A stretch of 64,000 nt of DNA from Gilliamella sp. Pra-s52. Its GTDB lineage: Bacteria > Pseudomonadota > Gammaproteobacteria > Enterobacterales > Orbaceae. Shown in pieces: positions 1 through 64,000 of this stretch; position 1 is the first letter of the stretch, and each line of letters starts with the position of its first letter. The notes under the pieces are model-generated. The model did no database searches, had not been told where the DNA came from, and saw only the letters and a list, made by a program, of their open reading frames with translations. The stretch lies in assembly GCF_009795805.1 (NCBI RefSeq), contig NZ_WTEY01000001.1, forward strand, positions 124,001 through 188,000, read 5' to 3'. A program made the translations under genes and the position numbers.

Positions 1-1
1 A

Positions 2-1747
2 GATTTAGATGAATTGCAGAGTTTTTATTTAAATCGGGGTTACGCTCGTTTTAATATCGAGTCAACACAAGTCAGTTTAACACCAGATAAAAAAGGTATT
101 TACGTTACAATCAATATCCATGAGGGTGAACAGTATAAGTTATCTGAACTTGAATTTGTGGGTAATTTTGCAAATCATAAAGATGCAATTGCCAAAATTG
201 CTAATGAAAAAGTAGCAATTGGCGAACTTTATAATGGTAAAAAAATTACTGAAATTGAAGATAACATTAAGCGTTTATTGGCTAATTTTGGTTATGCATA
301 TCCTAAAGTTTCAATTCAACCAGAAATGGATGATGCAGCAAATACAGTTAAATTAGTTATCTTTGTTGATGTGGGTGAACGTTTTTATGTCCGTAATATT
401 AAAATAGTAGGTAATACAGTAACAAGCGAAAGTGTAATCCGCCGTGAACTTCGGCAAATGGAAGGTGCTTGGTTAAGTAATGGATTAGTTGAGTTAGGAA
501 AAGAACGTTTAAGTAGACTTGGATTCTTTGATACTGTTGAAGCCGATACTGAGCGTGTGTCAGGTGTGGATGATCAAGTTGATGTTATTTATAAAGTAGC
601 TGAACGTAATACAGGTAGTATTAAATTTGGTGTTGGTATTGGTTCTGATAGTGGTGTTAGCTTTAATGCAGGTATTTCTCAAGACAACTGGTTAGGTACT
701 GGTAATAGTGTTTCATTTGATGTTAACACAACTGATACCGATAAAACTGCATCTATTTCTATTGTTAATCCTTATTTTACCGTTGATGGGGTAAGCTTAG
801 GAGGTAGTGTTTACTATAATACCTATAAAAATGACGATAAAGATGATGAATCAGAATACTCAAGTAAAACATGGGGGGCATCAGTAGATTTCGGCTTCCC
901 AATTAGTGAAAATAATTTTGTTCGTTTTGGTTCAGAATTTGCTAACCATAATTTATCTGATATGAAACCTCAGTATAGTATGTGGCGCTATTTTGATTCT
1001 ATGGGTAAAAACATGAAAAATAAGCATTCATTTACTTATGATACAAATGATTTATTATTAAATGCTTATTGGACATATAATTCTTTAGATCGTGGTTTTT
1101 TTCCAACTGAGGGATTAAAAATGACCGCGAGTGCCAAAGTTACTGCACCAGTATTTGATAATCGATTCTATAAACTAGTCTCAGATGCATCATACTATTA
1201 CCCAATTGATAATGATCATAATTGGATCTTTTTAACTCGCACTCGATTCGGCTATGGGGGAGGTTTTGGTGGTAAAGAATTACCATTTTATGAAAATTTT
1301 TATGCTGGTGGCGCATCGGTACTACGTGGTTTTAAATCAAATACTGTTGGACCTAAAGCTGTATATTTCAATAAAACAGGTGTTTGTGATAACTTAGATA
1401 ATACATTTGGATGCACAAAATCAAAAGATGCCATAGGTGGTAATGCCATTGCTTTTGTTAGTACAGAGCTAATTGTTCCAACTCCGTTTGCTGGAGAAAA
1501 GTACGCTGACAATCTAAGAACATCTTTCTTTTTTGATGCTGGTACTGTATGGGATACCGAGTGGAATTTAAAGGGACGTGATATTCCCGACTATAGCTCT
1601 CCATCGGATGTTAGGATGTCGGCTGGTCTTGCTGTGCAGTGGATGTCGCCATTAGGTCCTTTGGTCTTTTCATATGCTCATCCATTAAAGAAATATGATG
1701 GAGATTCATCTCAGCAGTTCCAGTTTAATATAGGTTCAACGTGGTAA
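2..1747 (+). CDS. bamA: BamA, outer-membrane protein assembly factor (5' end missing)
   Basis: Central beta-barrel subunit of the BAM complex, which inserts outer-membrane proteins. The reading frame is open from base 2, so the start lies before the window; roughly the first 220-230 residues (signal peptide, POTRA1-2 and part of POTRA3) are missing compared with the ~810-residue E. coli protein. The visible part begins in POTRA3 ([22 protein letters not shown]), runs through POTRA4-5, then a 16-strand barrel with the lid-lock motif VLRGF near base 1320. It ends FQFNIGSTW, with the terminal aromatic typical of BAM substrates. skp and lpxD follow in the usual order, as one envelope-biogenesis cluster. 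Identity is certain; only the 5' boundary is artificial. Confidence 0.98.
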
Positions 1748-1785
1748 TTCCATGTTATAAATAAAAAAACACATAGGTGGTTAAA

Positions 1786-2274
1786 GTGAAAAAAATTATA
1801 TCTATTCTTGCAGTTAGTATTACATTACTTGTCGCTGGTTTTGCAAATGCTGAAGTTAAAATTGGAGTGGTTGATGTTATGGCAGTATTGCAGCGTATGC
1901 CTCAACGTGAATCAGTTGGTAAGGCTTTGGATAACGAATTTGAAGCAAGAGCTAAATCATTACAAGAAGAAGAAAAGAAAGCGGGTGAAGCTGCTGCACG
2001 CTTAAAGAAGGATGGTTTAACATTGTCTTCTTCTGAAAAATCTAAATTAAATAAAATGATTTCTGATTTTGAAAATAAAGCTAAAGCGTTTTCTGCAGAC
2101 TATCGCAAACGTGAAGGTGAAGAAGCAGGAAAATTACTAACTAAAATCCAAGAAGCTGTTAAAGATATTGTCGAAACAGAAAAATACGACATTATTTTAA
2201 AGGCTGAAGCTACATTATCTGCTTCGAATGCAGTTGATATTTCAGATAAAGTATTGGAAAAGGTTAAAAAATAA
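1786..2274 (+). CDS. skp: Skp (OmpH) periplasmic chaperone
   Basis: Trimeric periplasmic chaperone that holds unfolded outer-membrane proteins between the Sec translocon and BAM. The sequence shows a short lysine-led signal peptide ending ANA before EVKIGVVD, followed by a lysine- and glutamate-rich helical region that forms the tentacles. I prefer the GTG at 1786: an AGGTGG ribosome-binding site lies at 1775-1780, five bases upstream, whereas the in-frame GTG at 1777 overlaps that site. This gives 162 residues, close to E. coli Skp. It follows bamA by 38 bases and its stop codon overlaps the lpxD start by one base (TAATG), so the three are probably co-transcribed. Confidence 0.95.
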
Positions 2275-3302
2275 TGTTGGCTTGTCGTTTAGAGCAACTA
2301 GCTAAGCATCTTGATGCAAAATTACATGGTGACGGTGATTTAACTATCACCGGTATAGCATCAATGAAAAATGCTGTATCTGGGCAGATTACTTTTTTGT
2401 CTGATAAAAAATTACAAAATCATTTATTAGAATGCAAAGCTTCTGCTGTAGTGATGACAGAAGATACTCTTAAAGATTGGCATGGTGCGGCGCTTATTGT
2501 AAAAGATCCATATCTTGCATACGCAAAATTAGCCAAACTTCTTGATACTACTCCAGAACCGGCCAAAGGCATTAGTACATCAGCAGTGATTGATTCTACT
2601 GTACTGTTAGGCTGTAATGTATCTATTGGTGCTAACGCAGTGATTGAAAGTGGTGTAGTATTAGGCGATAATTGTATTATTGGTGCTGGCTGTTTTGTTG
2701 GTAAAAATACAAAAATTGGTGCTAGTACAAAATTATGGGCTAATGTTTCTATTTACCATAATTGTATTATTGGTGAAAATTGCTTAATCCAATCTGGAAC
2801 TGTAATTGGGGCAGATGGGTTCGGTTATGCTAATGATAAAGGTAAGTGGGTCAAAATTCCCCAGTTAGGTCGTGTTGTTATTGGAGATAATGTTGAAATT
2901 GGTGCATCAACAACAATCGATCGCGGTGCTCTTGATGATACTATTATTGGAAATGGCGTTATTATTGATAATCAATGTCAGATTGCTCATAACGATATTA
3001 TTGGGGATCATACAGCTGTTGCTGGTGGTGTTATTATGGCTGGGAGTTTGACTATTGGTCGTCATTGTTTGATTGGTGGTGCTAGTGTTATTAATGGACA
3101 TATGGAGATATGTGATAAAGTTACTGTAACAGGTATGGGAATGGTTATGCGTCCAATTACACAACCAGGTGTTTATTCATCAGGTATTCCATTACAAGAA
3201 AATAAGGTATGGCGAAAAACAGCTTCATTGGTTTTACATATTGATGAAATGAATAAGCGTTTGAAAGCGCTTGAGAAGAAACAATTAAATGTCTCGACGT
3301 AG
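2274..3302 (+). CDS. lpxD: LpxD, UDP-3-O-(3-hydroxyacyl)glucosamine N-acyltransferase
   Basis: Third step of lipid A synthesis: transfers a 3-hydroxyacyl chain from acyl carrier protein to UDP-3-O-acylglucosamine in the cytosol. 342 residues against 341 in E. coli. An N-terminal uridine-binding domain is followed from about residue 100 by hexapeptide repeats (I-G-x-x-x-x pattern, left-handed beta-helix). The catalytic histidine sits in [13 protein letters not shown], followed by [19 protein letters not shown], and the C-terminal helix is preceded by [17 protein letters not shown]. Start overlaps the skp stop by one base. In E. coli fabZ-lpxA-lpxB follow; here the next gene is tig, so the lipid A cluster is interrupted. 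Confidence 0.98.
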
Positions 3303-3322
3303 ACGATTACGGTCGGTATAAT
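3294..3322 (+). promoter_or_regulatory. Candidate sigma70 promoter for tig
   Basis: A perfect -10 hexamer TATAAT lies at 3317-3322, 17 bases after TCGACG (3294-3299, four of six matches to TTGACA). It overlaps the end of lpxD and is about 86 bases before the tig start. The tig ribosome-binding site CGAGG precedes the ATG. Prediction from sequence only. Confidence 0.4.
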
Positions 3323-3408
3323 GCATGCCTATTTTTTAATTTTCTAGCTCAGTTATCGTTTTTATATAATTATGGGCAGATGATATTCAATAATTTCGAG
3401 GTATAAAG

Positions 3409-4710
3409 ATGCAAGTTTCGGTAGAAACAACACAAGGGTTAGGTCGACGTTTATCAATTACAATTAAAGCAGAGGATATCACAAAAGCGGTTGATAAAGA
3501 ACTTATTAATACCGCCAAAAAAGTGCGTATTGATGGTTTTCGTAAAGGGAAAGTTCCTTTAAAAATTGTTGAGCAACGTTATGGAGCTTCTATTTTGCAA
3601 GATGCATTAAGTGATTTAATGCAACGAAATTTTGTTGAAGCAATTATTCAAGAAAAATTAAATCCGGCAGGCGTCCCTACTTATACTCCACAAGAATATA
3701 AAAATGGTGAAGATTATACTTTCACTGTTGAATTTGAAGTCTATCCAGAAATCAAAGTTGAAAATTTAGATAAAATTGAAGTTGAAAAACCGGTTGCAGA
3801 AGTTGCAGATGCTGATGTTGAAACAATGATCGATACTTTACGTAAACAACAAGGTACTTGGAAAATAGTTGATGAAGTAGCGAAAGAGCAGAATCGTGTA
3901 ACGTTAGATTTTTTAGGTAAAGTTGATGGTGTTGAATTTGAAGGTGGTAAAGCGGATGATTTTGCATTAGTGTTAGGACAAGGTCGAATGATTCCTGGAT
4001 TTGAAGATGCCATTATTGGTCATAAAACAGGTGATCAGTTTGATATCAATGTGACTTTCCCTGCAGACTATCATGCTGAAAATTTAAAAGGTAAACCAGC
4101 CATATTTGCGGCAACACTAAAAAAAGTTGAAGAACTTGAATTACCAGAACTTACTGAAAAAGTTATTAAACGCTTTGGTATTGTTGATGGTAGTATTGAA
4201 AGTCTACGAGCAGAAGTTCGTAAGAATATGACTAGAGAACTAAATACGACAATCCGTAATAAAATTAAAGTACAAGCTATTGATGGTTTAGTTAAAAATA
4301 ATGAAATTGATATACCTAGCGCATTAGTTGACCGCGAAGTTGACGTATTACGCCAACAAGCAGTATCTCGTTTTGGCGGTAATGTAAAACAAAATATAGA
4401 GTTACCGAAAGAATTATTTGAAGCTGAGGCTAAAAAACGAGTTGCTACCGGTTTACTGTTTAGTGAAATAATTGAAAGTAATAAATTAACTGCAGATGAA
4501 TCTCGTGTTCAGGCATTAATTGACGAAATTGCAACTGCATATGAAGATCCGAAAGAAGTTTTAGAATATTATCGTAAAGATAAAAAAGCAATGGATAATA
4601 TTCGATCTGTAGCACTAGAGGATCAAGTTGTTGATCTATTATTAGCTAGCGCAAAAGTAACAGAAAAGAATTATTCATTTTCTGAATTAATGAATCAGCA
4701 AATAGCCTAA
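3409..4710 (+). CDS. tig: Trigger factor, ribosome-associated chaperone
   Basis: Binds ribosomal protein L23 at the exit tunnel and shields nascent chains. 433 residues (E. coli 432). The ribosome-docking signature GFRKGKVP is at about residues 43-50. A central FKBP-type peptidyl-prolyl isomerase domain (about 150-245, with [17 protein letters not shown] and [13 protein letters not shown]) and a helical C-terminal substrate cradle follow. Start ATG is preceded by GAGG. The gene ends in a strong terminator before clpP; the tig-clpP-clpX-lon order is the standard gammaproteobacterial proteostasis cluster. Confidence 0.99.
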
Positions 4711-4745
4711 TTCATTTGCTATTTAATTTTAAAAAATTGCTTTAA

Positions 4746-4783
4746 AGCCCAAATAAGGATTGTCTGTTTGGGCTATTTTATTT
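4746..4783 (+). terminator. Rho-independent terminator after tig
   Basis: Perfect 8-bp stem (AGCCCAAA at 4746-4753 with TTTGGGCT at 4767-4774), 13-base loop, then ATTTTATTT. Lies between tig and the clpP ribosome-binding site, so clpPX can be transcribed separately or by read-through. Confidence 0.75.
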
Positions 4784-4798
4784 AATTAGGAGATAAAA

Positions 4799-5401
4799 AT
4801 GCCTTTAGAATCATATATGGGTGTTATTCCAATGGTTGTTGAGCAAAGCTCTCGCGGTGAACGAGCTTATGATATTTACTCACGATTATTAAAAGAACGA
4901 GTTATATTTTTGACAGGGCAGGTCGAAGATAATATGGCAAATCTTATTATTGCTCAAATGCTATTTCTAGAAGCTGAAAATCCTGATAAAGATATCTATT
5001 TGTATATTAATTCACCTGGCGGTGTTGTGACAGCAGGTATGGCTATTTATGACACAATGCAATTTATAAAACCAGATGTTAGTACAATTTGTTTAGGGCA
5101 AGCGTGTTCAATGGGATCACTGCTTTTAACAGCGGGAACTAAAGGTAAACGTTATTGTTTACCCAATGCTCGAGTAATGATTCATCAGCCTTTAGGTGGT
5201 TTTCAAGGACAAGCGTCTGATATTCAAATACATGCACAAGAAATTTTACAGGTAAAACAGCGATTAAATAATATTTTAGCAATACACACAGGTCAAGATA
5301 TCAGTGTGATTGAAAAAGATACAGATCGTGACAATTTCATGTCTGCGGATAAAGCTGTTGAATATGGTTTAGTTGATGCCATATATAGCAAAAGATCTTA
5401 A
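4799..5401 (+). CDS. clpP: ClpP, ATP-dependent protease proteolytic subunit
   Basis: Serine peptidase forming the 14-subunit chamber used by ClpX and ClpA. 200 residues, slightly shorter at the N-terminus than E. coli ClpP (207), consistent with a shorter propeptide. Catalytic triad readable as Ser104 (GQACSMGS), His129 (VMIHQPLGG) and Asp178 (DTDRDNF), each offset by seven from the E. coli precursor numbering. The start ATG follows AGGAGA at good spacing. clpX follows 18 bases after the stop, so the pair forms an operon. Confidence 0.99.
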
Positions 5402-5419
5402 TATTAGGTAGGTAAAAAA

Positions 5420-6685
5420 GTGAATAAAGAAAATTCAGAAAAATTACTCTATTGTACTTTTTGTGGTAAAAGCGAGCATGAAGTTCGTAAACTTATTGCT
5501 GGACCATCATCTATTTATATTTGTAATGAGTGTATAGGATTGTGTAATGATATCTTAAAAGAAGAAACGAAAAGTTTTCTTTCTCATGAAGAGTTTATCA
5601 ATAAACCATTGCCCACACCACATGAAATTAGAGAGCATCTTGATGAGTATGTAATTGGCCAAGATCGTGCAAAGAAAGTTTTATCTGTTGCTGTTTATAA
5701 TCATTATAAACGATTACGCACTTCTGCAAGTCGCAGAGATGTTGAATTAGGAAAAAGTAATATTTTACTTATAGGTCCTACAGGTAGCGGTAAAACGTTA
5801 TTAGCCGAAACTTTAGCTCGTTTTTTAGATGTTCCTTTTGCAATGGCAGATGCAACAACATTAACTGAGGCAGGTTATGTTGGTGAAGATGTAGAAAATA
5901 TTATTCAAAAACTATTACAGAATTGTGATTATGATGTTGAAAAAGCACAACGAGGTATTATTTACGTCGATGAAATTGATAAAATTTCACGAAAATCTGA
6001 TAATCCCTCTATCACTAGAGATGTATCAGGCGAGGGAGTTCAACAGGCTTTATTGAAAATTGTAGAAGGAACTATTGCTTCGGTTCCACCGAAAGGGGGA
6101 CGGAAACATCCTCAGCAAGAGTTTTTACAAGTTGATACTTCAAAAATTCTGTTTATTTGTGGTGGAGCATTTAGTGGCCTAGATAAAGTCATTGAAAATC
6201 GAGTGTCGGCTAATACTGGAATAGGTTTTGGTGCTGATGTAAAAAGTATTAAAAATAAAATTTCTGAATCCGAATTGTTAGCGCAAATTGAAGCAGAAGA
6301 CTTGGTCAAGTTTGGATTAATTCCAGAGTTTATCGGAAGATTGCCCGTTATTGGCACATTATCCGAACTTGATAAAAATGCCTTAATTAATATTCTAACT
6401 CAGCCTAAAAATGCTTTAACTAAGCAGTTCCAAATTTTGATTGAGTTAGATGGTGTTGAACTTGAGTTTACCAAAGAAGCTTTGGATGCTATTGCTATAA
6501 AAGCTATGCAACGTAAAACAGGAGCTCGGGGGTTACGTTCAATTGTAGAAAATATATTATTAGATACAATGTATGACTTGCCATCAATGAAATCTATTAA
6601 AAAAGTTATTGTAGATAAAGAGACTGTAGAATGTTCTCAAGCACCGAAATTAGTGCTTCGTGAGAGTTCTGAATTATCTGCTTGA
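5420..6685 (+). CDS. clpX: ClpX, AAA+ unfoldase of ClpXP
   Basis: Hexameric ATPase that recognises and unfolds substrates for ClpP. 421 residues with GTG start preceded by AGGTAGG (5406-5412). N-terminal C4 zinc-binding domain (CTFCGKSE ... CNECIGLC), Walker A GPTGSGKT, Walker [10 protein letters not shown], the ClpP-binding loop with IGF (GIGFGADV) and sensor region [10 protein letters not shown] near the C-terminus. All expected motifs are intact. Ends with TGA, showing that TGA is a normal stop in this genome. Confidence 0.99.
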
Positions 6686-6810
6686 AATATAAACTTGCCA
6701 TCATAAATATGGTGGTAAGAACTTTGACCTCAAATTAATACTGAAATAAAGTTTCTTAATATTGTCAAGATGCTACAAAAATGATGTATATTTAAATCAA
6801 AGAAAATAGG

Positions 6811-6838
6811 CTTGAATATCCAAAAACGAACCCAATAT
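6811..6838 (+). promoter_or_regulatory. Candidate sigma32 (heat-shock) promoter for lon
   Basis: CTTGAAT at 6811-6817, a 13-base spacer, then CCCAATAT at 6831-6838 resemble the RpoH consensus (CTTGAAA, 13-15 bases, CCCATnT). It lies 35 bases before the lon ATG (6873), the expected place for the promoter of a heat-shock protease. A weaker sigma70-like pair also sits upstream: TTGACC at 6724-6729 and TAAAGT at 6747-6752 with 17 bases between. Sequence prediction only. Confidence 0.6.
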
Positions 6839-6872
6839 TTACCTGATAGGTTGTACTACTAGAGAGAATAAA

Positions 6873-9308
6873 ATGAATATAAAACGAACTAAACATATGA
6901 TTATGCCTATTTTACCATTACGTGATGTTATTGTATTTCCTCATATGGTAATTCCTCTCTTTGTTGGTCGAAGTAAATCAATAAGTTGTCTAGAAAGTGC
7001 AATGGATATGAATAAACAAGTTTTTCTTGTAACTCAAAGAGATCCTTCTTTAGATGATCCTGATATAGATGATTTATATGAAGTCGGAACTGTAGCTAAT
7101 GTTTTACAGTTACTTCAATTGCCTGATGGAACTGTAAAGGTTCTTGTTGAAGGTGTTCAGCGAGCAAAAATGGTTGATGTTGCTGTGCAGGAAAAGAAGG
7201 AATTTTTTATTGCAAAAGTTAAGCCATTAAGCGAAGTCAAAAAGGCTGAAGATATAAGTGAAGCTATGATTCGCTTAACGTTGTCTAACTTTGATGAATA
7301 CTCAAGACTTAATAAAAAAGTAACTCAAGAGGTTGTCGATACTATCCGTTTAGTAAAAGAACCATCTCGTTTGGCTGATTCTATTGCTGCTACACTCTTT
7401 CTAAGAGTTGAACAAAAACAAGAAATTTTAGTAACGGCTAATCTTGTCAAACGCTTTGAATTACTGATTTCACTGATGGAATCAGAAATTGATTTATTAC
7501 AAGTTGAAAAGAATATTAGACAAAGAGTTAAACAGCAAATGGAAAAAGCTCAAAAAGAATATTACCTTAATGAGCAAATTAAAGCTATTCATAAGGAATT
7601 AGGCGATATAGATAATAAACCCGATGAATATGAAGAGTTAAAAGATAAAATTACTAAAGCTAAAATGCCAAAAGATGCTGCGGATAAAGCATTAACAGAA
7701 TTAAATAAACTAAAAATGATGCCAGCAATGTCTGCTGAAGCTACAGTTGTTAGAAGCTATATTGATTGGATGATTCAAGTTCCTTGGTATAAATGTAGTA
7801 AAACTAAAAAAGGTATTGAAGATGCACAAAAAGTTTTAGATAAAGATCATTATGGACTTGAACGTGTAAAGGATAGAATTTTAGAGTATTTGGCTGTTCA
7901 GGGACGAGTCAATAAAGTTAAAGGGCCTATTTTATGTTTAGTTGGACCACCGGGAGTGGGGAAAACATCGCTAGGTCAATCTATAGCCAAAGCAACAGGA
8001 CGCCAGTATATTCGTATGGCTTTAGGAGGAGTGCGTGATGAGGCTGAAATTCGAGGGCATAGGCGTACTTACATTGGTTCAATGCCAGGAAAACTAATTC
8101 AACGAATGGCAAAAGTAGGTGTTAAAAATCCATTATTTTTATTAGATGAAATTGATAAAATGTCGTCGGATATGCGTGGAGATCCTGCATCTGCATTATT
8201 AGAAGTACTTGATCCAGAGCAAAATAATGCTTTTAATGATCATTATTTAGAAGTTGACTATGATTTATCAGATGTTATGTTTGTTGCAACGGCCAATTCT
8301 ATGAATATTCCTGCACCTCTGTTAGATAGAATGGAAGTTATTCGTCTTTCTGGTTACACTGAAGACGAAAAGTTGAATATAGCTAAACAACATTTAATTA
8401 CTAAGCAAATAGAAAATAGTGGCTTAAAATCAAAAGAAATTAGTATTGATGATTCAGCTATTATTGCTATCATTCGTTATTATACTCGTGAAGCAGGTGT
8501 TCGAGGCCTAGAAAGAGAAATTGCAAAAATTTGTCGTAAAGTTGTTAAAAAACTAGCATTAGATAGTAAATTGAAAAAAGTAATAGTGACACAAGATAAC
8601 CTAAAAGATTTCTTGGGGATACAACGTTTTGATTATGGTAAAACGGATAATGAAAACCGTATCGGACAGGTAATCGGTCTTGCGTGGACAGAGGTGGGTG
8701 GCGACTTGCTTACTATTGAATCTGTAAGTGTATTAGGTAAAGGAAAACTAACCTATACAGGTTCATTAGGTGATGTTATGCAAGAGTCAATTCAAACGGC
8801 ATTGACAGTTGTTCGATCTTGTGCAGAAAAGTTGGGTATTGATAGTGATTTTTATGAGAAACGTGATATTCATGTGCATGTTCCCGATGGTGCAACTCCC
8901 AAAGATGGTCCAAGTGCAGGTATTGCAATGTGTACTTCATTGATATCAACATTAACGGGTAATCCTGTTCGTTCTGATGTTGCTATGACTGGTGAAATAA
9001 CATTACGGGGTGAAGTTTTACCTATTGGTGGACTAAAAGAGAAGTTATTGGCAGCGCATCGAGGTGGAATTAAAACTGTATTAATTCCAATGGATAATGT
9101 TAAAGACTTAGAAGATATCCCCGATAATGTGAAATCTGAAGTCGATATACATCCAGTAAAATGGATTGATGAGGTGTTATCCATTGCTCTACAAAACAAT
9201 CCATTTGGCATTGAACCTATGGCTAAAAAAACAAAATTAAAGCAACCAGCTAAAAAGTCTATTAAGAAATTAAAAAGTAGCGTTAGGAGCACTGCAAGCT
9301 TAAATTAA
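6873..9308 (+). CDS. lon: Lon, ATP-dependent serine protease
   Basis: Homohexameric cytosolic protease that degrades misfolded and short-lived regulatory proteins. 811 residues; E. coli Lon is 784. N-terminal substrate-binding domain (LPLRDVIVFPHMVIPLFVGR), AAA+ domain with Walker A GPPGVGKTS and Walker B LFLLDEIDK, and a C-terminal peptidase with the Ser-Lys dyad: Ser681 in DGPSAGIAM and Lys724 in GGLKEKLLAA. The extra length is a lysine-rich tail (about residues 785-811) not seen in the E. coli enzyme. Preceded by a heat-shock-like promoter, followed by a terminator. The hupB gene that follows lon in many enterics is absent; ppiD is next. Confidence 0.99.
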   Translation: MNIKRTKHMIMPILPLRDVIVFPHMVIPLFVGRSKSISCLESAMDMNKQVFLVTQRDPSLDDPDIDDLYEVGTVANVLQLLQLPDGTVKVLVEGVQRAKMVDVAVQEKKEFFIAKVKPLSEVKKAEDISEAMIRLTLSNFDEYSRLNKKVTQEVVDTIRLVKEPSRLADSIAATLFLRVEQKQEILVTANLVKRFELLISLMESEIDLLQVEKNIRQRVKQQMEKAQKEYYLNEQIKAIHKELGDIDNKPDEYEELKDKITKAKMPKDAADKALTELNKLKMMPAMSAEATVVRSYIDWMIQVPWYKCSKTKKGIEDAQKVLDKDHYGLERVKDRILEYLAVQGRVNKVKGPILCLVGPPGVGKTSLGQSIAKATGRQYIRMALGGVRDEAEIRGHRRTYIGSMPGKLIQRMAKVGVKNPLFLLDEIDKMSSDMRGDPASALLEVLDPEQNNAFNDHYLEVDYDLSDVMFVATANSMNIPAPLLDRMEVIRLSGYTEDEKLNIAKQHLITKQIENSGLKSKEISIDDSAIIAIIRYYTREAGVRGLEREIAKICRKVVKKLALDSKLKKVIVTQDNLKDFLGIQRFDYGKTDNENRIGQVIGLAWTEVGGDLLTIESVSVLGKGKLTYTGSLGDVMQESIQTALTVVRSCAEKLGIDSDFYEKRDIHVHVPDGATPKDGPSAGIAMCTSLISTLTGNPVRSDVAMTGEITLRGEVLPIGGLKEKLLAAHRGGIKTVLIPMDNVKDLEDIPDNVKSEVDIHPVKWIDEVLSIALQNNPFGIEPMAKKTKLKQPAKKSIKKLKSSVRSTASLN

Positions 9309-9325
9309 TCATTTTTTAATTGGAA

Positions 9326-9355
9326 AAGAGATCAACTTAATGTTGATCTTTTTTT
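9326..9355 (+). terminator. Rho-independent terminator after lon
   Basis: Stem GATCAAC (9330-9336) with GTTGATC (9342-9348), five-base loop TTAAT, followed by seven T residues. Confidence 0.8.
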
Positions 9356-9393
9356 AGACTTAATATTCTGACAATAGCCAATTTGGTTAAATA

Positions 9394-9402
9394 TGCTATA
9401 CT
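9394..9402 (+). promoter_or_regulatory. Candidate extended -10 promoter for ppiD
   Basis: TGCTATACT at 9394-9402 is an extended -10 element (TGn plus TATACT), 40 bases before the ppiD ATG. No convincing -35 at 17 bases; CTGACA at 9368-9373 is 18 bases before an overlapping TATGCT. Confidence 0.35.
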
Positions 9403-9441
9403 TCCAAAATTAAACATTAGGTATACGGAGAATCGTAAGAA

Positions 9442-11304
9442 ATGATGGAAACGATCCGAACAGCAGCAAATAATATTGCTGTTAAGATTATTTTTGCAAT
9501 AATTATTTTATGTTTTATTTTTACTGGCGTTGGATTTTTAGGTTTTGGTAATGGCAATAATAGTGCAGGTGATCAGCAACGATATATTGCGAAAGTTGAT
9601 GGTGAAGGCATTAGTAGAGCTGAATTTGAAGCTCAAGCGAGAACTGTAACTGATAAAGCTGGTGGTAATAGTGCTTTTATTAAGCAATTACGCCGTAATG
9701 TGCTATCTTATCAAATAGATAATTATTTAGCATATAAATTTTCACAGGAGACTGGTGCTGTCATTAGTAGTGAACAAATTAAAAAATTTATTATAAAACA
9801 AAAGGAATTTTTTAAGAATGGTAAGTTTGATAACCAAAGCTATTTGAGTCTTCTTGCTGAAAATGGTTTTACGCCAGATAGTTATGCTGAAATTATAAAA
9901 ACTGTATTACAGCAACAACAGGTTATTGATGCGCTAACTAATAGTAGTTTTGTTTTGCCAGTTGATTCAGAAATATCTTCACTTAAAAATCAAACTAGAA
10001 GTATATATGCTGTTTCAGTTGATACCTCCGCAAGTAATGTTGATGGGGAACATATAACGCTCGAAGACGAAAAAAAATATTATGAAGAAAATTTAAAAGA
10101 GTTTTTTAAAAAGGAACGAGTAAAAGTAAAATACATTCTGAGTTCAGAAAATGCATTAGCGAAAAATATTAACATTACTAAAGACGAAATCAGAAATGAG
10201 TATGATAAAAATATTAGTGCTTATTCATATCCAGCTAAAAAAGCTTATAGTGTAATTTTTATCTCTAATAAAGAGCAAGCTAATAAGGTTTATAAAGATC
10301 TTTCTTCTGGCGCTGATTTTGAAGGCTTTGTTAAGGCTTTTAACCAAAATAATGCTGTTTCTCCATATGGTCAAAATGGTTCATTGGGTTGGTTTGCTGA
10401 TGATGATTCTTTACCGCAAGTCTTTAAAGATGCTAAATTGAAAAAAGCAGGAGCAATTTCATCACCAATAATTGTTGACGGCGGTTATGTAATAGTGAAA
10501 TTGGATAATATACAACCTAGAAAAGTTATGGATTATGATTATGCAAAATATCAAATTAATTCAAAACTTACTAAACAAAGAATACAACAAGCTTTAGATG
10601 TAGAAGAAAATAAAATTAAAACTGCATTGAGTGATTCGCCTAAGACTATTGAGGAGCTTGCAAATAAAGTTGGTCTTGATGTAATTGTTTCGGATTGGAT
10701 CACTTATAATGATAAGTTTTCACTTGCTTATTACCCAGAAGTTAGAGATGTAGTTTTTAGTGAAGACATGATAGTTGATGATAAAGCAACGAACAAAATA
10801 TCTGATTTAATATATGCTGACAGAAATAATGAAAAATATAATTTTGTTGTGCAAACTGTTGATTATCGACCTGAAGGTATAGCCCCATTTGATGAAGTTA
10901 AAGATGAAATCCATAAAAAAATCTTTAATAAAATGGCTCAAAACCAATTTAAGTCAACTGTTGATGATATATTAACTCAGTTAAAGGAAACTGGATATGC
11001 TAAAAATATACAGTTTACTAAAAAATATACTTTGAATCGTAATTCAAAAGAGTTAGATAAAAAAGTTATTAATATGGTTTTTAATTTAAATCCTTCAGTA
11101 AGTGGAAAGCGTATTTATGGTGTGGAGTTTTTAGATGATAAAAGTGCTACTATTGTTGTATTAACTAAAGTTGATACACCAAAAGAATATGAGAATATTT
11201 CTTCTGAGTTGTTACCTTTATTTGTTAATAATACCCATTATTATTTTGCTGAAGATATTCGTTCTAAGGCTAAAATTGAAATTATGCCTGATTCTAATTT
11301 GTGA
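9442..11304 (+). CDS. ppiD: PpiD, inner-membrane-anchored periplasmic chaperone
   Basis: Periplasmic folding factor at the exit of SecYEG. 620 residues (E. coli 623). The N-terminus MMETIRTAANNIAVK followed by a single hydrophobic segment (about residues 14-35) matches the PpiD anchor. A SurA-like N-terminal chaperone region follows, then a parvulin-like domain around residues 265-355 (AYSYPAKKAYSVIF ... GSLGWFADDD). In E. coli the parvulin domain of PpiD has little isomerase activity, so chaperone function is the safer description. Located after lon as in enterics, but without hupB between. Confidence 0.96.
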   Translation: MMETIRTAANNIAVKIIFAIIILCFIFTGVGFLGFGNGNNSAGDQQRYIAKVDGEGISRAEFEAQARTVTDKAGGNSAFIKQLRRNVLSYQIDNYLAYKFSQETGAVISSEQIKKFIIKQKEFFKNGKFDNQSYLSLLAENGFTPDSYAEIIKTVLQQQQVIDALTNSSFVLPVDSEISSLKNQTRSIYAVSVDTSASNVDGEHITLEDEKKYYEENLKEFFKKERVKVKYILSSENALAKNINITKDEIRNEYDKNISAYSYPAKKAYSVIFISNKEQANKVYKDLSSGADFEGFVKAFNQNNAVSPYGQNGSLGWFADDDSLPQVFKDAKLKKAGAISSPIIVDGGYVIVKLDNIQPRKVMDYDYAKYQINSKLTKQRIQQALDVEENKIKTALSDSPKTIEELANKVGLDVIVSDWITYNDKFSLAYYPEVRDVVFSEDMIVDDKATNKISDLIYADRNNEKYNFVVQTVDYRPEGIAPFDEVKDEIHKKIFNKMAQNQFKSTVDDILTQLKETGYAKNIQFTKKYTLNRNSKELDKKVINMVFNLNPSVSGKRIYGVEFLDDKSATIVVLTKVDTPKEYENISSELLPLFVNNTHYYFAEDIRSKAKIEIMPDSNL

Positions 11305-11340
11305 TTTGTTTCTCAAAATAATAGCAATAATTGGAAAAAA

Positions 11341-11364
11341 GAAAAGTCACTTGGGTGACTTTTC
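11341..11364 (+). terminator. Hairpin terminator after ppiD
   Basis: Ten-base perfect stem (GAAAAGTCAC at 11341-11350 with GTGACTTTTC at 11355-11364) and a TTGG loop; followed by TCGTCTTT rather than a clean U tract. Confidence 0.6.
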
Positions 11365-11407
11365 TCGTCTTTATAATTTATAAAATTTTTTTATTTGGTT
11401 AAGTGAG

Positions 11408-11444
11408 ATAGTTATTACGCAAATTTACTTGCGTAACTATTTTT
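11408..11444 (+). terminator. Second hairpin with T tract, upstream of the ComEA-like gene
   Basis: TTACGCAA pairs with TTGCGTAA around a six-base loop. The stem extends as ATAG/CTAT across a three-base bulge and is followed by five Ts. It lies only 13 bases before the next ATG, so it could act as a second terminator or as an attenuator. Confidence 0.5.
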
Positions 11445-11457
11445 AGAGGTTAATTAA

Positions 11458-11769
11458 ATGAAAATATTTTCACTATTACTTATTTTATTATCAAGCTTCA
11501 TTTTTTCAAACATGAGTTTTGCTGATTCGACTGCTATAGCATCCTCACCCGTTAAAAAGGAACAAAAGCAAATTGCTCAGGTAAATATTAATACTGCAAC
11601 AGCAGAAGAATTATCAAAAGTATTGACTGGAATTGGGGCAAATAAAGCCCAGAAAATTATCGAATATCGGGAAAAATTTGGACCTTTTGTTTCTGTTGAG
11701 CAGTTAAAAGAAGTTTCAGGGATTGGTCAAGCAACACTAGATAAAAATGCTGGTAAAATAATTTTATAA
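11458..11769 (+). CDS. ybaV: ComEA/YbaV-like secreted helix-hairpin-helix protein
   Basis: 103 residues: signal peptide (MKIFSLLLILLSSFIFSN, likely cleaved after SFA), a short linker, then the ComEA helix-hairpin-helix repeat (VNINTATAEELSKVLTGIG ... FVSVEQLKEVSGIGQATLD). ComEA binds incoming DNA in the periplasm of naturally competent bacteria; the E. coli homologue YbaV sits at the same place, after ppiD, and is uncharacterised. Periplasmic DNA binding is therefore likely, a role in transformation only possible. It ends at a hairpin shared with the convergent priA. Confidence 0.9.
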   Translation: MKIFSLLLILLSSFIFSNMSFADSTAIASSPVKKEQKQIAQVNINTATAEELSKVLTGIGANKAQKIIEYREKFGPFVSVEQLKEVSGIGQATLDKNAGKIIL

Positions 11770-11776
11770 TTTATTA

Positions 11777-11802
11777 TTTCCACCAATTAATATTGGTGGA
11801 AA
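11777..11802. terminator. Bidirectional hairpin between ybaV-like gene and priA
   Basis: TTTCCACCAAT (11777-11787) pairs with ATTGGTGGAAA (11792-11802), 11 bp, four-base loop, AT-rich on both sides. It separates convergent genes. Confidence 0.6.
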
Positions 11803-11811
11803 TATACTATC

Positions 11812-13980
11812 CTAATTATCAATAGGATCTACATCAATACTCCATTTCAACTTTGATGTTTCAGTCCATTTATTTATTTCCATTAATAGTTGGTTTAATA
11901 TTTTCTGTAATTGTTGTCTATTTGTATGTTGAAGCAGTAATTGCCAACGATAGTATCCTGCTTTTTTGGGATGATTTGCTGGCATTGGTCCAAGTTGCCA
12001 TAGTGTATGGTCATATTGTAGTTTTAACCAATCATAAATATGTTGTAAAAAAGCTGGAGCATAATGATTATTGCGATCTGCTGCACGAATTAATGTTTGG
12101 TAACTAAATGGTGGTAGTTGGGTATATTGTCTTTCTTGTAATGTTAGTTTGGCAAATTTTTGATAGCCTTCAGTTAGTAAAACATTAAGTAAAGGATGCT
12201 TAGGATGATATGTTTGTAAAATAACTTGCCCTGTTTTAGTTTCACGGCCTGCCCTTCCTGATACCTGTGTATAAATTTGAGCAAATCGCTCAGTTGCTCG
12301 AAAGTCACTTGAAAATAAAGCACCATCAACATCGATAATTCCAACTAAAGTGACATCAGGAAAGTGGTGCCCTTTAGCTAAAATTTGGGTACCAATTAAA
12401 ATGTGTGCACCACCTTGTTGGATACTTTGTAAATAGTTATCTAATGCGCCTTTTTTACTCACTGTATCTCGATCAATGCGACTAATCTTGATATTAGGAA
12501 AAAGGATCCCAAGCTGTTGTTCAAGTTGTTCTGTTCCAAATCCAATTGGTATTAAATGGGTGGAACCACATTTTGGACATTGATTGGGAACTGTTCTTGG
12601 TGTATCACAATAATGGCATATAAGTTTGTTTTGTTTTTGATGTAATGTATAGGGTCTATCACAACGAGGGCATTCAGCAATCCAACCACAATCATGGCAT
12701 ATTAATAATGGTGAAAACCCTCTACGATTTAAAAATAACATGACCTGATTATTATTAGATAAATGCTTTTTTATTTTCTCAATCAACGGTTGAGATAAAC
12801 CAGCAGTAAGTACTAACCCACGTAGATCTAAAATCGACTGTTTTGCAAGCGTTGCATTACCAGCCCTTTCAGTTAATTGTAATAAATGGTACTTGTGTTT
12901 TTGTGCATTATTGAGTGTCTCAATCGATGGGGTTGCAGAGCCTAAAACAATTGGAATATTATTAAATTTAGCTTGAATAATTGCTAAATCTCGAGCGTGA
13001 TAGCGCCAACCTTCTTGTTGTTTATAGGAGCTATCGTGTTCTTCATCAATAATAATCATACCTAAGTCTTTAAATGGAGTAAAAAGTGATGAGCGAGTAC
13101 CGACAACTATAGCATTTTCTCCATTTTTACTTCTTAGCCAAACTGCTAGTCTTTGTTTATCCGTTAATCCTGAATGTAAAATATCAATTGGCGCATTGAA
13201 CCGTTGTTTAAAACGTTTAATAGTTTGTGGTGTTAATCCAATTTCTGGAACTAGTACTAATGCTTGTTTACCTGTAGCTAATATATTAGATAGTATATTT
13301 AGATATACTTCTGTTTTACCCGAGCCAGTCACTCCTTCTAATAAAAATACTTCAAATTGATAGTTTTTTTTGTTGATTGTTTCTATAGCATAGGCCTGTT
13401 CTTTATTTAGCTGAATTGAACTAGTATTTGTTGAAAAATTGGTTTGCCATTGAATATTATCTAATTGGCAGCTTACTTGTTCTATCAGATCTTTTTTCTG
13501 TAATTCTTTATAAATAGTGTTACTTACGTCATTTTCTGAAAGAGTACTATTTCTGAATGACGATAATAATAATTTTTGTTTCGGAGTCCGTGATAACGAT
13601 TCTAGATCAATATTTTTTCCCAATTGAGTTAATTGCCATTGTTTTATTTCTTCCTTGATTGCTTTTCTTCCTTGTCGTAATAAAACAGGTATAGAATGGA
13701 ATAGAACTTCGCCAATAGGATAATGGTAATAACTAGCAGCCCAGTTTAATAACCGCCAAATAGAAGGTGTAAAAACAGGTTCAGTATCAATGACACTTGT
13801 AATCGTTTTTAAGCTTTTAATATCAAATTCGGTTTTTTCGTCAATATTAACAATAATTCCTATTGCGTCACGTTTACCGAAAGGAACTTTAACCCGCATT
13901 CCAACTTGAGCAGGTTTAGTTAATTGATAATCAAATATTTGGTAAAGTGGTACAGGTAAGGCTATATGAGCGATAAGCAT
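11812..13980 (-). CDS. priA: PriA, primosomal replication restart helicase
   Basis: 3'-to-5' superfamily 2 helicase that reloads the replisome at stalled forks. 722 residues (E. coli 732). N-terminal DNA-binding region (PVPLYQIFDYQL), Walker A GVTGSGKTEVY, Walker B DEEHDSSYKQQE, and a zinc-binding insertion with paired cysteines (CHDCG, CPRC, CHYC, CPKCG), then helicase motifs GTQILAKGHHFP and QVSGRAGR. All are intact. Divergent from moaC, convergent with the ComEA-like gene. Confidence 0.98.
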   Translation of the reverse strand: MLIAHIALPVPLYQIFDYQLTKPAQVGMRVKVPFGKRDAIGIIVNIDEKTEFDIKSLKTITSVIDTEPVFTPSIWRLLNWAASYYHYPIGEVLFHSIPVLLRQGRKAIKEEIKQWQLTQLGKNIDLESLSRTPKQKLLLSSFRNSTLSENDVSNTIYKELQKKDLIEQVSCQLDNIQWQTNFSTNTSSIQLNKEQAYAIETINKKNYQFEVFLLEGVTGSGKTEVYLNILSNILATGKQALVLVPEIGLTPQTIKRFKQRFNAPIDILHSGLTDKQRLAVWLRSKNGENAIVVGTRSSLFTPFKDLGMIIIDEEHDSSYKQQEGWRYHARDLAIIQAKFNNIPIVLGSATPSIETLNNAQKHKYHLLQLTERAGNATLAKQSILDLRGLVLTAGLSQPLIEKIKKHLSNNNQVMLFLNRRGFSPLLICHDCGWIAECPRCDRPYTLHQKQNKLICHYCDTPRTVPNQCPKCGSTHLIPIGFGTEQLEQQLGILFPNIKISRIDRDTVSKKGALDNYLQSIQQGGAHILIGTQILAKGHHFPDVTLVGIIDVDGALFSSDFRATERFAQIYTQVSGRAGRETKTGQVILQTYHPKHPLLNVLLTEGYQKFAKLTLQERQYTQLPPFSYQTLIRAADRNNHYAPAFLQHIYDWLKLQYDHTLWQLGPMPANHPKKAGYYRWQLLLQHTNRQQLQKILNQLLMEINKWTETSKLKWSIDVDPIDN

Positions 13981-14182
13981 TAAAAAATCACAGATATTAT
14001 AATTTATATAAAACTATATTGTACGCAGTTTTTACATAACCCGCAAAAGTTATAAAAACAATCTAGTTTTTATCCATCTATATTTATTACATTAATAGCC
14101 TAAAAAGGATTAGTAGTAACTATTAATAAAATTTGCTATCTTGGTAAAAATTGATGATTAATAAAATGTTAAGGATTAAAGG

Positions 14183-14668
14183 ATGAGTGAATCATTTTCG
14201 CATATTAATCAGCGAGGTGAAGCCTACATGGTTGATGTCTCAGAAAAACTAATAACAACACGAGAAGCAAGAGCTGAGTCATTAGTTTTAATGAATGCTG
14301 GAACACTGAAGATGATTATTGAGGGTAAACATCATAAAGGCGATGTTTTTGCAACGGCAAGGATTGCTGGGATTCAAGCAGCTAAAAAGACTTGGGAGCT
14401 TATTCCGCTTTGTCATCCTCTTTTTTTAAGTAAAATTGAAATTAACATTGAAGTAGATAAAATAAAAAATTGTGTTCAAGTCCAATCATTTTGTCGCTTG
14501 AATGGACAAACTGGTGTTGAAATGGAGGCAATGGTTGCTGCATCTGTTGCAGCCTTGACTATTTATGATATGTGTAAAGCTGTTCAAAGAGATATAGTGA
14601 TCTCCCAAGTAAGATTGTTGACGAAAAGTGGTGGTAAGTCAGGTGACTTTATTGCCCAAAAGGTTTAA
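14183..14668 (+). CDS. moaC: MoaC, cyclic pyranopterin monophosphate synthase
   Basis: Second enzyme of molybdenum cofactor synthesis, acting on the MoaA product (3',8-cH2GTP). 161 residues, the same as E. coli. Motifs [34 protein letters not shown] and [10 protein letters not shown] are conserved, including the His and Lys residues of the active site; KSGGKSGDF ends the domain. Ribosome-binding site AAAGG precedes the ATG. It heads a moaC-moaD-moaE operon; moaA and moaB are not in the window. Confidence 0.98.
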
Positions 14669-14678
14669 TAGATAGAAG

Positions 14679-14924
14679 ATGAATAAAATTATTTTTTTCG
14701 CTCAAATTAGAGAATTAGTTGGGGCTGAGTGTGTTATGTTAGATGCTAATCAACTTTCAGTTTCTTGCCTTATTGAACAGTTAAGTAAACGTGGTGATCA
14801 ATGGTTATTAGCGTTCAAAGAAAGTTCAGTTCTATGTGCTATAAATCAAACATTGGTTGATTTTAATTATATTGTGCAAGAAGGTGACGAGATTGCATTT
14901 TTTCCTCCTGTAACTGGTGGATAA
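14679..14924 (+). CDS. moaD: MoaD, molybdopterin synthase sulfur-carrier subunit
   Basis: Ubiquitin-fold sulfur carrier. 81 residues ending in the obligatory Gly-Gly (PPVTGG), whose C-terminus is thiocarboxylated and donates sulfur in the MoaE active site. Starts 10 bases after moaC; moaE begins immediately after. Confidence 0.97.
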   Translation: MNKIIFFAQIRELVGAECVMLDANQLSVSCLIEQLSKRGDQWLLAFKESSVLCAINQTLVDFNYIVQEGDEIAFFPPVTGG

Positions 14925-14925
14925 T

Positions 14926-15372
14926 ATGATGGATCTTATTAAAGTTAGTGAGCAGTCGATTGATATTAATAAGCTAAATGATTGGCTTTCACAATTGCCA
15001 CAAGATGGTGCCGTTGTTACTTTTGTGGGGAAAGTTCGTAGTATTGAAAATCAAACAATAAACCTGTTTTTAGAACACTATGCAGGAATGACTGAAAAAG
15101 TTTTAGCCAAGATTGCCGATCAAGCTAGAGAAAGATGGCAATTAAGTCGAATTGCAATAATTCATCGAATAGGAGAAATTAATACGAATGAACAAATTGT
15201 CTTTGTGGGAGCGAGTAGTGCTCATCGTTCAGATGCGTTTGCAGCGGTAGAATTCATCATGGACATATTAAAGAGCGAAGCACCTTTTTGGAAGAAAGAA
15301 AGAACTCCTCAAGGAGAAAGGTGGGTTGAAGCAAAAAAAACAGATAAAGAAGCATTGAAAAAATGGTATTAG
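14926..15372 (+). CDS. moaE: MoaE, molybdopterin synthase catalytic subunit
   Basis: Converts cyclic pyranopterin monophosphate to molybdopterin using MoaD thiocarboxylate. Conserved blocks DGAVVTFVGKVR, LEHYAGMTEKVL, IHRIGEI, GASSAHRSDAF and APFWKKE with the active-site Lys and Arg. I place the start at ATG 14926 (or the adjacent ATG 14929), one base after the moaD stop, with GGTGG at 14916-14920 as ribosome-binding site; an upstream in-frame GTG at 14917 lies inside moaD and in that site. Confidence 0.96.
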   Translation: MMDLIKVSEQSIDINKLNDWLSQLPQDGAVVTFVGKVRSIENQTINLFLEHYAGMTEKVLAKIADQARERWQLSRIAIIHRIGEINTNEQIVFVGASSAHRSDAFAAVEFIMDILKSEAPFWKKERTPQGERWVEAKKTDKEALKKWY

Positions 15373-15388
15373 TATTTATTTAAGATAT

Positions 15389-15416
15389 AATGATATAAAT
15401 TTATATCATTCTTTTT
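15389..15416 (+). terminator. Palindromic hairpin with T tract between moaE and ybhL
   Basis: Perfect inverted repeat with 11-base arms (15389-15399 and 15400-15410) and no spacer, followed by CTTTTT. It could be a weak terminator or an operator in front of ybhL. Confidence 0.4.
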
Positions 15417-15431
15417 AATGAGAGGTAATTA

Positions 15432-16130
15432 ATGAAAAATTATACACCTAATGGTTCAGTCATTGAACAATCAGGTAGTCGTATCCAAACATATATGAGT
15501 CATGTTTATGGGTGGATGACTGTTGGTTTACTATTAACGGCTTTAGTTGCATGGTATGCATCTACTAGCATAGAACTTTTACAACTATTATACCAAGGTA
15601 TGTGGGTATTATTGATAGCTCAACTAGGATTGGTTTTTGTCATTTCTGGTTTCATCAACCGTTTATCTGGAGCTGCTGCAACAACATTGTTTATGCTGTA
15701 TTCAGTTTTAAATGGTTGTACGTTTTCAATCTACTTTATTGTTTATACATCATCTTCTATTGCAAGTGTATTTTTTATCACAGCAGGGATGTTTGCTGCA
15801 ATGGCATTTTACGGATATACAACAAAACGTGATTTATCAGGTTTTGGCCGTTTCTTGTTTATGGGATTAATTGGTATAGTAATAGCCTCTTTAGTTAATA
15901 TCTTTATGAAAAGCGAACCGTTAATGTGGGGGATAACTTATATTGGTGTGTTCATTTTTGCTGGGTTAACTGCCTATGATACACAGAAACTAAAAGATTT
16001 TGGAGAGCAATTATCATACGATGATCCTAATATGTTTAGACGCTTTGTTATTTTAGGTGCATTAACACTTTATCTTGATTTTATTAACTTATTTATTATG
16101 CTTTTAAGAATTTTTGCAGATCGTCGATAA
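15432..16130 (+). CDS. ybhL: YbhL, Bax inhibitor-1 (TMBIM) family membrane protein
   Basis: Seven-helix inner-membrane protein of the Bax inhibitor-1 superfamily (pH-sensitive Ca2+ leak channels in characterised members). 232 residues, near-collinear with E. coli YbhL (TYMSHVYGWMTVGLLLTA, FMLYSVLNG, GYTTKRDLSGFG, GLTAYDTQKLKDFGEQ). The final ILGALTLYLDFINLF block with two acidic residues is typical of the family. In E. coli ybhL also follows the moa operon, so this is conserved synteny. Physiological role unknown. Confidence 0.95.
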   Translation: MKNYTPNGSVIEQSGSRIQTYMSHVYGWMTVGLLLTALVAWYASTSIELLQLLYQGMWVLLIAQLGLVFVISGFINRLSGAAATTLFMLYSVLNGCTFSIYFIVYTSSSIASVFFITAGMFAAMAFYGYTTKRDLSGFGRFLFMGLIGIVIASLVNIFMKSEPLMWGITYIGVFIFAGLTAYDTQKLKDFGEQLSYDDPNMFRRFVILGALTLYLDFINLFIMLLRIFADRR

Positions 16131-16147
16131 TTTCATTTTAATCAGAT

Positions 16148-16174
16148 AAAAGGGCTCTAAATTGAGCCCTTTTT
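16148..16174 (+). terminator. Rho-independent terminator after ybhL
   Basis: Stem AAAAGGGCTC (16148-16157) with GAGCCCTTTT (16164-16173), six-base loop, T-rich end. Confidence 0.85.
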
Positions 16175-16300
16175 GTTAAAACTTTATTGGAATTGTATTT
16201 TTTAAGTACTAGTTTTTTAAAAAACTTCAGCTGAGCAGATGTTTTAATATAAAATGCAGTATAATTCTTATTATATTGAATCAATAATATACTGAAAAAT

Positions 16301-18145
16301 ATGAAAAAATTATACTATTTTGTCCTAATTAATCTATTTATTTCATCAATACTAGCAATTCGCTTCTTTGTTGTTCCTGAGGTATCATTTAATTGGCCTA
16401 GTGTTGTATTTTCTGTTTTTGCTGTATTGGGGCATTTTTTCTCGGCTTATCTATTACTTTTGATTGTTTGTATACCTTTTCTTTTGTTCAAACAATCTGT
16501 TTGTAATATTATTCTCGCTATAATATTTAGCTTTATTCAAATTGGGTTATATGTCGATACGATTGTATTTCAACAGTACCGGTTTCATGTAAATCAGTCT
16601 GTTTTATCGATGGTCCTATCTGGTCAGGTTGTCGATTTTTCGATAATTACCTATTTTTTAATGTTCATGCTTATTGTTATTGTATTTTGCGTGGAGTATT
16701 TTATTCTTTATTACCTTAACAATAAATTAACTGCATTGCATAAAAAATCAAGAATTGTTTTATTTTCTACAATATTTCTTTTTGGATCATTTTTAATTAG
16801 CCATGTGGTGCATATGATTGCTTTTTATTACGCTTATTCGCCAATTATGGTTGTAAAAGAATATATACCTCTTTACCGACCATTTACGTCAAAAAAAATC
16901 ATGGGTTTTTTTGATGAAAAAGGGCAACGGAAAGTTGTGTATAACAAGGATAATAGCAATGCTAATGTAGATTACCCCAAAAAACAGCTAGAGATCAATC
17001 CAGAAAATAAAAAAACTAAGAATATTATGTTTATTGTTTTGGATTCTTGGAGATATGATACGTTTAGTGAAGAAATTTCACCGAATACATTTCGTTTTGT
17101 GAAACAAAATAATGGTGTAATTTTTGATAATCATTATTCAACTGGTAATGCAACGCGAACAGGAATTTTTGGGTTGTTTTATGGCATTCCCGGTACATAT
17201 TGGGATTCATTTTTACGGAATAGTATTCCTTCACTATTTATCACAACACTACAGCAAGAAAGCTATAATATTGGCATTTTTACCTCAGCAAAAGTTACTG
17301 CTCCAGAATTTGATAGGACTGCATTTGTTACTATCAAAAATTTAAGAATTAGTAGTAAAAACGGCTCTGCATCTAGTAGAGATAAACAAATTACTGATGA
17401 TTGGCTTAAATGGTATAAGTTACGCGATGCTTCTAAACCGACATTCTCTTTTTTATTTTATGATGCTCCCCATGCTTATGACTTTCCTGACGATTTTTTA
17501 GTGAAATTTAAACCTATTGGTGATCTTAATTATATGACTTTAAATAATGATACCGATCCGTTACCAATCTTTAATCGTTACAAGCAAAGTGTTTATTATG
17601 ATGATTATCTATTGAAAAATATTTATGATGAACTTGTAAAAACAGGAACATTAGATGATACATTAATAATTATTACCGGTGATCATTCACAAGAAATGAA
17701 TGACAATAAACTCGGTTTTTGGGGACATAATGGTAATTATACTGATGCACAAACAAAGGTACCTTTTATTATTATTGGTGGAAAAGAGTTAGAGAATCTT
17801 GAAAATAATCGTAATAAAATGACTAGTCATGAAGATGTTGTTCCGACCCTAATGAAACATTATTTATATGTAAAAAATGATATAAGTGATTATTCAACAG
17901 GTTATGATTTATTTGAACCAATAACTAATCGTAACTGGCTTTTGATGTCTAATTATAGCTCTTATGCAGTGAAAACAAATGATAATATTTATCTTGTGAA
18001 TAGATTAGGAATTAGTCATTATATGGATTTGCATAATCGTGAGATTAATGAAACCCCGAATTATCAATATATTCAAGAAGCGTTAGATCATATGCGTTAT
18101 TTTTTCCAATCAGGAAAAAATAGTTTAACAGATAGAAACAATTAG
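16301..18145 (+). CDS. yejM: YejM/PbgA-type inner-membrane protein with sulfatase-fold periplasmic domain
   Basis: 614 residues: five hydrophobic segments in the first ~180 residues (DUF3413-type region), then a periplasmic alkaline-phosphatase/sulfatase-fold domain from about residue 238. E. coli YejM (PbgA/LapC, 586 aa) senses lipopolysaccharide and controls LpxC turnover through LapB. The diagnostic block GNATRTGIFGLFYG matches GNTTDNGIFGLFYG in E. coli. Unlike E. coli, this copy keeps candidate metal ligands: Asp248 (FIVLDSWRYD), ITGDHSQEMN and a following GHNG histidine. It may therefore be catalytic or a related phosphotransferase. No clear ribosome-binding site precedes the ATG. Stands alone between terminators. 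Confidence 0.85.
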   Translation: MKKLYYFVLINLFISSILAIRFFVVPEVSFNWPSVVFSVFAVLGHFFSAYLLLLIVCIPFLLFKQSVCNIILAIIFSFIQIGLYVDTIVFQQYRFHVNQSVLSMVLSGQVVDFSIITYFLMFMLIVIVFCVEYFILYYLNNKLTALHKKSRIVLFSTIFLFGSFLISHVVHMIAFYYAYSPIMVVKEYIPLYRPFTSKKIMGFFDEKGQRKVVYNKDNSNANVDYPKKQLEINPENKKTKNIMFIVLDSWRYDTFSEEISPNTFRFVKQNNGVIFDNHYSTGNATRTGIFGLFYGIPGTYWDSFLRNSIPSLFITTLQQESYNIGIFTSAKVTAPEFDRTAFVTIKNLRISSKNGSASSRDKQITDDWLKWYKLRDASKPTFSFLFYDAPHAYDFPDDFLVKFKPIGDLNYMTLNNDTDPLPIFNRYKQSVYYDDYLLKNIYDELVKTGTLDDTLIIITGDHSQEMNDNKLGFWGHNGNYTDAQTKVPFIIIGGKELENLENNRNKMTSHEDVVPTLMKHYLYVKNDISDYSTGYDLFEPITNRNWLLMSNYSSYAVKTNDNIYLVNRLGISHYMDLHNREINETPNYQYIQEALDHMRYFFQSGKNSLTDRNN

Positions 18146-18162
18146 TTATAAATTTAAGAAAA

Positions 18163-18199
18163 AATCATTATCTACCACCAGGAATGGTAGATAATGATT
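18163..18199. terminator. Strong bidirectional terminator between yejM and sppA
   Basis: 15-bp perfect stem (18163-18177 with 18185-18199), seven-base loop. On the minus strand it is followed by a run of Ts (terminator of sppA); on the plus strand by GTTTATT. Confidence 0.85.
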
Positions 18200-18204
18200 G
18201 TTTA

Positions 18205-20037
18205 TTAATGGATATCTGCACAATTTAGGCAGTAAATATAGCGATTTTGTGGATCGTGAAACTGATGCCATAAAGAAACATGTTGTTGAAGCTGTTTTGC
18301 TTCTGGAAGCTGTTCAAAAAATATTTCTGCTGTTGATTTAGGTAACGCCGCTAACATATCTGAATAAAATGCATTAAACCAATTTCCTTGTGGTTTTTGC
18401 CAGTCAATTTCATAGTCAGTTAAATTAGCTAATGTTGCTGCGGTTTCAATAGCATCATCAAAATCCCCTAGTTTGTCAACAAGTCCAATTTTACTTGCTT
18501 CTGAACCTAGCCAGACTTGACCCTGTCCAATTTTATCAACTTGTTCTGTTGTCATATTTCTTGCTTCTGCTACTAGCGAAATAAAAGTTTGATAACCTTT
18601 ATCAATATTCATTTGAATTAATTGACTCATTTCGTCAGGTAGATTTTTTGTTGAGGTATTACCAGCTAACGGTGAGGTTGTTACCCCATCACTATAAACT
18701 CCTATATGAGATAAAGAGTTTTCAAATGTTGGAATAATACCGAAGATACCGATAGAGCCAGTAATCGTATCTGGGCTTGCAACTATATAGTCTGATGCGG
18801 TTGATATCCAGTATCCTCCCGATGCAGCCATCCCTCCCATAGAAATTACAACAGGTATTTGATAACTACGTAGTGCTTCTAGTTCGCTACGAATTGCTTC
18901 AGAGGCATCAACGCTTCCTCCTGGACTATTTACTCGTAAAACAACCGCTTGAATGTTGTGTTTGTTTAAGTTTTTACGAATATTCCTTAACTGTTCAACA
19001 ATGTCTTGGCTACCAGCAATGTTACTATTATTTTCACCATTAGTAATGGTACCATTGACGAAAACAACTGCGATAAGCGGTTTTTGACCATTGTCTTTAC
19101 CAACAGTTTTTTTATCTTTTGATTTAAGTTGATAATCATAGATACTGACTTCATGTTTATTGTTAAATTCTAATTCATATTGGTAATTAGATGCAATAGC
19201 GTCGACTAGTCCATTCGAAATAGCGTATTGAGCCATATTACCATTAGTTGCTTTTAAATTTTCTAACATAACATTTGGTGCTGGAACTAATTGTGTAGCA
19301 TCCTTTTTTCTTTGTGTAGAAATATCATTAAGATAATCATTCCACATAAGTGTTAACCAGCGTGTCGTATTACTTTTAGCTGCTTCAGACATGTCATTGC
19401 GAATAAAAGGTTCAATAGCTGATTTATAAGTTCCCACCCTGAAAACATGTGTATTAATTTTTAAATTATCTAGTAAGGATTTATAGTATAGGTTATTAGC
19501 AGCCAGCCCATATACACCAACAGAACCAAGTGGGGTTAAATATATTTTATTAGCATAACTGGCTAGATAATATTGACTTTGATCAAAATTTGAACCGAAA
19601 GCATAAATGGGTTTATTTGCTTCGCTAAATTTTTTCAAATATTTGCCGATATATTGTAGTGAACTCATATCTGCGCCAGTAAAATTATCTAATTTAAGAA
19701 CTATGCTTGTAATATTCGGATCTGTTGTTGCTTGGGCTATTTTTTGCGTTAATTCAAATAAACTGTTTTCGCGAGAAGTATTTACTTTCTTGCCATAAAT
19801 CTTGTTTTGTAAGGCATAGATTTCATCACTGTAAAGTGTATTATCAACAATAGTCCCTTCAATATCTAAAACTAATTCTCCATATTGTGGAATGATTTCT
19901 TTTTTTTGTGCTTCTTTGATTAAAGATATGCAGCTAAAGATTAAAATGATAATAATGAGAAAAATTAAGTTAAGAAATATTTCTCTAATAAAATTAATAA
20001 CTTTCCATATTGATTTAATAACAGATAGAATAGACAT
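18205..20037 (-). CDS. sppA: SppA, signal peptide peptidase (protease IV)
   Basis: Membrane-bound serine-lysine peptidase that degrades cleaved signal peptides. One N-terminal membrane segment, then tandem ClpP-like halves. Catalytic lysine in RVGTYKSAIEPF (N-terminal half), catalytic serine in GGMAASGGYW (C-terminal half). Ends DPQNRYIYCLNCADIH, very like E. coli. I chose ATG 20037 (610 aa) rather than the in-frame ATG 20055: an AAAAGG ribosome-binding site lies nine bases before 20037 and nothing suitable precedes 20055. Last gene of a minus-strand run. Confidence 0.97.
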   Translation of the reverse strand: MSILSVIKSIWKVINFIREIFLNLIFLIIIILIFSCISLIKEAQKKEIIPQYGELVLDIEGTIVDNTLYSDEIYALQNKIYGKKVNTSRENSLFELTQKIAQATTDPNITSIVLKLDNFTGADMSSLQYIGKYLKKFSEANKPIYAFGSNFDQSQYYLASYANKIYLTPLGSVGVYGLAANNLYYKSLLDNLKINTHVFRVGTYKSAIEPFIRNDMSEAAKSNTTRWLTLMWNDYLNDISTQRKKDATQLVPAPNVMLENLKATNGNMAQYAISNGLVDAIASNYQYELEFNNKHEVSIYDYQLKSKDKKTVGKDNGQKPLIAVVFVNGTITNGENNSNIAGSQDIVEQLRNIRKNLNKHNIQAVVLRVNSPGGSVDASEAIRSELEALRSYQIPVVISMGGMAASGGYWISTASDYIVASPDTITGSIGIFGIIPTFENSLSHIGVYSDGVTTSPLAGNTSTKNLPDEMSQLIQMNIDKGYQTFISLVAEARNMTTEQVDKIGQGQVWLGSEASKIGLVDKLGDFDDAIETAATLANLTDYEIDWQKPQGNWFNAFYSDMLAALPKSTAEIFFEQLPEAKQLQQHVSLWHQFHDPQNRYIYCLNCADIH

Positions 20038-20064
20038 AATAAATGACCTTTTCATAGTTGTATT

Positions 20065-20883
20065 TTAGTTTTTTATTTCGATAGGTTTCTTTTTAAAATA
20101 TTTTTTATCTTCAAATCGTAAGCATGTTAGTTTTCCTCCCCAGCAACATCCTGTATCAAGTGCATAAATGTTTTTGGGGGTACCTTTTCCATTTAATGCT
20201 GCCCAATGTCCAAAAGCGATACTATATTCGCTTGGGATTTTGCTCGGTAACAGAAACCAAGGTTTCAGTTTTGATGGTGCATGCTCAGGTGATTTTTTAT
20301 AATAGAAATCTAACCGACCGTCCTCATAGCAAAAACGCATACGAGTTAATGCATTAGCAATATAACGTAGTCTATCTAACCCTTGTAATTCTGGTTGCCA
20401 TTCATCAGGAAAATTACCATACATTTTATCAAGGAATAGGACATAAGAGTCACTAGATAAAATAACGTTTAAATCATGAGAACATTTTTTCAATGTTTTA
20501 AGATCCCATTGCGGTGAAATACCCGCATGAGTCATAATTAGCTTTAATGATTCGTCGATTTGAATCAAAGGTTGCTTACGTAACCAATTTATTAATTCAT
20601 CAAAATCTGGTGCATGAATGATGTCTTCAAGATTATCTTTTTTTTTCGCAGGTGTTACATTGGCGTAAATAGATAATAAATGTAGGTCATGATTACCCAA
20701 TACCAATCGAATTTGGTCGTTATTATGTTTGACAAATCTTAGAACTTCTAGTGATTTTGGTCCTCTAGCAACGAGATCCCCAGTTAGCCATAAAGTGTCC
20801 GATGACGAAAATTTAGCCTTTTCAAGCAATCGCATAAATTCATCATAACATCCATGAATATCACCAATAAGAAAATTTGCCAT
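20065..20883 (-). CDS. apaH: ApaH, diadenosine tetraphosphatase
   Basis: Symmetric Ap4A hydrolase (also removes Np4 caps from RNA in E. coli). 272 residues. Metallophosphatase motifs GDIHG, GDLVARG and GNHD are intact, with [11 protein letters not shown] and the C-terminal [11 protein letters not shown]. Four bases separate it from the rsmA stop, so they are coupled. The apaG gene normally between rsmA and apaH is missing. Confidence 0.97.
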
Positions 20884-20887
20884 AGTT

Positions 20888-21685
20888 TTATTTCCATGCG
20901 TTTGCTAGTTGACAGTATTGTTGTACTGATAGGTTTTCTGCACGTAAATTTGGATCTATATTTAATTCGGCTAATTGTTCTATAGTAAACATATTACTTA
21001 GACTATTGCGGATAGTTTTTCTTCTTTGATTAAATGCTTCTGTAGTTAATCGAGAAAGAATTTTTATATCCTTGACTAGATAAGGTTTCTCTTTATATGG
21101 TATTAATTTAACTACCGCAGAATCTACCTTTGGCGCAGGCTTAAAAGACGTAGGAGGAACTTCCAATACGGGAATAATTTGACAATAATATTGTGCCATA
21201 ACACTAAGTCTGCCATAGTTTTTGCTATTAGGAGCCGCTACTAGCCGCGTAACTACTTCCTTTTGTAGCATAAAATGCATATCTGAAATAATATTTGCAT
21301 GCTCAAATAAATGGAACATCAAAGGTGTTGAGATATTATAGGGTAAGTTACCAAATACTCTCAGTGGCTTTCTTAATTGAACTGCCAATTGATTAAAGTC
21401 AAAAGTTAGAGCATCTTGTTTTATAACAGTTAGTTTATTACGTAAAATTGGATTTTCAATTAATCTACCCGCTAGATCTCTATCGATTTCTATAACTGTC
21501 AAATGATCAACATATTTACTTATAGGTACTGTTAATGCTGTAAGCCCTGGACCAATTTCAACTAGAGCTTGGTCCTTTTTAGGCTGTATTGCTGCAACAA
21601 TACTTTCGATAATGTAATCATCATGTAAAAAGTTTTGTCCAAATCTTTTACGAGCAAAGTGTCCTTGATGTACACGATTATTCAT
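20888..21685 (-). CDS. rsmA: RsmA (KsgA), 16S rRNA dimethyladenosine transferase
   Basis: Dimethylates A1518 and A1519 of 16S rRNA late in 30S assembly. SAM-binding motif [10 protein letters not shown], catalytic motif NLPYNIS, then [11 protein letters not shown] and the C-terminal [16 protein letters not shown]. Start set at ATG 21685 because the protein then opens [20 protein letters not shown] exactly as in E. coli (265 aa); an in-frame start at 21721 would add 12 unrelated residues. It overlaps the surA stop by eight bases, indicating translational coupling. pdxA, usual between surA and rsmA, is absent. Confidence 0.98.
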
Positions 21686-22991
21686 GTTTATCTTCACCCG
21701 TAATTTTGATATATGCGTCACCTTTTATTTCTTGAATCCATGCTTGGGCTTCTTCAGAAAACTTACGATTAAAAATAAGTCGATAAGCTTGATCCTTTTT
21801 CATTGCATTTGTTCCATCTGTTTGTCTTGTATCGATTAATTGAATTAAATGCCAACCATAAGATGATTTTACAGGTTGACTAATTTGACCTTTTTTTAGC
21901 TGAGCTAAGCCATTTCTAAATCCATTATCATAAATTTCAGGTCGATTCCAACCCAAATTACCGCCTTTTTCGGCTGATCCTCTATCTTCAGAATTTGCTT
22001 TAGCCGCAGCTTCAAAAGTTGTTACACCACTAGTAATTGATTTACGAATATCGTTTAGTTTTTGTTGTGCAATTTTGTCTGTAACTAGGACGTTTGTTTT
22101 AACCAAAATATGGCGTGCATTAACTTCTTGAATTGTGATGGTTTTTGGCGCTTCTGAACGAGTATCATCAACTTTTATAATGTGTAAACCAACGCCAGAA
22201 CGGATTGGACCAATAATACTACCTTTTGGGGCGCGAATTAAACGCTCTTCGAAGAGTGTAGGTAATTCGTTAAGTTTATGCCAGCCCATACTACCACCTT
22301 TTAAAGCAAGATCATCGTTTGAATATGAAGTGGCTAATTTAGCAAAATTTTCACCTTTTTGAGCTCGATTGATAATATCTTGAGCTTTATTTAGAGCGCT
22401 ATCAATTTGTTGTTTAGATGCTTTCTCCGGAATGGAAATCAAAATATGACTAATTTTAACATCAATATTGTTAGTTGGTTGGCGAGCAATATTTTTTGCT
22501 AAATTTTCTACTTCTTTTTCTGAAACTTTGATTCTCGGTTTTACTTCGTGCATTCGAGTTTCTTCAATTAACATGTCATTGTGGATTCTTTCTCGATAGG
22601 AGCTATAACTGATTCCCATTGTCGACAGTTTGCTTCGAAGTTGATCGATGGTCATACCATTTTCTGCTGCAATTCTATCAATGGCATTGGTTACTTCATC
22701 ATCACTAACCGTAATTTTAGCTTTAGCTGCTTTCTGTAAAATTAGATTTTCAATAATTAAACGATCAATAATTTGTTTTCTAAGCACTTTATCATCAGGT
22801 AGGTTTTTAGAATCGGTGCTTGCTTTAATTGTTTTTAGCATATCATTAACATCACTCTCTAAAATGACATTATTATTAACAATTGCTGCAACTTTTTCGA
22901 CAATCTTGGGTGCTGCATTAGCAGATAATGGAGTCATAACTCCCAAACTGAAACTTAGACTTAACGCGATAAATAGTTTTAATAATTTCAT
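21678..22991 (-). CDS. surA: SurA, periplasmic chaperone/peptidyl-prolyl isomerase
   Basis: Main escort of unfolded outer-membrane proteins to BAM. 437 residues: signal peptide ([18 protein letters not shown], cleavage near SANA), N-terminal chaperone domain ([20 protein letters not shown]), two parvulin domains (about 180-280 and 290-390; [13 protein letters not shown] and [13 protein letters not shown]), and a C-terminal helix. Downstream of lptD, as in enterics; works with BamA and Skp encoded at the start of the window. Confidence 0.98.
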
Positions 22992-23070
22992 ATTGATTCA
23001 ACTCATTTTATTGTTGCAGCATTGATAGTCTGCAATAAATTTATCGATAATTTATATTTAAAGAAATATT

Positions 23071-25437
23071 TTACTCAAATGCTGTTGTGTATGGTAATTT
23101 ACCAAAATTCAGCATTTTAGCTTTAGTATCTCGATTATTACCTAACCCTTTTAGTTCAAAATTAACAGACAGTTTATTTTCATATTTACTTTTTCGAGAA
23201 ATATTGTCCCAATCGGTTAGCTTTCTACCATATTGAACCGTCATTCCCCAACAACAATCACTATAGTGTAAACCAACAAAGCTATCAGTGGTTTGCTCTA
23301 ATTTAACGTCATAATAATATGAGCCAACAGCACTAACGGTTTGCGATAATGGCCAAGTAGTCATTATTCCTGCTTGAGAAATATCTTGCTTATAGCCTCT
23401 ATAAGAAGGATTTTTATCAACAGTGCCAATATAGTTACGGTTTGCATAGCGATAAGATAATTGCATTAATTTATCGCCTGATGGGCGATATTCAAATATT
23501 GTGTTAGCTAACGAAATTGTATCAATTCTGGTATCATATTGGACGCCACTTCGGAAGATTATATCATCACTTATACGCCAAAAATTATCAGATGCCCAAG
23601 TGATGCTACCTGTATCAGAGTTTTCGTCTAAATCGTTATTATGTTCACTCGTTTTTGATTTAGTAAAATAAGTAATTTGCCCGATTGATAAGTTAAATTT
23701 TTCAATCTTATTTTCATTATAGAATCGAGAGGTTAACCCTGTGGATATTTTATTGGTTGAGGCAATCCTATCTAAACCACTATAGGGCTGATCTCTAAAT
23801 AGACCAATATAATCGGATTGTAATATAGTGGAGTCATAGTTGCTAATATTAGACTGATTTCGATATGGAATATATATGTATTTTATTCGAGGTTCTAAGG
23901 TTTGTGTATAACCATCGATAAAAGGTATGTCACGCTCAAAGATGACTTTACCATCAATACTAAATTTGGGTAAAAAACGATTTACGCTTTTGTTTAAATA
24001 TTTATATTGTTCAATTTCTTTCTTAATATTATCTTGATTGTAATGGGTTGCCATAAACCCTACTTCTGAAGTTAACGATGACCAAGAATTGGTTAAGGTA
24101 TAATTTAGCGTTGGTTCAATATGAGTCCGCCATGCCTTAGGTTTATTTTCTCCAGAAGTCAAAAAGCGAGATATTTGAGAAAATGTTCTAAATTTGAATG
24201 GTCCCAAATCATTATTGTAATAACTCACATCCAGTTGTGGTTCAGTTTGATAAAGAGAGTTTTTTAGCCCCGAATGAAATGGTTGAAAATGTCTATAGCC
24301 TAAAGTAATATCCCAACTTTCGTCATTATAAGCCATTTTATAAAACTGTGTTAAATATCCTGCAGTTTGGGATGCGTATTTAGAATTTAGGTTTGTTAGA
24401 TACTGATTGTCACTAACTCGAGTTGTATCAGCATAGAAACGCCAATTATAATTAATTAATTCTTCATTTTTCCAATGGAATAACCAACGGTGGCTATTGT
24501 TATCATAATTGTTACCATTGGTATGATTATTTCTATCCTCACTATATTTACTATCGTGTTGTAGCCAGTCAAATGCAAGTGTTCCTAAGCCTAATTCATT
24601 TAAATAGCGAAATTCTGTTTGTAATTGAACTCCACGTTTTTGCAAGACTCTAGGCGTAAATGTTGCATCGTAATTGGGGGCAATGTTCCAATAAACTGGT
24701 ATTGAAAAATCAATGCCATCAATACTATCATAGCTAAAATTAGGCATTAATAGTCCTGAACGACGTTTATCTCCAGTTGGTAATTGTAAATAAGGTGAAT
24801 ATAGAACCGGGACTTTGCCAATACTAAATATGGCATTCCATACTTCTAATAATTGTTCTTCATTATCATGAATGACAGTTGTTCCCTTGATGTTCCAAGT
24901 ACTATCATTGACAGGGCAAGATGTATAGTTGCCATTTTTTAAAATAATATATCGATTTTTTTCGAATTTCATTTGATCGGCATTACCGCGACCAAGTCTA
25001 TTGACAAGTTGATATTGACTTGGACTCATATTGGCATCATTATTATTTAGATTCATTGATGCAACATCGCCTTTCATTTGTATTAAATTATCTTGATAAG
25101 TAATATCGCCTTCTAACTTTACTATTCTATTATTGTTATCTTGGGTATCGATTGTTACTTTATCTGCTTGAACTGTACGGTTACCTTGTTCTATTAATAC
25201 TTCGCCGTTGTATATGGCAATACTGGGATAGAATGCTTTTAATTGGTTAGCTTCAACATTTATAGGTAAGGTGTTTATATCTCCATTGACTAAAGGGCGA
25301 TCAAACCTAGGAACGTCTATAAGACATTGAGGATTATTGCTAATAGAATTTTTAGGTAAACCTATTGCATAACTAGAGTTGTTATATAAGGAAATAGTAA
25401 TAACTATTGCAATAAGAGAAGGTGCTAATTTTTTCAT
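23071..25437 (-). CDS. lptD: LptD, LPS assembly outer-membrane translocon
   Basis: Large barrel that, with LptE, inserts lipopolysaccharide in the outer leaflet. 788 residues from ATG 25437 (an in-frame TTG precedes at 25440). Signal peptide, N-terminal OstA/jellyroll domain (DVPRFDRPLVNGD, AIYNGEVLIEQGNRTVQADK), then the barrel. The four cysteines needed for the two long-range disulfides are present: Cys near residue 38 (QCLIDVP), YTSCPVN, and the CC pair in SDCCWGM. Upstream of surA; 75 bases after pcnB. Confidence 0.98.
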   Translation of the reverse strand: MKKLAPSLIAIVITISLYNNSSYAIGLPKNSISNNPQCLIDVPRFDRPLVNGDINTLPINVEANQLKAFYPSIAIYNGEVLIEQGNRTVQADKVTIDTQDNNNRIVKLEGDITYQDNLIQMKGDVASMNLNNNDANMSPSQYQLVNRLGRGNADQMKFEKNRYIILKNGNYTSCPVNDSTWNIKGTTVIHDNEEQLLEVWNAIFSIGKVPVLYSPYLQLPTGDKRRSGLLMPNFSYDSIDGIDFSIPVYWNIAPNYDATFTPRVLQKRGVQLQTEFRYLNELGLGTLAFDWLQHDSKYSEDRNNHTNGNNYDNNSHRWLFHWKNEELINYNWRFYADTTRVSDNQYLTNLNSKYASQTAGYLTQFYKMAYNDESWDITLGYRHFQPFHSGLKNSLYQTEPQLDVSYYNNDLGPFKFRTFSQISRFLTSGENKPKAWRTHIEPTLNYTLTNSWSSLTSEVGFMATHYNQDNIKKEIEQYKYLNKSVNRFLPKFSIDGKVIFERDIPFIDGYTQTLEPRIKYIYIPYRNQSNISNYDSTILQSDYIGLFRDQPYSGLDRIASTNKISTGLTSRFYNENKIEKFNLSIGQITYFTKSKTSEHNNDLDENSDTGSITWASDNFWRISDDIIFRSGVQYDTRIDTISLANTIFEYRPSGDKLMQLSYRYANRNYIGTVDKNPSYRGYKQDISQAGIMTTWPLSQTVSAVGSYYYDVKLEQTTDSFVGLHYSDCCWGMTVQYGRKLTDWDNISRKSKYENKLSVNFELKGLGNNRDTKAKMLNFGKLPYTTAFE

Positions 25438-25512
25438 CAATGATCTAAACGTTATTATGATTATTTTAATTGCTGCATTATAGCTGTTATTTATAAAAGT
25501 GCGAATTAAAAA

Positions 25513-26856
25513 TTAACGTCTGCTCTTGCGTTTATTCATTTTACTTAACTGCTTTACCATCATTATTCTTTTTTCAATCGAAGTAAATTGAAACTCGTCC
25601 CACCATTTTGCTAATTCTAATAGTTCGCCTTTTTCAATTGAAGCTCGTATTTCTAAAAGATCATAAGCAGCTCTAAATTTAGGGTGCTCCAAAATAGCAA
25701 ATGCACGTTTACCATCTCGTTTCTTCATACGCAACTGTAAACGCCAAATGTCACCCATTACAGTAGTTAATCGTCTAGGTATAGCAATAATTTTACATTG
25801 TTCGCTTAGCACTTCGTTAATTGCCATTGAAAATGAATCATAAAACGGCAGCCCACTTTCGGCACTCATTGCTTGAGCTTGTTCAATAATAGGGTACCAA
25901 AAAAAAGTTGCAAATAAAAATGCAGGATTGACTCGTTTGTTATTAGCAATACGATAATCAGTATTTTTTAAGGCTTGTTCGATGATTTGTTCTAAACGAC
26001 TGTTAGTGTTATTGGTAAATAAACGCGTAATAACGGGAAATAGTTGTTCAAACAGATGATATTCTCTTAATAACTTATAAGTTTTGTAGCCATTTCCTGT
26101 TTGTAACAGTTTAAGGGTTTCATCAAAAAGCCGAGCTGATGGAATATTTTTTAATAATGATGCCAAGTATTTGATTGGCTCAGCTGTGGTTGGCTCAATT
26201 TGCATATTAAGTTTTGCTGCAAAACGGACTGTTCTTAACATCCTAACAGGATCTTCTTGATAACGTGTTTGTGGATCGCCAATTAATCGAATAATGCCTT
26301 TTTGTAAATCTTTTAACCCTCCGCAATAATCACGCAATGTAAAGTCTTTTACATTGTAATAAAGTGCATTCATAGTAAAATCTCGACGAATTGCATCTTG
26401 CTCAATGGTTCCGTAAACATTATCACGGATTAACATTCCTGATTGAGAACGTTTAGCAACATTGTTTTGCCCATCTTGGTTGTTATGATCACCTCGAAAG
26501 GTAGCTACTTCAATAATTTCTTTACCGAACATAATATGGGCAAGACGGAATCGTCTTCCTACCAAGCGACAGTTACGGAATATTTTTTGAATTTGTTCTG
26601 GTGTCGCATTAGTTGTGATATCAAAGTCCTTCGGTATTTTACCTAATATGAGATCTCTGATACATCCTCCAACTAAATAAGCTTCGTATCCTTGCTTGTT
26701 TAATCGATGAAGGACCTTTAATGCATTCGCACTAATATCGTTACGGGATATATTATGTTCATTACGTGAAATGGACACATAGCCAATTTTTTGTTGTTTT
26801 TTGTTTTTTTCATGGCGAAAAATTTTTTGATAAAAACGTGATACTTGTTTAAAAAT
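25513..26856 (-). CDS. pcnB: PcnB, poly(A) polymerase I, probable AUU start
   Basis: Adds poly(A) tails that promote RNA decay. Nucleotidyltransferase core with [13 protein letters not shown] and the catalytic pair in [12 protein letters not shown]-binding region [27 protein letters not shown]; lysine/arginine-rich end. No ATG lies in frame before about residue 105. Setting the start at ATT 26856 gives (I)[15 protein letters not shown], which aligns residue by residue with E. coli PcnB MFTRVANFCRKVLSRE, itself known to start at AUU. GAGGTG lies four bases upstream. The alternative TTG at 26868 overlaps that site. 447 aa. Confidence 0.95.
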
Positions 26857-27280
26857 AGTGCACCTCAAAAAGTGTTTTTGGCTTAATTCTAGTGTAGCGT
26901 GCGATTATATCGTAATTGCCAATAATTTTCCATGTTTCTTGAAAACGGCGTTTATTGATTTAATAAAATTATAAATTTATTAAATGGATCAAATATTATA
27001 TTTGATTTTTTTAATATAATTATCAACAATAGTCATATTAGCAGTATTTAATTAAAAGCGAAAAATTTTGTTTTGCTCTAGTTAAAGTATTTTAATTAAC
27101 TGATTAAAATTAAATAAACTCATACTCAAAACTTTTATTTATTTGTTTTTGTTTCACAGAATGTACTTTATAACGTATTATAATTTAAGAAATTTTTTGT
27201 ATTTCTTAAATACTATTTGTTATATTACACTGAAAGTTATATGAGTATATACTATTAACTAATAACCTATTGGGGATGTT
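26857..27280. other. Divergent intergenic region pcnB / oxyR
   Basis: About 424 bases, very AT-rich, no gene seen. It contains a perfect inverted repeat with 10-base arms (27184-27193 and 27201-27210, loop TTTTTGT) and a TATACT -10 candidate at 27248-27253 ahead of oxyR (no good -35). No obvious OxyR tetranucleotide array was recognised. The oxyR start is preceded by TTGGGGA. Confidence 0.5.
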
Positions 27281-28207
27281 ATGAATATTCGTGATTTGGA
27301 ATATTTTGTTTCGTTAGCTGAATTTCGTCATTTTCGCAAAGCTGCAGATGCGTGCAATGTGAGTCAGCCAACTCTTAGTGGTCAAATTAGAAAGTTAGAA
27401 GATGAATTAGGCGTAATGTTATTAGAACGTACTAGCCGCAAAGTATTATTTACTCAAACGGGTATGATGTTAGTTGAACAAGCGAAAGAAATTTTACGGA
27501 ATATTCAAATTCTAAAAGAGATGGCAAGTCGCCAAGGTGAAGAAATGTCTGGGCCAATGCATATCGGCTTAATTCCTACTATAGCACCTTACCTTTTGCC
27601 TCATGTTATTAGTGTTTTACATGAGTCGTTCCCTCAATTAGAACTTTATTTACATGAAGCTCAAACTGCTAGCATTGTTGCTCAGCTTGAAAGTGGTAAA
27701 CTTGACTGTGCTATTGTTGCACAAGTTAAAGAAACAACACAATTTATTGAACTGCCATTATTTGAAGAACCTATGTTTTTAGCTGTTCCTGCTGGTAACG
27801 AATTAGCTAGTAAAAAAACTATTAAATTATCTAATTTAAAAGGGCAAAAATTCTTAATGTTAGAAGATGGACACTGTTTACGTGATCATGCTATGGGATA
27901 TTGTTTCCAAGTTGGTATTGATGAAGATAAGCAGTTCAAAGCAACTAGCCTTGAAACGCTTCGAAGTATGATTGCTGCAGGTCGAGGTATTACTTTATTT
28001 CCAGAACTTGCTGCTCCTAATGAGAGGATTCGTGATAATATTTGTTATATTCCATGTTCAGATCCGGTACCTTCGCGTAGTATTACTTTGATTTATCGTC
28101 CTGGATCGCCACTACGTTCTCGTTATGAAACAATAGCTAAAACTATTCGAGAGCATATGCCGAAAGTACTTGCTGAAAAAGAGCGATTGTTGAAAGTAGC
28201 AAATTAA
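27281..28207 (+). CDS. oxyR: OxyR, peroxide-sensing LysR-type regulator
   Basis: Tetrameric activator of the hydrogen peroxide response. 308 residues. N-terminal winged helix-turn-helix (LEYFVSLAEFRHFRKAADAC ... SQPTLSGQIRKLE) and C-terminal sensor domain. The redox cysteines are Cys199 and Cys208 (EDGHCLRDHAMGYCF), the same numbers as in E. coli, so disulfide sensing should be intact. fabR follows after 39 bases; in E. coli sthA is also near, but it is not here. Confidence 0.98.
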   Translation: MNIRDLEYFVSLAEFRHFRKAADACNVSQPTLSGQIRKLEDELGVMLLERTSRKVLFTQTGMMLVEQAKEILRNIQILKEMASRQGEEMSGPMHIGLIPTIAPYLLPHVISVLHESFPQLELYLHEAQTASIVAQLESGKLDCAIVAQVKETTQFIELPLFEEPMFLAVPAGNELASKKTIKLSNLKGQKFLMLEDGHCLRDHAMGYCFQVGIDEDKQFKATSLETLRSMIAAGRGITLFPELAAPNERIRDNICYIPCSDPVPSRSITLIYRPGSPLRSRYETIAKTIREHMPKVLAEKERLLKVAN

Positions 28208-28246
28208 TGTTAGGTTACATCTAAACGATTAGGATTGAGCTATTAA

Positions 28247-28894
28247 ATGAAAAATATCAAGACAGGCATAGGTATTCGCGCTCAACAAAAAGAAAGAACT
28301 CGCCGTACGTTAATTGAGGCGGCATTTAATCAACTTAATGCAGAGCAAGGTTTTAATAGTTTAAGTTTACGAGAAGTTGCCCGTGAGGCTGGTATTGCGG
28401 CAACTTCGTTTTATCGCCATTTTCGTGATATGGATGAATTAGGTTTGGCCATGGTTGACGAAAGTGGTTTAACTCTTCGTCAATTGTTGCGCCAAGCACG
28501 TAAGCGTATTGAAAAAGGCGGTAGTGTACTAAGAACATCTGTTACTACGTTTATCGAGTTTATCGATAAAAATCCTAAAGTATTTTTGTTACTTCTTCGC
28601 GAAAAAGCCGGTACATCATCGGCTTTTCGCTCTGCTATAGCTAGAGAGATTCAACACTTTATTGTAGAGCTTGTTGATTATCTTGATAATGCTAACCAGA
28701 TGCCTCACCATTACAATGAAGCTCAAGCAGAAGCAATGGTAACTATTGCTTTTAATGCAGGAGCTGAAGCAATTGATTTTGACACAGTACAAAGACAAAA
28801 ATTAATTGAAGATCTTATTTTTCAATTACGGATGGTATCTCGTGGAGCTTATTATCTATACCATAAGGAACAAATCAAAAAAGATAGTCATTAA
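28247..28894 (+). CDS. fabR: FabR, TetR-family repressor of unsaturated fatty acid synthesis
   Basis: Represses fabA/fabB-type genes in response to the saturated/unsaturated acyl balance. 215 residues with an N-terminal TetR helix-turn-helix ([12 protein letters not shown] ... [20 protein letters not shown]) and the FabR-specific body ([44 protein letters not shown]). Close downstream of oxyR, as in enteric genomes where the two are neighbours. Confidence 0.96.
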
Positions 28895-29072
28895 TCGTTA
28901 TAATTTCCAAATCTAATCTTGAAATTCTAATTTGGTCGTAATATTAAAGTTTCATACTATTTAGCAATTAATTATTTCCAATAAAAATATCTAATAATTA
29001 CTGATTTTTTCTATTTATTATTTACACTATAGCAGTAAAAAAGAGAAACATTGTTAAATAGGAATTAATTTA

Positions 29073-30101
29073 ATGACTAAACTATACTTTTTGCTTTATT
29101 CGCTTATTTTGTCTTTTCCCTTTTTCAACTATGCTTATTCAAATGTAGGCTTTAAGGAAATCTATTATAGCAAAGAAGACAGTAGACCTTTAAATATTGC
29201 AATATGGTATCCGACAAATAATCAACAAAGAGCAGTAGCTATTGGTGACAACGCCGTTTTTTATGGTTCTAAAGTTATTCCTAATGCTGCACCTCTTTCA
29301 AATTATCATAAACATCCTTTAATTGTTATTTCACATGGTTATGGAGGAAGTTGGCAAAGTTTAAATTGGCTTGCTTATGAACTAGCAGATAAGGGATATA
29401 TTGTTGCTGCACCTAATCATCCCGGAACTACTTATTTTAATAAAAATATTACTCAATCTAGTAAATTGTGGTTACGTCCTCAAGATCTAAGTAAAACTAT
29501 TGATGCGTTACAAATAGATGAAATTTTAGCAAACCATATTGATGTGAACAAAATTTCATCTATTGGACATTCCCTTGGCGGTTGGACAGTAGCTGCACTT
29601 GCCGGAGCAAGGTTTGATACAGATCTTTTTAAACAAGATTGCACTATACATTCACATTTAAAAGCTTGCCAGTTAGTGAGTGAACTTGGACTAGATAACC
29701 CACAATTAAATAAAAATATGTCAGATCCGAGAATAAAGTCATTTATTTCTTTAGATGCGGGATTAGTTAGAGGATTTACCGCAGATAGTTTGAAAAATAT
29801 TACTGTTCCTTCTTTAATCATTGGTGCTGGTATTGATGTTGGTGATATGAATGTAGAGCTTGAATCTGGTTATTTACAACAGTTTCTTTCAAAATCATTA
29901 TCAACTTATATTGTTATTCCTGATGCAATGCATTTTACTTTCATACAAATTTGTAAATCAGATGCTATAGATATTTTAGAGCAAGAGGCTAAAGGAGAAT
30001 CAATCATTTGTAAAGATGGCGGTAATCGCACAAGGACAGAGATACACCGTGAAATAACGGATCGAATAATCGATTTTTTAGCTAAATCGAATTTAAATTA
30101 G
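29073..30101 (+). CDS. Secreted alpha/beta hydrolase, dienelactone-hydrolase/PAF-acetylhydrolase-like
   Basis: 342 residues. Signal peptide (hydrophobic to about residue 20, likely cleaved after NYAYS). Oxyanion region VISHGYGGSW; nucleophile elbow GHSLGG with Ser167; an acidic residue and a His in a C-terminal PDAMHFTF block complete a likely triad. The pattern resembles the predicted dienelactone hydrolase family (COG4188) and bacterial platelet-activating-factor acetylhydrolase-like esterases. Substrate unknown. Periplasmic or secreted. Solitary gene, 178 AT-rich bases after fabR, closed by a terminator. Confidence 0.8.
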   Translation: MTKLYFLLYSLILSFPFFNYAYSNVGFKEIYYSKEDSRPLNIAIWYPTNNQQRAVAIGDNAVFYGSKVIPNAAPLSNYHKHPLIVISHGYGGSWQSLNWLAYELADKGYIVAAPNHPGTTYFNKNITQSSKLWLRPQDLSKTIDALQIDEILANHIDVNKISSIGHSLGGWTVAALAGARFDTDLFKQDCTIHSHLKACQLVSELGLDNPQLNKNMSDPRIKSFISLDAGLVRGFTADSLKNITVPSLIIGAGIDVGDMNVELESGYLQQFLSKSLSTYIVIPDAMHFTFIQICKSDAIDILEQEAKGESIICKDGGNRTRTEIHREITDRIIDFLAKSNLN

Positions 30102-30112
30102 CGCCTATTTTA

Positions 30113-30145
30113 AAAATATACTGTGGCAAAACCACAGTATATTTT
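30113..30145. terminator. Bidirectional terminator between hydrolase and pntB
   Basis: 14-bp perfect stem (30113-30126 with 30132-30145), five-base loop CAAAA; the arms end in A and T runs so either strand gives a U-rich 3' side. Confidence 0.8.
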
Positions 30146-30157
30146 ATGAATTAATCA

Positions 30158-31555
30158 TTAAAGACTTTGTAGTACTTTTTCAACACTATCTTTAGCATCA
30201 CCAAATAACATATAGCTATTTTCTTTAAAGAATAGTGGATTTTGTACGCCTGCATAACCAGTATTCATTGAGCGTTTAGAAATAATAACAGTCTTTGCTT
30301 TCCAAACTTCAAGAACAGGCATGCCAGCTATTGGGCTATTAGGATCTTCTTCTGCCGCTGGGTTAACAGTATCGTTAGCTCCAATTACCCAAACCACATC
30401 AGTATCAGGGAAGTCATCGTTGATTTCATCCATTTCTAATACAATATCATAAGGGACTTTCGCTTCAGCTAATAATACATTCATATGCCCAGGTAAACGT
30501 CCAGCCACTGGGTGAATGCCAAATCTAACTTCAATACCCATGCCACGTAGTTTTTCAGTAATATTACTTACAGAACCTTGAGCTTGAGCAACAGCCATAC
30601 CATACCCAGGAACGATAATAACAGAACGAGCTTCTTTTAATGTTTGAGCTACTTCCGATGGTTGCATTTCGCGGTATTCACCTTGTTCTTCATCAGATGA
30701 ACTTGTTGAACTACCATCACTACCAAACCCACCAGCAATAACACTAATAAATGAGCGGTTCATCGCTTTACACATAATATATGAAAGAATTGCACCTGAT
30801 GAACCAACTAATGCGCCTGTTACAATTAAGAGATCGTTACCTAACATAAAGCCAGCTGCTGCTGCTGCCCAACCAGAATAAGAGTTTAGCATTGAGATTA
30901 CTACTGGCATATCAGCACCACCAATTGAGGCAACAAGATGGAAGCCAAATACAAATGCAATTATCGCCATAATTAATAGACTAAGGAGTGCACCTGTTCC
31001 TTTTTCTACTTCAATGAAGGTATACATTAATATGATCGAAACAACAATCGCAGCTAGATTCCAATAATGTTTATTTGGAATAGAAAGCGGTTTAGAGCTA
31101 ATGCGACCATTTAATTTACCGAATGCAACAACAGAACCTGAGAAAGTTACAGCCCCAATAAATACACCCACAAAAATTTCGACTAAATGTACAGTAAGCT
31201 CACTACCATGAAATAGTTGTGAATGATTGTTTAAGTCTAAAAAGCTATTTAAACCAACAAGTACAGCAGCCATACCAACAAAGCTATGTAGTAGCGCAAC
31301 AAGTTCTGGCATTTGCGTCATTTCGACTTTCTTAGCAAGGTATAACCCAATTGTTGCACCAATAATCATTGCGATTACGATCCAGTGTAATCCACCCTTG
31401 ATACTAGCTACTGCTGCAATAAGTGCAATAGCCATACCAATCATACCGTAGATATTTCCTGATTTGGCTGATTCTTGGTTAGAAAGACCACGTAAACTAA
31501 AGATAAAAAGTAATGCTGCAATAACATAGGCTGCTTGAATGATTCCATTACTCAT
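30158..31555 (-). CDS. pntB: PntB, NAD(P) transhydrogenase beta subunit
   Basis: Proton-translocating transhydrogenase subunit: about nine membrane segments (domain II) and an NADP-binding domain III. 465 residues. C-terminal motifs [55 protein letters not shown] and [17 protein letters not shown] are diagnostic. Follows pntA by 15 bases. Confidence 0.98.
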
Positions 31556-31570
31556 GGTTTATTCCCTCCC

Positions 31571-33103
31571 TTACTTGTCACGTTGAAACATTTTCAACAT
31601 TCTTTGAGTAACAAAGAATCCGCCAAAAATATTAATACTAGCGATTAAAATAGCAACAAAGGCAATTGCTGTACTTAGACCGTTGTCATCACCGATTTGC
31701 AATATTGCTCCGACTAAAATAATACCAGAAATTGCATTAGTTACTGACATCAGTGGAGTATGTAGAGAGTGCGTAACATTCCATACAACGTAATAACCAA
31801 CCACACAAGATAAAGCAAAAACAGTGAAATGCCCTAAAAAGCTTTCAGGTACAGAATTTGCAAGCCAGAAATAGGCTAGAACGGCTAATGCAAAAATTCC
31901 ATATTTTTTACGTGGATCCATTGGTTTTGGTTCAGGTTTAGCAATTGGCTCAGAAGTTTTTTTCTGCGGTTGTGCTGATACTTGAATTGGTGGTGCTGGC
32001 CAAGTGATTTCTTTCTCTTTAACCACGGTTACGCCACGAATAACAACATCTTCAAAGTTGATATCAATATTGCCGTCTTTTTCTTTAGCAAGCAATTTTA
32101 ATAGGTTAACAATATTTGTACCATAAAGCTGAGATGCTTGAGCAGGCATACGATTAGCTAAATCAGTATAACCAACAATTTTTACATTATTCTCAGTTTC
32201 GAAAACTTCGCCAGGTTTGGTTAACTCACAGTTACCACCTGTTAATGCGGCTAAATCGACAATAACACTGCCCGGCTTCATTGATTCTACCATCTCTTTA
32301 GAGATCAGTTTTGGTGCAGGTTTACCGGGGATCAAAGCTGTGGTAATAATAATATCTACATCTTTAGCTTGTTCAGCAAATAATGCCATTTCAGCTTCAA
32401 TAAAGGCAGCAGACATTTGCTTAGCGTAGCCATCACCAGAACCAGCTTCTTCTTCGAAATCTAATTCTAAAAAGTCGGCACCCATACTATTAATTTGTTC
32501 GGCAACTTCAGGACGAGTGTCGAATGCGCGAACAATGGCGCCTAAACTTACTGCCGCCCCAATTGCTGCAAGGCCCGCAACACCCGCGCCAATAACTAAC
32601 ACTTTTGCAGGAGGTACTTTACCTGCTGCAGTAACTTGTCCTGTAAAGAATCGACCAAATTGATTTGCGGCTTCAATAACTGAACGATAACCAGCAATAT
32701 TAGACATTGAACTAAGTGCATCTAAAGATTGTGCACGCGAAATACGTGGAACACAATCCATCGCCATTACAGTAATATTTTTAGCTGCTAATTTTTCTAA
32801 TAGATCTTTGTGTTGGGCAGGATAAATATAACTGATGAGCGTTAATCCCTCTTTCATTAATGCGATTTCATCATCAGTTGGTGCATGAAATTTCAAAATT
32901 AAATCATTTTGCCAAATATCTTGAGTATTTTGGATTGTTGCTCCAGTCTCAATAAAAGCTTGGTCTTCAAAATGAGCCGCATGTCCAGCGCCTTGTTCTA
33001 CAGAAACTGTAAAACCAAGTTTTAACAGTTGTCCAACAGTTTGGGGAGTTGCTGCAACTCTAGCTTCATTGGCTAACCGTTCTCTAGGTATACCGATATG
33101 CAT
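31571..33103 (-). CDS. pntA: PntA, NAD(P) transhydrogenase alpha subunit
   Basis: NAD-binding domain I plus the first membrane helices of domain II; with PntB it makes NADPH at the expense of proton motive force. 510 residues, the same as E. coli. Starts [20 protein letters not shown]; Rossmann motif [16 protein letters not shown]-terminal membrane segments after a proline-rich linker. Divergent from mukF. Confidence 0.98.
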
Positions 33104-33420
33104 TTTGTTACATCCTTATGTTAGTTTATATAGAGTTTGTTGATTTTAGCATAAATAGACATCAGTGCGAGTGGGGAATCTGTTTTTTATTCAAGAAATA
33201 ATATTTTAATTAATTTTAATGATATTTATTAATTAATATTATTATAAATTTAAATACAACGAGTAATCATCTAAATGATATCATTTTAATTCTTTCTTAG
33301 AATTCCATTACAAATTTACTCTATATTGTTATATAATTGACGTTATTTTTTTCTATGCCGTGAATAATGGATGTTCTGTGGAATGTTTCTATTTTGTTCT
33401 CCTTGAATTAAGGAACTTTT
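33104..33420. other. Divergent intergenic region pntA / mukF
   Basis: 317 AT-rich bases with no gene seen. It should contain promoters for both directions; TATAAT and TTGACG stretches occur near 33330-33345 but no pair with good spacing stands out. mukF has a TAAGGA ribosome-binding site six bases before its ATG. Confidence 0.4.
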
Positions 33421-34743
33421 ATGATTGATTTTTCCCAATCAGTGCCGGAACTGGTCTCTTGGGCAAAAAAAAATGATTTTTCGATCACATTACCGGTTGA
33501 AAGGTTAGCTTTTTTATTGGCCATTGCCGTATTAAATAGCGAACGCTTTGATGGTGAAATGACCGAATCTGAATTAATTGACGCTTTTAGGCATGTTTCG
33601 CTAATTTTTGAACAAAGTGAAGATACCATCACTGTCCGAGCCAATAATGCAATTAACGATTTAGTGCGTCAGCGATTCATTACTCGATTTACAAGTGATA
33701 TGACTGATGGTTTTTCTATTTATCGCTTAACACCATTAGGAATAGGTATTTCTGATTATTATATCCGCCAACGTGAATTTTCGACGCTGCGCTTATCTAT
33801 TCAGTTGTCTATCGTTGCACAAGAATTGAAGCGTGCCGCAGATGCTGCAGTCGAAGGTGGTGATGATTTACATTGGCATCGAAATGTCTTTGCACCATTA
33901 AAATACTCAGTTGCGGAAATTTTTGATAGTATTGATATTACCCAACGTGTTATGGATGAACAACAGGCTGACGTTAAACAAAATATTTCTGCCCTATTAA
34001 GTCAAGATTGGCAAGCAGCAATTAGCAGTTGTGAAGGGTTACTGACTGAAACATCCCAAACATTGCGTGAGCTACAAGATACGTTAGCCGCAGCTGGTGA
34101 TAAATTACAAGCCAGTTTGCTTTTAATACAAGATGCAACACTTGCTAATCCTGATCTTGATAAAATTAACAATGTGGTTATGGATCTACAAGGTAAGCTT
34201 GATCGCATTATTGGTTGGGGACAAAAAGCAATAGATCTTTGGATAGGTTATGATAGGCACGTTCATAAATTTATCCGTACCGCTATCGATTTAGATAAAA
34301 ACCGTGTATTTTCACAACGTTTACGCAAATCAATTCAAGGATATTTTGATTTGCCTTGGTCGCTCACTTTTGCTAATGCCGAGCGTTTACTTGATATGCG
34401 TGATGAGGAATTAGCTTTACATGATGCCGAAGTTACAGGCGAATTACCATCAGAACTTGAATTTGAAATGATTGAGGAAATTCAAGAACATATTATTGCG
34501 CATATTGAACAAAATTTATTGATATTTAAGCAAGAAAATAAACCACTTGATATGGGGATTACCATTCGCAGCTATTTAGCTCAGTTCCCTCGTGAACAGC
34601 ATTTTGATATTGCAAGGTTATTTATTGATCAAGCTATTCGCCTTGGTATTGCCGAAGATGATTTACTTGGTATTTCTGCTGAATGGAAACTTATTAACGA
34701 TTATGGAGCTAAGGTACAAGCACATGTCATCAATAGATACTAA
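33421..34743 (+). CDS. mukF: MukF, kleisin subunit of the MukBEF condensin
   Basis: Bridges the MukB heads and recruits MukE for chromosome organisation. 440 residues, the same as E. coli, with the N-terminal winged helix ([27 protein letters not shown]), long helical middle ([25 protein letters not shown]) and C-terminal winged helix ([13 protein letters not shown]). Overlaps mukE by 20 bases. Confidence 0.98.
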
Positions 34744-35509
34744 CGATTTAGACACACAACAAACTGCACATCATCTTGATGAAGTTATGGGGCGTATAGC
34801 AGCTAGCTCTCAGGCGTCCATTGATAAATATATGCCAGTTAAGTTGGCTCAAGCGATAGCTAATCCGATTTTTCCTGAACTTGATAGTTTACTACGTTCT
34901 GGTCGACATATTGGTATTGATGAACTTGATCATCATGCTTTTTTAATGGATTTTCAACTTGAGCTTGAACAATTTTATCAACGCTATAATGTTGAATTAA
35001 TTCGAGCACCGGAAGGTTTTTTTTACCTACGCCCTCGTTCTACAACATTAATTCCTCGTTCGGTATTATCAGAGCTTGATATGGTAGTTGGTAAAGTGCT
35101 TTGTTATTTATACCTAAGCCCAGAACGATTAGCACATGAAGGTATTTTTACCCTACAAGAACTATTTGAAGAGCTTATTTCATTAGCCGACGAAAGTAAA
35201 TTACTCAAATTAGTCAATCAACGCTCAACAGGTTCAGATTTAGATCGTCAAAAATTGTTTGATAAAGTAAAAACAGCGTTAAATCGATTACGTCGGTTGG
35301 GTATGATCTTTTTTATTGTTGGTAATGATAGTAGCCGTTTTCGTATTAATGAATCAATTTTCCGTTTTGGTGCGGATGTGCGTAGTAGTGATGATGCTCA
35401 AGAAGCGCAATTACGCCTAATTAGAGATGGAGAAGCAATTAAAATTGAATCATCCTTAATTTTAGATAATCAAGAACTAGATGAAGATGTTAATGAGGAG
35501 ACTGAATAA
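34724..35509 (+). CDS. mukE: MukE, MukBEF condensin subunit
   Basis: Winged-helix dimer that binds MukF. Start set at ATG 34724 inside the end of mukF; upstream in-frame codons are only mukF read in another frame. This gives 261 residues against 234 in E. coli, the extra being about 25 N-terminal residues ([17 protein letters not shown]...) before the conserved [21 protein letters not shown]. Other conserved blocks: [52 protein letters not shown]. mukB starts two bases after the stop. Confidence 0.97.
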
Positions 35510-35511
35510 TC

Positions 35512-38500
35512 ATGATTGGACACGGTAAATTTCACTCATTAACTTTGATAAACTGGAATGGTTTTTTTGCTCGAGCGTTTGAGCTTGATCAATTAGTTAC
35601 GACATTATCTGGTGGTAATGGTGCAGGTAAATCAACCACCATGGCGGCTTTTGTTACTGCATTAATTCCTGATTTAACTTTATTGCATTTTAGAAACACC
35701 ACCGAAGCAGGTGCCACCTCTGGTTCACGCGACAAAGGTTTGCATGGTAAATTAAAACCCGGTGTTTGTTATTCAATGCTCGATGTGATTAACTCTCGCA
35801 ATCAGCGAATTATTTGTGGTGTACGTTTGCAACAAGTAGCAGGGCGGGACAAAAAAGTCGATATCAAGCCATTTTTACTACAGGGTCTACCTATTGGTAT
35901 TAGTCCAACAGAATTAGTAACAGAACGTTTAAATGACAGACAAGCACGTATTTTATCATTGCCGGAGCTAAAAGATAAAGTTGAATCAATGGAAGGCGTT
36001 ATTTTCAAGCAATTTAACTCTATTACTGATTATCATTCGGTTATGTTTGATTTCGGTATTTTACCAAAACGCTTACGCTCTTCATCTGATCGTAGTAAAT
36101 ATTATCGTCTTATTGAAGCTTCACTCTATGGTGGGATTTCAAGTGCGATTACCCGTTCACTGCGTGATTACTTATTACCTGAAAACAGTGGTGTACGTAA
36201 AGCTTTCCAAGATATGGAGGCTGCACTACGTGAAAATCGAATGACATTAGAGGCTATTCGAGTTACGCAATCTGATCGTGATTTATTTAAACATCTAATA
36301 ACAGAATCGACTAATTATGTAGCAGCTGACTATATGCGTCATAATAATGAACGCCGAGTTCATATAGAATCAGTACTTGGTCTGCGTCGTGACATGTTTA
36401 AAACACAAGATCTGCTTATTAGCAATCAATATCGCCAAGTTGAAATGGCAAAAGAACTTAAAGAACATCAAGATGCGCAAAGTGATCTGGAAACCGACTT
36501 ACAGGCTGCTAATGATCACCTTAATTTAGCGCAAACTGCATTGCGTCAACAGGAAAAAATCGACCGTTATCAAGCAGATTTAGATGATTTAAACTTAAAG
36601 TTAGAAGAACAAAACGAAGTAGTACTTGAAGCTAATGAACAGTACCAAACCTATCGTGATCAAGTTGAACAAACAGAACAAGAAGTTGACGAAATCAAGA
36701 CTCAATTAGCTGATTATCAACAAGCGCTTGATGTTCAACAAACCCGTGCAATTCAATACCAACAGGCTTTACAAGCATTAAAAAATGCACAAAGTTTATG
36801 CCAATTACCTAAATTAGGCATTAGCAATATTGAAAATTACTATGAATTGTTTGAAGAAAAGCAAAGAGAGATCACCGAACAAGTTCTTGAGCTTGAGCAA
36901 AAATTAAGTGTATCTGATGCGGCAATTAATCAATTTGACCGCGCTTATCAACTGGTAGTCAAATTGGTTGGTGATGTAACTCGTAGTGAAGCCTTTGCTG
37001 CAGGAAAAGAGGCATTAAGACAGTGGCCATCACAATGTTACCAAGCTGAAAAGGCTGAACATTTACAACTACAACTTGATGAACTAGAACAGCGTTTTTT
37101 TGAACAAAAAGAAGCAGAATCATTATTAATACAATTTTGCAAACGTATTGGTCGCCAAGTTAATTATGATGAGCTTGATGAGCTAAAACAAGAGCTTGAA
37201 GTACAGCTTGATAACAACGCAACATTAGCTAATGAATCAAGCGAAAAACGTATTGAGTTTAGACAAGAACTTGAACAGATACAGTCAAAAATTACTGATT
37301 ACCGACAAAAAGCACCTTTATGGCTAAAAGCTCAAGATGCCTTAACTGCTTTACAAGAACAAACAGGTGAAACGTTTGCCCATAGTCAAGCTGTTACACA
37401 ACATATGCAACAACTGCTTGAACAAGAACGTACTCTTATTACTGAGCGTGACCAAATCAGTTTTAGACGTAACCAACTTGATATCCAAATTGAACAACTT
37501 AACCAACCAAGTGGTGTCGATGATGGGCGTTTGTCTGCGCTAGCTGAGCGATTTAATGGTGTATTACTTTCTGAAATTTATGAAGATGTAACTATTGATG
37601 ATGCTCCTTATTTTTCTGCACTCTATGGGCCTGCAAGGCAGGCTATTGTTGTGCCTGATTTATCATTAGTAAAACAGCAATTAGAAATGCTAACAGCAAG
37701 TGATGAAGATTACCCTGAAGATATCTATTTTATTGAAGGAGATCCATCATCATTTGACGATAGCGTATTTGATTGTGAAGAAATGAATAAATCGGTATTG
37801 GTCAAAACAGGAGATCGTCAATGGCGATTTTCAAGTTTTCCAGCTGTACCGCTATTTGGGCGAGCAGCTCGAGAAGTTCATCTTGAAAAACTATCTACTG
37901 AGCGTGATGAGTTACACGAACGTTATGCGACAATCTCGTTTGATTTACAGAAATTACAACGTATTGAACAAAATGTTGGACAATTTGTTGGTCAATATTT
38001 AGCTGTGGCTTTCGATGTTGATCCTGAAGCTGAAGCGCAAAAGCTTTCGTCACGACGCAACGAAATTGAACGCCAATTATCATCCCAAGAAAATATTGAT
38101 AAACAAAACCAACAACAAGTCGCCTCTTGCAAAGAACAACTAACTATTGTTAATCGACTTATTGCACAGATGCACTTACTTGCGGATGATGATTTAGCTG
38201 ATCGTGTTGATGATTTACGTGAGCAAGTTGCTCAGGCCCAAGATGCCGCCCAATATGTAAGTCGTCACATCCATACAGTTTCAGAACTTGAGCCAATTTT
38301 AGCTGTTTTACAAAGCGATCCTGAACAGAACGAAACTCTACGTGAACATTACAACACGGTTAAAACACAGCAACAAACGATTCGTCAACAAGTTTTTTCC
38401 TTAACGGAAGTAATGCAACGGCGTGCCCACTTTAGTTATGAAGACTCGGCAGGAATGCTGAACGAAAATACTGATTTGAATGAAAAACTACGATCCCGAT

Positions 38501-39930
38501 TAGAAATTGTCGAAGCTCAAAAAACTGATGCTCGTCGTCAGATGCAACAATATCAAGATCAGTACAACCAGTATAACCAAACACTTGCTTCGCTCAAAAG
38601 TGCATTTGACACTAAACGAGACATGCTTAATGAATTGCAAAAAGAGATCGAACAAATCGGCGTAAAAGCGGATGCGATCACTGAAGAGCGAGCTCGAATT
38701 CGCCGTGATGAAATTCATCACAAATTGAATAGTAATCGCCAAAATTGTACATCGCTTGAAAAACAACTCATTATGTGCGAAAGCGAAATGGCACAACTGC
38801 AAAAACGTCTAACTCAAACTCTGCGTGATTATAAGCAACTAAGAGAACAGGTAGTACAAGCCAAAGCGGGTTGGTGTTTAGTATTAAGGTTGGTTAAAGA
38901 AAATAGTGTTGAACGTCGTTTACACCGTCGTGAGCTTGCTTATTTAAGTGCTGATGAATTGCGTTCCATGTCGGATAAAGCATTAGGTTCCTTACGTTTA
39001 GCTGTTAATGACAATGAACATTTACGGGATGTATTAAGACTATCAGAAGATCCAAAACGCCCAGAACGTAAAATCCAATTCTATATCGCTGTTTACGCAC
39101 ATTTGCGTGAACGAATTCGCCAAGATATTGTTAAAACTGACGATCCAATTGAAGCGATTGAACAGATGGAAATTGAGTTATCTCGCTTAACTGAAGAATT
39201 GACATCGCGTGAGCAACAATTGGCAATCAGTTCAAAAAGTGTATCGAATATTATTCGTAAAACGATTCAACGTGAGCAAAATCGTATTCGTATGCTTAAT
39301 CAAGGGTTACAAGCCGTGGCATTTGGTCAGGTTAATGGTGTGCGTTTAAATGTCCATATTCGTGAGGCTCATTCAACACTTTTAGCCGCACTTGCCGATG
39401 AACAAAATGAACATCAAGATCTATTTAGTAATAATCGTATTACCTTCTCAGAAGCGTTAGCTAAACTTTATCAACGTTTAAATCCACATATTGATATGGG
39501 ACAACGAACTGCTCAAAATATTGGTGAAGAACTGCTAGATTATCGAAATTATCTTGAAATGGATGTTGAAGTGAATCGAGGTGCTGACGGTTGGTTACGT
39601 GCTGAAAGTGGCGCATTATCAACAGGTGAGGCTATTGGTACGGGGATGTCCATTTTACTCATGGTAATTCAAAGTTGGGAAGACGAATCTAAACGCTTGC
39701 GTAACAAAGATATTTCGCCATGTCGATTATTATTTTTGGATGAAGCAGCTAGACTTGACGCCAAATCAATTGCCACATTGTTTGAGTTATGTGAACGGTT
39801 AGAAATGCAATTGATTATAGCCGCACCTGAAAACATTAGTCCTGAAAAAGGAACAACCTATAAACTCGTACGTAAAGTTATCAATAACCAAGAACATGTG
39901 CATGTAGTTGGTTTGAAAGGCTTTGCTTAA
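35512..39930 (+). CDS. mukB: MukB, SMC-like ATPase of the MukBEF condensin
   Basis: 1472 residues (E. coli 1486). N-terminal head with Walker [11 protein letters not shown] (about residues 34-43); long coiled coils; a hinge near residues 660-790; second coiled coil; C-terminal head with [20 protein letters not shown] and Walker [15 protein letters not shown]. Glutamine-rich coiled coils are as in enteric MukB. Last gene of mukF-mukE-mukB; the cmoM gene that precedes mukF in E. coli is not present. Confidence 0.99.
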
Positions 39931-39937
39931 TTCCTGC

Positions 39938-39965
39938 TTTGCCGACATTGTCGGCAAAACTTTAC
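39938..39965 (+). terminator. Probable terminator after mukB
   Basis: Nine-base perfect stem TTTGCCGAC (39938-39946) / GTCGGCAAA (39950-39958), three-base loop, then ACTTTAC; weak U tract. Confidence 0.55.
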
Positions 39966-40098
39966 AATTTTTGTAAAAAAGTTTCAGGTAACTATACGTT
40001 TCAGTATATATATCTTAAAAATAGATAAGAAATCAAAAAATTGACTATCATTGTTCAATTGAAAAGTTGAATGCACTCGCTGCTCATAAAAAGGGATA

Positions 40099-40332
40099 TT
40101 ACGTATTGTTGACTAAACTCAAAATATTACTTATTGCCGTTTTTGCTTGATGGCTGTTTTTTCAACAAGTTGAACCTGTTAATAATGCACCTTTGTTAAG
40201 GATTTCATCTAAACTAGCATTACGCAATTTATCGAAAGAAGCGAACTTCATCTCTTCAAGCCTTTCAATAATTTTGGTACCCACGAATTTAAGCTCCATC
40301 AATTGCTGTCGTTCTGTTTCTGTAAAGGCCAT
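40099..40332 (-). pseudogene. Helix-hairpin-helix small protein interrupted by TGA at a conserved Trp
   Basis: From ATG 40332, with a full TAAGGAG ribosome-binding site just upstream, a 56-residue frame opens MAFTETERQQLMELKFVGTK and runs to TGA at 40162-40164. Reading on in the same frame gives KNSHQAKTAI and ends at TAA 40099-40101, making 77 codon positions. Related ~75-residue helix-hairpin-helix proteins that I recall read GS(S/T)CWKNSPQA at this point, so TGA replaces TGG. Either a fresh nonsense pseudogene or a truncated or read-through product. Lies 32 bases downstream of the ClbS-family gene, probably in one operon. Function unknown; the fold suggests nucleic acid binding. Confidence 0.65.
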
Positions 40333-40364
40333 ATTATTCTCCTTACATTATATTGAATATAATT

Positions 40365-40880
40365 TTAAACTGATGCATTTAGCTTTTTCCACTTTCTGAT
40401 TTTTGCTCTAAACGATTTAAAAGGCGCCACAGAATTAATATGGATAAATCGAGCAACAGTCCAAGATTCAGGATAAGGTGTAGTCCAATTACGGCTATCT
40501 TTTATAAACAAAGTGTCTTCGTTCAAAGATTGAATCCAATCATTCCAAATGGTGATTTGCTGATTAAATGCTTGAATTAATGCCTGTAATGATAGGTATT
40601 GATATGTTTTATAAAATTGTTGATACAAATTACCCAATTGATTCCATTTGTATCCAGAAGCCGGTAATTCAGGTGTTTTACCAGCAAGTTCATCATCATC
40701 CCAAGATTTCACCAAATTAAGCCAACCGAGTTGATAAGCAATCATTTGTGCAGGAGTACGATCAACGCCCTCTACCAAAGAGTCTTTTTGTGATTCAGAT
40801 AAAACTATAAACTCATCAATAAATAGCTTGGCCGTTTTGTTTATTTCATCTAATAACTGCTGTTTAGTTGCATAAGCCAT
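40365..40880 (-). CDS. ClbS/DfsB family four-helix-bundle protein (DUF1706)
   Basis: 171 residues, all helical, matching the DUF1706 pattern: KQQLLDEINKTAKLFIDEF, AYQLGWLNLVKSWDDDE, GYKWNQLGNLYQQFYKTY and a C-terminal ARFIHINSVAPFKSFRAKIRKWK. ClbS from colibactin producers is a cyclopropane hydrolase that protects the host from its own genotoxin; most homologues sit in genomes without colibactin and have no known substrate. No colibactin gene is visible here. A self-protection or DinB-like role is inference. Followed by the helix-hairpin-helix pseudogene. Confidence 0.8.
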   Translation of the reverse strand: MAYATKQQLLDEINKTAKLFIDEFIVLSESQKDSLVEGVDRTPAQMIAYQLGWLNLVKSWDDDELAGKTPELPASGYKWNQLGNLYQQFYKTYQYLSLQALIQAFNQQITIWNDWIQSLNEDTLFIKDSRNWTTPYPESWTVARFIHINSVAPFKSFRAKIRKWKKLNASV

Positions 40881-40941
40881 GTCACCTACTTCTTATGAGA
40901 TCATTCATATCTTTAAAGATAACATAAAATCAATATATTAT

Positions 40942-41283
40942 CTAAATATTTTTAATGAAATCTCTGTTTTTATTTTCTTTGTTTTTGAAATATTTCAATT
41001 CTTCATCGATAAAATATCGTACTAGATTTGCATATAGATCTTTGATGATTTCGCCATTAAGTCCTAATTCATTCGACCATTGTTTTCGTTGCTCTAGCAT
41101 ACTGTCAAAACGTTCTTTGGCTTGTACATCAGTGGTATTTTTTTTGAACTTACTGGCAGCTTTGACGTATTCAAAGCGTGTAGCAAGCAATTTAATTATG
41201 GAATGGTCAATCTGATCTATTTCGGCACGAATGTGGTTCATATTCTCACATTTGTTTGGCGCTTGGGTAGGTTTATAAGTCAC
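40942..41283 (-). CDS. Chorismate mutase type II / isochorismate-pyruvate lyase (PchB-like)
   Basis: 113 residues, AroQ fold. Closest in pattern to PchB of Pseudomonas (salicylate formation): IRAEIDQIDHSIIKLLATR, EYVKAASKFK, and FIDEELKYF at the end. Active-site residues Arg19, Arg36 and Lys47 match PchB Arg14, Arg31 and Lys42, but the residue equivalent to PchB Gln90 is Glu95. No pchA/isochorismate synthase is nearby, so chorismate mutase activity is as likely as lyase activity. GTG start at 41283 preceded by AAAGG. Located beside the relic integrative element. Confidence 0.75.
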   Translation of the reverse strand: MTYKPTQAPNKCENMNHIRAEIDQIDHSIIKLLATRFEYVKAASKFKKNTTDVQAKERFDSMLEQRKQWSNELGLNGEIIKDLYANLVRYFIDEELKYFKNKENKNRDFIKNI

Positions 41284-42007
41284 GATTTTATACCTTTTGT
41301 TTATTTAACTTTTTATATCCTATCACTATTAGATTATGCACAAAAGTATCACTTAGTAGGTGTCATAGTTGCACTATATTTATATATACAAAATTGATTG
41401 TTCACTTCTAATAGAAGTGAGTTTAATATTTGGAGATACTCAATAATTAATTGATTTTTTTATTTATTAAATCAATTTCATTTTACATTGATACCGCCCA
41501 ATAATATAACTAAAAATTTTGTTTATATCCTTCTAGCAAAGGATTCGTAGATTTTGTGTATTTTAATGGGTTTTAAAGAATCTTACAAAATATGAGTCAA
41601 GGGAAACTGAATTATGACAAGTAAAACCCTTTCGATAAATACTTTTTGTTTTCATAGCTCTTAAAAATACCCCCATTCGTACCCCCAAAACGAAAAGTGA
41701 CCTCATAAATTAGATATCATTATCCTGATAAAGCATAAAAATTAAAAAAATCGGGTTAGCATTAAAATGAATGAGGGTGGGTGGTTTGGATTACTAAAAT
41801 CTATAGAGATTTACCCCTCCCCCCATAAAAATAAAATTTAATAAAAAAGTATGCACGGTGTTCACTATTTGCTTGAAGACTGATTCAAAAAGGGTTTGAG
41901 CGGTGTATACTTAAATGTTTACTATTCACAAGTATATACTTTAGGTATTCACTCAATAAAAAACCGCCAATTAGGGTGGTCTTATTTTGGTGGCTCAATT
42001 TGAGCTA
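41284..42007. other. Non-coding end of the relic element and its flank
   Basis: No gene seen in about 720 bases. Contains a small hairpin (TTCACTTCT/AGAAGTGAG near 41401), the element-end repeat at 41568-41586, two TACCCCC sites at 41667-41689, GTGAAYA-type repeats at 41858-41870, 41917-41928 and 41944-41953, and a degraded terminator-like hairpin ACCGCC/GGTGGT at 41963-41980. Confidence 0.5.
41667..41689 (+). repeat. Putative integrase arm-type sites, left end
   Basis: ATACCCCCATT (41667-41677) directly followed by CGTACCCCCAAA (41678-41689). The first is repeated exactly at 44177-44187 and the second in inverted orientation at 44132-44143. Confidence 0.5.
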
Positions 42008-42230
42008 CTAGTTAGGATCTTCGGCTTTAGGTAACCAATCTTTACACATATCTGGGTTTATTTCTAAATTAGTTTTTATCCCTATATTAGTTCGTTTTTT
42101 AATGTACGCCTTTCTATTTTTTTTTATGGCGTAATTTAATTCCACTCAAGGACAATGGATTATTAAGCCCTGTATTGTGCACATATTCAATATAAGCATG
42201 ATATAAATATTTTTGGGGGGGTAAAGGGCA
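42008..42230 (-). pseudogene. C-terminal fragment of P4-type primase/helicase (DUF5906-like)
   Basis: Two overlapping frames on the minus strand read YLYHAYIEYVHNTGLNNPLS...LRHKKK and then NRKAYIKKRTNIG, INPDMCKDWLPKAEDPN with a stop at 42008-42010. Together they resemble the C-terminal end of phage/satellite primase-helicases (YLYHAYLxY...PLS, then NLxxx...DWLP). The frame changes at a run of nine A residues (plus-strand Ts at 42117-42125). Start and ATPase core are missing. Assignment rests on remembered family patterns. Confidence 0.45.
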
Positions 42231-42276
42231 TTATTGAACTACGACCCTATACGTTCTAAACCGCCCACCCTGCTTT

Positions 42277-42429
42277 TTATGCAAAACCGCGAATTGAAAT
42301 AATTTTTTTGACTGCTATTACTAAATGGGTAACCAAATAGCTATGGTTGAGTAACTCGAACCAATGTAATAAACCTGCTGACTTTTTAGCAGATTGCAAA
42401 TGTAATACCTGTATGGTGGAAATCACCAT
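42277..42429 (-). CDS. Small hypothetical ORF in the relic element
   Basis: 50 codons from ATG 42429, product containing SAKKSAGLLHWFELLNHSYL. The frame stays open upstream to about 42490, and GGAGG at 42447-42451 lies upstream, 10 bases before a different-frame ATG (42436). I recognise no family. It may be a remnant of an element gene or chance; composition does not decide. Confidence 0.25.
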   Translation of the reverse strand: MVISTIQVLHLQSAKKSAGLLHWFELLNHSYLVTHLVIAVKKIISIRGFA

Positions 42430-42600
42430 AGAGCATTTATTCTTTTCCTCCAATAATAGCCCTGGATCAACCTTAAAATCACCCTAACTTAACATTATGA
42501 TTAATAATTATTTTATTTTAATTAAAAAATAACGCTATATAAATATTTTTATATTTCAATTAGTTAATTACAGGATCAAGATTATTTTAATAATGTGTAT

Positions 42601-42700
42601 AGTAGTGAACAGTAGTGAATACCAAAAAATATATATAATGAGTATATAATATATTGATATATATAAATTAATATTAGGTTAGTGAATAGTAGTGAACACT
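42601..42700. repeat. Iteron-like GTGAAYA repeats
   Basis: 42601-42623 reads AGTAGTGAAC-AGTAGTGAAT-ACC and 42680-42700 reads TAGTGAAT-AGTAGTGAAC-ACT, i.e. two pairs of direct 10-base units flanking about 56 bases of nearly pure AT. Inverted copies of the same unit occur at 41858-41870, 41917-41928 and 41944-41953. The arrangement resembles initiator or repressor binding sites. Confidence 0.5.
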
Positions 42701-42778
42701 TTATATAAAAAGTTTAAGATTATGGGGAGGTAAGAATAAAAAACAGCCTAATAATCAGTATAAGTAAAGGATGACATT

Positions 42779-42808
42779 TAAAAAAGCACCCCTCAGATAT
42801 GAGGAGTG
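42779..42808 (-). terminator. Terminator of the integrase gene
   Basis: On the minus strand CACTCCTCA pairs with TGAGGGGTG (one mismatch), four-base loop, followed by CTTTTTT. Lies 65 bases past the integrase stop. Confidence 0.7.
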
Positions 42809-42872
42809 GTTATTATGGAGAATTGAAGTGAATAACCCAAATATGGGGCACGGTATGAATAGCGTGATATGG

Positions 42873-44124
42873 TTAATGATTAACTAGCTTTAAATTGCGG
42901 TTACCTGATAGTGAGACATTTCCTTGGCTTGCTTGCTCAACAAAGTCACCCCACCAGTCAAGCATAATACGCTTTTGATGTTCATATTCTGCTTTGTTGT
43001 AGGCTCGCCTTACTGCGTTTTTATCTACATGCGATAACGCGCTTTCAATGACATCATAATTAAAGCCTTGTTCGTTTAAAGCGGTACTAGCTAAAGCTCT
43101 TAATCCATGCGCAACTAACTTATCTTTGCATCCCATGCGCTTTATTGCCATGTTAGCGGTTTGGCTACTCATTGGCTTGTTATAAGGTGGTCTTGCTGTT
43201 GGGAAAACAAACTCACTTGTATGATTAATAGATTTCATTATCTCAAGTATTTTTATTGCCTGCGGTGATAAAGGTATATTGTGTGGTCTATCCATTTTCA
43301 TGCGTTCGGCAGGAATACTCCATAATTTTTTATCTAGATTAATTTCTTCCCACTTAGCCCCTACGGCTTCACTTGGTCGCGTTAATGTTAATAACTGCCA
43401 TTCAATCACGCATCTGGTTTGCAATTCAATCTTTGCCATAGCTAAAGCTTGCATGAACTGCGGTAACTCAGTAGGGGGAATAGTTGGCTGATTTTTTACT
43501 TTCGGGCTATTAAATACGTCGGTGATTTTGGCTAGAGGGTTATTATCGATAATTCCCATATTGACAGCATAACACATTATTTCATTAATTCGCCGACAAA
43601 CTCTTTTTACTGTTTCGTATTTATTATTGTTATTTAATGGCTGTAATGCGTTAATTGCTTTGATAGCTGTTACTTGGTTTATTGGAATATCTTTTATATA
43701 AGGGAAAACATGGTTTTCTAATGAACGCCAAGCCTTTTTGAGTGTTTGTTCTTCTAAACCTTGTTCTGTTTTGAAATTTGAACCATTTCTCAGCTATAGC
43801 GTAAAAGGTATTATTACAAGCTTCTTGCTTACGTTGTTCTTGTTCCGCTTTGTGATGTTGTGGATCTATCCCTTGCTTTATTAATTCGCGCGCTTCATCT
43901 CGTTGTTTTCGCGCTTGTTGTAGCGATGTTTCTGGGTATTTACCGAAAGATAATAATGTCTCTTTATGTGATATTGGCTTTTTATATTTAAATCGTCATA
44001 ATTTAACCCCTGTCGATTTAACTAACAAAAAAAGACCTCCACCATCAAAATACTTTTTATCCTTACTAGTGGCTTTTAATGCTTTTATTTGTGTGTCAGT
44101 TAAGGGAGTCGTTTTTACAGCCAT
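42873..44124 (-). pseudogene. Tyrosine recombinase (P4-type integrase), inactivated
   Basis: Starts at ATG 44124 with MAVKTTPLTDTQIKALK and the N-terminal DUF4102-type arm-binding domain (KKYFDGGGLFLLVKSTG). A TGA at 43996-43998 replaces the Trp expected in KL(W)RFKYKK. A one-base insertion in a four-A run (plus 43769-43772) shifts frame after KWFKFQ. From about 43760 on the frame is intact to 42873 and carries the catalytic residues: Arg in TLTRPSEAVG, His/Arg in HGLRALAST, His in LSHVDKN and the Tyr in RRAYNKAEY. A 234-residue C-terminal frame from ATG 43577 remains open. Two independent lesions make activity unlikely. Confidence 0.85.
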
Positions 44125-44308
44125 TTTTCACCTTTGGGGGTACGCAATAATAGGGTATTTTATTATACCCCCAAATATACCCCCATTATTTTTGGTTGTA
44201 AATGTACCTTACTGATACTTAATGGGCAATAAAATAGACTTTGAGGCTTGTTATTACTGGATTTGGTGTGCTTTGTTGGGTTTAAAAGAATGTTACTGTT
44301 TATTGATT
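44125..44308. repeat. Putative att region between integrase and tRNA-Leu
   Basis: Holds TACCCCC sites at 44132-44143 (inverted), 44165-44175 and 44177-44187, overlapping the likely integrase promoter. The 19-base end repeat at 44278-44296 lies 12 bases from the tRNA 3' end. Confidence 0.45.
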
Positions 44309-44394
44309 TGGTGCCGTGGGCGGGACTTGAACCCGCATGCTCTTAGAGCACTACCCCCTCAAGATAGCGTGTCTACCAATTTCACCACCACGGC
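44309..44394 (-). tRNA. leuU: tRNA-Leu(GAG)
   Basis: 86 bases on the minus strand including encoded CCA (44309-44311). Acceptor stem GCCGTGG pairs with CCACGGC; anticodon stem CTATC/GGTAG encloses loop TTGAGGG, anticodon GAG; long variable arm with stem TGCTC/GAGCA as in type II tRNAs; T arm GCGGG-TTCAAGT-CCCGC. Lies 10 bases after secG, the same order as secG-leuU in E. coli. The 3' side adjoins the relic integrative element. Confidence 0.95.
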
Positions 44395-44404
44395 GCCGTC
44401 TTTA

Positions 44405-44779
44405 TTATTCTGGAATATCTGAAGTTGAGTTTTGTTGTACTGGTTGAGTAACCGGTATTGTTACCGGATCTGTATTGTGTTCATTTAATTGCGTTGTTGC
44501 AGGTACACTATCATCAATGATATCAAAATTGCCTGTTGACGTAACATGAGATTTACTACCTAAATTCGACAGTAAAACGCTTATCACAAAAAACAAAACA
44601 CCTAGTAAAGTTGTTGCACGGGTTAAAAAATTACCACTTCCTGAAGAGCCAAATAAAGTTGCAGATGCACCTGCTCCAAAAGACGAACCCATATCCGACC
44701 CTTTGCCACGTTGTATTAGCACTAAACCAACGATGACAATTGCAATAATCAAATAACTTATAATTAAAAATTCGTACAT
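44405..44779 (-). CDS. secG: SecG, Sec translocon subunit
   Basis: Small two-helix inner-membrane protein that stimulates SecYEG translocation. 124 residues (E. coli 110): helix MYEFLIISYLIIAIVIVGLV, the conserved QRGKGSDMGSSFGAGASATLFGS loop, second helix, and a longer acidic/polar C-terminal tail. Probably co-transcribed with tRNA-Leu. Confidence 0.96.
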   Translation of the reverse strand: MYEFLIISYLIIAIVIVGLVLIQRGKGSDMGSSFGAGASATLFGSSGSGNFLTRATTLLGVLFFVISVLLSNLGSKSHVTSTGNFDIIDDSVPATTQLNEHNTDPVTIPVTQPVQQNSTSDIPE

Positions 44780-45112
44780 TTTAACCTGTCAATTTTAATA
44801 TGTTATACAACAGAATTTATTGATGCGGAATATTAGCGAAAGACAGGCCAACAAGCAAGTAAAATTTAAAATATAGTTGATATATTTTGAGCATTTATGC
44901 TTTTAAATAACTAAAAATACGCCACTTATATATAAGGAAAATATCTTTTTTATATTATGTATTACTGTTTTACACGTTCACTTTATTTCAAAAAATAAAT
45001 TAATTGATACTTTTTTAATTTTATAATTTCTATATTATTTCATAATCAATTGTGCGTTTTTTGGGGAAAACCAGTATAATGACCGCATTTTATTACCTTT
45101 TACATTGATTTT
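44780..45112. other. Divergent intergenic region secG / thiI
   Basis: 333 bases, AT-rich, no gene seen. A perfect TATAAT at 45075-45080 lies 33 bases before the thiI ATG; the best -35 (TTGTGC, 45050-45055) is 19 bases upstream of it, so the promoter call is tentative. Confidence 0.4.
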
Positions 45113-46561
45113 ATGAAATTTATTGTTAAGCTTTTTCCCGAAATTACCATTAAAAGTGATTCTGTTCGTTTACGATTTATTAAAATATTAACGAGCAATA
45201 TTCGCAATATTTTAAAACATCACATTGAAGATGTCGCAGTGATTCGTCATTGGGATTTTATTGAAGTTCGACCAAAAATTGAAAATAGTGAAGCTCAGAT
45301 ACTTGGGTTATTAACACGCATCCCGGGCATTCATCATATTCTAGCAGTTGATGAACTTACTTTTATTGACGTTCATGACATTTTCGAAAAGGCATTAGAC
45401 TATTATGCCCCACTAATTGAAAATAAAACCTTTTGTGTACGAGTCAAACGCCGTGGAAAACATGAATTTACATCAATTGATGTCGAACGTTATGTTGGCG
45501 GTGGGCTAAATCAACACGTTGCATCTGCTAAAGTTCAATTAACTCGCCCTGATATCACAGTCAATCTTGAAATTGACAAAGACAAATTACTGCTTGTCAA
45601 AGGTCGACATACAGGGATAGGCGGTTTCCCGACTGGTACACAAGAAGACGTATTATCGCTCATATCAGGTGGTTTTGATTCTGGCGTATCGAGTTACATG
45701 CTAATGCGTCGCGGCAGTCGAGTGCACTATTGCTTTTTTAATCTAGGTGGCAAAACTCATGAAATCGGGGTTAAGCAAATGGCACATTATTTATGGGAGC
45801 GATTTGGAAGTTCACATAAAGTTCGTTTTATTGCTATTGACTTTTCTGATGTTGTTGGTGAAATTCTTGAAAAGGTTGATGATGGGCAAATGGGGGTTAT
45901 TCTAAAACGAATGATGATTCGTGCTGCATCGAAGATTGCTCAACGCTATAATGTTGAAGCGCTTGTCACTGGCGAGGCGTTGGGGCAAGTATCAAGTCAG
46001 ACGCTTACTAATCTACGATTAATTGATAATGTCAGTGACACATTAATTTTGCGCCCACTTATCACGCACGATAAAGAAACAATCATTAATCTTGCTCGTC
46101 AAATTGGCACAGAGGATATCGCAAAAACAATGCCTGAATTTTGTGGTGTTATATCTAAAAAACCAACAGTTAAAGCCGTAAAAGAAAAAATTGAAGCTGA
46201 AGAATTGAATTTTGATTTTACAATTTTAGATAGAGCGGTTGAAAATGCTGAAAATATTGATATTCGTGAAATAAAAAAACAAACTGACACAACAATTACA
46301 TCGGTTGAAACAGTAACTATGCTTAATTCAGATCATGTTGTTATCGACATTCGATCACCTGAAGAGCAAGAGGATAACCCATTAATACTGAACGATATTG
46401 AAATCAAACACATTCCATTTTATAAGTTAGCAACCCAATTTGGGGATTTGGAACAATCAAAGCAATATTTGTTATATTGTGAACGAGGTGTGATGAGTAA
46501 ATTACAAGCACTTTATCTAATTGATCAAGGTTTTAAAAACGTAAAAATATTTCGAACATAA
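45113..46561 (+). CDS. thiI: ThiI, tRNA 4-thiouridine synthetase / thiamine sulfurtransferase
   Basis: Makes s4U8 in tRNA and, in many enterics, passes sulfur to ThiS. 482 residues, the same as E. coli. N-terminal ferredoxin-like and THUMP domains, PP-loop [11 protein letters not shown], and a C-terminal rhodanese domain with the persulfide cysteine Cys456 ([11 protein letters not shown]). The complete rhodanese domain supports both functions. Confidence 0.98.
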
Positions 46562-46684
46562 AACTTAACAAAAATTTACTATATTCTTGTTATTTTTTAC
46601 ATATAATGGATTTTTGAATATAAATTATGTAGTTATTTCTAATAAATAAAGTATCAAAAATGGATTATATAAAAGAGGAATGTA

Positions 46685-47401
46685 ATGGGTAGCAAATTAC
46701 TTGTAGTTGATGATGATCCAGAAATTGCTGTATTATTACGTGAATTACTTGAATTAGAAGGGTATCGAGTTGAAGTTGCGAATAACGGTATACAAGCTTT
46801 AGAAAAGTTTGATAGTACAATCGATCTTATTTTACTTGATATTATGATGCCAGAAATGAATGGATTCAAAGTGTTATCTCAACTGAGAAGTAAATTTACT
46901 GTTCCAGTGATTTTTTTAACAGCTAAAGATAATGAATATGATAAAGTTATTGGACTTGAACTTGGTGCAGATGATTACATCTTAAAACCGTTTAATGATA
47001 GAGAGCTTATCGCTCGAATCAATGCGCTTTTACGTAGAACCCGATGGGATAATCTTGTTGAAGATGATTCCAATAAGCCAAGTGAATATACTATTGATAA
47101 ACTCAGTGTAAATCCAAACCAGCAATCGGTTTATTTTGATAACAAGCATATTGAAGTAACAGGTATGGAATTTCAGGTATTGCTTAAATTGCTTGAAAAC
47201 GCAGGAAAAATAATTTCACGAGATACATTAAGTGAAACAGTTTTAGGCAAAGAGTTTATTCCAATTGCTCGCTCAATTGATGTGCATGTTTCTAATCTAC
47301 GGAAAAAGCTTCCGCCTAGAAGTGATGGTTTGCCTTGGATTAAAACATTACGTTCTAAAGGTTATTTGTTTGTCATTGATAAAAATGACGATTTATTATA
47401 A
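46685..47401 (+). CDS. cpxR: CpxR, envelope-stress response regulator
   Basis: OmpR-family regulator. 238 residues: receiver domain with acidic pocket VVDDDPE and phosphoacceptor Asp52 (LLDIMMPEMNG), Lys in LKPFNDREL, then a winged-helix DNA-binding domain (SRDTLSETVLGKEF, RSIDVHVSNLRKKLP, LRSKGYLF). GAGGAA ribosome-binding site upstream. cpxA follows after 35 bases. No cpxP is adjacent. Confidence 0.96.
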   Translation: MGSKLLVVDDDPEIAVLLRELLELEGYRVEVANNGIQALEKFDSTIDLILLDIMMPEMNGFKVLSQLRSKFTVPVIFLTAKDNEYDKVIGLELGADDYILKPFNDRELIARINALLRRTRWDNLVEDDSNKPSEYTIDKLSVNPNQQSVYFDNKHIEVTGMEFQVLLKLLENAGKIISRDTLSETVLGKEFIPIARSIDVHVSNLRKKLPPRSDGLPWIKTLRSKGYLFVIDKNDDLL

Positions 47402-47436
47402 AGCTAAGAAAATCATTAACATGAAGGTCAGATAAA

Positions 47437-48816
47437 ATGTGGCTTTTCGATCGATTAACAATCAGAATTTTCACTATATTTTCACTGACTATAGCTTTTT
47501 TTCTTATGTTAATTATAGTGTTACCGAGTCTTGATTCTCGAAATCTGACTTATTTAGCCAATAAAGACAAGGAAACAGGTAACTTATTAGCTAACCAGAT
47601 TGAAAAAGATCTTATAAAAATACCAAAAGATAGCTTTCGATGGTGGATGCGTTTTATTGTTGTAATGGATAGCCATCAAAAGCCGGGGCAGTCTTTATTT
47701 GTTGTTACACCGAATGAACAGATAATTACAGCTGAAACTAAAAATATTGATTTAATCAAAAATTTTAGTGAAAAATCGCATAATGTTGCTGATCCAGCAA
47801 GGAAAATCTATGATTCTCAAGAAATTATAGGCCCCTTTTTGCTCCATTATTCCAATGCTGAATATCAACTGTATATTTTGCAACAAGCAACCGATACGCA
47901 ATCGCAATTTGTCAATTTCATCTTTGATCACCCATTCTTATTATTGGCATTGACAATGCTTGCAAGTTCACCTTTTTTACTCTGGTTATCTTGGAGTATT
48001 GCTAAACCAGCGCGACGACTAAAGCAAGCGGCAGATCAAGTAGCAAAAGGGAATTTACAAGAAATGCCTGAACTTGAACAAATCGGATCATCTGAATACA
48101 AAGCAACTGGTGCTAGTTTTAACCATATGTTAAGGGAACTAAAACGAATGCAAGATGTGCAACAGCGATTGTTTTCTGACATTTCTCATGAATTACGCAC
48201 ACCGCTAACTCGTTTACAGCTTGCTACTTCGTTATTACGTCGTAAACAAGGCGAAAGTAGTGAAGTGATACGAATCAATAACGAAGCACTAAAACTTGAT
48301 TCCATGATTGGTGATTTACTATCATTGGCAAGACAACAACATGACTCTAACGAAGTTAGAGAATCGAAAAAAACTAACAAATTATTCAAACAAGTACTGG
48401 ATAACGCCACTTTCGAAGCAGAACAGATCGGCAAAATATTTACCGTCATCAACCCGCCGACTAATCAAACCATATTATGCTATCCTGTCGCGTTATGTAG
48501 TGCGCTCGAAAACGTTATTCGTAATGCGTTTCGTTATTCAAACAAAAAAGTGACTGTTGATTTTATTACACAACAACAAAAAATTACCATTACCATCGAT
48601 GACGATGGCCCAGGTGTTGCAGAAAGTGAGCTTGAACAGATCTTCAGGCCGTTTTACCGTACAAGCGAGGCTCGCGATCGTGAATCAGGTGGCACAGGGC
48701 TTGGACTTGCTATTGTTGCTAATGCTATCATACGCGATCACGGCACCGTAAAAGCTGAAAAAAGTCACCTAGGTGGGCTTAGAGTTGTGATAATATTACC
48801 AATTTATAAATATTAA
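47437..48816 (+). CDS. cpxA: CpxA, envelope-stress sensor histidine kinase
   Basis: Two membrane helices (about residues 10-30 and 165-185) flank a periplasmic sensor domain; then HAMP, DHp with the phosphorylated His251 (FSDISHELRTPLTRLQ), and a catalytic ATPase domain (N box ENVIRNAFRYS, G boxes DDGPGVAES and GGTGLGLAIV). 459 residues (E. coli 457). Together with CpxR it monitors outer-membrane and periplasmic folding, in keeping with the many envelope genes in this window. Confidence 0.97.
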   Translation: MWLFDRLTIRIFTIFSLTIAFFLMLIIVLPSLDSRNLTYLANKDKETGNLLANQIEKDLIKIPKDSFRWWMRFIVVMDSHQKPGQSLFVVTPNEQIITAETKNIDLIKNFSEKSHNVADPARKIYDSQEIIGPFLLHYSNAEYQLYILQQATDTQSQFVNFIFDHPFLLLALTMLASSPFLLWLSWSIAKPARRLKQAADQVAKGNLQEMPELEQIGSSEYKATGASFNHMLRELKRMQDVQQRLFSDISHELRTPLTRLQLATSLLRRKQGESSEVIRINNEALKLDSMIGDLLSLARQQHDSNEVRESKKTNKLFKQVLDNATFEAEQIGKIFTVINPPTNQTILCYPVALCSALENVIRNAFRYSNKKVTVDFITQQQKITITIDDDGPGVAESELEQIFRPFYRTSEARDRESGGTGLGLAIVANAIIRDHGTVKAEKSHLGGLRVVIILPIYKY

Positions 48817-48834
48817 CCATCGAAGAGAATAGTT

Positions 48835-49320
48835 GTGTCAACAGTTGCCCTAAACATCGTTTTATTTGAACCTGAAATTCCAGCTAACACAGGTAATATT
48901 ATTCGTCTTTGTGCGAATACTGGCTTTAATTTACATATTATTGAACCTATGGGCTTTTTTTGGGATGATAAAAAGTTAAGACGGGCAGGGCTAGATTATC
49001 AAGAATTTGTGGATGTAAAACGTTACAAAAATTTTGACCACTTTATGGAACAAAACCAAATTGACTTGCAAACACAACTTTATGCCTTAACCACCAAAGG
49101 GCAAAAATCACATAGCGAAGTCAATTATAAACACAATGATTTTTTAATATTTGGCCCAGAAACCCGGGGTTTACCAGCAAGCATACTTGATGTATTACCC
49201 CAAAACAAAAAAATACGCATTCCCATGTTAGCAACCAGTCGTAGTATGAATTTGTCAAATTCAGTAGCCGTTGTGGTATACGAATCATGGCGCCAATTAA
49301 ATTACTTAGGTGCAAAATAG
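48835..49320 (+). CDS. trmL: TrmL, tRNA (cytidine/uridine-2'-O)-methyltransferase
   Basis: SPOUT-class enzyme that methylates the wobble ribose of tRNA-Leu isoacceptors. 161 residues, GTG start. Trefoil-knot motifs [27 protein letters not shown] and [19 protein letters not shown] are conserved. Lies 18 bases after cpxA, so may be co-transcribed, although unrelated in role. Followed by a hairpin. Confidence 0.97.
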
Positions 49321-49872
49321 TGTCTATGCTTGAAGATTAGGCTGATTTTTGTAAAAAAACAGTAAATAAAAACTTCAATAAAATCAATGGCTTTTCTGAC
49401 CATTTTTTGGGGTGATAATTGCGTTGCTTTTTAATAAAAAAGCAACTTACAAAAAACACTTAAAGCGTGGATTATCAGGGAGTTTGCTTTAATTTCTTGA
49501 CTAGGACTTGGTTACTGTAGTTATTTTGTTAATCCAAAGATAAAATATCTAAAACCACTGCACCTAATCTATCCTATCCATTGAAATAAAAAGGGCATGA
49601 TTTCTGACAAAAACCAGTCAGAAAAGTAATTGATTTTATTTATTTTTTTGTTTTACATTTTTACCAAAAATAGCTATTAAAAGTTTCCTAAAAGGTTAAT
49701 TCTCTAAATAATACTCTTAGAATTAACAAAACTTTATAATTCTTTTAAAAAAAACTAGCCATTTAATTTTTAACAAGTTATGCTTTATGTCTATTATAAA
49801 AAAGCTCATAAAACGAGCATAAAAAACAAAAAACATAAATAAAACAATGAATTACTTGACAGGAAAATAAAA
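49321..49872. other. Long leader region before the phase-variable surface-protein gene
   Basis: About 550 bases without a gene. Contents: hairpin GTTGCTTTTT/AAAAAGCAAC at 49423-49446 (probable trmL terminator); stem TTTCTGAC/GTCAGAAA at 49601-49624; inverted repeat GTTAATTCT/AGAATTAAC at 49695-49727; a sigma70-like pair TTAACA (49770-49775) and TATTAT (49792-49797) with 16 bases between; and a ribosome-binding site AGGA at 49861-49864. Confidence 0.5.
49770..49797 (+). promoter_or_regulatory. Candidate promoter of the surface-protein gene
   Basis: TTAACA (49770-49775), 16-base spacer, TATTAT (49792-49797), each five of six matches to consensus. Predicted start near 49805, about 70 bases before ATG 49873. 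Prediction only. Confidence 0.35.
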
Positions 49873-49932
49873 ATGCACTACCATGGCTGGCATCTGGCAT
49901 CTGGCATCTGGCATGCCAAACCTATGCCCTAA
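49873..49932 (+). CDS. Out-of-frame leader reading from the phase-variable ATG
   Basis: ATG 49873 has a well-spaced ribosome-binding site (AGGA at 49861-49864, eight-base spacer). In the sequenced state it gives only 19 residues (MHYHGWHLASGIWHAKPMP) and stops at TAA 49930-49932. The repeat lies inside this leader; one extra unit would carry the frame on into the long downstream gene. Confidence 0.55.
   Translation: MHYHGWHLASGIWHAKPMP
49887..49914 (+). repeat. Four perfect tandem copies of a heptanucleotide (CTGGCAT)
   Basis: Unit CTGGCAT at 49887-49893, 49894-49900, 49901-49907 and 49908-49914, with a partial TGG copy before. A 7-base unit shifts the frame by one for each copy gained or lost. 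With four copies the ATG at 49873 and the downstream gene are in different frames; five or two copies would join them. Confidence 0.9.
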
Positions 49933-49979
49933 ATCTTATTGATTCGTACGGTGGCCAAAAACAGGCACCACAGTTATTT

Positions 49980-51476
49980 TTGTCATCGAGGTCATTTCGC
50001 GTAGCGAAATCGACGCCGTTATCGGCAACATTATCGCCGATATCTAAATTGTTATCTAAACCACCATTATTATCTAAATCTGCGTTGGTCTTTGCGTCAT
50101 TGTTGTTATTGCCGTATACGCAAGGAGCGCAAGCATTGTCGGCTCAGACTTCACAGGTTATACATGGCAGTGCGCCATATTTAACGTTTGATGGTGGCCT
50201 AACCAAGGCAACCAATGTTGACGAACTATTGTTTATCACATTGCCGGATGGCACAAAACTTACCCCATCAACCAACACTTCAAGTGGTGTAAATCCAATA
50301 AAGTTACCTAATATCAGGAATACTTTAGGTGATATCGGCATGGTGGTACCACCATCAAAAAATTCAATCAATTTAAATGATTTAATTATACCAAGCAATT
50401 GGGGGGATGATGATGGTGACGGACAGGGGATAAATGGTGTTACAGTAACGGGGAGTATATCGGTAACGTTTACCGATAAAGAGGGTAATGCCGTTAATCG
50501 CGGTGATGCATTAGATATATGTAATGCGCCTTATAAGGTAACATTAAGTAGTACAGAGGGAAGTTTAACGACAAAGTATGGTGTACCAAAGAGTAGTACT
50601 TTCAGCGAAGGAAAGGTGAATTATTATATCAATCCCAATTTACCACTTAAAGTGTGTCACGTGAGACCAAATCTAACTTATGGTACAGGTGATTACGCAG
50701 GTCCATTTAATATCTGGAGCCCAACTAAGGGGTTTTTAGTTCAGTCAGTGAGTTCATCATCTTATGACCGAAATTTCCCTACTACGGGGGCAGATGGATT
50801 GTATTTTGATTTACTTATTGGTGGTATAGATGCCAGTCTGTTGACGTGGTCTTCAGTTACTCATGGGGGAATAACTGCTACTGTGACAACTATGACACCC
50901 AGTGATAGATGGATTCCTAATATTGATAGGGGAAAAGTTGTGACACGGGTGACATTAAGTGGTCCTAGGGCAAGTAGTAGCCAAATAGGCTCAGATTCCC
51001 CAAGTCGACTTAGCAAACCAATTTTACCTCAGATATTTGAGTTAGTAGGTATAGATAGTAAAGGTAGGGTCGTCAAGTATGGATTTGAGTTAAAGCAGTG
51101 GTTCGTCAATCGTGGAACTCGATTAGCTGATGCTTCTAACCAATCCTCTTGGTGTAGTGGTTTAGGTTATCGGTTTCCACAGGTAAGGGATTTAACTAAT
51201 GCGGTTTGTTCTGGTAAGTGGTCAGGAAGCTGGTGTCAAGGTTCTGTTGGTGCTATACCATCGTCATCGGGTGATCATTACCAACGTCGAATTGGGGCTG
51301 GTTTTTTCACCGAGTGGGGAGATATGCTTCATTACGCCAATGCTGACTTTACCGATAGAAACTACTGGACGAGTGAGGCAGTCGGCAATCTTCAGTTTGG
51401 TGTCGACTCGGACGATGGTGACGTGCTTGGGGACGATTCAAACATTAGTCGATATGGTCTTTGTACTTCGCCTTAA
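49980..51476 (+). CDS. Secreted adhesin/invasin-like surface protein, probably phase-variable
   Basis: The frame is open from 49860 to 51476 but has no ATG before about residue 120; TTG 49980 is the first usable codon and lacks a ribosome-binding site. The true start is probably ATG 49873, now out of frame. After a long basic N-region comes a hydrophobic signal (SALVFASLLLLPYTQGAQA). The middle has Ig-like beta segments (GVTVTGSISVTFTDKEGNAV). The C-terminal ~100 residues (WCSGLGYRFPQVRDL, GAGFFTEWGDMLHY, RNYWTSEA, YGLCTSP) resemble the lectin-like tip of invasin/intimin-type proteins. Higher GC than its neighbours. Function not established; adhesion is inference. Confidence 0.75.
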   Translation: MSSRSFRVAKSTPLSATLSPISKLLSKPPLLSKSALVFASLLLLPYTQGAQALSAQTSQVIHGSAPYLTFDGGLTKATNVDELLFITLPDGTKLTPSTNTSSGVNPIKLPNIRNTLGDIGMVVPPSKNSINLNDLIIPSNWGDDDGDGQGINGVTVTGSISVTFTDKEGNAVNRGDALDICNAPYKVTLSSTEGSLTTKYGVPKSSTFSEGKVNYYINPNLPLKVCHVRPNLTYGTGDYAGPFNIWSPTKGFLVQSVSSSSYDRNFPTTGADGLYFDLLIGGIDASLLTWSSVTHGGITATVTTMTPSDRWIPNIDRGKVVTRVTLSGPRASSSQIGSDSPSRLSKPILPQIFELVGIDSKGRVVKYGFELKQWFVNRGTRLADASNQSSWCSGLGYRFPQVRDLTNAVCSGKWSGSWCQGSVGAIPSSSGDHYQRRIGAGFFTEWGDMLHYANADFTDRNYWTSEAVGNLQFGVDSDDGDVLGDDSNISRYGLCTSP

Positions 51477-51515
51477 CCTTTTAAGTTAGTTCTTAATCCT
51501 TAAGGAGGGGCTGTT

Positions 51516-51551
51516 ATGGTGCTAAGAGAGGATAAGATAGACAAGAATTAA
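51516..51551 (+). CDS. Tiny ORF with a strong ribosome-binding site, 11 codons
   Basis: ATG 51516 preceded by AAGGAGGGG (51502-51510) encodes MVLREDKIDKN and a TAA. Lies 39 bases after the surface-protein stop. It may be a leader-like peptide, a remnant of a repeated cassette, or chance. Confidence 0.25.
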   Translation: MVLREDKIDKN

Positions 51552-51647
51552 GCCACCGCACAAATTAGAGCTTTTTCTTAGAACGGTGTTGTTGCGGTTA
51601 AATGCAACCTATTATACCTTTTTATTACGTTACTAATAAAAAAGCGA

Positions 51648-51678
51648 GGTTTTTAACCTCGCTTTTTTCGATAGATAT
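51648..51678. terminator. Bidirectional terminator before efp
   Basis: 14-base perfect stem (51648-51661 with 51665-51678), three-base loop, A and T runs in the arms. Serves efp on the minus strand and the surface-protein gene on the plus strand. Confidence 0.88.
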
Positions 51679-51698
51679 TAACTTGCGCTGTGCGCTAT

Positions 51699-52265
51699 TT
51701 ATTTAACGCGTGATACGTATTCACCTGAACGCGTATCCACTTTAAGCACTTCACCGATTTGTACAAATAACGGCACACGCACAACGGCACCTGTTGATAA
51801 TGTCGCAGGTTTGCCGCCAGTTCCCGCTGTGTCGCCTTTTAAACCAGGATCGGTCTCGATCACTTCAAGCTCAACAAAATTGGGTGGTGTGACCGCAATC
51901 GGTTGGCCATTCCATAATGTTAAAATACATTCAGCTTGATCAACTAGCCATTTTGCATTGTCACCAACGGCTTTTGCGTCAGCCGAAAGTTGCTCAAATG
52001 TGTCGTTATTCATAAAGTGCCAAAATTCACCGTCGGTGTAAAGGTACGTTAAATTCATGTCAACCACGTCAGCAGCTTCAACTGATTCGCCCGATTTGAA
52101 TGTTTTGTCGACAGTTTTGCCCGAAAGTAATTTTTTAATTTTTACTCGGTTAATAGATTGTCCTTTGCCCGGTTTGTAAAATTCATTTTCAACAATAACG
52201 CATGGTTCACCATCTTGCATTATTTTAAGACCGGCTTTAAACTCATTTGTACTATAAGATGCCAT
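51699..52265 (-). CDS. efp: Elongation factor P
   Basis: Rescues ribosomes stalled at polyproline motifs. 188 residues, three beta-barrel domains. Lys34 in FYKPGKGQS is the site of beta-lysylation in E. coli-type EF-P. The divergent neighbour epmB encodes the lysine 2,3-aminomutase for that modification, which supports the lysylated (rather than rhamnosylated) type. Confidence 0.98.
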
Positions 52266-52298
52266 AAAAGCTCCAACTAAAACTCTGAATTACAAAAA

Positions 52299-53327
52299 AT
52301 GAGCCATATTATACAGCAAAAAATTGAACTACCCAATAATAAAGATAAATGGATTGTTGATCTTGCCACTGTTGTGACAGATATTAATGTTTTATATTCT
52401 TATTTAGGATTGAATGCTGACACAATTTCGAGCCCGATGTTGCAGGCAAGAAAGCAGTTTCCACTTCGTGTGCCGATGGCGTTTATTCGTCGAATGAAAA
52501 AGGGGGATAAGAATGATCCGCTTTTGTTGCAGGTACTTTGTCATGAAAACGAGATGCTAAATGTGGATGGCTATAGCCATGATCCTTTGCAAGAACAGGA
52601 TAATGCCATTCCAGGGTTGTTGCATAAATATTGTAACCGTGCGTTATTAATCACAAAGACGGGTTGTGCAATTAATTGTCGTTATTGTTTTCGACGGCAT
52701 TTTCCTTATCATGATAATCAAGGTAGTAAGCAGAATCTTGCTGTAGCACTTGAATATATTGCTAACCATCCTGAACTTAATGAGATTATCCTTTCAGGGG
52801 GTGATCCGTTAATGGCTAAAGATCATGAAATGGCGTTTTTGATCAGTGAATTAGAAAAAATTCCTCACGTTAAACGGTTGCGTATTCATACGCGTTTAGC
52901 GGTGGTGATTCCGTCGCGTATTACGCCTGAGTTATGTCAGTTGTTTGCTAAAAGTCGGTTGCAATGTGTAGTGATTACTCACATTAATCATCCAAACGAA
53001 ATTGATGATGATGTTGCTCAGGCCGTTTCGTCATTAAAACAGCAAAGCGTGACGGTACTTAATCAAAGTGTTTTGTTAAAAAATGTGAATGATAATGCTG
53101 ATGTGTTGGCAATGTTAAGTGATCGGCTTTTTGATGTTGGTATTTTACCTTATTACATTCATTTATTAGATAAAGTACAAGGCGCTGCTCATTTTTGGGT
53201 TGATGATAAGTCCGCTAAAGTTATTATGAAACAACTTGCCGAGAAAGTATCAGGCTATTTAGTGCCTAAATTAGCACGTGAAATCGGTGGCGAGAAAAGT
53301 AAACAAGTGCTTACTTTTTGGAATTAG
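52299..53327 (+). CDS. epmB: EpmB, EF-P lysine 2,3-aminomutase
   Basis: Radical SAM/PLP enzyme converting alpha-lysine to (R)-beta-lysine for attachment to EF-P by EpmA. 342 residues, the same as E. coli YjeK. The radical SAM cluster motif CAINCRYC (CxxxCxxC) is intact, followed by RRHFPY and LSGGDPL. The PLP lysine is expected in the C-terminal part (LLDKVQGAAHF). Divergent from efp with a 33-base gap, so their promoters overlap. Confidence 0.97.
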   Translation: MSHIIQQKIELPNNKDKWIVDLATVVTDINVLYSYLGLNADTISSPMLQARKQFPLRVPMAFIRRMKKGDKNDPLLLQVLCHENEMLNVDGYSHDPLQEQDNAIPGLLHKYCNRALLITKTGCAINCRYCFRRHFPYHDNQGSKQNLAVALEYIANHPELNEIILSGGDPLMAKDHEMAFLISELEKIPHVKRLRIHTRLAVVIPSRITPELCQLFAKSRLQCVVITHINHPNEIDDDVAQAVSSLKQQSVTVLNQSVLLKNVNDNADVLAMLSDRLFDVGILPYYIHLLDKVQGAAHFWVDDKSAKVIMKQLAEKVSGYLVPKLAREIGGEKSKQVLTFWN

Positions 53328-53433
53328 TTAATTAGGTTTTATGTTATAAATTATTATGTTATAAGTTATTTGCTCTATTTTATTTTATCGTATAGTAATT
53401 AGATATTAATGGGATTTATCTGTAAAAATCTCA

Positions 53434-53462
53434 TTGACGAAAAATAAAATTGGCACTATAAT
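53434..53462 (+). promoter_or_regulatory. Strong sigma70 promoter for rpmH-rnpA
   Basis: TTGACG (53434-53439), 17-base spacer, TATAAT (53457-53462); 11 of 12 consensus bases. About 76 bases before the rpmH ATG, giving a long leader. Confidence 0.8.
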
Positions 53463-53532
53463 TCCGACCTCTTTAATTAATGCTGTGGAGTTTTTACTCT
53501 ACGCCTTGTTGATAAATTAGATTTGGATATAA

Positions 53533-53679
<147 letters not shown>

Positions 53680-53690
53680 TTTAAAGTTGG

Positions 53691-54047
53691 GTGATTAAGC
53701 TCACTTTTCCTCGGGAGTTGCGCTTGTTAACTCCCTTTGATTTTAATTATGTCTTTCAAGAGTCTGTTCGAGCAGGTTCGCCTTTTCTTACCTTAGTTAC
53801 ACGAAAAAACACCTTAGATCATCCTCGATTAGGGTTTGCTATCGCTAAAAAACAGGTAAAACGTGCTCACGAGCGCAATCGTATCAAGCGACTGGCTAAA
53901 GAGTACTTCCGACATCATCAGCATCAATTTCCTAATATTGATTTTATTTTGATGGCTAAACAGTCTGTTATCGATTTAGATAATCAGCAAATTGTTGAAA
54001 TACTTAATCAATTATGCCAACGAATCATCGCCAAGCAAAAGGATTAA
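53691..54047 (+). CDS. rnpA: RnpA, RNase P protein component
   Basis: Basic protein that helps RNase P RNA bind precursor tRNA. 118 residues, GTG start as in E. coli ([17 protein letters not shown]). RNR motif [15 protein letters not shown] intact. Overlaps the region upstream of yidD. Confidence 0.97.
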
Positions 54048-54094
54048 ATAAATTTATATTGATTATCAAATTGCATGTTTGTGCATGTAAGGAT

Positions 54095-54337
54095 ATGATA
54101 GTTAATATTTTTATATTTTTTATTCGTATATATCAACGTTTTATTAGCCCTTTATTAGGTCCTAAATGCCGCTTTACACCGACATGTTCACAATATGCAA
54201 TAATTGCATTAAGACGCTTCGGATTAATAAAAGGTGGTTGGCTAACGGCGAAACGTGTATTAAAATGTCACCCTTTACATGAAGGAGGAGAAGATTTTGT
54301 TCCTCCCAAAACTAAAACCAATAGAGAAAAACACTAA
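54095..54337 (+). CDS. yidD: YidD, membrane protein insertion efficiency factor
   Basis: Small amphipathic protein that assists YidC. From ATG 54095 it has 80 residues: [51 protein letters not shown], with the three conserved Cys. Start uncertain: AAGGA sits only two bases before this ATG, and the frame is open upstream to 54014. Overlaps the yidC ATG by one base (TAATG). Confidence 0.9.
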
Positions 54338-55965
54338 TGGGATCGCAACGTAATATTTTAGTCATTGTTTTACTTTTTATATCTTTTTTTATTTGGAAAG
54401 CATGGGAAGAAGACCATGCACCAAAACCACCTGTCGCTAATCAGTTGACACAATCAGTCGGCGATGATGATTCTATCGATGGTTTTGCACAGGGTAAAAC
54501 AATTACCGTGAAATCTGACGTATTGTCACTCACTATTAATACTTATGGCGGTGATGTGCAAGCTGCTCAATTATTAAAATATGAGCAAACACTTCACTCA
54601 GGTACGCCTTTTCAATTGTTAACATCTCGCCCTGATTTTATTTATATTGCGGAAAGTGGTTTAACAGGTAAAGACGGTCCTGATAATGCGACACAAGGCT
54701 CAAAACGCCCTGTCTATCAAACAACACAAACAGAATATGTTTTAGCTGATGGTCAAAATGAGCTGCGAGTACCATTAACTTATCAAGTTAATGACGTTAC
54801 TTATACTAAATATTATGTGTTGCATCGTGGTAATTATGCTGTCGATGTTCAATATGACATTAATAACCAAAGTGGTGCTCCAGTTGAAGTGGCTATGTAC
54901 GGTCAATTAAAACAAACCATTAAATTACCTGATGATATCCCAACTGAAGGCGGTAGTGGTTTAGGTCAAAGTGCATTCCGTGGTACTGCTTACTCTAGTT
55001 CTAGTACTAATTATAGTAAATATAGCTTTGATGATGTTAAAGATAAAGCTTTAAGTGTTGAAACTCAAACAGGTTGGATTGCAATGTTGCAGCACTATTT
55101 TGCATCGGCTTGGGTGCCAGATCAGGATAAAAATAACTTGTTTTATACACGTTCAACCGCTAAAAATTCACAAGCTACTATTGGTTTTAAAGGTGAACCA
55201 ACGATTGTTCAAGCAGGTAATAATACGTCTATTTCTGCAAAATTATGGTTAGGTCCAGAAATTCAAAACCAATTGAAAGAAACAGCTAATCACCTTGATT
55301 TAATTGTCGATTATGGTTGGTTATGGTTCTTATCGCAACCTTTATTTTACTTATTGAAGTTTATCCATAGTTTTATTGGTAATTGGGGTTTCTCAATTAT
55401 TGTTATTACTTTTATTGTACGTGGTATTTTGTTCCCATTAACGCGAGCTCAATATCGTTCTATGGCCAAAATGAAGTTATTACAACCTCGTATACAAGCC
55501 TTGAAAGAACGTTATGGCGATGATCGTCAAAAAATAAGTATGGAAACAATGGCGCTTTATAAACAAGAAAAAGTCAACCCATTAGGTGGCTGTTTGCCAT
55601 TGCTTATTCAAATGCCAATTTTCTTGTCTTTATTCTATATGTTAGGTAATACGGTTGAATTGCGTCATGCGCCATTTGCACTTTGGATTCATGACTTATC
55701 AGCGCAAGATCCATATTATATCCTACCATTATTGATGGGCGGAAGCATGTTCTTAATTCAGAAGATGTCACCAACACCAGTTACCGATCCGTTACAACAA
55801 AAATTGATGACTTATATGCCGTTGATCTTTATGTTGTTCTTCTTATGGTTCCCATCAGGCTTGGTTTTATACTATATCGTTAGTAACTTATTCACAATTG
55901 CTCAGCAACGTATTATCTACTGGGAACTTGAGAAAAAGGGACTTCACGAAAAGAAAAAGAAATAA
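54337..55965 (+). CDS. yidC: YidC, membrane protein insertase
   Basis: Inserts inner-membrane proteins with or without SecYEG. 542 residues (E. coli 548). N-terminal helix ([18 protein letters not shown]), large periplasmic beta-sandwich, then five conserved helices with the positively charged groove and the C1 coiled-coil region ([21 protein letters not shown]). Ends in a lysine-rich tail. mnmE, which follows yidC in most gammaproteobacteria, is absent. Confidence 0.98.
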
Positions 55966-55973
55966 TAGTAAGT

Positions 55974-56000
55974 AAAGGAGGGGTAAAATCCTCCTTTTTT
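55974..56000 (+). terminator. Rho-independent terminator after yidC
   Basis: AAAGGAGG (55974-55981) pairs with CCTCCTTT (55990-55997), eight-base loop, run of Ts. Confidence 0.8.
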
Positions 56001-56016
56001 ATTTTGGGTGTTTATA

Positions 56017-56820
56017 ATGAATATACAACAACAATTTAATTTAACGGGCAATGAAACAGGTTACTGGTTTGTTAGTGCTAATGGTCGGTTGTGGTTGCCT
56101 AATGGCGAAGTGCCTGTTGGTTGTGCTAAGGAGCTCGGTTTTATAAATCAACGTGCTCAACCAATCGGCGAGTGGAATGGGCAGACTGCTTGGTTGATTT
56201 GTCGTGATATGAAAAATGCGATGAGCTCAATTCGTCCATTACTTGATAGTACAGATTCATCATTATTTAATTTAGCTGGGCGAGCTGTACAACTTTCTGA
56301 ATTTTACCGTTCCCATAAATATTGTGGATATTGTGGGCATGAAATGTATATCAGCAATACGGAATGGTGTTGTATGTGTGATCACTGTAAAGAGCGTTAT
56401 TATCCACAAATTTCACCATCGATTATTGTGGCAATTCGGCATCAAAATAAAATTTTGTTAGCCAAGCATGTTAGACATAATCAAGATAACTTATATACTG
56501 TGTTAGCAGGGTTTACGGAAATTGGTGAAACTATGGAAACCGCCGTTGAGCGTGAAGTTTTTGAAGAGTCGAAGATCAAAATTAAAAATATCCGCTATAT
56601 TGGTTCACAACCTTGGCCTTTTCCTAATTCACTGATGATGGCTTATTTAGCTGATTATGATAGTGGCGAAATAGAAATAGATAAAAACGAGCTCGTTGAA
56701 GCAAATTGGTACCATTATACGCAGTTACCTAAAATACCTGAGTATGGCACCATTGCAAGGCGTTTAATTGAAGATACCATTGTTTTGTGTCGTGAATACG
56801 ATGAATTTGGTGAAAATTAA
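56017..56820 (+). CDS. nudC: NudC, NAD(H) pyrophosphatase / NAD-RNA decapping hydrolase
   Basis: Nudix hydrolase that removes NAD caps from RNA. C4 zinc ribbon ([10 protein letters not shown] ... [11 protein letters not shown]), Nudix box [20 protein letters not shown] and the NADH-specific [12 protein letters not shown] prefer ATG 56017 (267 residues) to the upstream in-frame GTG 56008, which would add MFI. Stands between terminator and an empty stretch. Confidence 0.96.
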
Positions 56821-57128
56821 TCATATTTACTTGAGTATCAATAAGTATTAGGACTATTGGTACTCAATTGTACTCATAATTAGCAACATAACCTTTAGTG
56901 TTATAGTTAATCAGTTTATTTGATGAGATGCTCGTTATTTTTTGCCGTTTAATTAATTTATTATTCGGTAATGGCTCTGGTTCAGTATGAAAAAGGTACT
57001 ATTAATAACTGTTGTTGGTAATTGAGAGGACGATTGTTCTGCTATTTTTTTATTCTCACAACCACTAGTTAATAATGTACCATTAGTGGCTCATTTTAAA
57101 AATAATAATAAAGCGTTAAATTGAGTAA
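56821..57128. other. Intergenic region after nudC
   Basis: 308 AT-rich bases without a supported gene. Only a loose inverted repeat (CCACTA/TAGTGG near 57060-57095) was noted. Confidence 0.4.
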
Positions 57129-57900
57129 TTATTGATTTTGACACCAAATAGCAAGTGCTTCACAGTGCCAATATTTCATCATGTCACACCAAGCTGAACG
57201 CCATTTACGTACTGTATCATTATGTAAATTAAGTAATTTTGCTATTTGCGAATTATTCTTACCCCAAACAAGTAGATCGATGAATTGTAACCATAATTCA
57301 GGTTTGGGAATACGGTTTAAGCGAGTATTGCTTACAATATTAAAACTATGTCTACAGCGTTTACAACGATAACAAGTTCTAGATCCAACTTTAGTTGTTT
57401 CGTTGGAGTGACAATATATGCAGGTTGGATTTTGTTCATTTAGTTAAAGTAGTAACTTTTACTTTTATCGTTTTATATTGTTCTGCTAAGGTTGGAATTA
57501 ATATAGCTTGTTTTTGTTGTGTATACCACTTATGCAATGATGGATAATAAGTTTGAAGATAATTAATTATAGCTCGTTCTCGGCGCATTACTTTTTCGAA
57601 TGAGATTTGAAGATTTTTAGCAATATTGGGATAACTAATATTTTTTATACGACTAGTAAATATCATTTCTAACCAACTAAATGGAGCTAGACGATTAAAT
57701 GGTGTATTAGTTGAAACAGTAAAATATTTATGACAGCCTTTGCAACGATATGTTTTAGTCGGTTTTGAACGAATGATATAAAATTCTGTTTTTTTGCAAA
57801 ATGGACAAGATTCAGCATGTTGCGATGTTATTTTTTTTAGTTCATGATGAAAAGCTTTAAATTCGTCATGTAATTCGTTTGGTACGAGTTCATAAATCAT
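57129..57900 (-). pseudogene. Two-module zinc-ribbon/helix-turn-helix protein (DUF746-like), frameshifted
   Basis: From ATG 57900 a 154-residue frame encodes a zinc ribbon (CPFCKKTEF ... CKGCHKYF) plus a helix-turn-helix (PNIAKNLQISFEKVMRRE) and stops at TGA 57436. One base out of frame, immediately after, comes a second copy of the same module (TCIYCHSNE ... CKRCRHSFN, then NSQIAKLLNLHNDTVRKWR) ending at TAA 57129. That second part has no start codon. Deleting one A from the AAA run at 57439-57441 joins them into a ~256-residue protein. The layout resembles DUF746/transposase-type zinc-ribbon proteins. Function unknown; DNA binding likely. The first module alone may still be made. Confidence 0.7.
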
Positions 57901-58097
57901 TTCTTATTTCCTTATTGCTTATTCTTGTAAATATTATCAATTCGTTACATAAACATATAGCTGCCTAGAACTTTTTACCTATTTTACTTAAAACGTATTT
58001 TTAGCATTATGTTAATTTGTTGTTATTTTTATTTTGGGAATAATTAATGAGAAAATAAGATTGCTAATGTTAAAAATAGTTTGTATAGAAATTAACC

Positions 58098-58117
58098 CCC
58101 CCTCTTAGAGTAGGGGG
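58098..58117. terminator. GC-rich hairpin downstream of hemB
   Basis: CCCCCT (58098-58103) pairs with AGGGGG (58112-58117), 8-base loop. Little U tract on the minus strand, so only a possible hemB terminator. Confidence 0.35.
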
Positions 58118-58176
58118 CTGTTTGTTTAGGTAAAATCTTTAAAAAAAGATCCTTGTTATTTTAATAAATACTGTTG

Positions 58177-59232
<1,056 letters not shown>

Positions 59233-59286
59233 CTATATGTCGATTAGCAAATTAATTTGCTTTCTTACAATAATTCTATTTTTTAC

Positions 59287-59316
59287 TTTACAAGATATAT
59301 TGATTAGAGGTAAAAT
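59287..59316 (+). promoter_or_regulatory. Candidate sigma70 promoter of the rpsU-dnaG-rpoD operon
   Basis: TTTACA (59287-59292), 18-base spacer, TAAAAT (59311-59316); five of six matches in each hexamer. 55 bases before the rpsU ATG. Confidence 0.6.
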
Positions 59317-59358
59317 TGCGCACTAATTTTAGTCCCTTGTGATATTAAACAAATTTGA

Positions 59359-59586
<228 letters not shown>

Positions 59587-59665
59587 TATTTTGGATATTA
59601 TTTATACTAAAAACTAAAATTGATATTAAAAATCAATTTATTATTTTTTTAATATAAAGAATTCT

Positions 59666-59702
59666 AACAAGCCGTATTTTTGATACGGCTTGTTTTATTT
59701 TT
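59666..59702 (+). terminator. Terminator/attenuator between rpsU and dnaG
   Basis: 12-base perfect stem (59666-59677 with 59083-type arm at 59683-59694), five-base loop, then TTATTTTT. E. coli has a partial terminator at the same place that lowers dnaG expression relative to rpsU. Confidence 0.85.
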
Positions 59703-59730
59703 ATAACACCAAAATTGGTTAGAATTTATC

Positions 59731-61512
59731 ATGAAAGGCCATATTCCTCGCGATTTTACTTTAGATTTGATAGCTCGCACAAATATTCTTGATGTGATCG
59801 GTAAACGTGTAAAAATGAAAAAAAAGGGGAATAATTATTTTGGTTGTTGCCCTTTTCATGATGAAAAAACCGCTTCTTTTTCATTAAGTGAAAAAAAACA
59901 AATTTATTATTGCTTTGGTTGTGGTGCATCTGGTTCGGTAGTGAATTTTTTGATGCAATACGAGCATTTATCTTTTCCTGAAGCAATTGAAGAATTAGCT
60001 AGTATGCAGGGGATTAGAGTCCCTTATATAGACGCGGAGAATAATCAAATCGATCAATCTAAACAGATTGAATCTCGAAATTTCCGTCGTGATTTATATA
60101 CATTAATGGCTAAAATAACTAATTTTTACCAACAACAATTATCTCTACCTACTTCAACCCAAGCTCGTAAATATCTTGAACAGCGAGGGTTGAATTCTGA
60201 AATTATTACCAGATATAAGATTGGTTTTGCACCTAATGAGTGGCGAATGACATCACAAAATGTGGTTAAAAGCCATACTGAAACAGTGCTTTATGAACGT
60301 GCCGGCATGTTGGTTACTAGTGATAATGGTAATCGATATGATCGCTTTCGGGGACGGATTATGTTTCCTATTCGTGATAGGCAAGGCAATGTGATTGCAT
60401 TTGGTGGGCGAACTATTATTAATGATTCAGCTAAATATATTAATTCTCCTGAAACACCGATTTTTCATAAAGGATTTCAGTTGTATGGTCTTTATGAAGC
60501 ACAAGAAATTAATCGTAATCCTCAGCAATTGATAGTTGTTGAAGGCTATATGGATGTGGTTTCACTTGCTCAATATGGTATTGATTATGCCGTTGCAGCT
60601 TTAGGTACGGCAACATCTGAAGAGCATATTAAATTATTATTTAGAGCAACAGATTCAGTAATATTTTGTTATGACGGCGATAATGCTGGGCGAAGTGCCG
60701 CTTGGCGAGCACTTAATGTTTTATTACCTTGTTTGATAGACGGTAAGAAAATTGCTTTTGCATTTTTGCCACAAGATGAAGATCCAGATAGTCTTGTTCG
60801 TAAAATTGGTAAAGATGGTTTTGAAGATTATTTAAGCGAAGCATCAAATTTATCAAAATTCTTATTTGATGAAATTTTGAAACAGGTTGACTTAAAAACG
60901 GCTGAAGGAAAAGCTAAATTGAGCTCTTTAGCTTTACCATTACTTGATCAAATTAATGCAAAAGTTTTTAGATTAAATTTGTTACAACAACTTGGAAATT
61001 ATTTAGGCTTACTTGATGTGTCTCAACTAGAACAATTAATGCATGAAAATCGAGCTAAAGGTGAACAGAAAGTAAATGAAAAAGCGCCTGTATCACAAAT
61101 TAAATTAACTACGATGCGTGTTTTAATTGGTTTATTACTTCAATATCCTAATCTTGCTGAGCAAGTTTCTGATATTAATGTGATTCGTCAAGTGAAAATG
61201 GCTGGTATAGAGATCTTTATTGAATTACTTGAATTATGTCAACGTTACCCTAATATAACGACAGCACAAATATTAACAGAATGTATAGATAGACCGTTTT
61301 ATAAACAGCTAAATCGTTTGTCAACGTGGGATTGTCATTATCAAGATGATGAAATAGACTCAATTTTTTCACATACTTTAAAAGAGTTATATGATAATAT
61401 ACTGGCCCAAAGGCAAGATGAACTGATCGCAAAAGAGAGAGTCTCCGGCTTAAGTACCGTAGAGAAAAAAGAATTGGCGACCTTAATACTTGTTTTATCA
61501 AAAAAAGACTAA
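59731..61512 (+). CDS. dnaG: DnaG, replicative primase
   Basis: Makes RNA primers for the replisome. 593 residues (E. coli 581). N-terminal CHC2 zinc domain with Cys40, His43, Cys61, Cys64; RNA polymerase core with the TOPRIM motif VVEGYMDVVSLAQYG and FCYDGDNAGRSAAW; C-terminal DnaB-interacting helical domain. 144 bases after rpsU behind the attenuator. Confidence 0.98.
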   Translation: MKGHIPRDFTLDLIARTNILDVIGKRVKMKKKGNNYFGCCPFHDEKTASFSLSEKKQIYYCFGCGASGSVVNFLMQYEHLSFPEAIEELASMQGIRVPYIDAENNQIDQSKQIESRNFRRDLYTLMAKITNFYQQQLSLPTSTQARKYLEQRGLNSEIITRYKIGFAPNEWRMTSQNVVKSHTETVLYERAGMLVTSDNGNRYDRFRGRIMFPIRDRQGNVIAFGGRTIINDSAKYINSPETPIFHKGFQLYGLYEAQEINRNPQQLIVVEGYMDVVSLAQYGIDYAVAALGTATSEEHIKLLFRATDSVIFCYDGDNAGRSAAWRALNVLLPCLIDGKKIAFAFLPQDEDPDSLVRKIGKDGFEDYLSEASNLSKFLFDEILKQVDLKTAEGKAKLSSLALPLLDQINAKVFRLNLLQQLGNYLGLLDVSQLEQLMHENRAKGEQKVNEKAPVSQIKLTTMRVLIGLLLQYPNLAEQVSDINVIRQVKMAGIEIFIELLELCQRYPNITTAQILTECIDRPFYKQLNRLSTWDCHYQDDEIDSIFSHTLKELYDNILAQRQDELIAKERVSGLSTVEKKELATLILVLSKKD

Positions 61513-61593
61513 ATATATAGGGTATATGTGGATTCCAGATAGTGTTCTACATATATGATATAGATGACTAAATAACTAAAGTGGATACCTTTT

Positions 61594-63435
61594 ATGGAGC
61601 AAAATTCTCAATCACAGTTAAAACTCCTTATCATCCGAGGCAAGGAGCTAGGATACTTGACCTATGCTGATGTCAACGATCACTTACCGGAAGAGATTAT
61701 TGATTCAGATCAGATTGAAGATATTATCCAAATGATCAATGATATGGGGATTCAAGTTCTTGAAGAAGCCCCTGATTCTGATGAGTTATTACTTTCAGAT
61801 AATGTCCCTGATGAAGAAGCCGTTGAGGCAGCAACGGCATTAGTATTATCTAATGTTGAGTCAGAAATTGGTAGAACAACCGATCCTGTTCGTATGTACA
61901 TGCGTGAAATGGGTGCCGTTGAACTGTTGACTCGCGAAGGCGAAATCGATATTGCTAAACGTATTGAAGATGGTATTAATCAGGTTCAAACTTCAGTATC
62001 AGAATATCCTGAGGCTATTACTTACCTTTTAGAGCAATATAATTTAATTGAAAGTGGACAAGTCCGTTTATCTGATTTGATCACTGGTTTTGTTGATCCT
62101 AATGCCGAAGAAGTCGCTGAGGAATTGCCGGAAGATTTAGATGTTAGTGATCCTGAAATTGAAATTGATGATAGTGACGATGAAGGTGAAGATGAAGAAA
62201 GTGATTCTTCAACCGATGACGATGTTTCTATTGATCCTGAAGTTGCAAAAGCTAAATTTGCTGAATTAAAGGTGCAACACGATAAAACTTCTGAAGCGAT
62301 TAAAAAATATGGCCGAGCTCATAAAAAAGCACAAAAAGAGATCGAAAATCTATCAGAGATCTTTAAACAATTTCGTTTAGTTGCCAAACAGTTTGATATT
62401 CTTGTCAATAACATGAGATGCATGATGGATCGTGTTAGAACTCATGAACGTGCGATTATGAAAATTTGTGTTGAACGATGCAAAATGCCGAAAAAACAGT
62501 TTATGACTTATTTTACCAGTAATGAAAATAACATGAATTGGTATAAGAAAGCGTTAACTTCAAAAAATGCATTTGCGGCTAATTTGAAAGATTTTGATAA
62601 TGAAATTGAAGCTCAAGTTAATTTGTTGCAACAAATAGAAACCGAAACGAATCTTTCTATTGAGCAAATTAAAGATATCAATCGACGTATGTCTATTGGT
62701 GAAGCTAAAGCACGCCGAGCCAAGAAAGAGATGGTTGAGGCTAACTTACGACTTGTTATTTCGATTGCTAAAAAATATACCAATCGTGGATTACAATTTT
62801 TAGATCTTATCCAAGAAGGCAATATCGGTTTGATGAAAGCTGTTGATAAGTTTGAGTATCGTCGTGGTTATAAATTCTCAACTTATGCAACTTGGTGGAT
62901 TAGGCAAGCTATTACGCGTTCAATTGCTGACCAAGCTAGAACAATTCGTATTCCGGTACATATGATTGAAACAATTAATAAGTTAAATCGTATTTCACGT
63001 CAAATGCTACAAGAAATTGGACGTGAACCAACACCAGAAGAGTTGTCTGAGCGTATGCAAATGCCAGAAGATAAAATTCGTAAGGTACTTAAAATTGCTA
63101 AAGAACCAATTTCAATGGAAACGCCAGTTGGTGATGATGAAGATTCACATTTAGGTGATTTTATTGAAGATACTGCACTTGAACAACCGTTAGATGCCGC
63201 AACTTCTGAGAGCTTACGTAGTGCTACGCGTGATATTTTATCAGGATTAACACCAAGAGAAGCAAAAGTGTTACGTATGCGATTTGGTATTGATATGAAT
63301 ACCGACCATACACTGGAAGAAGTTGGTAAACAATTTGATGTAACTCGTGAGCGTATTCGTCAGATTGAAGCTAAGGCATTACGAAAATTACGTCATCCAA
63401 GCCGTTCCGATGTGCTTCGTAGCTTTTTAGAATAA
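61594..63435 (+). CDS. rpoD: RpoD, housekeeping sigma70
   Basis: 613 residues, the same as E. coli. Region 1.1 at the N-terminus, 1.2 ([22 protein letters not shown]), a long acidic non-conserved region (about 170-215), region 2.3-2.4 ([22 protein letters not shown]), region 3, and region 4.2 helix-turn-helix ([30 protein letters not shown]). Completes the rpsU-dnaG-rpoD operon. A near-palindromic stretch lies in the 81-base gap before it. Confidence 0.99.
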
Positions 63436-63453
63436 ATTTTATCATTTATATAT

Positions 63454-63476
63454 CGCCACTTTTGTGGCGTTTTTTT
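63454..63476 (+). terminator. Rho-independent terminator after rpoD
   Basis: CGCCAC (63454-63459) pairs with GTGGCG (63464-63469), TTTT loop, seven Ts. Confidence 0.88.
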
Positions 63477-63494
63477 ACTAAAGATTCTAAAAAC

Positions 63495-64000
63495 ATGAAT
63501 ATACTACAACGTTTTAAGATCGATCCATTCTTGTTGGTACTCATTTTTGTTGTGGTTACAGCTAGTTTGTTTCCTTGTAAGGGGCAAGCTAAAGTTATTT
63601 TTGAATATCTCACAACATTTGCTATTGGCTTATTATTCTTTATGCATGGTGCTAAGCTTTCTTTTCAGGCGATTGTTATTGGTATAAAAAATTGGCGATT
63701 ACATTTGGTTATTTTTACAACTACTTTTGTTATTTTCCCGATTCTTGGAATAATGATGCAAGTGTTGGTTCCCAATTTTTTACCGAAAAACCTTTATTTA
63801 GGTTTTGTTTATCTTTGTATATTGCCTGCAACGGTTCAATCAGCTATAGCGTTTACCTCAATAGCGAAAGGCAATGTGGCAGCTGCTATTTGTAGTGCTT
63901 CAGCATCAACGTTATTAGGCGTATTTATTTCTCCAATTTTAGTTGGCTTATTAATGAGTACTGAATCTTCTAGTTCCATGAATATGCTAGATGCAATTAC
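63495..64000 (+). CDS. yfeH: YfeH, bile acid:sodium symporter family protein (3' end missing)
   Basis: 168 codons visible from ATG 63495, running off the window. Hydrophobic throughout, at least four membrane segments. Blocks FFMHGAKLSFQAIVIG, FPILGIMMQV, YLCILPATVQSAIAFTSIAKG, NVAAAICSASASTLLGVF match E. coli YfeH of the BASS family (SLC10-like). Transport substrate unknown. Confidence 0.93.
   Translation, partial: MNILQRFKIDPFLLVLIFVVVTASLFPCKGQAKVIFEYLTTFAIGLLFFMHGAKLSFQAIVIGIKNWRLHLVIFTTTFVIFPILGIMMQVLVPNFLPKNLYLGFVYLCILPATVQSAIAFTSIAKGNVAAAICSASASTLLGVFISPILVGLLMSTESSSSMNMLDAI

Follow-up and report, generated by a model that had tools for sequence, protein, structure and literature searches.

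A heptanucleotide repeat at the start of an adhesin-like gene of Gilliamella sp. and its probable role in the frame switching of a large paralogous family

In Escherichia coli K1, the phage-borne gene neuO carries AAGACTC heptamers in its 5' coding region, with arrays of 3 to 53 units; according to the accessible portion of the report, the unit number in 42 out of 64 genomes was not a multiple of three, which is about the two thirds expected at random (PMC13001214). As regards Haemophilus influenzae, the accessible portion of the survey describes heptanucleotide SSRs in the promoters of hmw1A and hmw2A, and an AACAACC repeat in the homologue of HI1369 (PMC2651432). In Mycoplasma gallisepticum, the GAA repeats of the vlhA genes precede the transcription start, and it is the promoter that they affect (12 GAA); in the first experiments, as the excerpted text relates them, one member was expressed at a time, and later work detected others too (PMC6258824).

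The DNA analyzed in the present work (hereafter, the window) is a stretch of 64,000 nucleotides from Gilliamella sp. Pra-s52. Gilliamella are bee-gut bacteria; among the matches listed in a search of the open-access literature, no published tie of this genus to phase-variable genes was found. A sequence-only reading of the window had proposed that a heptanucleotide repeat in front of a secreted adhesin-like gene acts as an ON/OFF switch, caught in the OFF state. The features of the locus are the following:

49770..49797, strand +: P1, upstream promoter-like site TTAACA-16-TATTAT (10/12 matches)
49804..49818, strand.: small hairpin GCTC...GAGC in the presumed 5' UTR (stem search)
49856..49884, strand +: P2, sigma-70-like promoter straddling the start codon, TTGACA-17-TACCAT (10/12 matches)
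49860..51476, strand +: gene frame, invasin/intimin-like adhesin candidate (open frame, relatives)
49861..49864, strand +: Shine-Dalgarno-like AGGA (sequence)
49873..49932, strand +: leader ATG and 19-codon out-of-frame reading up to the TAA, i.e., the OFF state (frame reading)
49887..49914, strand +: heptanucleotide array CTGGCAT x4, or TGGCATC x3.9 in the register of the relatives (TRF, relatives)
50082..50117, strand +: putative signal-peptide hydrophobic core ALVFASLLLLPY (from the sequence, coordinates by hand)
50214..50645, strand +: N-terminal domain, Ig-like in the model, residues 79-222 (numbered from the TTG)
50640..51473, strand +: C-terminal head, predicted Ig-like plus C-type-lectin-like fold, residues 221-498

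As had been claimed, positions 49887-49914 hold four perfect copies of CTGGCAT (TRF score 56); this is the only perfect heptamer array of at least three units in the window, and 20 shuffled windows yielded none. The ATG at 49873-49875, previously credited with a ribosome-binding site, has an AGGA 8 nt upstream, and its distance from the array is 11 bases rather than the 12 given before. The stop after 19 codons in the frame of this ATG (TAA, 49930-49932) was also recovered, together with the long downstream frame, open from 49860 to 51476 (about 500 codons), out of frame with ATG 49873 and with no initial ATG, the earliest start listed being TTG 49980. In line with the definition of a contingency locus, the repeat is perfect, its unit is not divisible by three, and it lies at the start of a coding frame. 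In the register of the relatives (TGGCATC; registers compared by hand), the window array counts 3.9 units and, despite its four CTGGCAT units, we place it, judging from the register, in the three-unit class. L043, a close relative that is likewise OFF, matches the window gene in spacing (by hand). One extra copy had been predicted to restore the frame; L003, a paralogue from the window genome whose array is one unit longer than that of the window gene, has its ATG in frame.

We consider it probable (at roughly 0.8) that the locus is a member of a genus-wide family of frame-switched, i.e., phase-variable, secreted adhesin-like genes. The comparisons support a translation start at ATG 49873 and passage through the heptamer array, with the count of 7-bp units setting the frame and reading entering, in the right one, the long signal peptide and the invasin/intimin-like head. 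The window gene represents the common OFF state of the family, that of the three-unit class. Units would be gained or lost by slipped-strand mispairing, rare steps from three to four units turning single members ON and the reverse step silencing them again; the result would be a cell line with a large repertoire of short-array genes, most of them silent and few or one expressed.

The window genome (2.49 Mb, 65 contigs) harbors seven members of the family, which is present in 35 of the 60 genomes searched (window genome counted) and in two out of 26 genera; the relatives in named genomes belong to Gilliamella and to one other Orbaceae bacterium. Counting fragments, the matches per genome are 49 in G030, 48 in G023, 42 in G024, 32 in G027, 28 in G006, and 26 in G032; for these six genomes the member lists are nearly complete (minus fragments and a few weak matches), those of the others being partial. 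The sister genus (G035) gave eight matches, and the members fetched from it have no arrays. No relatives of the family were retrieved from viral_contigs, and a viral carrier was rejected.

The fetched loci yielded 476 distinct open frames, 321 of which were retained (at least 250 codons, 5' end present): 313 with a stop codon and eight cut at the 3' end whose 5' region was otherwise absent. Frames that were shorter or cut at an edge were left out, and the loci of G011, G016, and G035 were examined apart; of these genomes, only one earlier member from G011 and one from G016 belong to the 321. Sampling is one genome per species, and the comparisons are between paralogues and between species; paralogues are not independent, and the members with at least three units correspond to 43 genome-by-unit groups.

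Some observations concern the location and structure of the members. The trmL-efp interval of the window (49320-51699) may repeatedly host family members, with different ones in different species: the trmL-adjacent site in G033 hosts a three-unit OFF member with a different unit (L418), and the efp-adjacent member in G016 (L040) has a tetranucleotide array. On contig C1 of G027, 30 of the 32 family matches, counted by hand, are co-directional with replication (direction taken from a noisy GC skew) and the other two lie close to where the origin is presumed to be; among sampled ORFs, the co-directional ones number 190 of 301, one of the 20 sampled stretches having been left out. Moreover, G033 (among L417-L425) and G010 (L429-L442) harbor short members of about 355-400 codons, matching only from query residue ~220 on, some of which, e.g., L418, retain the family 5' leader and array; in the short members the 5' cassette is apparently joined to different bodies.

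At least three perfect heptamers occur in the leader of 176 of the 321 members, compared with a mean of 0.04 in 50 Markov shuffles of the same leaders, which rules out chance or composition as the origin of the arrays. None of the 313 full-length members has a perfect heptamer array in its last 300 nt, and 400 kb of G027 contain no such array beyond one belonging to a family member. The arrays comprise 26 unit sequences, none with a stop in any register, partly because the units are A/C-rich; three-unit members were seen for 20 unit sequences. Thirteen members have two units and could include shortened or decayed arrays. Clearly decayed arrays are rare (one of 132 array-less leaders reaches 12/14 lag-7 matches, and a control stretch of the same genes gave one at 11), and relic arrays are therefore disfavoured.

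Other repeats occupy leaders of the family. In a related clade, GCCA arrays of 13-29 units, in and out of frame, lie directly after the ATG (L288, L289, L293, L297, L302, and L303 in G006; L399 and L405 in G014; L412 in G030; L454, L460, L466, L469, and L476 in G016, the neighbourhood of L476 showing a 13-unit array); the GCCA tract is a putative second, longer contingency tract within the same family. In the pair L450/L453 (G011), one member has AAAACAC x4.4 after an in-frame ATG and its sibling has the octamer AAAAACAC x4.2 and no in-frame ATG. The leaders of L171 and L421 carry the 9-bp repeats ATTTCGACA x5.6 and AAATCACCT x6, in which a gain or loss of units would leave the frame unchanged.

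In the following, ON means an in-frame ATG ahead of the array and nothing more. Among the 321 members, two-unit arrays are OFF in 12 cases and ON in one, three-unit arrays are OFF in 160 out of 161, and seven of the eight four-unit arrays are ON, the OFF one being the window gene; none has 5-10 units, and those with 11-15 units comprise two ON and five OFF. This dependence of frame on unit number is consistent with the proposed phase-variation switch, and the check suggested for it, i.e., other unit numbers in frame with intact genes, found such cases both between paralogues and between species. In the three-unit class, the leader ATG is in the identical wrong frame in 159/159 genes (two of the 161 have no leader ATG), and in 156 of these 159 it is preceded, 3-18 nt upstream, by AGG, GGA, or GAG. 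An in-frame ATG is found in 108 of the 132 members without a heptamer array, ten of the 132 carrying tetranucleotide arrays; in G003, for instance, L091 (no array) is in frame and L088 (three units) is out of frame.

The seven four-unit ON genes comprise six unit types in seven genomes, from which we infer that the three-to-four-unit step happened repeatedly. Three ON genes (L160, L098, and L368) have same-genome OFF siblings with exactly 7 bp less of array and 0, 3, and 5 mismatches, respectively, in 100 flanking bases. A close OFF sibling was sought and not found for the other four: the best one of L003 is in another genome (20 mismatches), L069 has a distant one only, and for L019 and L073 none was found. 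L323 is ON through a 1-nt difference and not a whole unit.

Short arrays (n=3-5) are ON in eight cases out of 169, one third being expected if slippage were free (p about 1e-19, without correction for relatedness). This proportion and the absence of arrays with 5-10 units imply that free slippage alone is insufficient to account for the distribution; three units are, moreover, few for hypermutability. The eight ON short-array members lie in eight genomes (P=0.013, computed after the pattern was seen); in-frame members without a heptamer array coexist with them. Tetranucleotide arrays (GCCA, AGCA) are ON in four of the 16 classed by hand, again one per genome (P=0.046, post hoc, with group sizes by hand and at least one further GCCA array, beside L476, outside the 16). 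One ON member is not a strict rule, since none of the 35 short arrays of G030 is ON; in G023 there are two ON members once long heptamer arrays are counted.

That no genome has more than one short-array member ON (the above P=0.013), and that tens of paralogues, often clustered, occur per genome, would also be expected if the three-unit genes were a silent archive donating by gene conversion to an expressed copy, with the array marking the cassette and slippage being rare. We regard this scenario as unlikely, because three ON genes are one unit off OFF siblings with nearly identical local flanks, and because the silent copies retain a start codon, an SD-like site, and promoter-like sites, none of which donor cassettes would need.

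Frame switching by unit number, our preferred reading, has to be considered together with the promoter-like sites of the leader. In each of the 169 short-array members, a -10-like hexamer stands 2-5 bases ahead of the array and is itself preceded, at a distance of 16-18 bases, by a TTGACA-like hexamer, so that the putative promoter straddles the start codon. This site has 9 matches of 12 in four members, 10 in 51, 11 in 37, and 12 in 77; a score of at least 10/12 is thus reached in 165 of the 169, compared with 3/963 and 14/963 at control positions, and only one 12/12 site with a spacer of 17 or 18 occurs in 400 kb, both strands, of G027. Two-unit arrays score at least 10 in 11 cases out of 13. 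A similar test (at least 5/6 plus 4/6) was passed by 168/172 array members, 31/108 in-frame array-less members, and 9/642 body ATGs. The last base of the -10, a codon third position, is T in 172/172 array members, which points to selection on DNA; it is T in 30 of 38 comparable array-less members among the matches listed (by hand).

RNA from a straddling promoter would start in the array, without the ATG, which counts against the frame-switch reading; for P2 the expected start is about 49891. The site might therefore be a real promoter, the leader ATG being unused and translation starting further down (e.g., at TTG 49980), and its high scores (at least 10/12 in 165/169, 12/12 in 77/169) and invariant T (172/172) speak for this possibility. 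We judge it very improbable: just seven of the 139 members with a recognised signal core have an SD-like start between array and signal peptide, the leader ATG and its SD-like site are themselves conserved, and individual subgroups also conserve a promoter-like site further upstream. Of the 161 three-unit-class genes, six offer another start in the gene frame that has a Shine-Dalgarno-like site and lies no further than 150 nt from the array; some in-frame ATG lies at the array junction or up to 150 nt downstream in 41/161, three with an SD-like site. With SD-like starts in only 6/161 and 7/139, a downstream start is rejected as a general rule for OFF genes.

A message that includes the leader ATG could instead be supplied from upstream. 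In the window, P1 ends 75 nt upstream of the ATG and its transcript, expected to begin near 49804, would include it, the number of promoter-like sites around P1 being below the shuffle mean. Subgroups of relatives keep a -10-like TATACT/TATAAT that precedes the ATG by about 95-100 nt, and upstream promoter scores of at least 10 occur in 22/167 members and in 9/167 shuffled sequences, a slight excess; such a site could supply the translatable message. Upstream hairpins are no stronger in array members than in shuffled sequences (6.4 vs 6.5), and other subgroups have different stems at a position similar to that of the window hairpin.

A tentative and rather unlikely extension of the frame-switch reading is that the straddling near-consensus sigma-70 promoter makes the three-unit heptamer switchable: its transcription bubble would open the array, and the promoter, giving no translatable message, would act as a local mutator next to a repertoire of tens of adhesin genes, OFF by default with roughly one ON in each genome. 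By themselves, tetranucleotide arrays with 13-29 units should be unstable, and the seventeen examined score 6-9, the background range, at the corresponding site; arrays of this kind without a promoter are what such a mutator would predict. The seven long heptamer arrays, scoring 10, 9, 10, 11, 9, 8, and 10, fit it less cleanly, four of them reaching at least 10.

The constant phase of the three-unit genes (159/159, with 20 unit sequences) might also arise if these alleles were expressed by programmed translational or transcriptional slippage on the repeat, their OFF state being apparent only; this is highly improbable, given that no slippery motif in common was noticed among the units and that in-frame four-unit members and in-frame array-less members exist. 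A decaying pseudogene with an incidental repeat, to which the out-of-frame start might point, has a negligible probability in view of the intact 500-codon frames, a median dN/dS of 0.47, and the 26 unit types that form perfect arrays at one place. That median was obtained for OFF genes over 893 pairs, and the coding parts are intact and mildly constrained. Constraint on the leader is weak (dN/dS about 0.65), and its codon-position test in OFF genes gave no third-position excess; for the leader, the evidence therefore consists of the open frame and the motif, and not of the substitution pattern.

The C-terminal half of the protein is predicted to fold like the head of invasin/intimin (Ig-like plus C-type-lectin-like), according to a VIA-align comparison re-aligning the top Foldseek chains, with 18-19% identity to 1cwv and 1f00 in the structural alignment. 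Searches by sequence of Pfam, NCBIfam, and the PDB gave nothing above threshold, and assignment to a known domain family in these collections was rejected; none of 32 members matched any Pfam family at E 0.01 (in one member Lcl_C appeared below threshold, at E 0.099), nor did four full-length natural in-frame proteins above the cut-off. The first modelled domain begins after about 80 residues, too short a stretch for an N-terminal outer-membrane beta-barrel; this hallmark of type Ve is absent from both the Pfam results and the model.

If the frame-switch reading is true, a bee gut symbiont would possess a large repertoire of phase-variable adhesins. The three-unit bias and the promoter across the start codon make switching by short repeats a testable question, and strain-specific colonization of the bee gut offers a direct read-out.

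Compared with invasin and intimin (1cwv, 1f00), the predicted C-terminal head fold is alike, whereas the N-terminal half differs and the beta-barrel domain is not recognised (no Pfam match). With vlhA the family shares a large paralogous set of surface proteins and a repeat number tied to expression (in Gilliamella, predicted); in contrast to vlhA as presented in the accessible part of that work, the Gilliamella repeat is located at the beginning of the coding region, and its predicted effect is on the frame (PMC6258824). As in H. influenzae, heptamer tracts occur at surface-protein genes, the HI1369-type tract lying inside the reading frame; however, in the accessible portion of that survey the tracts have 8-38 units at few loci, and a family of tens of paralogues with many different units is not described (PMC2651432). 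Like neuO, the Gilliamella leaders place heptanucleotide units within the 5' coding region, where their number determines the frame; they differ from it, as far as the excerpted report goes, in forming a family of many paralogues with three units, ON in 8/169 (PMC13001214). Frame switching by repeats is already known elsewhere; what is new here is the scale of the family, its ground state of three units, and the promoter-like site that spans the start codon.
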